Shown one piece after another: positions 1 through 44,865 of a stretch of DNA of 44,865 bases. Location of the stretch: NCBI GenBank assembly GCA_903927465.1, contig CAIYMY010000055.1, positions 1-44,865 on the forward strand, written 5' to 3'. The notes beneath the pieces were generated by a model. The model had not been told where the DNA came from. It saw nothing but the letters and a program-made list of their open reading frames with translations, and did no database searches. Positions within the stretch are counted from its first letter, which is position 1, and every line of letters begins with the position of its first letter. Both the position numbers and the translations under genes were made by a program. Origin of the DNA: an uncultured Rhodospirillales bacterium (GTDB lineage: Bacteria; Pseudomonadota; Alphaproteobacteria; Acetobacterales; Acetobacteraceae).

Positions 1-1573
1 CCAGGCCCTGCGGCAGGAAGGCACCATTGTAGTAAGGCACTGTGGAGACAGGCTTGCGTGCGGCATAGACATAGGCCGGATAGTAGATCATCAGCATGAT
101 CGCTTCCTCACCAATCGCGATATCGGTTGCTTGCGCGAAAAGCGCGTCGCGCTTGGCCTCATCCATGGTCTTCAGCGCTTCCGCCACCAGCGCATCGGCG
201 CGCGGGCTGGAATGGCGCGTGCGATTGGCTGTGCCAAGCCCGGCGTCACGATTAAAAGTATGGAGCAACGCGCGATAGGCGTAGCTGATGTTATCCGCGC
301 CATATTGTGCCGCCATCACCGTGAAGGCCTGCCGCGCGGCGGCCGGAAAATAGGCCGCATTGGGCATGGTTTGCACTTCGGTCTTCACGCCAATGCGTGT
401 CCAGAATTGCGCAATGGCCTGCGCCACTTTTTCATCATTCGGGTAGCGGTCATTCGTGGCGTGGATCGTGATTTGAAACCCATTCGGATAGCCCGCTTCC
501 GCAAGCAAGCGCCGCGCACGATCGGGTTCAAACGCCACGGGTTTGAGGCGTGGGGAGGTGCCTGGCGTGCCCGGCGGCAATACATCCGAAGCAACGGAAG
601 CCGCGCCTTCCATGACACGATCCACAATCGCCGCGCGATTGATGGCATGCGATAGCGCAAGCCTGACCCGCACATCCTTGAGCGGGTTCTTCGTCATCGC
701 CTGGCCGTTATTGTCGCGGATATGGGGCGATACATCGCGGTCCATATCCAGCGCCACATACATCACACGCATGCCGGCGATTTGCGAGACATCAGTCGCC
801 GCATTGCTGCGCAGCCGCGCGATATCGGGGATGGAGACTTCGTCTATGGCTTGCACATCGCCGGAGAGCAGGGCGGCGATACGCCCAGAATCATTCGGGA
901 TGACGCGGAATTGCACTTCCTCAAATTCTGGCCTTGGGCCGAACCAATGCGGATTGCGGCGCATGGTGACGAATTCGCCGAAGCGGTAATCCACCAGCGT
1001 ATAGGGGCCGGAAAATAGCCGCGCCTTGCCGGCATTGAAATCGGTGGGCTTGAAATCCTCACCGAGCGATGCGGGGACAATGGCAATTTCCGTGAGGTCC
1101 TCCGCCATGAAGGGATAGGGTTCTTCGGTTTTAATCAGCAGGCGCCCAGCATCCAGGATTTCGACATCCTTGATGGCGCGCACAAAAATCTGATAGCCGC
1201 CGGCTGAACCTTCCAGGCGCGGAATGCGCCGGATGGAAAAGGCAACATCCTGCGAGGTAATGGGGCTGCCATCGCTGAATTTCGCCGCGGGGTTCAGCGT
1301 GATTTCCCAGGCGCGGCCATCACCCACCGCCCGCCAGGATTGCGCGATACCCGGCGTGGGCTTGCCATCCGGTGTCATGCCGATCAGCCGCGCATGGCAG
1401 CCACGAAGCAGATTCTGCTCACCCGCAAGGCGAAATTGCGGGTCCATGGAAGTCGGGCTTAGCTTGATGCCAACCCGCAGCACGCCACCCGGCATGGGCT
1501 GCGCCGCCGCACCTTGGCTCAGCACAAACAGGCTTGTGCCGAAGCCTGCGAGAAATTCGGAACGTTTCAGCAT
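1..1573 (-). CDS. ABC transporter substrate-binding protein, family 5 (peptide type), 3' end cut
   Basis: Extracytoplasmic solute-binding protein of the dipeptide/oligopeptide (SBP_bac_5) type, which captures a ligand in the periplasm for an ABC importer. The N-terminus is a signal peptide (MLKRSEFLAGFG, a hydrophobic stretch, then AAAQP as likely cleavage site). Family hallmarks follow: GGVLRVGIK, the SMDPQ stretch, ITSQDVAFSIRR, and a late VRLALSHAINRAAIVD segment. About 524 codons are present without a stop, close to the usual family length, so probably only a few C-terminal residues are missing. The start lies 35 nt after the arsJ stop and has an AAGGGGG-like ribosome site, so it may be read through from the arsenic operon or be independent. 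No permease genes are in the window. The ligand cannot be told. Confidence 0.9.
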   Translation of the reverse strand, partial: MLKRSEFLAGFGTSLFVLSQGAAAQPMPGGVLRVGIKLSPTSMDPQFRLAGEQNLLRGCHARLIGMTPDGKPTPGIAQSWRAVGDGRAWEITLNPAAKFSDGSPITSQDVAFSIRRIPRLEGSAGGYQIFVRAIKDVEILDAGRLLIKTEEPYPFMAEDLTEIAIVPASLGEDFKPTDFNAGKARLFSGPYTLVDYRFGEFVTMRRNPHWFGPRPEFEEVQFRVIPNDSGRIAALLSGDVQAIDEVSIPDIARLRSNAATDVSQIAGMRVMYVALDMDRDVSPHIRDNNGQAMTKNPLKDVRVRLALSHAINRAAIVDRVMEGAASVASDVLPPGTPGTSPRLKPVAFEPDRARRLLAEAGYPNGFQITIHATNDRYPNDEKVAQAIAQFWTRIGVKTEVQTMPNAAYFPAAARQAFTVMAAQYGADNISYAYRALLHTFNRDAGLGTANRTRHSSPRADALVAEALKTMDEAKRDALFAQATDIAIGEEAIMLMIYYPAYVYAARKPVSTVPYYNGAFLPQGL

Positions 1574-1608
1574 GGCGGCCCCCTTATTTCAGGGTCAGAG
1601 CTTCGCCC

Positions 1609-2823
1609 TCAGCGCGCTTCAGCGCAAGCGGCGCGGTCTTCCGGCAGGGAAAGCGTGATGGCCCAACAGAGCCCGAGCATCACCGCAGCACCCGCTAAGG
1701 CGCCCATGATGCCCGCCATTTGATAGAGCAAGCCCGACAGCATCGTGCCGGCAAAGCGCCCGGCGGCATTGGCGGCGTAGTAGAAGCCCACATCCTCGGC
1801 GGCTTTTTTGGAGCCGGCATAAGCCAGGATCAGATAGGAATGGAGCGAGGAATTCACCGCAAAGGCAAAGCCAAACACCAAAAGCCCCGCGACCAGGACC
1901 AGATCAGCGCGGCCCACATCAAGCCAAAGTGCGGCCATGAGCGCGGGCGGAATCACTGCAAGGCCAAGGCACCAAAGTCGCGCAGCCGGCACTTCTGCGC
2001 TCAGCCCATCGGCGCTGCGCTGGATCAAAGATGGCGCAGCCGCCTGCACCAAGCCGTAACCGATGGTCCAAATGGCGAGGAAGCCACCCACTGCCGTGAA
2101 GCTCCACCCCGCAGAATAGAGAAACACCGGAAGGGCCACGACAAACCAGACATCGCGCGCGCCAAACAGCAGAATGCGCGCCGCCGCAAGTAGATTTACG
2201 CCGCGATCGCGCGCCATGAATTCCCGCATGGAAGCTGACGCCTTGGCCTTGCCCATCAGCGGCGGGAGGGAGGCCACAACGCCAAGCAACACCAGCCCAA
2301 GCAGCGCGGCCATCAGCCAAAGTGCGCCCTGAAAGCCCAGCGCTTCCAGCAGTACGCCACCCAGGAAAAACCCGACACCCTTCATCGCGTTCTTGCTGCC
2401 AGTGAACCAGGCCACCCAACGGAACAACCGACCAGACGCATCACCCGCCGTCAGCTTGATCGCGGATTTGGACGCGGTTTTGGTGATATCCTTCGCGATG
2501 CCGCAAATGCCTTGCGCCAGCACCACCCAAGCCAGCGCCATGGCTGGCACCCAGCCTGGCGATAGCGCTGACAGCATCAGGAAACCTGCGATTTGCGCGG
2601 CCAGCCCCACCGCCAACATGCGCGCAATGCCAAAGCGCGTGGCGAGCCAACCGCCGACAAGGTTGGCGCCGATCCCTGCCGCTTCATACAGCAAAAAAAG
2701 AAAAGCCAACGCGAATGGTGAATAGCCAAGCTTGTGAAAATGCAGCAGCACCAGCATGCGCAAGGCGCCATCGGTCAGCGTAAAACCCCAATAGGCAGCG
2801 GTGACGATGGCGTAGTTGCGCAT
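1609..2823 (-). CDS. arsJ: Organoarsenical efflux MFS transporter ArsJ
   Basis: Inner-membrane major facilitator of 404 residues. ArsJ is known to export 1-arseno-3-phosphoglycerate, the unstable product made when GAPDH uses arsenate in place of phosphate. The call rests on the N-terminal signature at residues 11-29 (YWGFTLTDGALRMLVLLHF), which I recognise as characteristic of ArsJ, on about 12 hydrophobic segments, and on its position one nucleotide after the stop of a GAPDH gene. The open frame extends upstream to 2925, but that would overlap the GAPDH gene by 100 nt; the ATG at 2823 directly after the GAPDH stop fits better and begins MRNYAIVTAAYWG. It is the last gene of the arsRC-gapdh-arsJ operon and is probably translated by coupling. 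Confidence 0.93.
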   Translation of the reverse strand: MRNYAIVTAAYWGFTLTDGALRMLVLLHFHKLGYSPFALAFLFLLYEAAGIGANLVGGWLATRFGIARMLAVGLAAQIAGFLMLSALSPGWVPAMALAWVVLAQGICGIAKDITKTASKSAIKLTAGDASGRLFRWVAWFTGSKNAMKGVGFFLGGVLLEALGFQGALWLMAALLGLVLLGVVASLPPLMGKAKASASMREFMARDRGVNLLAAARILLFGARDVWFVVALPVFLYSAGWSFTAVGGFLAIWTIGYGLVQAAAPSLIQRSADGLSAEVPAARLWCLGLAVIPPALMAALWLDVGRADLVLVAGLLVFGFAFAVNSSLHSYLILAYAGSKKAAEDVGFYYAANAAGRFAGTMLSGLLYQMAGIMGALAGAAVMLGLCWAITLSLPEDRAACAEAR

Positions 2824-2824
2824 A

Positions 2825-3868
2825 TCAGATGCCGTGCGCTTCCATGATGCAAGCCAGATCGACCATGCGGCAGGCATAGCCCATTTCATTGTCATACCAG
2901 GCATAGATTTTTGCCATGGTGCCATCCGTCACCAAAGTGGATAGCGCATCTATGATGGAACTGCGCGTATCGCGCGCATAATCGGCGGAAACCAAAGGCC
3001 GTTCCTCATAACCCAGAATACCAGCCAGCGGGCCTTCGGCGGCAGCGCGGAACAGCGCGTTCAATTCCTCGGCGCTGGTCGCACGCTGCAATTCAAACAC
3101 GCAATCAGTGAGGGACGCATTCAGCACCGGCGCGCGCACCGCATGGCCATTCAGCTTGCCCTTCAATTCGGGATAGATCAGCGCAATCGCCGTTGCACTC
3201 CCGGTGGTGGTGGGCTGGAGTGAGAGCATGGCGGAACGCGCACGGCGCAAATCCTTATGCGGCGCATCGGTCACCACATTGGTATTGGTGGGGTCATGGA
3301 TCGTGGTGATCTGACCATGCCTGATCCCAATCGCCTCATGCACCACCTTCACCACGGGGGCGAGGCAATTGGTGGTGCAGGATGCGGCAGTGACAATTGG
3401 GTGACGCGCGGGATCATAAAGCGCATCATTCACGCCCACCACGACATTAAGGACTGAGGCTTCCTTCACTGGTGCAGCAACAATCACGCGCTTCGCCCCG
3501 CGATCAAGATGCCCGCGCAGGGTGGCTTCGGTCAGGAATTTGCCGCTGCATTCCAGCACCAGATCAACACCAAGATCACCCCAGGGAATCGCCGCCGGTG
3601 TCGCGTGTTCCGTGAATCCGATGTGCTTGTCACCAACGCGCAAAGCATCCGCGCCTTCCGCCGCGATGGGCGTGCGCCAACGGCCCTGCACGCTATCAAA
3701 ACTCAGCAAATGCGCCGAGGCTGCCGCACCGCCCTTCACTTCATTCACATGGACAATATCCAGCCGATTGGCGCGGCGCGGATCATCCTCACCACGCTCC
3801 GCTGCGCCGAAAGCCGCGCGGAACGCCAGGCGGCCGATGCGGCCCATGCCATTGATACCAACCCTCAT
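2825..3868 (-). CDS. ArsJ-associated glyceraldehyde-3-phosphate dehydrogenase
   Basis: NAD(P)-dependent GAPDH of 347 residues. In ArsJ operons this enzyme oxidises glyceraldehyde-3-phosphate with arsenate as co-substrate, giving 1-arseno-3-phosphoglycerate for ArsJ to expel. Seen in the sequence: a Rossmann start INGMGRIGR (residues 5-13), the catalytic cysteine in ASCTTNC (Cys164), a following histidine in TTIHDPT (His191), and the C-terminal [15 protein letters not shown]. The start codon overlaps the end of the arsRC fusion by four bases (ATGA), and arsJ follows after one base, so the three genes form one translational unit. This context, rather than the fold, separates it from the housekeeping glycolytic enzyme, which would not normally sit in an arsenic operon. 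Confidence 0.93.
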
Positions 3869-4665
3869 GCCCGTGCCCCCGTCATCGGATTGCCCAAAGC
3901 TTCAACCCGTGTTTGCAGCGCCATGCGATCCAGGGTGGTGAAGGGAAGGCTGATGAAAATTTCCAGCCGGCGCCGCAGCGCCGCGTAAAGTTCATTCAGA
4001 AGCGTCGCGCGTTCGGCACCGGCGCCCGAGAATTTCGCGGGGTCCGGCAAGGGCCAGGCCGCGCTGGTGATGGTGTCGCCAAAATCTGGGCAGCGCTGGC
4101 CTTCCAGCGTATCGCAAAGCGCGATGATGAAATCGAAACGCTGCGCGTCGGTGCCGGCGAATTCTTCCCAGGATTTGGAGCGCAAAGGCGCGACATCATG
4201 CCCAAGCGCCTGTAGCTGCGCGAGCACTTCCGGCAAGGGACCATCCGGCGCGGGCTCAGAACCCGCGGAATAGGCGCGAAAACGCCCACCGCCGATACGA
4301 TTCAAAATGGCTTCGGCCATGATGGAGCGCGCCGAGTTGCGCGTGCAGAGGAATAAGACCCGCAAGGCGCGTCCAGGCGCGGTGATGGGGGCTGTTGCCC
4401 CACCCAGAAACCCGACCAAAGCGGCAAAGGCCGCCGGGGCGCTGGCATAGAGCACCTGGCGCCCCTGGCGATGCGGTGTAATCAGCCCGGCGTCTTCAAG
4501 CGCGCGTAGATGGAAGGAAAGCGTGGAGGGCGGCACGCCCAGCGCCTCGGCAATTTCCCCTGCTGGCAGGCCCTCAGGTCTCGCGCTTTGCAGGTTCTGG
4601 ATCAGGGCCAGGCGTGTGGGCTGGCCCAAGGCGGCAAAAGCCGCGGCGGCGGATTCTGTTTCCAT
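3865..4665 (-). CDS. ArsR-ArsC fusion: HTH repressor joined to LMW-phosphatase-type arsenate reductase
   Basis: A 266-residue two-domain protein. Residues 1-90 are an ArsR/SmtB winged helix ([11 protein letters not shown], recognition region [19 protein letters not shown], wing [10 protein letters not shown]). Residues 100-240 are a low-molecular-weight phosphatase fold of the thioredoxin-coupled ArsC type: P-loop CTRNSAR (Cys107 to Arg113), resolving pair Cys184 and Cys192, and a DPAKF general-acid segment (Asp208). All three cysteines of the redox relay are present, so reductase activity is plausible. The ArsR half contains no cysteine at all, so it lacks the usual arsenite ligands; sensing may lie in the ArsC half. 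It is the first gene of the operon. Similar fusions are known elsewhere, for example in Leptospirillum. No arsenite pump is in the window. Confidence 0.92.
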
Positions 4666-4667
4666 GT

Positions 4668-4683
4668 TTCCAGTATAATGGAA
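4668..4683 (-). promoter_or_regulatory. Putative arsenic operon promoter/operator, likely leaderless
   Basis: On the minus strand a TATACT -10 box (4678-4673) ends only seven bases before the ATG of the arsR-arsC fusion (4665), so transcription would start at or next to the start codon, giving a leaderless or nearly leaderless mRNA. An inverted repeat, TTCCA (4668-4672) and TGGAA (4679-4683) with a 6-nt spacer, brackets the -10 box and is a good operator candidate for the encoded repressor. No convincing -35 box is seen at 16-18 nt. Positions are seen directly; function is inferred. Confidence 0.5.
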
Positions 4684-4727
4684 TCAACTTCCGGGACACG
4701 TGAAATTTTCATGACAGGGCGGGCGCC

Positions 4728-5834
4728 CTACCAGCCATTCACCCGATCCCAAACAGCAATCACCTCATCCCCGCCATCCACCACGTAGTACCGGTCATGC
4801 GCGGCGACGGTCAGGCAGGTGTGGTTCGGTGCCACGCGCACCAGGGCACCGACAGTTAGTTCCGCAAAGGGCAGTGGGCCATCGCCGCGCACTTCGCCAT
4901 GTTCCTGATGGGTGCGCGCGACAATCGCCTCCCCGAAGGCCCATTTGCCTTGCCGATCCAGCATGACCCCAAAACCAAGATCCTTCGGCGCGGCCTGAGT
5001 GCTGCGATCCTTGGAAAGCGCAATCCCCCCCGCATCAATCAGCACCGCATTGCGGTCCTGCTTGCGGGAGGTGACGGCGGACAATACCGTCACCGCGATA
5101 TCTTCCATGCCATGCGTGCCGATCTGCCCCTGGAACAAATCACCAAACATATAGACGCCAGCGCGGATATCCGTGATGCCCACCATGGATTGCCCGTAAA
5201 GCGCGGTCGGCGAAGACCCGGCAGAGACAACGCGCGGCGTGATGCCCATGCCGCGCAAACGCTCGGCGGCCAGCACCGCGCCGGCGCGTTCCGTTTCCGC
5301 CACCTTGCGCATGCCTTCTTCGCTGCGTTCCGCATAGGAATGCCCGGCATGCGTCATGATGCCAGCGCAGCGTGCCCCCAGGCGTTGCGCAATTTCCGCC
5401 AGCGCCGCTGAATCCGGCGCAATGCCGCCGCGGCCCTCGCCGCAATCAACCTCAATCAATGTCGGCAAAATGCCGGAATGGGCTGCGATAGCGCTGGCGA
5501 CTTCCGGATCATCAGTGATGATTTTCAAATCATTGCCTTGCGCATTGATCGCCGCGATGGCGTCCAGCTTTTGCGGCGTGATGCCCACCGCGTAAATCTG
5601 ATCGCGATAGCCACCACCGGCGAAATACCGCGCCTCAGCAATGGTGCTGACGGTGATCGGCCCATGATTGGGCGCTGCCAGCGCCGCAACCGCCAAGCTC
5701 TTCGCGGTTTTCATATGGGGTCGAAGCTTCAAGCCAGGATGCCGCGAAACGGCTTCGGCCATGCGCGCCAGATTGCGCTTCAAAATGCCGAGTTCCAGCA
5801 CCAGGCAGGGTGTGGGCAGATCATCCAGCTTCAT
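4728..5834 (-). CDS. DSD1 family PLP-dependent enzyme (D-serine dehydratase / D-threonine aldolase-like)
   Basis: A 368-residue fold-type III (alanine-racemase-like barrel) enzyme with a C-terminal D-serine-dehydratase-like domain. Lys42 in PHMKTAK is the expected PLP lysine. The C-terminal PNHTCLTVAAH provides the histidine/cysteine zinc ligands seen in this family. Members cleave or dehydrate D-3-hydroxy amino acids (D-threonine aldolase, D-serine dehydratase, 3-hydroxy-D-aspartate enzymes); the exact substrate cannot be read here. I chose the ATG at 5834 because it overlaps the upstream mlrC-like stop as ATGA; an in-frame GTG lies two codons earlier at 5840. It is the last gene of a three-gene minus-strand operon, which suggests catabolism of an unusual amino acid or peptide. 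A short GC hairpin (4716-4729) covers the stop codon. Confidence 0.85.
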   Translation of the reverse strand: MKLDDLPTPCLVLELGILKRNLARMAEAVSRHPGLKLRPHMKTAKSLAVAALAAPNHGPITVSTIAEARYFAGGGYRDQIYAVGITPQKLDAIAAINAQGNDLKIITDDPEVASAIAAHSGILPTLIEVDCGEGRGGIAPDSAALAEIAQRLGARCAGIMTHAGHSYAERSEEGMRKVAETERAGAVLAAERLRGMGITPRVVSAGSSPTALYGQSMVGITDIRAGVYMFGDLFQGQIGTHGMEDIAVTVLSAVTSRKQDRNAVLIDAGGIALSKDRSTQAAPKDLGFGVMLDRQGKWAFGEAIVARTHQEHGEVRGDGPLPFAELTVGALVRVAPNHTCLTVAAHDRYYVVDGGDEVIAVWDRVNGW

Positions 5835-7336
5835 GGCCACTGCGCTTCCTTATCAATCGGCAAAACAGGTCTTGGCATATGCTTCCAATCGAAGCGCGTC
5901 AGAATGGGGGAGGTGAGGCCGGGGCAATCCACCTCAATAATCTGTTCATGCTTGAAGAATTCATCGAAGCCGCCGCGGAAATGCCCGCGAGACTTCACCA
6001 CTACAGCGCGTGCCTTCCCCACATCCAAGCCGAGATGCTCGAAAAACGCCGGGTCGGCGCATTGTGTGCGAATGGAAATAACCACCACCGTCATGCCGCC
6101 AATCTGCAAGGCCGCCGTGGCGCCAAGCGTCATGGCCGTGCCGGCGAAAATACCGCGCCGCCCCGTCACGCGGCCATCGGAAAGCGCCACCACTTCCGCA
6201 TCCGCGCTGAAGGGTTTGCTGAAGGGATCATCCACAGCGACATCACGGTTGAAGCGCGCGGTGAAGCGCGCACCCTTGCCCAGCTTGTGCGCTTCCGCCG
6301 CCAAGGCAGGATCATGGATCACGCCCACCAGGCAATCCTGCACACCGGCGCGATGGAAAGCTTCCAGAATCCACATGGTATTGCCGCGCCCGCCACCGCC
6401 CGGATTATCGGCAACATCCGCGAAAGCCAGCGACACGGGGCTATGCAGTGCTTTTTGCGTGGCATCTTCCAAGGCAGTCAGATTGGCGATGAAGCGCCCG
6501 CGCCTTTCCCATGCCGCCGCTGCTAGCCGGTCCGCCAGCGCTTCCGCCGCAGCCTGATTTGTCGCGGTGATGATCACCGCCATACCGTTGAAAGGTGTGT
6601 CGCCATAAGCAAAGCCGCCCATGATGGAAACATTGGCAATGCGCTGATCCTCTGCGGCCCATTCCTGGCCGAGATTGATCACCTCGGCATAGGGACCCTG
6701 CGCGGTCAGCATGGAAACCGTGGGCGCCACAATCGGCAAGCGGCGGAAGGCGCGATGGAAACGCTCACCAGCCAGAAGCCTGCGCATCAGCACGGCACTT
6801 TCCGCGCCGCGTTCGCGCATATCCAGATGCGGATTGGTGCGATAGCCGACAAAGGCATCGGTCAACGCCACCATGCGATCTGAAACATTGCCGTGCAGAT
6901 CGTATGAACACACCAGGGGCACATCGCCCAGAATGTCACGAATCAGCGCCTGCAAACTGCCTTCCGGGTCAAGATCAGCGGTTGCCAGCCCTGCGCCATG
7001 CAGCACGCAATAAACGCCATCGACCTGGCCCTTCAGCGCGGTCAGGCCTTCGCGCCATTGCCGCATGAAGCCATCAAAGGCGTCTTGTTCCACCGGACCA
7101 TTGGGTTCCGCCATGGCCAGCAGAATAGGGCAGGGTTCCCAAGCGCCGCTGGCATCCATGGCGGTGACGAAGCCCGGCATTTCACCAAGCGCTGCCGGGG
7201 CGGCGGAACGCGCATCCGCCACAATGGTATCGCCGGCAATCAGGCAACGCGTTTCGAAATCCCGCAATGTCGCGCATGGTGCAAAGCGGTTGCATTCAAT
7301 TGAAAAACCCAAAAGGGCAATGCGTGGCCTGGCCAT
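5831..7336 (-). CDS. M81 family metallopeptidase (MlrC-like)
   Basis: A 501-residue protein of the MlrC family, named after the zinc enzyme that opens peptides released from microcystin by sphingomonads; most homologues act on unknown small amides. Visible motifs are IECNRFAP (residues 13-20), VLHGAG (111-116), and YDLHGNVSD (145-153), whose Asp and His are likely metal ligands, plus NPHLDMRERG with His170. The C-terminal half is the MlrC C-terminal domain. Its start overlaps the stop of the threonine-synthase-like gene (TGATG) and its stop overlaps the next start, so it is the middle gene of a coupled operon with two PLP enzymes. Microcystin degradation is not implied, because no mlrA or mlrB is present. 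Confidence 0.88.
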   Translation of the reverse strand: MARPRIALLGFSIECNRFAPCATLRDFETRCLIAGDTIVADARSAAPAALGEMPGFVTAMDASGAWEPCPILLAMAEPNGPVEQDAFDGFMRQWREGLTALKGQVDGVYCVLHGAGLATADLDPEGSLQALIRDILGDVPLVCSYDLHGNVSDRMVALTDAFVGYRTNPHLDMRERGAESAVLMRRLLAGERFHRAFRRLPIVAPTVSMLTAQGPYAEVINLGQEWAAEDQRIANVSIMGGFAYGDTPFNGMAVIITATNQAAAEALADRLAAAAWERRGRFIANLTALEDATQKALHSPVSLAFADVADNPGGGGRGNTMWILEAFHRAGVQDCLVGVIHDPALAAEAHKLGKGARFTARFNRDVAVDDPFSKPFSADAEVVALSDGRVTGRRGIFAGTAMTLGATAALQIGGMTVVVISIRTQCADPAFFEHLGLDVGKARAVVVKSRGHFRGGFDEFFKHEQIIEVDCPGLTSPILTRFDWKHMPRPVLPIDKEAQWP

Positions 7337-8460
7337 CAGATGGCTACTCCCAAAAGTTCAGCGATGCGCGGGGTGGATTTCAGCCCCGTGCCGGTTAGCA
7401 CCACCACGGTGGTTTCATCGGCACGAATGGTGCCGGCTTCGAGCAATTTCACGAAAGCCGCCGCTGCCTGGGCGCAGGTGGGTTCCACGTAAATGCCGGT
7501 GCGTGCGAGATCGAGCGTGGCAGCGCTAATTTCGGCTTCGCTCAACATCACAGCACCGCCTCGGCTTTCCTGCAAAACGGCTATGACTTCCTGCGTGCGA
7601 ATAGGCTGCGCGATGGCAGTGCCTTCCGCAATGGTGGGCACTGCTGCAATCGCTGGCTGCTTCAGGAAGGCCCGCGCAATCGGCGCACAATTTTCCGGCT
7701 GAGCGGCGAAAATGCGCGGCAGCTTCTTGATCTCACCCGCGCGCTGTAATTCCGCAAAGCCGATGCCGCAGCCCAGCACATTGGACCCCGCGCCGCAGGG
7801 CACAATCACATTATCGGGTGCAACAAAACCCAAATCTTCCCACAATTCATAGGCAAGTGTCTTCGTGCCATGCAGGAAGAAGGGGTGCCAATTATGGCTG
7901 GCGTAGAAAACATGAGCGGCTTGGCGCAAAGCCTCATCCGCGCAATCCTGTCGACTGCCTGGCACCAATTCAATCTCGGCGCCCGACGCACGGGATTGCA
8001 CGGTCTTCGCCGGAGAGGTTGAAGCCGGCACCAGAATCTTCGCACGCATCCCGCCCGCAGCGGCATAGGCTGCGACCGCCGCACCACCATTGCCCGATGA
8101 ATCTTCCAACACATGCGCCACACCCTGCGCGCGAAGCAGGGACAGCATCACGGAAGCCCCACGATCCTTGAAGGACCCGGTCGGCATGAACCATTCGCAT
8201 TTCACCAAAGCGGAGGCGCCGCCAATCACGCGCGGCACCAGCGGTGAACAGCCTTCCCCCATGGTAATCGGGTCATCCGGCAGGAAGGGCAGCGCGGCCC
8301 CATAGCGCCAGATCGAACGATCCTCAGTGCGGATCGCAGCGCGGGTAATGCCGGGCAGCGGCGTCAGCATCAGGGGGGCTTGGCCGTCGCCACACCAGCG
8401 CGGCGTGGCGAGCGGATAGGTGGCCCCGCTGCGGGGGTCCAGATAGGTAATCTCGGTCAT
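7336..8460 (-). CDS. Pyridoxal-phosphate-dependent enzyme, threonine-synthase-like
   Basis: Fold-type II PLP enzyme of 374 residues. The PLP lysine is Lys98 in PTGSFKDRGA, the substrate loop is SSGNGG (121-126), and PCGAGSNVLG is the phosphate-binding glycine loop. The overall layout matches threonine synthase or related beta-eliminating/replacing enzymes, but the context is not threonine biosynthesis. The open frame reaches 8586, which would run into the divergent M20 gene; the ATG at 8460 (MTEITYLDPRSG) is the natural start. It heads the operon with the M81 hydrolase and the DSD1 enzyme. Possible roles are threonine or 3-hydroxy-amino-acid conversion, or elimination from a modified amino acid; I cannot decide between them. 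Confidence 0.85.
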   Translation of the reverse strand: MTEITYLDPRSGATYPLATPRWCGDGQAPLMLTPLPGITRAAIRTEDRSIWRYGAALPFLPDDPITMGEGCSPLVPRVIGGASALVKCEWFMPTGSFKDRGASVMLSLLRAQGVAHVLEDSSGNGGAAVAAYAAAGGMRAKILVPASTSPAKTVQSRASGAEIELVPGSRQDCADEALRQAAHVFYASHNWHPFFLHGTKTLAYELWEDLGFVAPDNVIVPCGAGSNVLGCGIGFAELQRAGEIKKLPRIFAAQPENCAPIARAFLKQPAIAAVPTIAEGTAIAQPIRTQEVIAVLQESRGGAVMLSEAEISAATLDLARTGIYVEPTCAQAAAAFVKLLEAGTIRADETTVVVLTGTGLKSTPRIAELLGVAI

Positions 8461-8509
8461 CCCCCTAACCTCGCTTGCCCTGAGCCGCGCCGCAAGGGAT
8501 GCTGGGGAC

Positions 8510-9616
8510 ATGAGCAATGACGCCGAAGCCGTAACCCGCCTGGCCGCCGATCTGGTGGCGATTGATAGCCGTTCCTCGGTCTCCAACCTGCCAGTGGCGG
8601 ATAGGATCGAAGCCGAATTAGCGGGGTTCGAGATCGAACGCCTGGATTACACGGACCCGCAAGGGGTGGCCAAGCGCGCCCTGGTCGCGCATCGCGGCCC
8701 GCGCGGCGGTTATGCGCTGTCCGGCCATATGGATACGGTGCCGGAAACAAGCTGGACAGACCCGCCCTGGACGCCGCGCATCCTGGATGGTGTGCTGCAT
8801 GGGCTGGGAAGCGTGGATATGAAGGGCCCGGTCGCGGCTTGCATCATCGCCGCGCGCGGCCTGCCCACCCATGTGCCGGTAACGCTGCTGCTGACGGCAG
8901 ATGAGGAAACCAGCAAGCAAGGGGCGCGCATCATTGCCGCGCAGTCGAAGCTTGCCGCATCGCTTGGTTTGCAGGGGATTGTGGTGGCGGAACCAACGGC
9001 GCTGGCGCCGGTGCGCGGGCATCGCAGCCATATCGAATACACTGCCATTGCGCGCGGCGTGCAGGCGCATTCTTCAACCGGCAAAGGGCTGAACGCGAAT
9101 TGGGCACTGATTCCCTTCATGGTGGAAATGAAAGCCATTTACGAAAAACTGCGCTTTGATCCGGCCTATCATGATGCGGCTTATGATCCGTCCTTTTCCG
9201 ATTTCAATATGGTGATTGATAATCACGGCACGGCGGTGAATGTGACGGTGGCGCAGGCAACGGTGCGGATCAAATTCCGCCGCAGCCGTAGTATTGACGT
9301 CAGCGGCATCGAAGCCGCGGTACGCGCAGCGGCAGACCGCGCGGGGGTGGAACTGACCGAAAGACGCGAAGGCACGCCACCAGAACTGCGGGTGGATCAT
9401 CCGTTGATCAGGCTGGCGCAAGACATCACCGGCCAAGCCGCCGGCACTGCGCCTTACGGCACGGATGCCAGCGAATTGCAGGATATCGCGCCCTGTGTGA
9501 TTTTAGGCCCCGGCACCATCGCCACTGCCCATACGCCGCGCGAATGCGTCGCCCTGGCCGATTTGGCCGCGGCGGTGCCGATCTTCCGGCGGATTCTTTC
9601 CGGCGGCGCTTCGTGA
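8510..9616 (+). CDS. M20 family deacylase/peptidase (ArgE/DapE/LysK-like)
   Basis: Zinc-dependent M20 amidohydrolase of 368 residues, the family that removes acyl groups from amino acids (acetylornithine deacetylase, succinyl-diaminopimelate desuccinylase, LysW-lysine hydrolase). Metal and catalytic residues are all in place: His73 and Asp75 in SGHMDTVP, Asp103 in SVDMKGP, Glu132-Glu133 in DEETS, Glu161 in AEPTA, and a C-terminal histidine in TAHTPREC. The dimerisation-domain histidine is likely in GVQAHSS. It diverges from the PLP/M81 operon across only 49 nt, which suggests, but does not prove, shared regulation and a common substrate class. The universal stress protein gene follows after 13 nt. 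Confidence 0.88.
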   Translation: MSNDAEAVTRLAADLVAIDSRSSVSNLPVADRIEAELAGFEIERLDYTDPQGVAKRALVAHRGPRGGYALSGHMDTVPETSWTDPPWTPRILDGVLHGLGSVDMKGPVAACIIAARGLPTHVPVTLLLTADEETSKQGARIIAAQSKLAASLGLQGIVVAEPTALAPVRGHRSHIEYTAIARGVQAHSSTGKGLNANWALIPFMVEMKAIYEKLRFDPAYHDAAYDPSFSDFNMVIDNHGTAVNVTVAQATVRIKFRRSRSIDVSGIEAAVRAAADRAGVELTERREGTPPELRVDHPLIRLAQDITGQAAGTAPYGTDASELQDIAPCVILGPGTIATAHTPRECVALADLAAAVPIFRRILSGGAS

Positions 9617-9629
9617 AGGAAGATGAGCC

Positions 9630-10463
9630 ATGTTGCGCAGCATTCTTCTGGCCCTGGATGATACGGAAGGCGCGCTTGCCGCGCGTGATTATGCGCTCGC
9701 GCTCGCGCGCCATACCGGCGCGGCGCTCACGGCAGCGATCATTCTGGATCGCCGTGATTTAGCCGACGCGCATGAAGCCGTGCCCCCCGGTGCCAGCGCC
9801 TTCAAGGAAAGGCGCGATGCGGCGCTGCTGCGCCAGGCGCAGGAAGCCGGCGCAGCGGCGGTGGCCAGGCTGCGTGATGCCGCTGGGGATTTTCCCTTCA
9901 CCGTTCAGGAATTGGCCGAAGCCCCTGCGCCCGCCTTGCTCGCGGCTGCCGGCGCGCATGATTTGTTGATCGTGGGCCGCGATTCCTCGCTTGGGCGCGA
10001 AGCGGCAGAGGATGGCCTGGCGCCGGTGATAGAAGCGCTGCTGCATGACCGCACGCGCCCCTTACTGGTGGTGCCGCCTGGCGCGCGCTTTGACCCGGCG
10101 GCGAGCGCGCTGGTTGCTTATGATGCCTCACCAGGTGCTATGCGCGCCGTGCAGCTTTTTGCGCTGCTCGGGCTTGGGCGCTGCGGCACCACCGTGTTGA
10201 GTGTCGCTGAGGATGAGGAAAAAGCCGCCGCACTTGCCGGAACGGCCGCGGGTTTTCTGCAGCGCCATGATGTGCCGGCAAAGGCGCTACCCGTGATTGG
10301 CACCCATCCTGTGGAAGCGCTTTTGGCAGAAGCCGCCGCCATGCCGGCGGGCATGCTGGTGATGGGCGCCTATGAACATACGGGGCTGCGCGCCCTATTC
10401 ACCGGTTCCGCGACTAAGCATCTGCTGCGTCGCGCACCTTGCGCGATTTTCGCCGCGCATTAG
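9630..10463 (+). CDS. Universal stress protein, tandem UspA domains
   Basis: A 277-residue cytoplasmic protein made of two UspA-like halves. The first begins MLRSILLALDDTEGA, a typical Usp strand followed by the Asp. The second begins near residue 150 (ASALVAYDASPGAMRA) and ends with VMGAYEHTGLRALFTGS, which resembles the glycine-rich nucleotide loop with its terminal Gly-Ser. Tandem Usp proteins are linked to stress survival, often with ATP binding; the role here is unknown. The gene follows the M20 gene closely and its last four bases overlap the end of the convergent opgH gene (shared TTAG), leaving no room for a separate terminator. Confidence 0.88.
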   Translation: MLRSILLALDDTEGALAARDYALALARHTGAALTAAIILDRRDLADAHEAVPPGASAFKERRDAALLRQAQEAGAAAVARLRDAAGDFPFTVQELAEAPAPALLAAAGAHDLLIVGRDSSLGREAAEDGLAPVIEALLHDRTRPLLVVPPGARFDPAASALVAYDASPGAMRAVQLFALLGLGRCGTTVLSVAEDEEKAAALAGTAAGFLQRHDVPAKALPVIGTHPVEALLAEAAAMPAGMLVMGAYEHTGLRALFTGSATKHLLRRAPCAIFAAH

Positions 10464-12130
10464 TTGCCGTGCAATTCCTCAGGCAGCGCGCAAATCCGCT
10501 GCCTGACTAGCCAAGCAGAAAAGCGTGGATTGGCGGTCAGCATGGCGAAGGGAATGACGCCAAACAGGCTGATCAGCACAGGTGCCGCAATCAGCAGTGC
10601 GGTGAAGGACACCGCCGCGAAAACAAAGGTCAGCGCCAATCCTGCCAGCGTCGGCGCCCAGAATTGCTTGAGCGCATCCGCAAAACTGATACCGCGTTCG
10701 CTGCGATTTTGCGGCGCCCAGCCCATGCGCATACCAAAAGGTAGCACCAGCAGAAACAGGCATTGGCTCATCAACCGCGCCGGTTCCATGAAGGCGGTGA
10801 AGATCATCTCGGCCAAAGCGCCGCGCAGGAATTGTGCCCGCCCACCATAACGCGCGGCAAGGTCGGGCTTCAGGAAAACCTCGGCATAGCCGGCAAGCTT
10901 CGCGGCGTAGTGGCAGCACCAGCCGACAAAAAGCAGCGCGAGCAAGGCGCCAATCGGCGTGGTATCGCCCCCACCACTCAGCCCATTCCAGGCGGCCAGC
11001 AACAGGATCGCGACATAAAAAGGCGCGCTCAGGAACAGCAGAATTGCCTGGATCAATTGCCAGCGCGCCATGGCTGTCAGGCCCGGCAGGCGGAGCAGCG
11101 CCAAATATTGCATATTGCCCGCGGCCCAACGCAGATCGCGCGTGATGAAATCACTATAGCTTGGCGGATTGCCTTCGCTGCTGCCTTCATCATCGGGCAG
11201 CACGCGCACCTTCCAGCCAGCAGCATGCAGCCGCGTTGCCTCTACCTGGTCATGAGACAGGATATGCGACCCATCAGGCAGGGTTTCCAACCGCGCATGG
11301 GTGCGAAAGGGCGCGATACGGATGACGGCGTTATGGCCCCAATAGGGCCCCTCATCACCCTGCCACCAGGCTTGCCCAGTGGCCCAACTGCGCATGCCGT
11401 GGCGCATGCCGAATTGAAACAGCCGCGGAAAACCTGCCTTTGTCGGTCTGCCATGAATAAGCTGCTGCAAAATCGCAAGCTTCGGGTCTGCTTCCATGCA
11501 CGCCACAAGGCGCAGCACCGCATCCGCGGTCATTTCCGAATCCGCATCCAGGCAAAGCATGAATTCATGCCCATCGGCGTGATGGTCCAGAAACTCCATC
11601 ACATTGCCGGATTTGAAGCCGGTATTCTGTACGCGGCGCCGGTAATGGGTCGTAATAGGTTGCACAGTGGCGAAGGCACGACAGGCCGCCTCCTCGGCTA
11701 CGGCTTCGGCGCCTACGGGCGTGTCCGACAGGAACCAAAGCGAAAAACGCTCCGCCGCGCCGGCCTCCGCGAGGCCTGAAAGCAAACGCGCGAGTGGCGG
11801 CAGCACCAGCGCCATGTCTTCGCGCCGGATGCAGATGGCGATGGCGGTACGGGCCTGCGGCAAGCCAGGACACGCGGCGGCAAGCGCGGGCAGCACGGCA
11901 GCCACGGGGTTGCGCGCCAACAGCAATATGCCAAGCCCGATCAGCGCATTGCCCGCCGAAAGCGCGGCCCAAGGCAAAGTGCCCGCGATGCAGACCAGAA
12001 TCAGAATTTCGGGCAACGTCCAGCCGCCGGGTGCCAGCACCGCCCAGGCAAGCCAGAACAACCCGCCCATGATGGCAAGCGCCAGGGCCAGAAAGGCGAT
12101 GCGTCGCGGCAGGATGGGCGCTTGGGTCAC
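10460..12130 (-). CDS. opgH: Glucans biosynthesis glucosyltransferase OpgH (MdoH)
   Basis: Membrane-embedded GT2-family glucosyltransferase that polymerises the beta-glucan backbone of osmoregulated periplasmic glucans from UDP-glucose. Two transmembrane segments lie in the first 75 residues, a cytosolic catalytic domain follows with CLDADSEM (residues 193-200) and the acceptor motif DLRWAAGN, and further membrane segments occupy the C-terminal third. At 556 residues it is clearly shorter than E. coli OpgH (847), with short N- and C-terminal extensions. The start is a GTG. No opgG partner is in the window. The end overlaps the convergent universal stress gene by four bases. Confidence 0.9.
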   Translation of the reverse strand: MTQAPILPRRIAFLALALAIMGGLFWLAWAVLAPGGWTLPEILILVCIAGTLPWAALSAGNALIGLGILLLARNPVAAVLPALAAACPGLPQARTAIAICIRREDMALVLPPLARLLSGLAEAGAAERFSLWFLSDTPVGAEAVAEEAACRAFATVQPITTHYRRRVQNTGFKSGNVMEFLDHHADGHEFMLCLDADSEMTADAVLRLVACMEADPKLAILQQLIHGRPTKAGFPRLFQFGMRHGMRSWATGQAWWQGDEGPYWGHNAVIRIAPFRTHARLETLPDGSHILSHDQVEATRLHAAGWKVRVLPDDEGSSEGNPPSYSDFITRDLRWAAGNMQYLALLRLPGLTAMARWQLIQAILLFLSAPFYVAILLLAAWNGLSGGGDTTPIGALLALLFVGWCCHYAAKLAGYAEVFLKPDLAARYGGRAQFLRGALAEMIFTAFMEPARLMSQCLFLLVLPFGMRMGWAPQNRSERGISFADALKQFWAPTLAGLALTFVFAAVSFTALLIAAPVLISLFGVIPFAMLTANPRFSAWLVRQRICALPEELHGN

Positions 12131-12180
12131 GTTGCTGGCTTATGCCGTGACCAAAGCGGCTTGGCGATAGTTCTCTGCAG

Positions 12181-13152
12181 TCAGTCTATCTGCGCCCCGG
12201 AAGCGCGCACCACCGGCGCCCAGATTTCAACCTCTCGCCGCATGAAGGCGTCGTATTCCGCCGGGCCAAGCGGCCAGGGTTCCGCACCGTAATCGCGCAC
12301 GCGCTGAGCAATGGCGGGATCATTCAGTGCCGCGACAATCTCTGCCCCCAGCCTTTCACGAATGGCCGCCGGCACGCCAGCCGGGGCGGTGATGCCATAC
12401 CAGGAAGCGACATCGAAATTCGGCACGCCCTGTTCTTCCAGGCTTGGCACTTCCGGCATGGTGCTGGAACGCTTGGCCGTAGAAACACCAAGCGCCTTCA
12501 ACAACCCGCCCAAAACCTGTTGACGCGATGCCGGCGCGTTATCAATCGCGAATAGCGTTTCGCCATTCATCACCGCCGCCATGGAAGGCGCGGTACCGCG
12601 ATAAGGCACATGCGTGACCTCAATCCCCATACGCATGCCAAACAGCAGGCCGGAAAGATGCGAAGACGTGCCCGACCCGGCTGAGGAAAAATTCGCCCGC
12701 GCCGGATTGGCCTTACAGAAAGCCACCAATTCCGCGACCGATTTGATCGGGCTATCGCCCTTGATGATCAGCACATTGGGCATGGCCGCAATGCGCGCCA
12801 CCCCCGGCAAATCCTTCAGCGGATCAAAGGAAAGCCGCCGATACAGCGTGGGCCCAATCCCATGGGACGCGATGTGATTAACGTAATAGGTATAGCCATC
12901 TGGCGCCGCACGTGCAGTGACTTCCGCCCCCACCATGCCGCCCGCCCCTGGGCGCGGGTCTATGATCATGGGCTGTCCGAGCCTTTCGCGCAGACGGTTT
13001 TCCATCATGCGGAGAAAAATATCAGAAACGCCGCCCGCAGCACCGCCAATCACGAAGCGCAAGGGCTTATCCGGCCAGGTGCCCTGCGCCTTCACTACCG
13101 GTGCCGCCAAAAGCACCGCCCCAGCCGCAATCATGCTTCTGCGCGTGATCAT
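12181..13152 (-). CDS. Tripartite tricarboxylate transporter (Bug family) substrate-binding protein
   Basis: Periplasmic solute receptor of 323 residues. It begins with a twin-arginine-like signal (MITRRSMIAAGAVLL...VKAQG), and the mature part opens with the Bug-family strand WPDKPLRFVIGGAAGG and the ligand-loop segment DPRPGAGGMVGAE. Family members bind small carboxylates or amides for TctAB membrane components; no tctA or tctB is nearby, which is usual for the many orphan Bug genes in this group of bacteria. It stands alone, 50 nt from opgH and 68 nt from the kinase gene. Confidence 0.9.
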   Translation of the reverse strand: MITRRSMIAAGAVLLAAPVVKAQGTWPDKPLRFVIGGAAGGVSDIFLRMMENRLRERLGQPMIIDPRPGAGGMVGAEVTARAAPDGYTYYVNHIASHGIGPTLYRRLSFDPLKDLPGVARIAAMPNVLIIKGDSPIKSVAELVAFCKANPARANFSSAGSGTSSHLSGLLFGMRMGIEVTHVPYRGTAPSMAAVMNGETLFAIDNAPASRQQVLGGLLKALGVSTAKRSSTMPEVPSLEEQGVPNFDVASWYGITAPAGVPAAIRERLGAEIVAALNDPAIAQRVRDYGAEPWPLGPAEYDAFMRREVEIWAPVVRASGAQID

Positions 13153-13220
13153 GATTTATCCCCCTTGTTACGCTTGGTTTGACCCAAGCCTAACATGAAA
13201 GCCTCGGCTGGGAAGGGAAA

Positions 13221-14909
13221 TCACGCGGCGGGCAGCAGTACCATGAAGCGCGCACCGGTCACGGTGCCGCTGGCATCCCGGATATTCTCCGCCGATATGC
13301 GACCGCGCAGGCCTTCCACGATCTGCCGGCTGATCGAAAGCCCAAGGCCGGAATGCTGGCCGAAACGCTCCCCGCTGGGGCGTTCGGAATAGAAACGCTC
13401 AAAAATGCTTTCAAGCTTATGTTCGGGAATGCCGGGGCCTTGGTCTTCCACGACAACCTCTATCATCGCGCCGGCATGGCGCGCGCTGACCTTCACCGTG
13501 CAATGCGACGGGCTGAAGGAAAGCGCATTGCCGAGCAGGTTGCGGAAAACCTGCACAACGCGCCCTTCCACACCGCGCACCACAAGCGGCCCGTCTTCGG
13601 CTTCCAACAGCACCGCCGGGTCATCATCATCGCGCGTTGCGGCGTGCAGATCGGAAAGCGCGGATAGGATGGGCGCGATATCCACGGGCGTTGAGATGGT
13701 GCGCGACAATTCCGCATCCACGCGCGATGAATCGCTGATATCGCCAATCAACCGATCCATCCGCACCGCATCATCGGCAATGATGGCCAACAACCGATTG
13801 CGGCTGGCCGGGTCTTCCACACGGCGCAGCGTTTCAATGGCGCTGCGGACACTCGTTAACGGATTGCGCAATTCATGCGCCACATCGGCGGCGAAGCGTT
13901 CATTGGCGTCAATCCGCGCCCAAAGCGCGCGGGCGGAATTCTGCAAATCCCGCGCCAGCACACCGATTTCATCATTACGCTTCAGCAGCGCATCCGGCAC
14001 GGATTGCGTGCGGCCTTCACCTTCGCGGATGCGTTGCGTGGCGCGCGCCAGGTCAAGCATTGGCGTGGCGATGGTGCGGGACAGATAAAGCGAAAGTGCC
14101 ACCGTCAGGATCAGCGCGGTCGCGAATAGCAGCAGCACGGAAGCGCGGATTTCAAACAGCCGCCGATCCACTTCGCGCGCTTCACGCGTCAGCAGTACAA
14201 TACCGACACTTTGCGTACCGCGCCGCGCGGGTTCCGCGACACTCACCAGCAGGCGACCATCGGCGCTGCGGCGGATATAGGGGGTAACGCCGCCTTCCAG
14301 CGCCATGCGCAATTCTTCCCGCCGATCAGGGCCAAGATCGGGCTGCCAATCGAAATCCGGCGCATCGGGCGCGCTATCCACCACCATGCCCGGGCCGCCT
14401 CGCCCGCGCAGCAGGGCCGGGAAAAGGCCGACCATCCTTTCGTAAATGCCGGCCACGGTGGAGGTCAGCGCGCCGCGCGGTTCCGGCGGCGGGAGGGGTT
14501 CGGCAATCACCGCGCCGCCCACCCCATCACGGATGCGGCTATCGGCGACCAGCAGGCCAGCCGTATCCAAAAGCCGCGCCTGGGTATTGGGCGAAGGGTC
14601 CACCAGGCGCCGCAGCAAAGGTCGCGCCGCTTCCAATTGCAGCACATAGCGTTCGCCTTCCGGCCGCACCGCGGCTTCGGCGATGGCGCCGGCATAGATG
14701 CGCGCCTGGGTGCGCATGGCCTCAACCTCCGCGCCCAAAAGCGCGTTCTGATATTGGTCGAGGTACAGCAGAGATGCCGCGAGCAAGGCGGGCGGCAGGG
14801 CATTCAGCAGCAGAATGCGCCGCAGCAGCGGGGAGAAGCCGCGCTTTGACTGTTCCGGCTGAGCCTCAGCTTCGGAAAGGCGATCGAGCGGCGGGGAGGT
14901 ATCGGGCAC
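13221..14909 (-). CDS. chvG: ChvG-like sensor histidine kinase
   Basis: Inner-membrane two-component kinase of 562 residues. Order: cytosolic N-terminus, transmembrane segment about 28-50, a large periplasmic sensing region (about 51-255), a second transmembrane segment about 256-276, HAMP (277-330), the dimerisation box FAADVAHELRNPLTSVRSA with His345, and an ATPase domain with RNLLGNAL, VEDQGPGIPE and GQHSGLGLSIS. The N-terminal RRILLLN..LYLDQYQ region and the H-box both look like ChvG/ExoS, the acid- and envelope-stress kinase of alphaproteobacteria. The usual ChvI regulator, HPr kinase and PTS genes are absent here, so the partner must be elsewhere. The window gives no signal for its regulation. 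Confidence 0.88.
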   Translation of the reverse strand: MPDTSPPLDRLSEAEAQPEQSKRGFSPLLRRILLLNALPPALLAASLLYLDQYQNALLGAEVEAMRTQARIYAGAIAEAAVRPEGERYVLQLEAARPLLRRLVDPSPNTQARLLDTAGLLVADSRIRDGVGGAVIAEPLPPPEPRGALTSTVAGIYERMVGLFPALLRGRGGPGMVVDSAPDAPDFDWQPDLGPDRREELRMALEGGVTPYIRRSADGRLLVSVAEPARRGTQSVGIVLLTREAREVDRRLFEIRASVLLLFATALILTVALSLYLSRTIATPMLDLARATQRIREGEGRTQSVPDALLKRNDEIGVLARDLQNSARALWARIDANERFAADVAHELRNPLTSVRSAIETLRRVEDPASRNRLLAIIADDAVRMDRLIGDISDSSRVDAELSRTISTPVDIAPILSALSDLHAATRDDDDPAVLLEAEDGPLVVRGVEGRVVQVFRNLLGNALSFSPSHCTVKVSARHAGAMIEVVVEDQGPGIPEHKLESIFERFYSERPSGERFGQHSGLGLSISRQIVEGLRGRISAENIRDASGTVTGARFMVLLPAA

Positions 14910-14958
14910 GCGGGCTCCTTAACGCGGAAAGCGCGCCAGGGAAATCGCGCTGTGCGGT

Positions 14959-15507
14959 TCAGCCCCGGCGAATGGGCGGCACGCTGCCCCCGCCCTGAGG
15001 TGGCGGCGATGGCGCGCCCCAACCCCCGGAAGGCGGCGGTGGAGGGCCTTGCGGCTGCCATCCCCCCGGCGCTTGCTGTGGATAGGGCGGTTGATAGCCC
15101 CCGCCGTAGCCTCCGGGCGGCAGGTCTGGCGCCAACGGGTCAGGACCGAAGCGATTATAGCCAGACGTGCCACGCAGGAAACCCGCAACGATGAAGGCCC
15201 AAAGCGAGCCAATCAGGGGGATAAAATTCACCAGCACCCACCAGCCGGATTTGTCTCGGTCATGCCAGCGCTTCGCCTGTCCGGCGAGGCCGATCCAAAG
15301 CCCGACCGCAGCGGCAATGATGGAAAAAGGCCCCATACCGACATCTCCCATGCCGGATTTATCCGGCAAGGCATTCTGGGGAATGGAAAATTGTCCATCC
15401 AGCGCACTAGCAGCGAAATTGATGCCGATCGGGATCAGAAAATAGAAAATCCACCAAGTCTTGCGGCTGATACGGCCATTGAAGCTGAACCATTGTGCCA
15501 GGGTCAT
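14959..15507 (-). CDS. DUF805 membrane protein with Pro/Gly-rich tail
   Basis: A 182-residue inner-membrane protein. The N-terminal FNGRISRKTWW is the DUF805 opening, followed by about three hydrophobic segments and the conserved RWHDRDKSGWW. The last 55 residues are low-complexity, rich in proline, glycine and glutamine (YGGGYQPPYPQQAPGGW and similar), probably a disordered cytosolic tail. The function of DUF805 proteins is unknown. The gene is alone, and a perfect inverted repeat lies in front of it over a possible promoter. Confidence 0.85.
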   Translation of the reverse strand: MTLAQWFSFNGRISRKTWWIFYFLIPIGINFAASALDGQFSIPQNALPDKSGMGDVGMGPFSIIAAAVGLWIGLAGQAKRWHDRDKSGWWVLVNFIPLIGSLWAFIVAGFLRGTSGYNRFGPDPLAPDLPPGGYGGGYQPPYPQQAPGGWQPQGPPPPPSGGWGAPSPPPQGGGSVPPIRRG

Positions 15508-15521
15508 GGGCCTTCCTCTCC

Positions 15522-15541
15522 AGTCTTATGATGTAAGACTA
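15522..15541 (-). promoter_or_regulatory. Inverted repeat over a putative promoter of the DUF805 gene
   Basis: Perfect 7-bp arms AGTCTTA (15522-15528) and TAAGACT (15534-15540) with a 5-nt centre. On the minus strand a TAGTCT -10-like box (15541-15536) overlaps one arm, with a weak TTTCCT 17 nt further upstream. An AGAGGAAG ribosome site follows before the ATG. The position suits a repressor operator or a 5' leader hairpin. The repeat is seen; the function is inferred. Confidence 0.4.
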
Positions 15542-15566
15542 TCGCGTATGCGGCCCGAAGGAAATC

Positions 15567-16217
15567 TCACCCCCCCAACAACAACCCCGGCAAAGCCGCC
15601 ATATCCGAAAAAGTCTCCGCCCCATGCGCCGCCAGCACCGCAGCCGGGCTTTCATGGCAGAAGCCCATCACGCGGCAACCAGCCGCACGCCCCGCGCGCA
15701 CGCCGGGCACGCTATCTTCAATCACCACGCAATCCTGCGGCGCCGCGCCACAAGCCGCCGCTGCGGCCAGGTACATATCCGGCCAAGGTTTTGGGCGCGG
15801 CACATCCTCATAGGAAAATACCCGCCCGGCGAAGATCTGCGCGAGCCCGAGGCTCCGCATCTTCGCGGCCAATTCAAAACGCGCGGAATTGGAAGCAACC
15901 GCCACCGCCACACCCGCCGCAGCAAAGGCGCGCACCGCTTCCACCGCACCCGGTATGGCGAGTGTTTCTTCCGCCATGCGCCGCGCGATCAGCGTCGAGA
16001 TTTCCTGCCCCCATTCGGGCGGCAGCAGCCCAACGCGCGCTTCAATCCGCGGCAGCATATCGGGCAGCGCGAGCCCCAGAAATGTCTCGCGCGCTTCGGC
16101 TGCCGTCATGGGCCAGCCGCGCAGAGTCATTTCCTCGGCGACGATACTATTCACCACCAATTCGGTATCGGCCAAGACGCCATCGCAATCAAACAGGATG
16201 GCGGCGGGGCGCTTCAT
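15567..16217 (-). CDS. HAD-superfamily phosphatase (subfamily IA)
   Basis: A 216-residue hydrolase of the phosphoglycolate phosphatase / beta-phosphoglucomutase type. Motif I is FDCDGVLADTE (nucleophile Asp10, acid Asp12), motif II is the serine in VASNSAR, motif III the lysine in RPKPWPDMY, and motif IV is VIEDSVPG. The helical cap follows motif I. The substrate cannot be assigned. Its start overlaps the stop of hemH by four bases (ATGA), so the two are co-translated; a metabolic link to haem synthesis is not evident. Confidence 0.9.
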   Translation of the reverse strand: MKRPAAILFDCDGVLADTELVVNSIVAEEMTLRGWPMTAAEARETFLGLALPDMLPRIEARVGLLPPEWGQEISTLIARRMAEETLAIPGAVEAVRAFAAAGVAVAVASNSARFELAAKMRSLGLAQIFAGRVFSYEDVPRPKPWPDMYLAAAAACGAAPQDCVVIEDSVPGVRAGRAAGCRVMGFCHESPAAVLAAHGAETFSDMAALPGLLLGG

Positions 16218-17344
16218 GCCTCGGCTTTGGCGCGCGCAGGGGCCTCAACGCGCAGCTTCTCATGCGGGCAATCGCGATGCTGCTTCGGGCATTGCCGCCC
16301 ACCGGCGAAGGAACACAGGCTGCGCCCGGATTGCAGCGCACCCCGCACCAAGCCCGCGAGTGATGCGATGAAAGCCGGATCACTATTCTGCGCCGGTACG
16401 CGGAAATAGCCGGGGATGCCAAGATGCTCGGCTTCTTCCCGGTATTCCACATCCAATTCCACGAGTGTTTCGGAATGCTCCGACACAAAGGCGATGGGGC
16501 AGATCAGGATCGCGGTTTTTTCTTTCGCCGCGCGTTCAATCTCGCCTTCCGTGGAAGGCCCGATCCAAACCTGAGGTGTCACGCGGGACTGATAGCAAAC
16601 GATATGATCAAGCTCCGGCATCGCCAATTCAGCGACCACGGCGGCGACGGTTTGCTCGACCTGCCACTGATAAGGGTCACCCGACTTCACAATGGATTCC
16701 GGCAGGCCATGGGCAGAAAACAACACGCGGAGCGGCACTTCCGCGGGCAATTCCGCGCGCGCCTTGGCATAGGCTTCACGCACCAGCCGCGCGGTCGCTG
16801 CCGCAAAGGCCTGATCCGAATGCCAGCAACATAGCGCCGTGGTCGGCACATCCATCCCGATGTTGCGCGTGGCATCCTGCCAGGCAACCAGGCTTGAACC
16901 CGTGGTTGTCGTAGAGAATTGCGGATAAAGCGGCACCAGCAAAATGCGATCCGGCGCCCAATCCTTCACGGCGCGGGCGCATTCATCACTCATCGGGTGC
17001 CAATAGCGCATGGCCACAAAGCAGCGCGTTTCCGTGCCCGGTTCATTGGCCAAGGCGGCTTCCAGGCTACTCGCCTGTTCTTCAGTCAGTTCCCGCAGCG
17101 GTGAACGGCCACCCAGCACCGCGTAGTTTTCCTGCGCGGGCTTGGTGCGGCGCCAGGCGATCAGCTTGCCAAGCCAGGGGCGGATAAAGCCCGGCACGCG
17201 CAGAATGGCGGGGTCCGTGAACAGATTGACCAGGAATGGCCGCACGCTTTCCGGCGCATCGGGTCCGCCGAGGTTGAACAGCACAATAGCCAAGCGCTGG
17301 CGGCGCGGCGATGCGGGCATCATCTGATCCATATGCCCGCACAT
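16214..17344 (-). CDS. hemH: Ferrochelatase HemH with cysteine-rich C-terminal tail
   Basis: Inserts ferrous iron into protoporphyrin IX, the last step of protoporphyrin-dependent haem synthesis. Family features: VLFNLGGPD near the start, LVPLYPQFSTTTTGS, the catalytic histidine in LFSAHGLPES, and SEHSETLVELD. At 376 residues it is longer than minimal bacterial forms. The tail holds Cys344, Cys352 and Cys359 plus two histidines (LCSFAGGRQC...DCPHE), reminiscent of the [2Fe-2S] ligands of some alphaproteobacterial and animal ferrochelatases. In-frame ATG codons at 17332 and 17323 are possible alternative starts, since no clear ribosome site marks 17344. The HAD phosphatase gene overlaps its end. 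hemJ lies 26 kb away. Confidence 0.93.
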   Translation of the reverse strand: MCGHMDQMMPASPRRQRLAIVLFNLGGPDAPESVRPFLVNLFTDPAILRVPGFIRPWLGKLIAWRRTKPAQENYAVLGGRSPLRELTEEQASSLEAALANEPGTETRCFVAMRYWHPMSDECARAVKDWAPDRILLVPLYPQFSTTTTGSSLVAWQDATRNIGMDVPTTALCCWHSDQAFAAATARLVREAYAKARAELPAEVPLRVLFSAHGLPESIVKSGDPYQWQVEQTVAAVVAELAMPELDHIVCYQSRVTPQVWIGPSTEGEIERAAKEKTAILICPIAFVSEHSETLVELDVEYREEAEHLGIPGYFRVPAQNSDPAFIASLAGLVRGALQSGRSLCSFAGGRQCPKQHRDCPHEKLRVEAPARAKAEA

Positions 17345-17379
17345 GACATGCGCGGGCTGGGGGTCAAGGGTTCAAAGCA

Positions 17380-17408
17380 GCCTGGGGAGTGTTTTTTCGC
17401 CCCCAGGC
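17380..17408 (-). terminator. Stem-loop between secB and hemH
   Basis: Perfect 8-bp stem GCCTGGGG (17380-17387) with CCCCAGGC (17401-17408) and a 13-nt loop, just downstream of the secB stop on the minus strand. The U-tract that would complete an intrinsic terminator is weak, so it may be a terminator aided by other factors or an mRNA-stabilising hairpin. Confidence 0.5.
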
Positions 17409-17415
17409 GCGGGAT

Positions 17416-17925
17416 TCAGGCATTTCCTTGGGCAGGGGCGGCGGCCACCTGCTGCTGCGCGCGGCGATTCTGCCAAAGGGCGACGAAATCAATCGGCGCC
17501 AGCAGCACGGGCGGGAAGCCGCCATCACGTGTCACATCGGCCAGGATATTGCGCGCGAAGGGGAACAAAAGGCGCGGGCATTCCACCAGCAGCACGGGTT
17601 CCAGCATCTCGGGCGCGATGCCATTCACGGTGAAAATGCCGCAATAGACCAATTCGGCGATGAAGGCGGGTGTCTCACCGCCAAGCTTCGCCTCACAGCG
17701 GATTTGCAGCGTGACCTCAAAATTCTCCTGGCCTTCCTGCAGGCGGCGGGCCTGGACATCAAGGGCAATGTCAACCTTGGGCGCTTCGCGCAGATTGATG
17801 AAAATCTGCGGCGCGCCCGGCACTTCGAAGGACAGATCCTTGGTGTATTGCAGATTGAGCGTGATGGGGCTGGGCGCCATCTGCCCGGGGCCATTCACGG
17901 GCTGGGCGGCGGATTGTTCGGACAT
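17416..17925 (-). CDS. secB: Protein-export chaperone SecB
   Basis: Cytosolic tetrameric chaperone of 169 residues that keeps preproteins unfolded and passes them to SecA. The typical opening strand LNLQYTKDLSFEVPGAP, the central LREAPKVDIALDVQAR, VYCGIFTV and LLFPFARNILADVTRDGGFPP are all present. The final 20 residues are alanine/glutamine-rich and variable. It lies downstream of lolA on the same strand, but the 89-nt gap holds two GC-rich hairpins (a 14-nt palindrome at 17948-17961 and the stem at 17992-18014), so it probably has its own promoter. Confidence 0.95.
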   Translation of the reverse strand: MSEQSAAQPVNGPGQMAPSPITLNLQYTKDLSFEVPGAPQIFINLREAPKVDIALDVQARRLQEGQENFEVTLQIRCEAKLGGETPAFIAELVYCGIFTVNGIAPEMLEPVLLVECPRLLFPFARNILADVTRDGGFPPVLLAPIDFVALWQNRRAQQQVAAAPAQGNA

Positions 17926-17991
17926 GACAAAGCCTTTCGAAACGGGGGCGGCCCGGGCCGCTTATTTGGCCGGGGCGGTAGCACGCGGGCA

Positions 17992-18014
17992 GCAGGGCGG
18001 CAAACCAGCCCTGC
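17992..18014 (-). terminator. Stem-loop directly after lolA
   Basis: GCAGGGC (17992-17998) pairs with GCCCTGC (18008-18014) around a 9-nt loop, starting at the base after the lolA stop codon on the minus strand. No U-run follows, so termination is plausible but not assured. Confidence 0.45.
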
Positions 18015-18659
18015 TTACCTACCGCCAGCCCCGCCGGGTTCAAAAAACTGCGGATGGTTGAACTGGAACATGCGCGCATTCAGCGGCATCCCGGTTTCAA
18101 CCTGCGTCAGCGTCACGCGGGTTTCGCGCCCCTGGGCATCCAGCACCGCCCATTGGCGCAATTCCAGGGGTTCCGGCTGGAAAACCAGGGTCAAGGAGCC
18201 CTCTCGCGGGTCGTTGGTACGGAACAGGGTAAGGCGCAGGAACCCGCCATCGCGCTGGATACGGCTGATGGTGACATCCCCGGAAAGCCGGATTTCCGGG
18301 CGCAGCAGCATCCCAAGCGGTGTGGCGCTGGTGGGCAGCGTGGTCGGCGCCTTCAATTCCCGGTCATAGAGCAGGAATTGGTTGCCATCCGCCACCAGCA
18401 GCAGCGGTTCCGGCGGGTCATAATCAAACCGCATCCGCCCCGGGCGGGAGATATAGGCCCAGCCCTGCGCGGACGCGCCATTCTGCGCGATTTGCAGAAA
18501 CCGGGCGCGGAGTGTGGTCAGCCGGTTCAAATAGGCCTCAACAGCCGCGATATCGCGTCGGTCACGGTCGGAAAGCGCCGCCGCCTGGGCCTGGGCCAGG
18601 GCGGGGAGCGGCAGCAAAAGCGGGGCGGCAAGCAGGGCGCGGCGGAACATAGCCCTCAT
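18015..18659 (-). CDS. lolA: LolA-family outer-membrane lipoprotein carrier protein
   Basis: Periplasmic carrier of 214 residues that shuttles lipoproteins from the LolCDE complex to the outer membrane. A Sec signal peptide (MRAMFRRALLAAPLLLPLPALAQA) is followed by the LolA core: LTTLRARFLQ, a WAYISRPGRMRFDYDPPEPLLLVADG stretch (residues about 60-85) and YDRELKAP. The open frame runs on to 18758 but that would overlap the divergent gene at 18750 and place 33 residues before the signal peptide. The ATG at 18659 is preferred; 18650 (MFRRALL) is also possible. A hairpin follows the stop. Confidence 0.85.
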   Translation of the reverse strand: MRAMFRRALLAAPLLLPLPALAQAQAAALSDRDRRDIAAVEAYLNRLTTLRARFLQIAQNGASAQGWAYISRPGRMRFDYDPPEPLLLVADGNQFLLYDRELKAPTTLPTSATPLGMLLRPEIRLSGDVTISRIQRDGGFLRLTLFRTNDPREGSLTLVFQPEPLELRQWAVLDAQGRETRVTLTQVETGMPLNARMFQFNHPQFFEPGGAGGR

Positions 18660-18749
18660 GTGGACCGCCTGGGCGCCAAGGGGAAGGCCCCCGGCGCTTG
18701 CCTGATCCATGGGGGGCGTTAGCTTGCCACGCGCCAGAAGGGGTAGGCC

Positions 18750-19526
18750 ATGACACAACGCGATGATTTGAACCGCAGCGGCAGGGCTGAGCGCGCTGAG
18801 ATTTTCGGCGCGGGCGAAGCCGCGCTGGCCAATGATGCGCTTGGCTTTGGCGATCTGATGGCCGAACTTGTCTATGGCAATATCTGGAACCGCCCCGGCC
18901 TATCCCGCCAGGAACGCATGGCGGTGACGCTTGCCGTGCTCTGTTCCGTGCAAAACCAGGCGCAGTTGCGCCGCCACGTTGCGGCTGCCTTGAAGCTAGA
19001 CCTGACGCCGCGCGCCATTGTGGAAATTCTGATCCAGATCGGCATTTATCGCGGCTTCGCGGCATCGGAAACCGCACTGGAAACGGCGTTGGCGGTCTTT
19101 GCTGAGCAAGGCATCACGCTTGAAGCCGACCCACCGCGCGCTGATTCGCTGGAAGTGCTAATGGAACGTGGCCGCGACCTGCAAGGCGCGCTGCATGCGG
19201 AACGCCGGCATGAAGGCCATGCCTCGCCAGATAACCCCGCCACGGGCAGCATTTATCCGCTAGTGGTGCAGTATTGCTATGGCGAAATCTGGGACCGCCC
19301 AGGGCTTGATCGGCGGTTGCGGGCACTTTGCGCCGTGGCGTCCTTCGCGGCCTTGGATCATGATATTTTGCTCCGCAAATTCATTCTCTCCGCACTCAAT
19401 ATCGGTGCCAGCAGGGGTGACATCACTGAAGCGCTGATTCAGGGCGGGCCTTACAACGGGTTCGCCTTCATGCTGAAGGCGTTGAATATCGCGCAGGAAG
19501 CCTTCGCCACCCTGGACAAGGCTTGA
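18750..19526 (+). CDS. Carboxymuconolactone decarboxylase family protein, two-domain
   Basis: A 258-residue protein with two all-helical CMD/AhpD-like domains (about 35-115 and 165-245); each carries the NIWNRPGL/EIWDRPGL-type helix turn and a GIYRGFA/GGPYNGFA segment. The AhpD CxxC redox pair is absent, so peroxidase-partner activity is unlikely; 4-carboxymuconolactone decarboxylase-like chemistry is possible but unproven. An AGGGG ribosome site precedes the ATG. It heads a run of closely spaced plus-strand genes (DUF2272, old yellow enzyme, SelO), the next start being 8 nt after its stop. Confidence 0.85.
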   Translation: MTQRDDLNRSGRAERAEIFGAGEAALANDALGFGDLMAELVYGNIWNRPGLSRQERMAVTLAVLCSVQNQAQLRRHVAAALKLDLTPRAIVEILIQIGIYRGFAASETALETALAVFAEQGITLEADPPRADSLEVLMERGRDLQGALHAERRHEGHASPDNPATGSIYPLVVQYCYGEIWDRPGLDRRLRALCAVASFAALDHDILLRKFILSALNIGASRGDITEALIQGGPYNGFAFMLKALNIAQEAFATLDKA

Positions 19527-19534
19527 AGGCAAGC

Positions 19535-20338
19535 ATGCTGAAAGCTCGGCTTTATCTGGCATTGCTGCTGACCGTGCTGCTTGCAGCCTGCGCCGTGGCA
19601 CCGCCGGCCCCAAGGGAAGCGCCGCTTTCCTATCCGCCGCTTGCGCGCGAAAGAATGCTCCGCATCGCCATCGCGGAATGGGAAGAATGGGGGCGGCAGG
19701 TTTCAGACCGGCAGCCGGGCCCAGCGCAGGAATCGGACCCTACCGGCTTCCCGCGCCTGCAAGCCTATTGGCGGGCAGTGCCGGAAGGGCGCGACATCAT
19801 CACACGCAATCGCGCGCTATTTCGTGCGGGGTATGAAGGGCAATGGCAGCAGGATGCCTGGTCCGCCGCCTTCATTTCCTTTGTGATGCAGACAGCCGGG
19901 ATTGATGCACGGGAATTCACGCCCTCTGCCGCGCATGGCACCAGCATTGATGGCATGGTCGCCGATGCGCGGGAATTTCCGCATCAGGCACCCTTCATCC
20001 CACATCGGGTGAGGGATCGCGTCGCCGCGCCTGGGGATTTGCTTTGTGCCGATCGTTCGCGCTCGCCGCTGGCCCATTGGCAGGACCGCGCCGGGGATCA
20101 GGGGCGGTTTCGGCCCATGCATTGCGATATTGTCATCCGCAACCAACACGGCATGGTGGAAGCCATTGGCGGCAATATTCAGGATGCGGTGACGATGGCG
20201 CGCTTCCCAACCGACCGGCGCGGCATTTTGCTGCCCGCCCCCCCTGGCGCGCCGCAATGGTTCGCCATATTCGAAAACCGGCTGGGGCGGCTGCCGCCCT
20301 GGACCGCCCTGCCCAACCCGGAGGCTTCCCGCCCGTGA
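19535..20338 (+). CDS. DUF2272 domain lipoprotein
   Basis: A 267-residue predicted lipoprotein. The signal peptide MLKARLYLALLLTVLLAAC ends in a good lipobox (LAAC), so the mature protein would be anchored by its first cysteine. The body matches DUF2272: QDAWSAAFISFVMQTAGI, the PGDLLCADRS and MHCDIVI segments with HCD, and VEAIGGNI. The Cys/His pattern (a QDAWSAAF helix, then H-C-D) resembles NlpC/CHAP-type cysteine hydrolases, so a wall-active or amidase role is conceivable. An in-frame TTG lies at 19523, but the ATG at 19535 has an AAGG ribosome site. Its stop overlaps the next start (GTGA). Confidence 0.8.
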   Translation: MLKARLYLALLLTVLLAACAVAPPAPREAPLSYPPLARERMLRIAIAEWEEWGRQVSDRQPGPAQESDPTGFPRLQAYWRAVPEGRDIITRNRALFRAGYEGQWQQDAWSAAFISFVMQTAGIDAREFTPSAAHGTSIDGMVADAREFPHQAPFIPHRVRDRVAAPGDLLCADRSRSPLAHWQDRAGDQGRFRPMHCDIVIRNQHGMVEAIGGNIQDAVTMARFPTDRRGILLPAPPGAPQWFAIFENRLGRLPPWTALPNPEASRP

Positions 20339-21450
20339 CCGATCTGTTTTCCCCCCTGACGCTGCGTGGCGTCACTTTTTCCAATCGCATCGGCGTGGCG
20401 CCCATGTGCCAGTATTCCTGCCATGATGATGGCATTCCAACCGAATGGCATCTGGTGCATCTGGGCGCACGCGCTTCCGGGGGCGCTGGCATGGTGATGG
20501 TGGAAGCCACCGCCGTGACCGCGGAAGGCCGCATCAGCCCAGGCGATGTCGGTATTTGGTCCGACGCGCACCTGGCAAGCCATGCGCAATTGGCATCCGC
20601 GCTTTCTGCACTTGGCACCGTGCCCGCCATTCAATTGGCGCATGCCGGGCGCAAAGCTTCCCGCAAGCAAGCCTGGTTGCCAGGCGCGGCAGAGCCTTCC
20701 TGGGAAACCCTTGGCCCCTCGGCTGAGGCCTTTGGTGATTTCATGCCGCCGCGCGCCATGACGGAAGCGGATATTTCTGCGTCCATCGAAGCCTTCGTCG
20801 CCGCCACCAAGCGTTCCATCAAAGCCGGCTATCGGCTGATCGAATTGCATGCCGCGCATGGCTATTTGCTGCATCAGTTCCTGAGCCCGCTGACGAATAA
20901 GCGCAATGACCGTTGGGGTGGCGATTTCGAAGGCCGCGCGCGCCTGCCGCTTGAAATCGCTGCCGCGATGCGCGCCGCCATGCCATCCGATGCCGTGCTG
21001 GGTGTGCGTGTTTCGCACACGGATTGGGTCGCGGGCGGCTGGACCACCGAAGAAACCGTGGAACTGTCGCGCCGCTTCAAGGCGATTGGCGTGGATTTCA
21101 TGGATGTGTCTTCCGGCGGCAATGATCCTCGCCAGCAAATCCCGCTTGGGCCTGGCTATCAGGTGCCAGGTGCGGCAGAGGTGAAGAAGGGTGCCGGCAT
21201 CGTCACCGCCGCGGTTGGCCTGATTACGGAAGCAAAGCAGGCGCAGGCCATTCTGGATGAAGGCCATGCGGATTGGATTTATCTGGCGCGCGTGTTGCTG
21301 CGCAACCCCTATTGGCCCTTGCATGCGGCAGCCGAACTTGGTCGCACGGAAGCGGTGCCGACTCCCCCGCAATATGATCGTGGTTGGAATGCGCTCGGCA
21401 AGACGAAAATGGCCATGCCCATCGCCAACCCCATGCCGCGCTTGGGATGA
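20335..21450 (+). CDS. Old yellow enzyme family NADH:flavin oxidoreductase (YqjM-like)
   Basis: FMN-dependent ene-reductase of 371 residues. The N-terminus [19 protein letters not shown] and the redox-tuning cysteine in APMCQYS mark the YqjM/XenA class. [16 protein letters not shown] and NKRNDRWGG are classic OYE segments. Such enzymes reduce activated C=C bonds of quinones, enones and nitro-compounds. The start is a GTG overlapping the upstream stop; a far upstream frame opening at 20044 lies inside the DUF2272 gene and is not used. selO begins at the overlapping ATGA, which points to translational coupling. Confidence 0.9.
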
Positions 21451-22907
21451 GCACGCGCTTTTCCTTCGACAATAGCTATGCCCGCCTGCCGGCGCGTTTT
21501 TATATCCGGCAGGCGCCCATTGTCGTGGCGGCGCCTCGGCTCGTGTTTTTCAACGCGCCGCTTGCGGAAGCACTTGGCCTTGATGCAGCGGCGCTTGCGG
21601 GCGCTGAGGGAGCCGCGATTTTCGCCGGCAATCTAGTGCCGGATGGCGCGGAGCCACTCGCCATGGCCTATGCCGGCCATCAATTCGGCGGCTTCAGTCC
21701 ACGCTTGGGCGATGGTCGCGCGCTTCTATTGGGTGAGGTGATTGGTCGTGACGGGCAGCGGCGCGATATTCATCTAAAGGGCAGCGGGCGCACGCCCTAC
21801 TCTCGTGGTGGAGATGGCCGCGCCGTGCTGGGGCCCATGCTGCGGGAAGCCATCATCAGCGAAGCCATGGCAGCGCTTGGCGTGCCGACCACGCGCGCGC
21901 TGGCGGTGGCGATGACGGGTGAGGCGGTGCTGCGCGAAAAGCTGCAACCCGGCGCGGTGTTGACGCGCGTGGCGGCCAGCCATATTCGTGTTGGCAGCTT
22001 TCAATATTTTGCCGCGCAGGAAGATCAGGAAGCGCTCAAGCTGCTCGCGGATTTTGCCATTGCGCGGCATGATCCTGCGGCGGCTCAGGCAGAAAACCCC
22101 TATCTCGCGCTGCTGTCTGGCGTGATTGCGCGTCAGGCGCGGCTGATCGCGCAATGGCTTCATATCGGCTTCATCCATGGCGTGATGAATACCGACAATA
22201 TGACCATCAGCGGTGAGACGATTGATTACGGCCCCTGCGCCTTCATGGATGCCTATGATCCCGCGACCGTATTGAGTTCCATTGATCACGGCGGGCGCTA
22301 TGCCTATGCCAATCAGCCACGCATGGCGCAGTGGAATCTGGCACGGCTGGCGGAAGCGCTGCTGCCGCTTTTGGCAGAACAGGAAGAAGCCGCGTTGGAG
22401 CTTGCGCAAGCCGCCCTTGGCGCCTTCGCCCCTGCCTTTGAAGCCGCCTATTTCGATGGCTTTGCGCGCAAGATCGGCATTGCGGAGCGCGCGCCTGAAG
22501 ACACCGCGCTGATCGAGGATTTGCTCCGCCGCATGGCAGAACAGGGCGCTGACTTCACCCTCACTTTCCGCGCCTTAGCCAATGCGGCGGCAGGCGATGC
22601 GGGGGCAGCCCGCGCGCAATTCACCGACCCGGCAGCGTTTGATTCCTGGGCCGAAGGTTGGCGCGCAAGGCTGGCACAAGAAGCTGACCCCGCGCGGCTG
22701 ATGCGCGCCAGCAACCCGGCCTTCATCCCGCGCAATCATTTGGTGGAGGCTGCCATCCGCGCCGCCGAGGACCGTGATGATTTCCACCCCTTTGAGGCGC
22801 TGATGGCAGTCCTGGCGCGGCCCTTTGAGGATCAGCCAGAACACGCGGCATTCGCCAGCCCGCCCAAGCCCGAAGAACGCGTGTTGGCCACCTTCTGCGG
22901 GACCTGA
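21447..22907 (+). CDS. selO: Protein adenylyltransferase SelO (YdiU family)
   Basis: A 486-residue pseudokinase that transfers AMP to proteins; in E. coli and mitochondria SelO AMPylates redox-linked proteins. Seen: FDNSYARLP opening, [20 protein letters not shown], the lysine in [18 protein letters not shown], the catalytic-loop HGVMNTDN, and DYGPCAFMD for metal binding. The protein ends in FCGT, leaving a cysteine near the C-terminus where animal homologues carry selenocysteine. It is coupled to the old yellow enzyme gene by an ATGA overlap. The context supports a role in redox homeostasis. Confidence 0.92.
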
Positions 22908-22988
22908 GATCGCGCCCCGCCTGTTGCCTTTCGGGGGAAAAAGGACCACATAGGTCCGGAAACCCCCTCCCACCCAAAGGGCCAAGCC

Positions 22989-23555
22989 ATGTTCATCGAA
23001 ACCGAAGCCACCCCGAACCCCGCCACGCTGAAATTCCTGCCAGGCCGGGAAGTATTGGGCGATCGCGGCACGGCGGATTTCACCAGCGTCGAGGAAGCCT
23101 CGGGCCGCTCCCCGCTGGCCGAGCGGCTTTTTGGCCTTGGCGAGGTCGCGCGGGTCTTTTTTGGCTCGGATTTCGTGACCGTGACCAAGACGCTTGACAC
23201 AGAGTGGCAGACGCTGCGCCCGCAAGTGCTGGGCGCCATCATGGAACACTACTTGGCCGGCTTGCCCATTCTGGAAGGTGCCGCGGCCGAGGAACATGCT
23301 GAGGATTTTGAGCCAGCCGATCAGGAAATCGTGGCGCAAATCAAGGAATTGCTGGATACCCGCGTGCGCCCGGCAGTTGCCAGCGATGGCGGCGATATCG
23401 TGTTTCGCGGCTTCCGGGATGGCATTGTGCGGCTGCGCATGCAGGGTGCTTGTTCCGGCTGCCCATCTTCCCGCGCTACGTTGAAGCATGGCGTGGAAAA
23501 CATGCTGCGCCATTACGTGCCGGAAGTGGTGGCGGTGGAGCAGGTGGAAGCCTGA
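22989..23555 (+). CDS. NifU-family Fe-S scaffold/carrier (Nfu type)
   Basis: A 188-residue Fe-S carrier. The N-terminal Nfu_N domain opens MFIETEATPNPATLKFLPG, as in mitochondrial NFU1. The C-terminal NifU domain holds the cluster motif GACSGCPSS with Cys155 and Cys158. It delivers [4Fe-4S] clusters to client enzymes. It follows selO by 81 nt, a gap that contains a small GGACC/GGTCC hairpin at about 22945-22960, so it may have its own promoter. Confidence 0.92.
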   Translation: MFIETEATPNPATLKFLPGREVLGDRGTADFTSVEEASGRSPLAERLFGLGEVARVFFGSDFVTVTKTLDTEWQTLRPQVLGAIMEHYLAGLPILEGAAAEEHAEDFEPADQEIVAQIKELLDTRVRPAVASDGGDIVFRGFRDGIVRLRMQGACSGCPSSRATLKHGVENMLRHYVPEVVAVEQVEA

Positions 23556-23600
23556 CGCTATAGACCCCCTCTGTTTTCACTGCCCTGACGGAGCCAAACC

Positions 23601-24200
23601 ATGTCCGAAACCGCCGCGCCCCTTGATGATCAGGCGCTTGATCAGCTTTTCCGCGCCGCGCGCACCCAGAACAAGTGGCAGGACCGGCCCGTGCCCGACG
23701 CCAAATTGCATGAACTTTACGATCTGCTGAAATGGGGCCCGACTTCGGCCAATTCCTCACCCGCGCGCTTCGTGTTTGTGCGGACGTCGGAAGGCAAGGC
23801 GAAGCTCAAGGAAGCGCTTTCGGCGGGGAATACCGAGAAAACCATGACCGCGCCGGTCACAGCGATTGTCTGCTACGACAGCTATTTCTACGACAAGCTC
23901 GGGCAGCTTTTCCCGCATGCGGATGCGAAGCCCTGGTTCACCTCCAGCCCGGAATTCGCGGAAAAGACCGCGTTTCGGAATGGCTCGCTTCAGGGCGCTT
24001 ATTTGATGCTGGCGGCGCGCGCCATCGGGCTTGATGTCGGCGCCATGAGCGGCTTTGACAATGCCAAGGTGGATGAGCTGTTTCTGTTCGGCACCGGCTG
24101 GAAGTCCAATTTCCTGGTCAATCTGGGCTATGGCGACCCCGCCGGCCTGTTCCCCCGCAGCCCTCGGCTTTCCTTTGATGAGGCCGCGCGGCTGGAATAG
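23601..24200 (+). CDS. Nitroreductase family protein (RutE / malonic-semialdehyde-reductase-like)
   Basis: A 199-residue FMN flavoprotein. It opens [20 protein letters not shown] and has [19 protein letters not shown], the FMN-contacting segment of the RutE/HadB subfamily, then [22 protein letters not shown]. RutE reduces malonic semialdehyde in uracil breakdown, but no other rut gene is present, so the substrate is open. The gene is followed by a long stem-loop and the trpBA promoter region. Confidence 0.85.
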
Positions 24201-24211
24201 CCTGCAGCCTG

Positions 24212-24249
24212 CCCGCCGGGTTTGACCCTGGCGGGTTCTGGACTAAACA
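24212..24249 (+). promoter_or_regulatory. Hairpin and putative promoter before trpB
   Basis: A long stem, CCCGCC-GGGT (24212-24221) pairing with ACCC-T-GGCGGG (24225-24235), lies 11 nt after the nitroreductase stop and can act as its terminator, although no U-tract follows. The loop and 3' arm also hold a TTGACC -35 box (24222-24227) spaced 16 nt from TAAACA (24244-24249), which would start the trpBA transcript about 25 nt before the TTG start. Both readings are inference from pattern. Confidence 0.45.
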
Positions 24250-24279
24250 GGCAGTCAAACGCGCAACTGAGAGACTGCC

Positions 24280-25497
24280 TTGAACAAGCCCCTGCCCAAT
24301 TCGCTCCGCCAGGGGCCTGACGCCCGTGGACGCTTCGGCCCTTATGGTGGGCGTTTCGTTGCTGAAACGCTGATGCCGCTGATCCTTGAGGTTGAAAAAG
24401 CCTATGAGGAAGCGAAGCACGACCCTGCCTTCATGAATGAATGGCGGCGCCTGCTGACCCATTATGTGGGTCGGCCTAGCCCGCTTTGGTTAGCCGAACG
24501 CCTGACACAAAAGCTCGGCGGTGCGAAAATCTATTTCAAACGTGATGAGCTGAACCATACCGGCGCGCATAAGATCAATGCCGTGCTGGGGCAGATCATG
24601 CTGGCGAAGCGCATGGGCAAGACGCGCATCATCGCGGAAACCGGCGCCGGGCAGCATGGCGTTGCCACCGCGACTGCATGTGCCTTGTTTGACCTGCCTT
24701 GCACCGTGTTTATGGGTGCCACCGATGTGGAACGCCAGCAGCCGAACGTGTTTCGCATGAAGCTGTTGGGGGCAGAGGTTGTGCCCGTCACCTCCGGCGC
24801 TGCGACGCTGAAGGATGCGATGAATGAAGGGCTGCGTGATTGGGTCGCCAATGTGCACGATACCTATTACTGCATCGGCACCGTCGCCGGCCCGCATCCC
24901 TTCCCGATGATGGTGCGCGATTTCCAATCCGTCATTGGTACCGAAGCGCGCGAGCAAATGATGGCCGCCGAAGGGCGCTTGCCGGATTTGCTGGTGGCAG
25001 CGATTGGCGGCGGCTCCAATGCCATGGGGTTGTTCTACCCCTTCCTGGATGATGCAAGCGTTGCGATGCATGGCGTGGAAGCCGCCGGCAAAGGCGTGGA
25101 TACGGAAGAACACGCGGCGTCACTGACGAAGGGCCGCCCCGGCGTGCTGCATGGCAATCGTACCTATCTGTTGCAGGATGAATTCGGCCAGATCATGGAA
25201 GCGCATTCCATCAGCGCCGGCCTGGATTATCCTGGTGTGGGGCCCGAACACTCCTGGCTGCATGACATCAAGCGCGTTGAGTACACGAGTGCCACTGATG
25301 ATGAGGCGCTATCGGCCTTCCAGCTTTGTTCGCGCATGGAGGGCATCATCCCGGCCTTGGAACCTGCGCATGCGCTGGCGCATGTGATCAAGATAGCGCC
25401 CAGCATGCCGAAGGATAAGCTGATCATCATGAATATGTGCGGCCGTGGCGATAAGGATATCTTCACCGTGGCGCGCGCCCTTGGCGTTTCGATGTGA
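24280..25497 (+). CDS. trpB: Tryptophan synthase beta subunit
   Basis: PLP enzyme of 405 residues that joins indole and L-serine to make tryptophan. The PLP lysine is Lys98 in [13 protein letters not shown]. Also visible are ETGAGQHG, the glycine-rich phosphate loop IGGGSNAMG and the C-terminal GRGDKDI. The start appears to be TTG, with GAGAG upstream; no in-frame ATG lies early enough to replace it without losing conserved residues ([18 protein letters not shown]). trpA overlaps its stop by four bases (GTGA), the usual coupling for the alpha2-beta2 complex. trpF, its frequent upstream neighbour, is absent. Confidence 0.97.
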
Positions 25498-26339
25498 GTG
25501 TCATGACAGGAATTCCCCGTATCGCCGCGCGCTTCGCGGCCCTTCGCGCCGAAGGGCGCGGCGCGTTTATCCCCTTTCTGGAAGCCTTCGATCCAGACCG
25601 TGAAACCTCCATGACGATGCTGCGCGGCCTTTCCGCCGCGGGGGCGGATTTAATTGAAATCGGCGTGCCTTTCACAGATCCCATGGCCGATGGCCCGACA
25701 GTTCAGCGCGCTGGACAGCGCGGCCTGAAAGCGGGCGCCACTTTGGCCGGCACGCTGGGCATGGTGCGGGAGTTTCGCGCGCAGGATCAGGCCACGCCGA
25801 TCATCCTGATGGGCTATTACAACCCCATCCTATCCTATGGTGATGCCTTCTGCGCCGATGCCGCGGCGGCGGGTGTTGACGGCTTGATCATTGTTGATGT
25901 GCCGCCCGAAGAAGCGGATGAGATCGAACCGGCAGCGCGTGCTGCGGGGTTGGATATGATCCGCCTGATCGCGCCCACCACGGATGATGCACGGCTGACC
26001 AAGGTTCTCGCGGCGACTACGGGCTTTGTCTATTATGTTGCCATCACAGGCATTACCGGCACGCGCAGCGCGTCCAGCGCACTGCTCGCCGATGCAATTC
26101 CGCGTATTCGTCGATACACGGATTTACCGATTGCCATTGGCTTTGGCGTGCGCACCCCAGAACAAGCGGCGGATGCGGCGCGTATTGCAGACGGCGCTGT
26201 GGTGGGTTCCGCGCTGATCGAAACCCTGGCCGCTGATCTGGACGAAGAAGGCCGCGCGCGGCCTGGCACGGCGCAGAAAGTGCTGGATCAAGTCAAGGCA
26301 TTGGCCAGCGCAGTGCGAATCGTGAAGAAAGACGCCTGA
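25494..26339 (+). CDS. trpA: Tryptophan synthase alpha subunit
   Basis: TIM-barrel subunit of 281 residues that splits indole-3-glycerol phosphate and channels indole to TrpB. Catalytic Glu55 is in [11 protein letters not shown] and Asp66 in [12 protein letters not shown], equivalent to E. coli Glu49 and Asp60; the phosphate-binding glycines are in [10 protein letters not shown] and VVGSALIE. One local oddity is that the loop usually written TAGDP after strand 1 reads EAFDP here (residues 30-34). The GTG at 25494 overlaps the trpB stop; an ATG three codons later is an alternative. The next gene is a CoA-transferase rather than the accD often found in relatives. Confidence 0.96.
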
Positions 26340-26376
26340 GCGCGCCAAAGCTTATTGTTGCTGAGAGGAAAACTTC

Positions 26377-27582
26377 ATGGCTGCCCCCATTGGTCCGTTA
26401 ACTGGTCTGCGTGTTCTTGACCTAACCCGCGTTCTTGCCGGCCCCACCTGCACGCAGATGCTGGGCGATTTGGGCGCCGAAGTGATCAAAATTGAACGCC
26501 CGGAAGCGGGCGATGATACGCGCGGCTTCGCGCCGCCCTTCGTGCCGAATACGAAGGAAAGCGCCTATTTCGTTGGCGTCAATCGCAACAAGAAATCCGT
26601 GACACTGGATATCGCGAAGCCCGAAGGCCAGGCGATCATCCACAAGCTGCTTGAGCATTGCGATATCCTGGTTGAGAACTTCAAGGTCGGCGCCTTGGCA
26701 AAATACGGCCTGGGCTATGAGCAATTGGCCAAGACCCATCCGCGGCTGATCTATTGTTCCATCACTGGCTTCGGACAGACCGGCCCTTACGCACCGCGCC
26801 CGGGTTATGATGCGCTGATCCAGGCCATGGGCGGTGTCATGTCGCTCACGGGTGAGCCCAATGGGTCACCGCAAAAAGTGGGCGTGCCGGTCGCGGATCT
26901 TTTCGCGGGGCTTTATGGCTGCATCGGCATTTTGGCGGCGGTGAACCATCGCAACAGCACGGACCAAGGCCAGCAGATTGATATCGGCATGCTGGATACG
27001 CATGTGGCTTGGCTTGCCAATCAGGGCATGAATTATCTGGCGACGGGCGAAAACCCGGCTCGGCTTGGCAATCAGCACCCCAATATCGCGCCCTATCAGG
27101 AATTTCCGACGAAGGATGGCTATCTTATCCTGGCGGTTGGCAATGACCCGACTTTTGAACGCTTCTGCAAGGCTTTCGGCCAGGAAGCGCTTCTGGCCGA
27201 CCCGCGCTTCGCCACCAATCCCATCCGCGTACAAAACCGCCAATTGGTGACGGATACACTCACGCCCGTCATGAAATCCAAAACCACGGCGGAATGGATT
27301 GATGCGCTGGAAGCGCTCAAGATTGGCTGCGGCCCCATTAATACGCTGGAACAGGTTTTCGCCGACCCGCATGTGCAAGCGCGCGAAATGGTCGTGGAAA
27401 TGGCCCATGGCAGTGGGGAGACGGTGAAGGTCATCGCCAATCCCGTAAAGCTTTCCGCGACTCCGCCCAGCTATCGCAGCCCGCCGCCCGTGCTTGGCGA
27501 ACACACGGAAGAAGTGTTGGCTTCCGTACTGAAAATGAGCGCGTCTGACATCGCCGCACTTAGGGAAAAGGGCATCCTGTGA
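26377..27582 (+). CDS. CaiB/BaiF (family III) CoA-transferase
   Basis: A 401-residue CoA-transferase that moves CoA between carboxylic acids through an aspartyl-CoA intermediate. The N-terminal LRVLDLTRVLAGP and the catalytic Asp145 in RPGYDALIQAMGG are diagnostic, as are VENFKVG and ITGFGQTGPY. The acid pair is not predictable from sequence. A GAGAGGAAAAC ribosome site precedes the ATG. The alpha/beta hydrolase gene starts inside its stop (GTGA), so the two are one unit, perhaps handling acyl-CoA or ester metabolism. Confidence 0.92.
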   Translation: MAAPIGPLTGLRVLDLTRVLAGPTCTQMLGDLGAEVIKIERPEAGDDTRGFAPPFVPNTKESAYFVGVNRNKKSVTLDIAKPEGQAIIHKLLEHCDILVENFKVGALAKYGLGYEQLAKTHPRLIYCSITGFGQTGPYAPRPGYDALIQAMGGVMSLTGEPNGSPQKVGVPVADLFAGLYGCIGILAAVNHRNSTDQGQQIDIGMLDTHVAWLANQGMNYLATGENPARLGNQHPNIAPYQEFPTKDGYLILAVGNDPTFERFCKAFGQEALLADPRFATNPIRVQNRQLVTDTLTPVMKSKTTAEWIDALEALKIGCGPINTLEQVFADPHVQAREMVVEMAHGSGETVKVIANPVKLSATPPSYRSPPPVLGEHTEEVLASVLKMSASDIAALREKGIL

Positions 27583-28442
27583 CGCCGATCCCCGCCGGGG
27601 CACGACCTGGCGCGCTGCGCTGGCTTTCGCCCGCGGGGTTTTTCACGCTGCGTTGGCTGGAATGGGGGCCGGTGACTGGTGCACCGGTGGTCTGTGTACA
27701 TGGGCTGACGCGGTCGGGGCGGGATTTTGATGCGCTGGCACGCGCGCTCGCCGCTGCGGGGCGTCGGGTTTTCTGCCCTGATTTGCCGGGGCGTGGTGCA
27801 TCCGATTGGTTGCCTGATCCCGCGCTGTATCAGCCGCTAATCTATTCCCAGGCGCTGGCGCATTTGCTGGTGCGGATGGATGGGCCGGTGGATTGGGTGG
27901 GCACGTCACTGGGTGGTATTTGCGGCATGGGCATCGCCGCCACTCCTGGCAATGCGATCCGGCGTATGGTGCTGAATGATATCGGCGCCATCATTCCAGC
28001 CGCCGCGCTAGCCCGCATTCGCGACTATATCAATCAGCCCGCGCAAGCCTTTCCCGATATCGCCGCGCTTGAGGCGCATTTGCGCAAGGTGCATGCGCCC
28101 TTTGGTCCGCTGACGGATGCCGAATGGCGACATTTGGCGGAAACCTCTGCCCGCAAGGACCCCTCAGGCGCCTTGCAGCTGCATTATGATCCCGCGATCA
28201 CACATGCCTTCAGTGTGGGCGATGTGGCGGATATTGATCTTTCGCTATTTTGGGCGGCGATTGCCATTCCAGTGCTGATCCTGCGCGGTGCCACCAGTGA
28301 TGTCCTGCCCGCGGAAGTCGCGGCAGAAATGGCGCGCAAGCCGAATGCGCGGCTGCTTGAAATTGCCGATGCCGGCCATGCGCCGGCGCTGATGGCGGCT
28401 GATCAGATCAGCGCCATTCGGGATTTCCTGACTGCGCCATGA
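27579..28442 (+). CDS. Alpha/beta hydrolase
   Basis: A 287-residue hydrolase. The oxyanion segment is [10 protein letters not shown] (residues 38-47), the nucleophile Ser110 sits in VGTSLGG, the acid is the aspartate in [10 protein letters not shown] and the histidine is in DAGHAP. The substrate is unknown; esterases and lactonases share this layout. The start is a GTG within the stop of the CoA-transferase. The gene ends 184 nt before carA, a gap with the carA regulatory region. Confidence 0.88.
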
Positions 28443-28504
28443 ACGAGTAAGCCGCCTTGTTACACCGGAGCCGCGCATCGCATCTGCTTCACTGGGACCT
28501 GCGC

Positions 28505-28528
28505 TAAAGTCATTTCTGAGAATTCTCA
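28505..28528 (+). promoter_or_regulatory. Putative carA promoter -10 box and 12-bp palindrome
   Basis: A TAAAGT -10-like hexamer (28505-28510) is followed six bases later by the perfect palindrome TGAGAATTCTCA (28517-28528), which would sit right at the transcription start. No good -35 box is seen at 16-18 nt, which would fit an activated or regulated promoter. Two further short inverted stretches follow, including GGGAA/TTCCC around a U-rich loop at about 28600-28613. An operator role, possibly for the helix-turn-helix of CarA itself, is inference. Confidence 0.45.
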
Positions 28529-28626
28529 CCAGCGGCGCAGTCTCGTTTTGCTGCATTGCGGGAGGATTTTTCCCACCTCCTCACTTTACCCTTGCCCTGG
28601 GAAGTTTTTTCCCGGATAAGCCCGCC

Positions 28627-29997
28627 ATGCGTAGTGTTGAAGATATCATCGCCCTTTTGGGCGGAGCTGAAGCCGCGGCTGAAGGCTGTGGCGTCGGCAC
28701 GGAAGCCATCCGGAAATGGCGCCAATCCAAGGCCATTCCCGCCAAACACTGGCCTGCCATTCTGGCCGCCACTGGCCTGACTTTGGCCGATATGACCAGC
28801 GCACCCACCACCGAGACCCCCAAACCGGAGCCCCTTCCCATGGCCGATACCGCCCCCCCTGGCGCCACCGCCTGCCTGGTGCTGGCTGATGGCAGCGTCT
28901 TTTGGGGCCGTGGCTTCGGGGCCGAGGGCAAGGCCGTCGCCGAAATCTGCTTCAACACGGGCATGACCGGCTATCAGGAAACCCTGACCGATCCTTCCTA
29001 TGCCGGGCAGATCATCACCTTCACCTTCCCGCATATCGGCAATGTCGGGACGAATCAGGAAGATATCGAAGCGCTGAGCCCCGCCGCGCGCGGGTTGATC
29101 GTGAAGCAGGATGTGACGGAGCCAGCCAATTACCGCGCCACGCGCCATTTGCATGCCTGGCTGGTATCCCATGGCGTTCCCGGGCTTGCCGGCATTGATA
29201 CCCGCGCGCTGACCGCGCGCATCCGCGATGGTGGCGCGCCGAATGGCGTGTTGTGCCATAGCGCTGATGGCCGCTTCGACCTGCAAGCACTCCGCGCAGA
29301 AGCCGCTGGCTGGCCCGGGCTGGAAGGCATGGATCTGGCGAAGGATGTGACCTGCCGGCAGAGCTATCGCTGGGATGAAACCGAATGGGCCTGGCCCACC
29401 GGCTTTGGCCGCCAGACGGCGCCGAAATACCGCGTTGTCGCGATGGATTACGGCGCCAAGCGCAATATCCTGCGCTGCCTGGCTTCCGCTGGCTGCGATG
29501 TGGTGGTGCTGCCCGCAACCGCCTCGGCCGAGGAGATTTTCGCGCAAAAGCCGGATGGCGTGTTTCTGTCCAATGGTCCGGGCGACCCAGCGGCGACAGG
29601 CACTTACGCGGTGCCCGCCATTCGCGCCGTGCTGGACAAGAAGCTGCCGATTTTCGGCATTTGTCTGGGGCATCAATTGCTGTCACTGGCACTCGGCGCG
29701 CGCACCTTCAAGCTGGCGCGCGGGCATCGCGGCGCCAATCAGCCGGTGAAGGACCTGACCACCGGCAAGGTCGAAATCACCAGCCAGAATCACGGCTTTG
29801 CGGTGGACCCGGAAAGCCTGCCGGCCAATGCGAAGGTGACGCATATCTCTCTTTTCGATGGCACGAATGAAGGTGTCGCGGCGACAGATCGCCCGGCCTT
29901 TTCCGTGCAATACCACCCGGAAGCGAGCCCCGGCCCTTCCGACAGCCATTATCTGTTTCATCGCTTCGTTGAAATGATCGAAAGGGCCAAGGCATGA
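28627..29997 (+). CDS. carA: Carbamoyl-phosphate synthase small subunit with N-terminal helix-turn-helix
   Basis: The glutaminase subunit that supplies ammonia to CarB for pyrimidine and arginine synthesis. In the long form (456 residues), residues 1-56 form a YdaS/Cro-like helix-turn-helix ([20 protein letters not shown]), 57-71 a Pro/Thr-rich linker, and 72-456 an ordinary CarA. The GATase triad is present: Cys346 in FGICLGHQ, His430 and Glu432 in YHPEAS. An internal ATG at 28840 (MADTAPPGA) has a GGAG about 9 nt upstream and would give plain CarA of 385 residues, so two isoforms are possible. Nothing in frame interrupts the fusion. NCBI has, as I recall, a small domain named for such carbamoyl-phosphate-synthase fusions (carph-isopro). 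An SDR gene overlaps its stop; carB is 2.2 kb away. Confidence 0.92.
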
Positions 29998-30761
29998 ACA
30001 AGATGTTTGATCTGACCGGCCGTGTTGCGCTGGTCACGGGCGGCAATGGCGGCATCGGGCTTGGCATGGCAACGGGCCTGGCGAAAGCGGGCGCGACCGT
30101 CATGGTCGCTGGCCGCAATGCCGCGAAGAATGACGCCGCTGTTGCAGGCTTGCGCGCGCTGGGTGCCAAGGCGGAAAGCATTGCGGTGGATGTGACCGAC
30201 CCCGCTTCGATCACGGCGATGGTGGAAGAAACCGCCAAGCGGTTCGGCCGTTTGGATATTCTGGTGAATAATGCGGGCACGAATATCCGCAACCGCCCAG
30301 AAACCTACAAGCTGGAAGACTGGCACAGCATCATCAATACCAACCTGACCAGCGGCATGTTGGCATCCCAGGCGGCCTATCCGTATTTGAAGGCGCATGG
30401 CTGCGGGCGCGTGATCAATAACGGGTCCATGCTGTCCATCTTCGGGCTGCCTTTGCATGTCGCTTACGGCGCTTCCAAGGGCGGTGTGGTGCAGATGACG
30501 AAATCCACCGCCGTCGCCTGGGCCGCGGATGGCATTACGGTGAATGTGATCCTGCCTGGCTGGATTGATACGGACCTGACACGCAAGGCGCGGCAGGATA
30601 TGGCCGGGCTGAATGATAATGTGCTGGCGCGCACCCCTTCCAAGCGCTGGGGGGAGCCTGGGGATTTTGAGGGGGTGGCGGCCTTCCTCGCTTCCGATGC
30701 CGCGGCCTTCATCACCGGGGTCGCGATTCCGGTGGATGGTGGGTATTCGGTGCAGGGGTAA
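29994..30761 (+). CDS. SDR family oxidoreductase
   Basis: Classical short-chain dehydrogenase of 255 residues. The cofactor loop is [10 protein letters not shown] (15-24), followed by NNAG (92-95), catalytic Ser145, Tyr158 and Lys162 (YGASK), and the C-terminal [13 protein letters not shown]. The arginine after strand 2 (AGRN) hints at NADP(H). It resembles gluconate 5-dehydrogenase or glucose-1-dehydrogenase types, but the substrate is not fixed. Its ATG overlaps the carA stop (ATGA), so it is expressed with carA although no pyrimidine role is apparent. The AT-rich orphan gene begins 6 nt after its stop. Confidence 0.9.
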
Positions 30762-30767
30762 GGTGCC

Positions 30768-31409
30768 ATGTTGGAACAGGACAGACTTACTTTTCAGGAG
30801 CATTGGCTTGCTGTGCCGCTGGCTCTTTACGAGATGATGAAAAGTAGTTCCCTTGAAGACCCCTTTTTTACCATAGGCGACATCGCGACTCAGATTGGTC
30901 CGCGGGCAGTGCCGAGCTTTATCGTTCATTCCATATTGCTTAGAACTCTCGAAGATTACTTTAACCTAGCAGACTCGAGCAAAATTTCCGTCTCGGATTT
31001 CGACGAAGATACTGAAGTACAGCTTTCGTTAGACGGTTTGAAACATGTCGAGAAAAATCTGCTGCGTGAGTGCCGTGCCGAGCTTATGCATGCTGCCGCT
31101 AAAGAGTCTCTCACTTTGAAGCTCTTGGCAAACTTACATCATGCATCAAAGACTCTAGCCAGCAGAAGATCACGCTTTTGGAAGTCTGCTCACGCAACAG
31201 ACATCTACATTCCTGCTGAATCTTTATTCTTTGTGGCGCCCGATCAAGTCTTAGTTGAGCAATCAGTCAAAAGCCTTGAAGAGCTAGGCTTCCTAACTCG
31301 GTCAGAAGATGGATCAGTCGCAATTACCGAGAAAGGCATTATTGGTCTTGAAGCGTTCGCGGTTTGCATCGAAGCTGAACCAGAAAGCTTTGTCGATATC
31401 CGGCTATGA
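30768..31409 (+). CDS. Uncharacterised AT-rich orphan protein with winged-helix-like segments
   Basis: A 213-residue protein I do not recognise. By hand count bases 30781-31380 are 46% GC against about 63% in the neighbouring SDR gene, and codons such as TTA, AGA and CTT are common, so it was probably acquired recently. Two parts look like winged helices: residues about 30-90, ending VQLSLDGLKHVEKNL, and about 145-205 with KSLEELGFLTRSEDG and a wing-like VAITEKGIIGLEAF. The middle (about 90-140) is helical and basic (SRRSRFWKS). There is no signal peptide or membrane segment. A TAAGGTG ribosome site precedes the ATG. A transcription-regulator or defence-associated role is possible, but nothing proves it. 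Confidence 0.7.
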   Translation: MLEQDRLTFQEHWLAVPLALYEMMKSSSLEDPFFTIGDIATQIGPRAVPSFIVHSILLRTLEDYFNLADSSKISVSDFDEDTEVQLSLDGLKHVEKNLLRECRAELMHAAAKESLTLKLLANLHHASKTLASRRSRFWKSAHATDIYIPAESLFFVAPDQVLVEQSVKSLEELGFLTRSEDGSVAITEKGIIGLEAFAVCIEAEPESFVDIRL

Positions 31410-31498
31410 TTCAGAATTCTTTTCGTCTCTTAATCGGAATATTCTGCACTCTGTTGCTGACCCGTTCTGTTGACGCTTGACGCCAAGCAGATGACCTG

Positions 31499-32131
31499 AT
31501 GCCCACCCTCGAAACCCTGCTGATCTTCGCCGCCCTTTCGCTCGGCCTCGCCGCCACGCCGGGGCCGAATATGCTCTATCTTGTCTCGCGTTCTTTGGCG
31601 CAGGGCGTTGGCGCCGGCATGATTTCGCTGATCGGCTGCCAATGCGGATCGCTGGTCATCATGCTTTGCGCGGCAGCCGGCATCACGGCAGCGCTGTTTG
31701 CCATTCCCTATGCATGGGACGTACTGCGCATTGGTGGTGCCGCTTACCTTGCCTTCCTCGCCTGGCAATGCCTCCGCCCCGGTGGGCAGCCAATTTTCAC
31801 CGCACGCCCCATGCCACGCGAACCAGCATCGCGCTTGTTTGGTGTTGGCTTCGCCACCGCTGCGCTCAATCCGAAAGTCGCGATTTTCTATGTTGCGGTG
31901 CTGCCACCCTTCATTGACCCCGCGCTTGGCGATGTTTTTCTGCAAAGCATCACGCTTGGCGCGGTACAGATCGCCATCGCCATCATTTTCGATGGCTTGT
32001 TGATTTACGGCGCCGCCGGGGTTTCGCGCTTCCTCAGCGAAAACCCCACCTGGATGGCCGCACAGCGTTGGATTTTGGGGGGCGCGCTTGCGTTGATTGC
32101 GATCAAGCTCGCCACCGAAAGCCGCGCATGA
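31499..32131 (+). CDS. LysE family amino-acid exporter
   Basis: A 210-residue inner-membrane protein with about six hydrophobic segments. The N-terminal LGLAATPGPNMLYLVSRSLAQG carries the PGPN motif typical of LysE/RhtB exporters, and FATAALNPKVAIFYVAVLPPF is the second family block. Such proteins export amino acids (lysine, arginine, threonine, homoserine) or related metabolites; arginine would suit the car neighbourhood, but this is speculative. It follows the orphan gene after 89 nt, in which AT-rich sequence persists to about 31450 and contains the palindromes AGAATTCT (31413-31420) and GAATATTC (31437-31444). Confidence 0.9.
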   Translation: MPTLETLLIFAALSLGLAATPGPNMLYLVSRSLAQGVGAGMISLIGCQCGSLVIMLCAAAGITAALFAIPYAWDVLRIGGAAYLAFLAWQCLRPGGQPIFTARPMPREPASRLFGVGFATAALNPKVAIFYVAVLPPFIDPALGDVFLQSITLGAVQIAIAIIFDGLLIYGAAGVSRFLSENPTWMAAQRWILGGALALIAIKLATESRA

Positions 32132-32172
32132 ACCCCCCTCTCACCCTGATGCAAAACCCAAGGCCCTGAACC

Positions 32173-35100
32173 ATGCCGAAGCGCACTGACATCAAATCCA
32201 TCATGATCATCGGCGCCGGGCCGATCGTCATCGGCCAGGCCTGCGAATTCGATTATTCTGGCGCGCAAGCCTGCAAGGCGCTCCGCGCTGAGGGCTATCG
32301 CGTCATTCTGGTGAATTCCAACCCGGCCACGATCATGACCGATCCGGGGCTGGCCGATGCCACCTATATCGAACCCATCACGGTTGAGATTGTGGAAAAA
32401 ATTATTGCTAAGGAACGTCCCGATGCTTTGCTGCCCACCATGGGCGGACAGACCGCGCTGAATACCTCGCTGAAACTCGCCGAAGCCGGCATTTTGGAAA
32501 AATACGGCTGCGAATTGATCGGCGCCAAGGCGGAAGTGATAGACAAAGCCGAAGACCGCCAGAAATTCCGCAATGCCATGACCAAAATCGGCATTGAAAG
32601 CCCGAAAAGCGAAATCGCGCACACCATGCCGGAAGCCTGGGATGCGCTGAAAATCATCGGTCTGCCTTGCGTCATTCGCCCTTCCTTCACGCTCGGCGGC
32701 ACGGGTGGCGGCATTGCCTATAACCGCGAAGAATTCGAACAAATCGTCTCCTCGGGCCTGGCTGCTTCCATGACCAGCGAAGTGCTGGTGGAAGAAAGCG
32801 TGCTGGGCTGGAAGGAGTATGAGATGGAAGTAGTCCGCGACAGCGCGGATAATTGCATCATCATCTGTTCCATCGAAAACCTGGATGCGATGGGTGTGCA
32901 TACTGGGGATTCCGTCACCATCGCCCCCGCGCTGACGCTGACCGATAAGGAATATCAGCGCATGCGCGATGCCTCTATCGCGTGCTTGCGTGAAATCGGC
33001 GTGGATACCGGCGGGTCCAATGTGCAATTCGGCATCAATCCAGCCGATGGGCGCATGGTGATCATTGAAATGAATCCGCGCGTGTCGCGTTCTTCCGCGC
33101 TCGCTTCCAAGGCCACGGGCTTCCCCATCGCCAAGGTCGCGGCGAAGTTGGCCGTTGGCTATACGCTTGATGAATTAGCGAACGACATCACCAAGGTCAC
33201 GCCGGCGAGCTTCGAGCCCACCATTGATTATGTGGTGGTGAAAATCCCGCGCTTCACCTTCGAAAAATTCCCCGGCACGCCGGCCACGCTCACCACCTCC
33301 ATGAAATCGGTGGGGGAAACCATGGCGATTGGCCGGTCTTTTGCGGAAGCCATGCAAAAGGGCCTGCGCGGGCTGGAGATTGGATATTCCGGGCTGGATG
33401 AAGTGCCCATTCCCGGCGATGGCAGCCCGCAGGCTTTCCATGCAGCACTCGCCACGCCGCAGCCTGATCGCATTCTGATTGCGGCGCAGGCCATGCGCGC
33501 GGGCATGAGCGTGGAAGCGATTCACGAGGCCTGCAAATTCGATCCCTGGTTCCTGCGTGAGATTGAAAAACTGGTGCGCATTGAGGCCGATATCCGCAGC
33601 AATGGCCTGCCGCGTGACGCCACCGCGCTGCGGAGCATCAAGGCCATGGGCTTTGCTGATAAGCGGCTGGCAGTGCTCACCGGCAGCACCGAAGCTGATG
33701 TGGCCGCCTTCCGCACCAAGCTTGGCGTGATGCCGGTCTATAAGCGGATTGATACCTGCGCGGCGGAATTCGCATCCGAAACACCTTATATGTATTCCAC
33801 TTATGAAGGCGGTTTCGGCACGCCAGTTTGCGAAAGTCGCCCAACCGCGCGGCAGAAAATCATCATCCTGGGTGGCGGGCCAAACCGCATCGGCCAGGGT
33901 ATTGAATTCGATTATTGCTGCGTGCATGCCGCTTATGCGCTGAAGGAAGCGGGTTTTGAGACCATCATGGTCAATTGCAACCCTGAAACAGTCAGCACAG
34001 ATTACGACACGTCAGATCGGCTCTATTTCGAACCGCTGACGGCGGAAGATGTGATTTCACTCATTCGCAAGGAACAGGAAGCCGGCGAATTGCTCGGCTG
34101 CATTGTGCAATATGGCGGGCAGACGCCGCTCAAGCTCAGCCAGGCTTTGCACAAGGCAGGCATTCCCATCCTGGGCACCAGCGCGGAGGCGATTGATATC
34201 GCCGAAGACCGTGAACGCTTCCAGCAATTGCTGAAGGGGCTTGGCCTTAAGCAGCCGCGCAATAGCACGGTGCGCACGCTGGAAGAAGCGGCCGAGGCCG
34301 CTGAACGCATCGGCTACCCCGTTGTGGTGCGGCCTTCTTACGTGCTGGGCGGGCGGGCGATGGAAATTGCTTATAACCGCGAACAGCTCATGCGTTTTGG
34401 CGTGGAAGCGGTGAAAGTATCCGGCGAAAACCCGATCCTGATTGATCAATATCTGATCGATGCCATTGAAGTGGATGTGGATTGCATCGCGGATAAAGAT
34501 GGCAATGTGCATGTCGCGGGCGTGATGGAACACATCGAAGAAGCCGGCATCCATTCCGGCGATTCCGCCTGTTCCCTGCCGCCCTATTCCCTGCCGCCCG
34601 CCATTGTCACTGAATTGAAGGCGGAAACGGTTGCCATGGCCCGAGCGCTGAAAGTGCAAGGGCTGATGAATGTGCAATACGCAGTGAAGGATGGCGAAAT
34701 CTATGTGCTGGAAGTAAATCCGCGCGCATCGCGCACCGTGCCCTTCGTGGCCAAGGCGACCGGGGTGGAAGTCGCCAAGATCGGCGCGCGGGTCATGGCC
34801 GGCGCCCGCCTTGCTGAATTCAAGCTGGATGATGACGCCATCTACCGCCATGTCGCGGTGAAGGAAGCGGTCTTCCCCTTCAACCGCTTCCCCAATGTGG
34901 ATGTGATCCTGGGTCCGGAGATGAAATCCACCGGGGAAGTCATGGGCCTTGATGTTTCTTTTGAGCGCGCCTTCCTGAAATCCCAGCTTGGCGCCGGGGT
35001 GAAACTGCCGGAATCCGGCACTGCCTTCATCTCCGTCAAGGAATCGGACAAGGGCGCGGCGGTTACCCTCGCCCGCCGCCTTGCCGAAATGGGCTTCCGC

Positions 35101-35418
35101 GTGGTGGCCACCCGCGGCACGGCCGCCCGCATCCGCGAAGCTGGCTTCGCCTGCGAAGTAGTGAATAAGGTGCTGGAAGGCCGCCCCCATTGCGTGGACG
35201 CGATCAAGTCCGGCGAAATTCAACTGGTGATCAATACCACCGGGGGTGGGCAATCGGTTTCCGATAGCTTCGATATCCGCCGCAGCGCGCTGACCCAGGG
35301 TGTGCCGCATTACACAACCCTGGCCGGCGCCCGGGCCGCTGTACACGCGATTGCGGCTTTACGCGCGGGAACCCTTGATGTTGCGCCCCTTCAGGCATAT
35401 TTTGAGAAATCGTTTTGA
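32173..35418 (+). CDS. carB: Carbamoyl-phosphate synthase large subunit
   Basis: A 1081-residue enzyme that makes carbamoyl phosphate from bicarbonate, two ATP and ammonia delivered by CarA. It consists of two homologous ATP-grasp halves: one opening [20 protein letters not shown] near residue 9, the other [20 protein letters not shown] near residue 560. Each half has its VRPS(F/Y)(T/V)LGG loop. From about residue 949 comes the methylglyoxal-synthase-like allosteric domain ([19 protein letters not shown]), which in other bacteria binds UMP and ornithine. It is full length. It is separated from carA by three genes, while greA follows after an intrinsic terminator-like hairpin. Confidence 0.97.
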
Positions 35419-35423
35419 TGACT

Positions 35424-35454
35424 GGGGCTGCCCAAAGCGGCCCCTTCGTGTTTT
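35424..35454 (+). terminator. Intrinsic terminator after carB / greA leader hairpin
   Basis: GGGGCTGC (35424-35431) pairs with GCGGCCCC (35437-35444), with one G-U wobble and loop CCAAA, then TTCGTGTTTT. The hairpin begins six bases after the carB stop. It may end the carB message or attenuate read-through into greA. Confidence 0.6.
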
Positions 35455-35499
35455 CCGCCCGGCGCCAGCCGGACGGAAAGAAGCCAAGGAAGTATTGCC

Positions 35500-35973
35500 G
35501 TGCAAAAGTTCCCAATGACCGCCGAGGGCCTCGCGCGCTTGGAGGAGGAACTAAAGCAGTTGAAATCGGTAGAACGCCCCGCAATCATTCGGGCGATTGC
35601 GGAAGCGCGCGCGCATGGCGACCTTTCCGAAAACGCCGAATACCACGCGGCCCGCGAACGCCAATCCTTCATTGAAGGCCGCATCGCGGAGCTGGAATCG
35701 GTGGTCCCTTCCGTCGAAGTGATTGATTCAAAAAGGCTTACCGGAGACCAGGTGCGCTTTGGCGCCTATGTCACCATCGTTGACGAAGAATCCGATGACG
35801 AGAAAAACTACCGCATCGTCGGCCAATACGAAGCAGATATGAAGAACGGGTCCATCTCCGTCTCCTCACCCCTTGCCAGGGCGCTGATGGGGCGCAAAGT
35901 GGGCGATTCGGTGGAAGTCCCTGCCCCTGGCGGTTCCCGTTCGGTCGAAATCACCGCCGTTCGCTTTAGTTAA
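35500..35973 (+). CDS. greA: Transcription elongation factor GreA
   Basis: A 157-residue RNA polymerase secondary-channel factor that rescues backtracked complexes by stimulating transcript cleavage. The N-terminal coiled-coil hairpin (about 1-75) carries the acidic tip [14 protein letters not shown] with Asp41 and Glu44; the C-terminal FKBP-like domain ends [21 protein letters not shown]. The start is a GTG with AAGGAAG 8 nt upstream. The carB-greA order is common in alphaproteobacteria. The threonine dehydratase gene follows after 14 nt. Confidence 0.96.
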
Positions 35974-35987
35974 ACAAGGCCTGCCCC

Positions 35988-37220
35988 ATGCCGATGCGCG
36001 CGGCGCAGGCCGACGGCCGCGCCATTACCCTGGCCGATATCCGCGCCGCCGCCGGGCGTATCTCCGGCGCCGTGCTGCGTACCCCGACGCTCGAAAGCCA
36101 GGCGGTTTCCCGCGCGACTGGGGCCAGGGTGTTCCTGAAGCTGGATAACCTCCAGGCCACAGGCGCCTTCAAGGAAAGGGGCGCGGCCAATAGGCTGGCG
36201 CTGCTGACCGCGCGGGAAAGGGCCGCCGGGGTCATCGCCATGTCCGCCGGTAACCACGCCCAGGCCGTGGCGAGGCACGCTTCCCTTGCCGGCATCGCCG
36301 CCACCATCGTCATGCCGAAATTCACCCCGGCCACCAAAGTTACACGCACGGAAGCCTGGGGGGCGCGGGTTGTGCTGCACGGCACCACCCTCGCCGAGGC
36401 CGCCGCCCATGCCCATGCGCTGGCAGCCGCTGAGGGCCTGGTCTTCATCCACCCCTATGACGACGCTGCCGTGATCGCTGGCCAAGGCACCGCGACGCTC
36501 GAAATGCTGGAAGATGCGCCCGCCATCGAAGCCCTGGTGGTCCCGGTCGGCGGCGGCGGGCTTTGCGCAGGTGCGGCCATCGCCGCTTCAGAACTCCGCC
36601 CCGGCATGCCGGTTTTCGGGGTGGAGGTAGAATTCTACCCCGCCATGGCGCAACGCCTGGCCGGCAAGCCGGTGCAAGTCGGCGGGCCCACCATCGCCGA
36701 AGGCATCGCGGTGCGCGATGTGGGAGAGGCGCCGTTCGCCATCCTGAAGCGCCTTGGCATTGAGGTGCTGGTTGTGCCGGAACGCGCGGTGGAACAGGCG
36801 ATTGTCTTGCTCGCCGAAGGCGCCAAGGTACTCGCCGAGGGTGCCGGCGCGGCCGGCCTCGCCGCCATCCTGGCCTTCCCGGAACGCTTCGCGGGCAAGA
36901 CCGTGGGCACCATTGTCTGCGGCGGGAATATTGACCCGCGCATCCTGGCGAATGTGCTGCTCCGCGAATTGCTCCGCGATGGGCGCATCCTGCGCCTGCA
37001 CCTGGATATCCCAGACCGCCCCGGCGTACTGGCCGATATCGCAACCCGCGTGGCCGCCGCCGGCGGCAATGTGATCGAAGTCAGCCATCAGCGCCTTTTC
37101 GCGGCGCCCAGCGTGCAAAGCGCAGAATTGGAACTGATGATCGAAGTGCGCGACACGGCCCAAGGGGATGCGATTATCGCGGCGCTTGAAGCGGGGGATT
37201 ACGTCGTAAGAAGGGGGTAA
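35988..37220 (+). CDS. ilvA: Threonine ammonia-lyase (threonine dehydratase) with ACT domain
   Basis: PLP fold-type II enzyme of 410 residues that deaminates threonine to 2-oxobutanoate, the entry to isoleucine synthesis or threonine breakdown. Lys62 in ATGAFKERGA holds PLP, SAGNHAQ (86-92) binds the substrate carboxylate, and VPVGGGGL is the phosphate loop. From about residue 335 a single ACT-like domain begins LRLHLDIPDRPGVLADIA. This architecture matches the shorter TdcB-type or IlvA1-type enzymes. The start could be the ATG at 35988 or the one at 35994. It sits 14 nt behind greA and probably shares its transcript. Confidence 0.92.
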   Translation: MPMRAAQADGRAITLADIRAAAGRISGAVLRTPTLESQAVSRATGARVFLKLDNLQATGAFKERGAANRLALLTARERAAGVIAMSAGNHAQAVARHASLAGIAATIVMPKFTPATKVTRTEAWGARVVLHGTTLAEAAAHAHALAAAEGLVFIHPYDDAAVIAGQGTATLEMLEDAPAIEALVVPVGGGGLCAGAAIAASELRPGMPVFGVEVEFYPAMAQRLAGKPVQVGGPTIAEGIAVRDVGEAPFAILKRLGIEVLVVPERAVEQAIVLLAEGAKVLAEGAGAAGLAAILAFPERFAGKTVGTIVCGGNIDPRILANVLLRELLRDGRILRLHLDIPDRPGVLADIATRVAAAGGNVIEVSHQRLFAAPSVQSAELELMIEVRDTAQGDAIIAALEAGDYVVRRG

Positions 37221-37408
37221 GAGCGAGGCGCCGCCTCGCACTCCGCTGGGGTGGCCGCTGGCGCAGGCCAGCGGCGCGCGCAGGGTTGGTGTGGCGGCTG
37301 CGCGCCAAAGCAATAGTCTGCCACCCCGGACCCCGCCAATACTTGGGGCGCACTTGCCCCAAGGGCGCACCAGTCGCAATCTCTCCGCCTCATAGGGGGA
37401 ACGTGAAC
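37221..37408 (+). repeat. Structured intergenic block with three perfect hairpins
   Basis: The 188-nt gap between ilvA and the SDR gene holds three perfect stem-loops in a row: GCGAGGC/GCCTCGC (37223-37239, 3-nt loop), GCCGCTGGC/GCCAGCGGC (37254-37275, loop GCAG) and CTTGGGGC/GCCCCAAG (37342-37363, 6-nt loop). A weaker TTGG...CCAA pairing lies between the second and third. The first begins three bases after the ilvA stop and could terminate it. The rest may be a REP-type repeat or a structured leader; only one copy is in the window. An AGGGGGA ribosome site closes the gap. Confidence 0.55.
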
Positions 37409-38161
37409 ATGGATCTCAGAGGCAAAGTCGCACTCGTCACAGGCGGCAACGGCGGTCTCGGGCAACGCATCTGCCACGCGCTCGCGCGCGAAGGCGTGCA
37501 CATCGCCGTCATGTACGCGCAAAGCAAAGACCAGGCGGAAGGCGTGGCACGAGACCTTGCCAGCCAATACCAAATCAACGCGGCTGCCTTTGGCTGCGAC
37601 ATCACCGATGGCGCGGCAGTTGAAAATCTGGTCGCGGCCGTGACGGCACGCTTCGGGCAACTCGATATCCTGATCAATGACGCAGCCTTCAATAAATCCG
37701 TGCCCTTCCAGGATTTGGACAGTCTGACTGTCGAACTCTGGGAAAAAATCATGGCGGTGAACCTTACGGGACCCATGCGGCTGATCAAGGCAGCAGCACC
37801 CGCGCTGAAGGCCAGCGGCGCAGGGCGGATCGTCAATATCTCCTCAGTCGCAGGGCTGGGGCCGACCGGGTCCTCAATTGCTTACGCAGTATCCAAGGCC
37901 GGGCTGATCCACCTCACGCGCTGCATGGCCGTGGCATTGGCGCCGGAAACCCTGGTGAATTGCGTGGCCCCCGGCCTGCTGGAAGGCACCCGCGCCACCG
38001 CCAACCTACGCCCAGAACAGATCGAACGCTCCGCCGCAACATCGCTGCTGCATAAAGCCGCTGATAAAGACGATTGCGCCGATATGGTAGTGACGATGTG
38101 CCGGACAGAAACCATGACCGGCCAAACCATCGTGATTGATGCTGGGCGGATTTTTCACTGA
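37409..38161 (+). CDS. SDR family oxidoreductase
   Basis: A 250-residue classical short-chain dehydrogenase: cofactor loop TGGNGGLGQ (11-19), Ser145, Tyr159 and Lys163 (YAVSK). The usual NNAG is changed to NDAA (90-93). The C-terminal ends GQTIVIDAGRIFH, in place of the common DGG. The open frame extends to 37286, but the ATG at 37409 with AGGGGGA upstream gives the standard N-terminus MDLRGKVALVTGG. FabG-like or sugar/steroid dehydrogenase roles are possible. It stands alone behind the structured gap. Confidence 0.9.
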   Translation: MDLRGKVALVTGGNGGLGQRICHALAREGVHIAVMYAQSKDQAEGVARDLASQYQINAAAFGCDITDGAAVENLVAAVTARFGQLDILINDAAFNKSVPFQDLDSLTVELWEKIMAVNLTGPMRLIKAAAPALKASGAGRIVNISSVAGLGPTGSSIAYAVSKAGLIHLTRCMAVALAPETLVNCVAPGLLEGTRATANLRPEQIERSAATSLLHKAADKDDCADMVVTMCRTETMTGQTIVIDAGRIFH

Positions 38162-38201
38162 CAGAATAGGGTGTGCTGCTGGGGCGCGATACGAATAAAG
38201 G

Positions 38202-38230
38202 TTGCAGATAATCGGTTTTTCTTCTATTCA
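38202..38230 (+). promoter_or_regulatory. Putative sigma-70 promoter of the small lipoprotein gene
   Basis: TTGCAG (38202-38207) and TATTCA (38225-38230) with an ideal 17-nt spacer lie about 37 nt before the lipoprotein start, in a locally AT-rich stretch. The predicted start is near 38237, and a GGGAGA ribosome site follows. Confidence 0.55.
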
Positions 38231-38266
38231 GGGTTGTATCTTTTGCATCTGCCTGGGAGAAACCCC

Positions 38267-38587
38267 ATGCCCCGACTCCTCGCCCCCTTGCTTGCTCTGC
38301 CGATCCTGCTCGGCTGCGCTTCCGCCACCCAGACCTATGCGCCGGATGGTCGCGCCGCCCATGCGGTGGATTGCGGCGGGCTTTGGCGCGATTGGGGCGC
38401 CTGCATGGAACGCGCTGGGGAGATTTGCGGCGCCAAGGGCTACGATATTTTGGCCCGCGATACGGATCGTAATCGTTCCGGCGGCTATCTGCGCTCCGGC
38501 TCCGCCGGTGGGGGCAACTATATCAGCACCCATACCCGCAACATGCTGATCTCCTGCCGCAGCCCGCAGCAGGCACAGGTGAGCTAA
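38267..38587 (+). CDS. Small predicted lipoprotein with conserved cysteines
   Basis: A 106-residue protein with a signal peptide MPRLLAPLLALPILLGC ending in a lipobox (LLGC), so it is likely lipidated at Cys17. The mature part has three cysteines in CGGLWRDWGACMERAGEIC and then GYDILARD, a pattern I associate with small uncharacterised proteobacterial lipoproteins (W-x-x-C...C...GY), and a glycine/serine-rich segment before a last cysteine. The open frame continues upstream to 38171 but lacks sense there; the ATG chosen has GGGAGA 8 nt ahead. Function unknown. Confidence 0.8.
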   Translation: MPRLLAPLLALPILLGCASATQTYAPDGRAAHAVDCGGLWRDWGACMERAGEICGAKGYDILARDTDRNRSGGYLRSGSAGGGNYISTHTRNMLISCRSPQQAQVS

Positions 38588-38612
38588 AATTGTTGCGCCG
38601 TCAGCGGTGCCT

Positions 38613-39854
38613 TTATGGCGCGCTGATCAATAGCCGATTGGTCTTTTCCATCGCGGCTACCAGCGCCTGGAATTCGCGCGCGAAAACCTCTCGCGTTGTG
38701 CCATTCTGCGCCAGATCATCGCCAATCTCGCCAATGCAACGCTTGCCATCAATGCGGGACAGGATCGCGCTTGCCAAACGCGGCAAAGGTACCGGCACGG
38801 TCAGCCCATCAAAGCTCACGCGCAGCACGCCATCGCGCGGCAGGCCGGCTGCCAGCTTTGCGCCATCCACTTCACGCAGGCAGGGAATGGCGGCGGGATC
38901 ATCCCAGGGCGCGGTGATCACGGGCGCATCGGCGCGCACGCAATAAGCGATATGCACGCCCATATTGCCGGTGATTGCCTCGGCCAAGGCGGCGCGTTCT
39001 ATTGCCCCCATCGCCTCAATGCGTGGGCGCAGCTTGGGGTCGGAGATATAGGAAAGTGGATCGTAGCGCAGCGGCTCCACCAGGCACACAATCCGCAAAC
39101 CCGCGGCCGTGATCAGCGCATTGAAGGCTGGCACGGTAAAGGCAACATCGCGCGGGTTCAAAAGCAGATCATAAAGCCCGGCATCGCCGCCTTTTTCATG
39201 ATCCGTGATCCAGGGATTGCGGCGCAACCAGGCGGTTTCCGGCATTTGCCGCCAAAGGCGCTTCGCCACTTCCACCCGCGCTGTCGGCGTTTCATCGGGC
39301 GGTGCCAGCAGCCGCAGCGCATCCTGCGCCATATAAACGCCGGTGCGACCATGCGGCGCATAGACCATGAGGCCCAAGCCACCCCCCGGCGCCAGGGCTG
39401 AAACCAGCGCCTTCAAGCCCTCCAAAGGATCGGGCAAGTGATGCAGCACGCCGCAGCAATCAATGTAATCAAACGGCCCAAGCCCGCTGCCCGGCAGATC
39501 CAGCAAAGACCCTTCCTGGAAAATCACATTGCCAAGCTTGCGCGCCGCAACCCGCGCTTCCGCCACGCGCCGCGCCGCCGCCGAACGATCCAGCCAAGTG
39601 ACATCGCCGGCCCGCCCGGCATTTATCATTTGCTGCGCAAGCATCACAGTGGCATCGCCGCTGCCGCCACCCGCCACCAGGGCGCGCAAGGGCTGGCTGG
39701 CGGGGCGGCGGGCGCCGAAAATCCAATGATCCACTTCGCGCAAATGGCTCGGGCTGCCGATGATCAGGCGCTTGGCCTCATCCCGAGGATCCCGCTGCGG
39801 ATAGGGATAGGCATCATATTGCGCGGCAAGCGCGGCATCGGCGGCGTCTTTCAT
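38613..39854 (-). CDS. Class I SAM-dependent methyltransferase
   Basis: A 413-residue protein. Residues about 1-55 resemble the N-terminal part of bacterial methyltransferases that begin YDAYPYPQRDP; the SAM-binding loop is VAGGGSGDAT (60-69), followed by FDYIDCCGVLHHLPDP as motifs III-IV. About 200 C-terminal residues form an extra region with FNALITAAGLRIV and a final FAREFQALVAAMEK helix, which may be substrate-binding. The combination resembles large methyltransferases acting on small molecules or proteins; the substrate is unknown. It is convergent with the lipoprotein gene. A promoter-like pair lies upstream within a decayed gene fragment. Confidence 0.85.
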   Translation of the reverse strand: MKDAADAALAAQYDAYPYPQRDPRDEAKRLIIGSPSHLREVDHWIFGARRPASQPLRALVAGGGSGDATVMLAQQMINAGRAGDVTWLDRSAAARRVAEARVAARKLGNVIFQEGSLLDLPGSGLGPFDYIDCCGVLHHLPDPLEGLKALVSALAPGGGLGLMVYAPHGRTGVYMAQDALRLLAPPDETPTARVEVAKRLWRQMPETAWLRRNPWITDHEKGGDAGLYDLLLNPRDVAFTVPAFNALITAAGLRIVCLVEPLRYDPLSYISDPKLRPRIEAMGAIERAALAEAITGNMGVHIAYCVRADAPVITAPWDDPAAIPCLREVDGAKLAAGLPRDGVLRVSFDGLTVPVPLPRLASAILSRIDGKRCIGEIGDDLAQNGTTREVFAREFQALVAAMEKTNRLLISAP

Positions 39855-39894
39855 GGCGCCTATCTACCAAGCCCAGGGAAAGCCGAAAGCCTCA

Positions 39895-39959
39895 TTACGC
39901 TTTACGCGCCGGCAATTCTTGAGCAATTTCATTCTAGATTCCGGTTATTGCTCTTCTAC
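39895..39959 (-). pseudogene. Decayed 3' end of an alpha/beta hydrolase paralogue
   Basis: Read on the minus strand, these 65 bases align codon by codon with the last 22 codons of the epoxide-hydrolase-like gene 0.9 kb upstream (40868-40933). About 43 of 66 positions match, rising to 31 of 39 over the last 13 codons. They encode a broken counterpart of VQQEQPARTVELLKELLAREA-stop, with an in-frame TAA where glutamine stood and a one-base deletion before the ELLARE equivalent. The fragment lies just past the end of the SDR gene. It looks like the remains of a duplicated or rearranged hydrolase gene. Chance similarity cannot be fully excluded. Confidence 0.45.
39899..39926 (-). promoter_or_regulatory. 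Putative promoter of the methyltransferase gene
   Basis: On the minus strand TTGCTC (39926-39921) and TAAAGC (39904-39899) are spaced by 16 nt, about 45 nt before the methyltransferase ATG. Both boxes fall inside the decayed hydrolase fragment, so they may be incidental. Confidence 0.3.
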
Positions 39960-39982
39960 CGCCGATTGCCGCACATAATGCG

Positions 39983-40819
39983 CTACCGCAAAGCCCCCGC
40001 GGGCTTGGGCGATGCGCCTGCGGCATTGCCCGCCGAACGCCCGGCATCTACCGGCAGGGTCTGGCCCGTGATCCAGCGCGCGGCAGGTGAGGCCAAAAAG
40101 CACGCAGCTTCCGCGACATCCCAGGCGCTGCCTTCGATTTTCAACATGCCCGATTGCGCGCGCTGTTGGCGCAATTCCTCCGTCATGCCGCGCGATGCCA
40201 CCATGGGCGTATAGACATAACCTGGTGCCACCGCATTGACGCGGATATTGTCCGCCCCGTGATGCCCTGCCATGGCGCGTGTCATTTGCACAATCGCGCC
40301 CTTGGTGGTGGCGTAGAGCAAACCCGGATGCCCCGCGCGTAGCCCGGCGACGGATGAAAGATTAATGATGGCGCCGCCGCCCGATTTGCGCATTTCTGGC
40401 ACGGCATATTTCGCCATGAGCATGACGGATTTCACATTGACCTGCATGGCGTAATCCCAGGCTTCCGGGTCCACGCCTTCAGCATTGCCGGGCGGGCCGC
40501 TAATGCCGACATTATTCACCAGAATATCCACGCGACCCCAAAGCCTGACCGCTTCCGCCACCGCCGCCGCGCAATCATCAGCCTTGGAAACATCGGCTTC
40601 CTTCACGGCGCAAACGCCACCTTCAGCAGCGATCCGGCCCGCGGTTTCTTCGAGTGCGGCCAGATCCACATCAAGGCACAGCACCTTCGCCCCGCGCGCC
40701 GCCAGCAGCACGGCAATCGCCCGCCCATTGCCAATAGTGGTGGCGCCGGCGCCAGGATTGCGCGAACCAGCGCCGGTAACGATCGCGACCTTGCCGTTCA
40801 GGCGGGTATTGTCTTGCAT
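39983..40819 (-). CDS. SDR family oxidoreductase with insertion in the cofactor loop
   Basis: A 278-residue short-chain dehydrogenase. The glycine loop is expanded (TGAGSRNPGAGATTIGNGRA, residues 15-34), a known variant in which the final GNGRA replaces the GIG turn. Asp50 after strand 2 suggests NAD. NNVG, the serine of LSSVAG (155-156), Tyr169 and Lys173 complete the active site, and ITGQTLPVDAG marks the C-terminus before a 15-residue alanine/proline tail. It precedes the decayed hydrolase fragment and follows the intact hydrolase gene on the same strand (48 nt), so the latter two may be co-transcribed. Confidence 0.9.
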   Translation of the reverse strand: MQDNTRLNGKVAIVTGAGSRNPGAGATTIGNGRAIAVLLAARGAKVLCLDVDLAALEETAGRIAAEGGVCAVKEADVSKADDCAAAVAEAVRLWGRVDILVNNVGISGPPGNAEGVDPEAWDYAMQVNVKSVMLMAKYAVPEMRKSGGGAIINLSSVAGLRAGHPGLLYATTKGAIVQMTRAMAGHHGADNIRVNAVAPGYVYTPMVASRGMTEELRQQRAQSGMLKIEGSAWDVAEAACFLASPAARWITGQTLPVDAGRSAGNAAGASPKPAGALR

Positions 40820-40867
40820 GATTGGATGATCCTCTTCGCCAAAAGCATCACCCGCACGTGAATTTAG

Positions 40868-42010
40868 TCAAGCTTCACGCGCCAGCAATTCCTTGAGCAG
40901 TTCCACCGTGCGCGCGGGCTGTTCCTGCTGCACCCAATGCCCGGCACCCGGCACCAGATGCGCCACCGCCATGCGCGTGCAGGCAATGCCCTGCATACGC
41001 TCAAACGCGCCAGGCGCCTGGAACACGCCCCAATCTGATGCGCCGGCGATGAAGACGGACGGAACATCAATGCTGCGCCCAGCAAAAAGCGCCAAATCTG
41101 CATTCACTTCCGGCGCGAAGCGGGTGCGATACCAATTGAGCCCGCCTTGAAAGCCCGTGCGGCCATATTCTTCGGCATAAACCGCCATTTCCGCTTCCGT
41201 CATCCAGGCGCAGCGGGCAACCCCATCCGCGCTTGGCATTTCATGCGCGACGGTCTCCGGCATGGTCGCGGCCCGGTCCATCACATAGTAAGTGGGTAGC
41301 TTCGCCATTTCACCAGCCGACCAATCACGCAAATGATGCGGCTTATTCGCCGCCCAATCGGCGCTTTTGTGGTGGTAATAGGCACGCATGAAGGCGTGCA
41401 GCCCCTGCGCCGCGCTCATCATATCCGCATTGGCCGGGCGCGTGGCGTAATAGGCATGGTAGTGTTTGCGCGGGCGCGGCAAAGCAGCCAGCGCCTCATC
41501 CAGCCCCGGCATGGCGGAAGAACCGCCAGATGCCTGCCCTGGCTTCGGCCAATCCGGCCCACCGGCGAAAGGTGCGCTCATTAACGCCACGCGGCGGAAC
41601 ACATCGGGGCGCGTCAGCGCGCACCAGGCAGCTACCGGAGATCCGAAATCATGCCCGACCACCGCCGCCACTTCCCGGTAACCAAGCGCCGCCACCACGC
41701 CCAGCGCATCGCGCACCAAATTGGTCAGGCGAAATGGCGCCAGCGGAGCATCGTATTCCGTATCGCAGCCCGTGGTCCGGCCATAGCCGCGCTGATCCGG
41801 CGCCACCACGTGATAGCCCATCGCCGCCAAGGGCAGCATCACATGCCGCCAGGAATAGGCGAGTTCCGGAAAGCCATGCAGCAGCAACAGGCATGGCCGG
41901 CCTGGCGTTTCATGCCCGGCTTCCAGCACATGCACCCGCAGCCCATTGATGCCTTCAAGAAAGCGGGAGCGGATGCCTTGCGGCAAGGTTGGTGAGCTAA
42001 GCGATTCCAT
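40868..42010 (-). CDS. Alpha/beta hydrolase, epoxide-hydrolase-like
   Basis: A 380-residue hydrolase. HGFPE (45-49) is the oxyanion motif, Asp121 in VVGHDFGSP is the expected nucleophile of the epoxide hydrolase/haloalkane dehalogenase class, and the late histidine is in PGAGHWVQQEQP. A helical lid (about 150-270) holds tyrosines that may activate the epoxide oxygen. The open frame reaches 42274, but the ATG at 42010 with GAAGGAAA upstream yields a normal N-terminus and avoids overlap with the divergent synthetase gene. It is probably co-transcribed with the SDR gene. Confidence 0.88.
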   Translation of the reverse strand: MESLSSPTLPQGIRSRFLEGINGLRVHVLEAGHETPGRPCLLLLHGFPELAYSWRHVMLPLAAMGYHVVAPDQRGYGRTTGCDTEYDAPLAPFRLTNLVRDALGVVAALGYREVAAVVGHDFGSPVAAWCALTRPDVFRRVALMSAPFAGGPDWPKPGQASGGSSAMPGLDEALAALPRPRKHYHAYYATRPANADMMSAAQGLHAFMRAYYHHKSADWAANKPHHLRDWSAGEMAKLPTYYVMDRAATMPETVAHEMPSADGVARCAWMTEAEMAVYAEEYGRTGFQGGLNWYRTRFAPEVNADLALFAGRSIDVPSVFIAGASDWGVFQAPGAFERMQGIACTRMAVAHLVPGAGHWVQQEQPARTVELLKELLAREA

Positions 42011-42106
42011 GGCGGTGTTTCCTTCCTTCACCCCATCCCGCCCGAACCACGCCCAGCAATCAAGCCCCGCATTGACGCACGCCCCGGCAGGCGAGACTTT
42101 GCCGCC

Positions 42107-43651
42107 ATGCAGGATGGTATCCCCTGGTCTTCGGACCTTCTGACCCTCGCGCGGCGCTTCGGGCCCCGCATCGCGATCACGGATGGTGACGCCAGCATCA
42201 CGTATGCGGCGCTTTCTACTCGCGCCCATGGCCTGGCGCGGCGGCTGATCGCGGAGGGCTTCAAGCCCGGCCAACCGGTTGCCACCTTTGTCCCCAATGG
42301 CTGCGATGCGCCCTGGGTCAGCTATGGCCTGACCATGACGGGTGTGGCGGAAACGCCCTGCAATACCGGGTCCACCGATGCGGAATTAGGCTGGTTTGCG
42401 GAATTGACCGGCTTCAAGCGCATTGTGGCGCCGCGCGCTGCCACAGCCCGGCTCGCAGCTTTGGGATTCGACCCCCTGCCGCTGGAAGATATCGCCCCGG
42501 ATGATAGCTTCACGCCGCTGCCCCCCGTGCCATCCGATGCCTGGGGGCGGATCATTTTCACCTCCGGCACCACGGGCAAGCCCAAGGCGATCTTGCATAG
42601 CCATGGCGGGCGGTACCTCGCCAATATCCTGCAACGCGCCGTGCTGCCCTTCACACCGCAGCCGGGTGAACGCGTGCTGTTGATGACCCCCTTCACCCAT
42701 GGCGCGGCGCTGATCACCTATGCCTGGCTCGATCACGGCGGAGAGGTGGTGTTGCAGGATGGGGTGCGGGCCGAACGGATCGCGCCTGTTTTCGCCACCC
42801 CCGCGCTGGCCGCGATTTTCGCTCCGCCCACCGTGCTGGCCAAGCTTCTAGCCTTGTTCCCAGGCCAGGCCGTACCGGGGCTGAAGGTGATTTTCTGTGG
42901 TACGCAAACCCTTACGCGCGAGCTTTACGCCCGCGCCGCGGCGCAATTCGGCCCGGTGGTGCGCGTGACCTATGGCATGAGTGAATGCTTCAACCCCATC
43001 ACCATCCTGGAAGGCCCCGATGTCGCCGCCGCCATGGCGGAAGACGATGATGGGCTTGGCGCCAATCTCGGCTGGCCGGCGACCGGCGTTGAAATCGCTA
43101 TTCGCGATGAGGCCGGCAGCCCCATGGCATCTGGCGAATCGGGCGATATCTGGCTGCGCGCCCGGCATATGAATATCGGCATGATCGGCGCGGATGGGCT
43201 GGTGCCCCGCCCCGCCGGCGCCTGGCATCGCACCGGGGATTTGGGTGCGCTGGATGCGCAAGGTCGGCTGCGCCTGGCGGGGCGGGCTTCCGATGTGATG
43301 AAAAGCGGCGGCTATCGCGTTCATCCGGCGGAAATCGAGATGGTGCTGGAAGAAGCCGGCCAGGGCCGCGCGATTTGCGTGCTGGGCCTGGCTTCCGATT
43401 ATTGGGGCGAGGTCATCATCGCGGTCGCGGATGGCCTGGCTTCCGGCTGGGAAGCCGCGGCACTACCCTTGGTGGAACAATTGGCGCGTCATAAACGCCC
43501 CCGCGCTTGGCTCACGCTGCCTGAATTGCCCCGCAATGCGCAAGGGAAGGTGGTGCGCGCGCGCGTGCGGGATGCGGTGCTGGAGCGCTGGCGGCTGGAA
43601 GACGGGCCGCATCCGCGCTTAATGCCGGCCCATGCTGGAAAGGATGAATGA
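42107..43651 (+). CDS. AMP-dependent acyl-CoA synthetase/ligase
   Basis: An ANL-superfamily adenylate-forming enzyme of 514 residues. The phosphate loop is IIFTSGTTGKPKA, the A5 motif YGMSECFNP, the hinge HRTGDLGALDAQGRLRLAGR and the C-terminal lysine in NAQGKVVRARV. It activates a carboxylic acid to acyl-AMP and then acyl-CoA; the substrate (fatty, aromatic or branched acid) cannot be read off. It diverges from the hydrolase across 96 nt. hemJ starts 3 nt after its stop, so hemJ may depend on its promoter. Confidence 0.92.
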   Translation: MQDGIPWSSDLLTLARRFGPRIAITDGDASITYAALSTRAHGLARRLIAEGFKPGQPVATFVPNGCDAPWVSYGLTMTGVAETPCNTGSTDAELGWFAELTGFKRIVAPRAATARLAALGFDPLPLEDIAPDDSFTPLPPVPSDAWGRIIFTSGTTGKPKAILHSHGGRYLANILQRAVLPFTPQPGERVLLMTPFTHGAALITYAWLDHGGEVVLQDGVRAERIAPVFATPALAAIFAPPTVLAKLLALFPGQAVPGLKVIFCGTQTLTRELYARAAAQFGPVVRVTYGMSECFNPITILEGPDVAAAMAEDDDGLGANLGWPATGVEIAIRDEAGSPMASGESGDIWLRARHMNIGMIGADGLVPRPAGAWHRTGDLGALDAQGRLRLAGRASDVMKSGGYRVHPAEIEMVLEEAGQGRAICVLGLASDYWGEVIIAVADGLASGWEAAALPLVEQLARHKRPRAWLTLPELPRNAQGKVVRARVRDAVLERWRLEDGPHPRLMPAHAGKDE

Positions 43652-43654
43652 CCC

Positions 43655-44107
43655 ATGGTGATTGAGGCTCTGGCCCCCTTTTATGCCTGGACCAAGGCGC
43701 TGCATCTGATCAGCGTTTTTGCCTGGATGGCAGGGCTTTTCTACCTGCCCCGGCTTTACATCTACCACACGCAACAGGCGCCTGGTTCCGCCCAGGTGGC
43801 GCTGTTCAAAACCATGGAAAGGCGCCTGCTGCGCGCCATCATGAACCCGGCCATGATCGCCGCTTGGCTGTTCGGGCTGCTGCTGATCCTAACCCCGGGC
43901 GTGGTGGATTGGCGTGCGGGCTGGTGGCACGGCAAGCTTTTGGGGCTTCTGGGCATGACTGCCTTTCACATGGATTTGGCTCGCGCCCGGCGGCTTTTCG
44001 CCGAAGACCGCAATACCCGGAGCGAGCGGTCCTGGCGCATCGCCAATGAAGTACCGACGCTGCTTTTGATCCTGATTGTCATTATGGTGATCGTGAAGCC
44101 GTTCTGA
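43655..44107 (+). CDS. hemJ: Protoporphyrinogen oxidase HemJ
   Basis: A 150-residue inner-membrane protein with four hydrophobic segments. HemJ oxidises protoporphyrinogen IX to protoporphyrin IX, the step before ferrochelatase, in many alphaproteobacteria and cyanobacteria lacking HemG/HemY. The first segment ALHLISVFAWMAGLFYLPRLY with its histidine and the later WWHGKLLGLLGM with His and Lys are family landmarks. It shares the UPF0093/CopD-like fold. It lies directly upstream of rho, a linkage often seen in this group of bacteria. hemH is on the other side of the window. Confidence 0.92.
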   Translation: MVIEALAPFYAWTKALHLISVFAWMAGLFYLPRLYIYHTQQAPGSAQVALFKTMERRLLRAIMNPAMIAAWLFGLLLILTPGVVDWRAGWWHGKLLGLLGMTAFHMDLARARRLFAEDRNTRSERSWRIANEVPTLLLILIVIMVIVKPF

Positions 44108-44142
44108 ACGGGCGTTTTGACCCTGCAACAGCGCGGCGATGG

Positions 44143-44171
44143 TTGACGCGGCGCGCTGTACTCCATAGTCT
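44143..44171 (+). promoter_or_regulatory. Putative rho promoter
   Basis: TTGACG (44143-44148) and TAGTCT (44166-44171) with a 17-nt spacer form a good sigma-70-type promoter 36 nt after the hemJ stop. It would give a leader of about 195 nt before rho. Confidence 0.6.
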
Positions 44172-44257
44172 AATTCTAGTTACTCCTTCGTGGTGCCCGC
44201 TGATCCGTGATTGGCGCGCGGCTGCAAATCCCTCCTTCCCCGTTTTCGGGACCATAT

Positions 44258-44288
44258 CGGATGCACCGCCTGAGGCGGAGAGCATCCG
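44258..44288 (+). promoter_or_regulatory. Two-tier hairpin in the rho leader
   Basis: Outer stem CGGATGC (44258-44264) with GCATCCG (44282-44288) encloses an inner stem CCGCC (44266-44270) with GGCGG (44274-44278). It lies within the long untranslated leader of rho. Rho is commonly autoregulated by termination in its own leader, so a regulatory role is plausible but unproven. Confidence 0.4.
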
Positions 44289-44374
44289 GTGACACTGGTT
44301 TTGTCGCCCCCGTGGCGATGCCTGCAGCCGGTCTGATCCCGACTCCCATGATGACTGAAACGCCAAGGCCACAG

Positions 44375-44865
44375 ATGCATCTTTCAGAACTTAAGGCGAA
44401 AAGCCCCGCGGACCTCCTCGCCTTCGCTGAGGAATTACAGATCGAAAACGCATCATCGCTGCGCAAGCAGGATATGATGTTCGCCATCCTGAAGACCTTC
44501 GCCGATAATGATCAGGCGATCTTCGGGGAAGGCACGCTTGAAATCCTTTCCGATGGTTTCGGCTATCTGCGCAGCCCGCAGGCGAATTTCCTGCCCGGAC
44601 CCGATGATATTTATGTCTCCCCCGCCCAGGTGCGCCGCTTCGGCCTGCGCACCGGCGATACGGTGGAAGGCCAGATCCGCGCGCCGAAAGATGGGGAGCG
44701 TTATTTCTCTCTGCTCAAGGTCAATGCGATCAATTTCGAAGATCCCGAAAGCCTGCGCCACCGGATCAATTTCGATAACCTGACGCCGCTTTATCCGAAC
44801 CGTCGCCTCAAGATGGAAAATCCGGAGGTTGAAAGCGTCGCCAAGGGGCCGACCAAGGATAATAC
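44375..44865 (+). CDS. rho: Transcription termination factor Rho, N-terminal part
   Basis: The first 163 codons of the hexameric RNA helicase that ends untranslated transcripts. Present are the N-terminal helical domain ([18 protein letters not shown]) and the RNA-binding cold-shock-like fold ([35 protein letters not shown]); the ATPase domain is beyond the window. The ATG at 44375 has AAGG 7 nt upstream and matches the usual alphaproteobacterial N-terminus. In-frame ATGs at 44351, 44348 and 44318 would add up to 19 residues and lack ribosome sites. Confidence 0.95.

Follow-up and report, generated by a model that had tools for sequence, protein, structure and literature searches.

A Cro-type DNA-binding domain fused to carbamoyl-phosphate synthase subunit CarA, with paired candidate operators at the carA promoter

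Why should a subunit of carbamoyl-phosphate synthase (CPSase) begin with a domain of the DNA-binding kind? The CarA subunit serves the synthesis of both arginine and DNA building blocks, and in the window analysed here (the whole stretch of 44,865 nucleotides, contig CAIYMY010000055.1 of an uncultured Rhodospirillales bacterium of the Acetobacteraceae) its gene opens with a helix-turn-helix (HTH) domain. An earlier note on this DNA, made from the letters alone, had pointed to a fusion in frame with no stop between the two parts, to a second start that could give plain CarA, and to a possible link between carbamoyl-phosphate supply and gene control. Absent from it were the paired candidate operators, the predicted promoter built around one of them, and a pyruvate kinase fusion that this genome also encodes. 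The comparisons reported below make it quite probable that long CarA autorepresses carA, acting as a trigger enzyme by means of its Cro-type domain, with a plain form made from the second start. The gene and its neighbourhood are laid out as follows.

28627..29997, plus strand: carA, long form (HTH-linker-CarA, 456 amino acids), a single ORF without internal stop
28636..28797, plus strand: NF046037 carph-isopro / Cro-type HTH, residues 4-57, by profile match
28798..28869, plus strand: Pro/Thr-rich linker, with residues 61-71 at very low model confidence
28827..28830, plus strand: internal Shine-Dalgarno GGAG, from the sequence
28840..29997, plus strand: putative short form, plain CarA of 385 amino acids from the internal ATG at 28840, from the sequence
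28870..29982, plus strand: CarA domain (TIGR01368) with GICLGHQ and HPE motifs intact, by profile match
32173..35418, plus strand: carB-like large subunit, name read from the sequence

The HTH continues without a change of frame into an intact CarA, as the earlier note had read it. Profile NF046037 matches residues 4-57 with 64.9 bits in the whole protein and 69.3 bits for the HTH alone (curated cut-off 38), which bears out the suggested domain name carph-isopro, and TIGR01368 matches residues 82-452 of the same 456-residue ORF with 457.7 bits (curated cut-off 307.35). Residues C346, H430 and E432, which we take to be the class I glutaminase Cys/His/Glu of CarA, are invariant among 31 aligned sequences. 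The proposed label 'YdaS/Cro-like' holds in its second half, on the strength of the predicted fold and Foldseek matches, and fails in its first: Pfam YdaS_toxin (PF15943) stays below its gathering score of 30, with 22.7 for the whole protein and 26.9 for the HTH alone. Pfam P22_Cro (PF14549) also stays below its gathering score of 30.2 (21.0 and 25.0, respectively). Three genes, by eye SDR-like, unknown and LysE-like, lie between carA and the carB-like gene (window positions 28627-35418).

Structure prediction gives the HTH five helices at a mean pLDDT of 83.6, with a recognition helix at about residues 25-34 of long CarA; in the full-length model the HTH is well folded, linker residues 61-71 have very low confidence and residues 108-167 are weak. 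The top Foldseek match is the N15 Cro-operator complex 6on0, and the best matches are phage Cro proteins. The first nine rows have E-values of 0.019-0.076, so the Cro fold is clear and the kinship distant; the modelled HTH has the all-helical fold of Cro and lambda repressor. Phage Cro proteins N15 Cro (6on0/2hin), Xfaso1 Cro (3bd1) and P22 Cro (1rzs) have a five-helix fold like that of the CarA HTH, and five helices are described for N15 Cro (PMC4997575). These are stand-alone proteins, whereas the Cro-type domain of CarA is fused and scores below the P22_Cro cut-off. The same genome also encodes a stand-alone carph-isopro protein (L009:1372-1839), divergent from a gene that is CI/LexA-like by eye; this may be a prophage cro.

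The fusion is widespread in the order. Counting any protein, NF046037 matches in 389 of 395 genomes, over its cut-off in 387, compared with 0 of 14 control genomes over cut-off. Genome G332 has a plain CarA and yet an NF046037 match, so that 387 is an upper figure for the CarA fusion. Eight genomes have no match over the cut-off. Of these, G026, G147 and G310 (the last at a contig edge) have plain CarA, G364 and G260 have carA cut by contig ends, no carA was found in G357 or G385, and the HTH frame of G383 is broken in the assembly. At the level of loci, 80 of which are the best 80 of 357 relatives (public records named, for example, Roseomonas, Neoroseomonas and Belnapia), the HTH frame was obtained in 172 of 176, L121, L124, L203 and L235 not being parsed. 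The CarA motif NGPGDP stands in the HTH frame in 164 of these 172; three others, of full length, have a variant motif, and five are cut or too short to tell. Outside the order, no CarA fusion occurs among loci read from 240 genomes of the class. On a tree of the 113 rows left after reduction of 166, which also served for the linker counts below, the window groups beside Roseomonas MAG rows L106 and L108. A comparison of codons between the window and six relatives finds HTH changes to be mostly synonymous, as in CarA (15 synonymous and 3 non-synonymous against L106), and the linker to be without constraint; by this measure the HTH codons are under purifying selection like those of CarA. The HTH frame is kept across the surveyed relatives, and its loss in close relatives, which the earlier note had held to speak against its reading, was not seen. 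In G421, three equal-scoring copies of the domain (G421:C1:1546, 4140 and 4597476) lie near both ends of a single-contig genome, perhaps as a terminal repeat or an assembly effect.

The second start is present as described, with GGAG at 28827-28830, ATG at 28840 and the frame intact for a 385-residue CarA. Across the 113 non-redundant loci, 88 have a Met inside the linker and 75 have a Shine-Dalgarno of at least 4 nt before one, a recurrence that makes it likely, as far as gene sequences can tell, that long and short CarA are both made, in keeping with the two forms that had been suggested. Linker positions are occupied by Met about five times as often as positions in the HTH or CarA, and a Shine-Dalgarno precedes 65% of the 117 internal Mets compared with 12.6% of other linker codons. 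In G026, by eye, the HTH-less CarA starts at a Met that corresponds to the linker Met of its sister loci (L036, for example). The linker Met is absent in 25 of the 113 loci, so the short form is not universal.

One could suppose that only short CarA is abundant, the HTH region being a translated regulatory leader or a relic. A Shine-Dalgarno of at least 4 nt is indeed rare at the HTH-start ATG (17%) and usual at the internal ATG, but the selection on HTH codons, the placing of the predicted -10 element for a leaderless start (see below) and the 25 loci without a linker Met (the only start codon checked) make this reading very improbable.

If long CarA acts on DNA, sites would be expected near its own gene, and the region upstream of the HTH carries two candidates around a predicted promoter.

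28560..28574, no strand: distal candidate operator O2, GGGAGGATTTTTCCC, with one mismatch to GGGAA-N5-TTCCC, by sequence and comparison
28592..28597, plus strand: predicted -35 hexamer TTGCCC; in 81 of 89 aligned loci TTG keeps precisely this distance from the operator
28599..28613, no strand: proximal candidate operator O1, GGGAAGTTTTTTCCC, within the 17-bp spacer (28598-28614) of the predicted promoter
28615..28620, plus strand: predicted -10 hexamer GATAAG, by sequence and alignment

Among 125 non-redundant carA fusions (upstream DNA less than 80% alike), exactly two GGGAA-N5-TTCCC sites with at most one mismatch lie within 200 bp in 101, one in 10 and none in 14. Markov shuffles give at least one site in 1.5% and two sites in 0.03%, and far-upstream control windows have at least one in 10 of 375. 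The two sites are 37-40 bp apart in 83 of the 101 two-site loci, which is not a whole number of helical turns; in the window O2 lies 39 bp upstream of O1. Within 400 bp before the CarA domain, a site is found in 99 of 113 fusions vs 0 of 27 HTH-less carA genes from other alphaproteobacterial families (28 loci among 30 returned for 46 matching genomes, less L392, which was not parsed). The operators of phage N15 are described as TA-N10-TA (PMC4997575), a pattern different from that of the carA sites.

A GGAA-N5-TTCC site ends 9-20 nt before the ATG in 89 of the 113 loci. When these 89 are aligned on the proximal site, TTG falls at exactly -7 in 81 and a TA-rich stretch follows the site. Transcription is expected to start about 7 nt downstream of a -10 hexamer. 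The alignment therefore suggests that O1 fills the 17-bp spacer and that the ATG sits at the expected transcription start; the predicted start at or near the HTH ATG at 28627 leads us to expect a leaderless mRNA. The spacer-type site is missing in the other 24 loci, where sites lie further upstream (for example L032, L033 and L035-L037) or the motif was not found. Candidate binding sites are thereby present at the promoter presumed to be controlled, as the trigger-enzyme model requires.

The same geometry might serve activation, for example if the HTH were to bend or untwist the promoter at its spacer, or if polymerase were recruited from O2. O1 does sit in the promoter spacer, which MerR-type activators use, and O2 lies upstream of the -35 hexamer. 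Against this, a spacer of the usual 17 bp next to a TTG -35 would need no realignment of the promoter, and Cro-like proteins are mostly repressors; that sites are missing where the HTH is missing would be expected under either sign. We therefore regard activation of carA as unlikely and favour autorepression.

Do the sites follow the HTH? Within the order, plain-CarA relatives G026, G147 and G332 have neither HTH nor sites; the upstream regions of the latter two, which belong to one genus (L071/L072), were read by eye, and a blind pair test found no significant palindrome pair there. G383 is a counter-case, as it retains the sites despite its broken HTH frame. Of 15 unique loci without the consensus, 11 have a WRS-type recognition helix and CGGAA-N5-TTCCG in place of the GGGAA type; nine of them match it exactly, and the other two, L040 and L221, have one mismatch. 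This pairing of a recognition-helix change with a half-site change in the WRS clade is suggestive rather than statistical proof: on the tree the helix change from Q to S and the half-site change form one event, and an independent-pairs test is without power. The tree has two further changes to C-type sites, one in L026/L214, which differ at the residue preceding Thr-25, and one in L194. C-type sites go with a retained Q in L026, L214 and L219, and in L194 an ordinary helix goes with a C-leaning site, so the recognition code is not one residue. A single-residue Q-to-S code was accordingly rejected, because it leaves some C-type sites unexplained and gains no independent support from the tree test.

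Related domains precede other enzymes. In the same genome (G000:C115; L010, L266:1501-3153), pyruvate kinase carries an N-terminal HTH that scores 27.4 bits, below the NF046037 cut-off; this gene has CTTA-type palindromes of its own and an internal AGGAG-ATG. Of 100 genomes sampled from the order, 14 have a pyruvate kinase fusion. In each of the 12 loci parsed (out of 14), CTTAC-N5-GTAAG-like sites with at most two mismatches precede the gene; 7 of the 12 have two sites, and the proximal site mostly lies 8-9 nt upstream of the ATG. Such a site precedes 0 of 16 HTH-less pyruvate kinases. At L286 the search match of a pyruvate kinase extends into the HTH region, which contains stop codons, perhaps marking a fusion remnant.

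Elsewhere in Alphaproteobacteria, fusion partners of the domain are PyrB, ArgB, a HisZ-like protein, SerA, PdhA, Ccr and NAD(P)HX epimerase/dehydratase (Nnr), with the HTH below the NF046037 cut-off in L306 (ArgB), L309 (HisZ-like) and L255 (PdhA); for the L309 protein the best NCBIfam matches are to HisZ, below their cut-offs. Another class of the phylum contributes a fusion to LeuA (2-isopropylmalate synthase; L399, 68.2 bits to NF046037, in a 1.8-Mb genome). By sequence, the domain family and its near relatives are fused to at least 10 enzyme types.

Candidate operators of the 5-5-5 geometry accompany six of these, namely CarA, pyruvate kinase, ArgB, PyrB, HisZ-like and Nnr, where for the enzymes other than CarA the half-sites counted, like the blind-test representatives, were picked after viewing the upstream DNA. 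ArgB fusions have TTACT-type paired sites in 3 of 5 loci; PyrB fusions have TTGCG-type sites in 3 of 3 (paired in one, single in two); HisZ-like fusions have TTCAT-type sites in 3 of 4, with clear pairs in two and two-mismatch sites in the third; Nnr fusions have TACGT-type single sites in 7 of 8, without pairs. The blind pair test, whose p-value cannot fall below 1/61, gave p of at most 0.05 for CarA in 4 of 4, pyruvate kinase 2 of 3, ArgB 2 of 3, PyrB 1 of 3, HisZ-like 1 of 4 and controls 0 of 8. It found no 5-5-5 pair for Nnr (0 of 4), Ccr (0 of 20), SerA, PdhA or LeuA (0 of 1 each), nor at HisZ-like L249 and L253, ArgB L307, pyruvate kinase L266, or PyrB L304 and L305; ArgB L254, outside the test sample, has no TTACT site. 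By plain count, 11 of 20 Ccr loci have a site of different geometry, CGTCAA-N13-TTGACG with at most one mismatch.

These fusions bear on whether a separate regulator binds the palindromes while the HTH serves elsewhere, for example in nucleoid tethering or subunit assembly. The sites are known from comparison only, some HTH-enzyme fusions (Ccr, SerA) are without such pairs, and G383 has sites with a broken HTH frame. That the sites are absent from all 27 parsed HTH-less carA genes and from the three plain-CarA relatives inside the order speaks for the HTH itself, as does a half-site that differs per HTH (pyruvate kinase and CarA in one genome) on a constant 5-5-5 geometry. A separate regulator seems to us improbable, more so than activation, and binding of the sites by the CarA HTH remains the reading we prefer.

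How far would such control reach? The whole genome holds four exact GGGAA-N5-TTCCC sites, the other three of which lie inside genes whose names, read from sequence, are CorC-like, D-aminoacylase-like and MutL-like. The proposed link between carbamoyl-phosphate supply and gene control thus narrows in this genome to autoregulation of carA. With at most one mismatch the genome has 115 sites, not above the 150 of a reversed-pattern control; the window has 21 sites with at most two mismatches, compared with 23.8 by chance; and the 1.3 kb before the carB-like gene holds no operator-like site with at most two mismatches. As these genome and window counts do not exceed their controls, a wider regulon was rejected and is not claimed.

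The proposed course of events is as follows. The mRNA would begin at or near the ATG at 28627, and its first reading would give long CarA, with the Cro-type HTH on a flexible tether. CarA/CPSase oligomers would bring HTHs into pairs able to bind O1, in the -35/-10 spacer, and O2; bound long CarA would exclude RNA polymerase, and carA would be repressed when the enzyme is plentiful. The second start at 28840 would give plain CarA and leave the HTH on only part of the enzyme, so that the share of HTH-bearing subunits could be set. Binding as such, its repressive sign, the presence of both forms in cells and any control by metabolites are inferred. It is a guess, by analogy, that the oligomeric state of CPSase tunes HTH binding: ornithine favours the tetramer of E. 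coli CPSase and UMP the heterodimer, according to PMC6245113. If that holds here, UMP would relieve repression, and the sign of control is for this reason not obvious.

Enzymes that double as transcription factors, as proposed for long CarA, are known as trigger enzymes; PutA, which binds the putA-putP spacer and represses there, is one, and BirA and NadR are others (PMC8249747). The CarA design would follow the same principle. It differs from PutA-type enzymes as described in PMC8249747 in its Cro-type domain, which sits on biosynthetic enzymes, in the candidate operator within the promoter spacer and in the internal start for the plain enzyme. The E. coli genes for carbamoyl-phosphate synthase, carAB, are likewise acted on at the level of transcription by enzymes, in that case PepA and PyrH (PMC6245113), whereas here CarA itself bears the DNA-binding domain. 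For NF046037, the NCBIfam entry supplied a domain name and no function was seen for it; literature searches found no paper with the name carph-isopro or the accession NF046037, and none on these fusions or their function. The LeuA fusion L399, at 68.2 bits, probably explains the name carph-isopro, which suggests that the curators saw CarA and LeuA fusions.

Self-regulating enzymes, PutA for example, have become known one at a time, and here one domain family extends across many enzyme types, with carA candidate operators that span most of an order. This gives a ready hypothesis for how acetic acid bacteria and their relatives control carbamoyl-phosphate synthesis, and offers natural recognition-helix/half-site pairs and directly testable probes. 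Carbamoyl-phosphate synthase, ArgB, HisZ, LeuA, SerA and pyruvate kinase are known feedback-controlled steps. More tentatively, the design may be recurrent: enzymes of biosynthesis and central metabolism would each have taken up a Cro-type HTH and become repressors of their own genes, so that DNA binding would report their allosteric and oligomeric state. In the case of CarA, an (alpha beta)4 CPSase would carry four HTHs, one for each of the four half-sites in O1 and O2, ornithine or UMP would tune repression, and internal starts would set the HTH share. We hold this broader scheme to be possible, at rather less than even chances.

Two groups of loci show other features around the domain. Loci L310-L329, from one order, encode Ccr (crotonyl-CoA carboxylase/reductase)-type fusions, L312 having been checked by HMM, and AACAC elements recur in their promoters. 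In most of L077-L104, and in L248, L250, L256, L257, L264 and L265, all from other alphaproteobacterial families, the domain precedes a low-complexity part and a transmembrane-like segment, an arrangement that would place a domain of DNA-binding type on a membrane protein, and these proteins resemble mitofilin-like proteins by eye.
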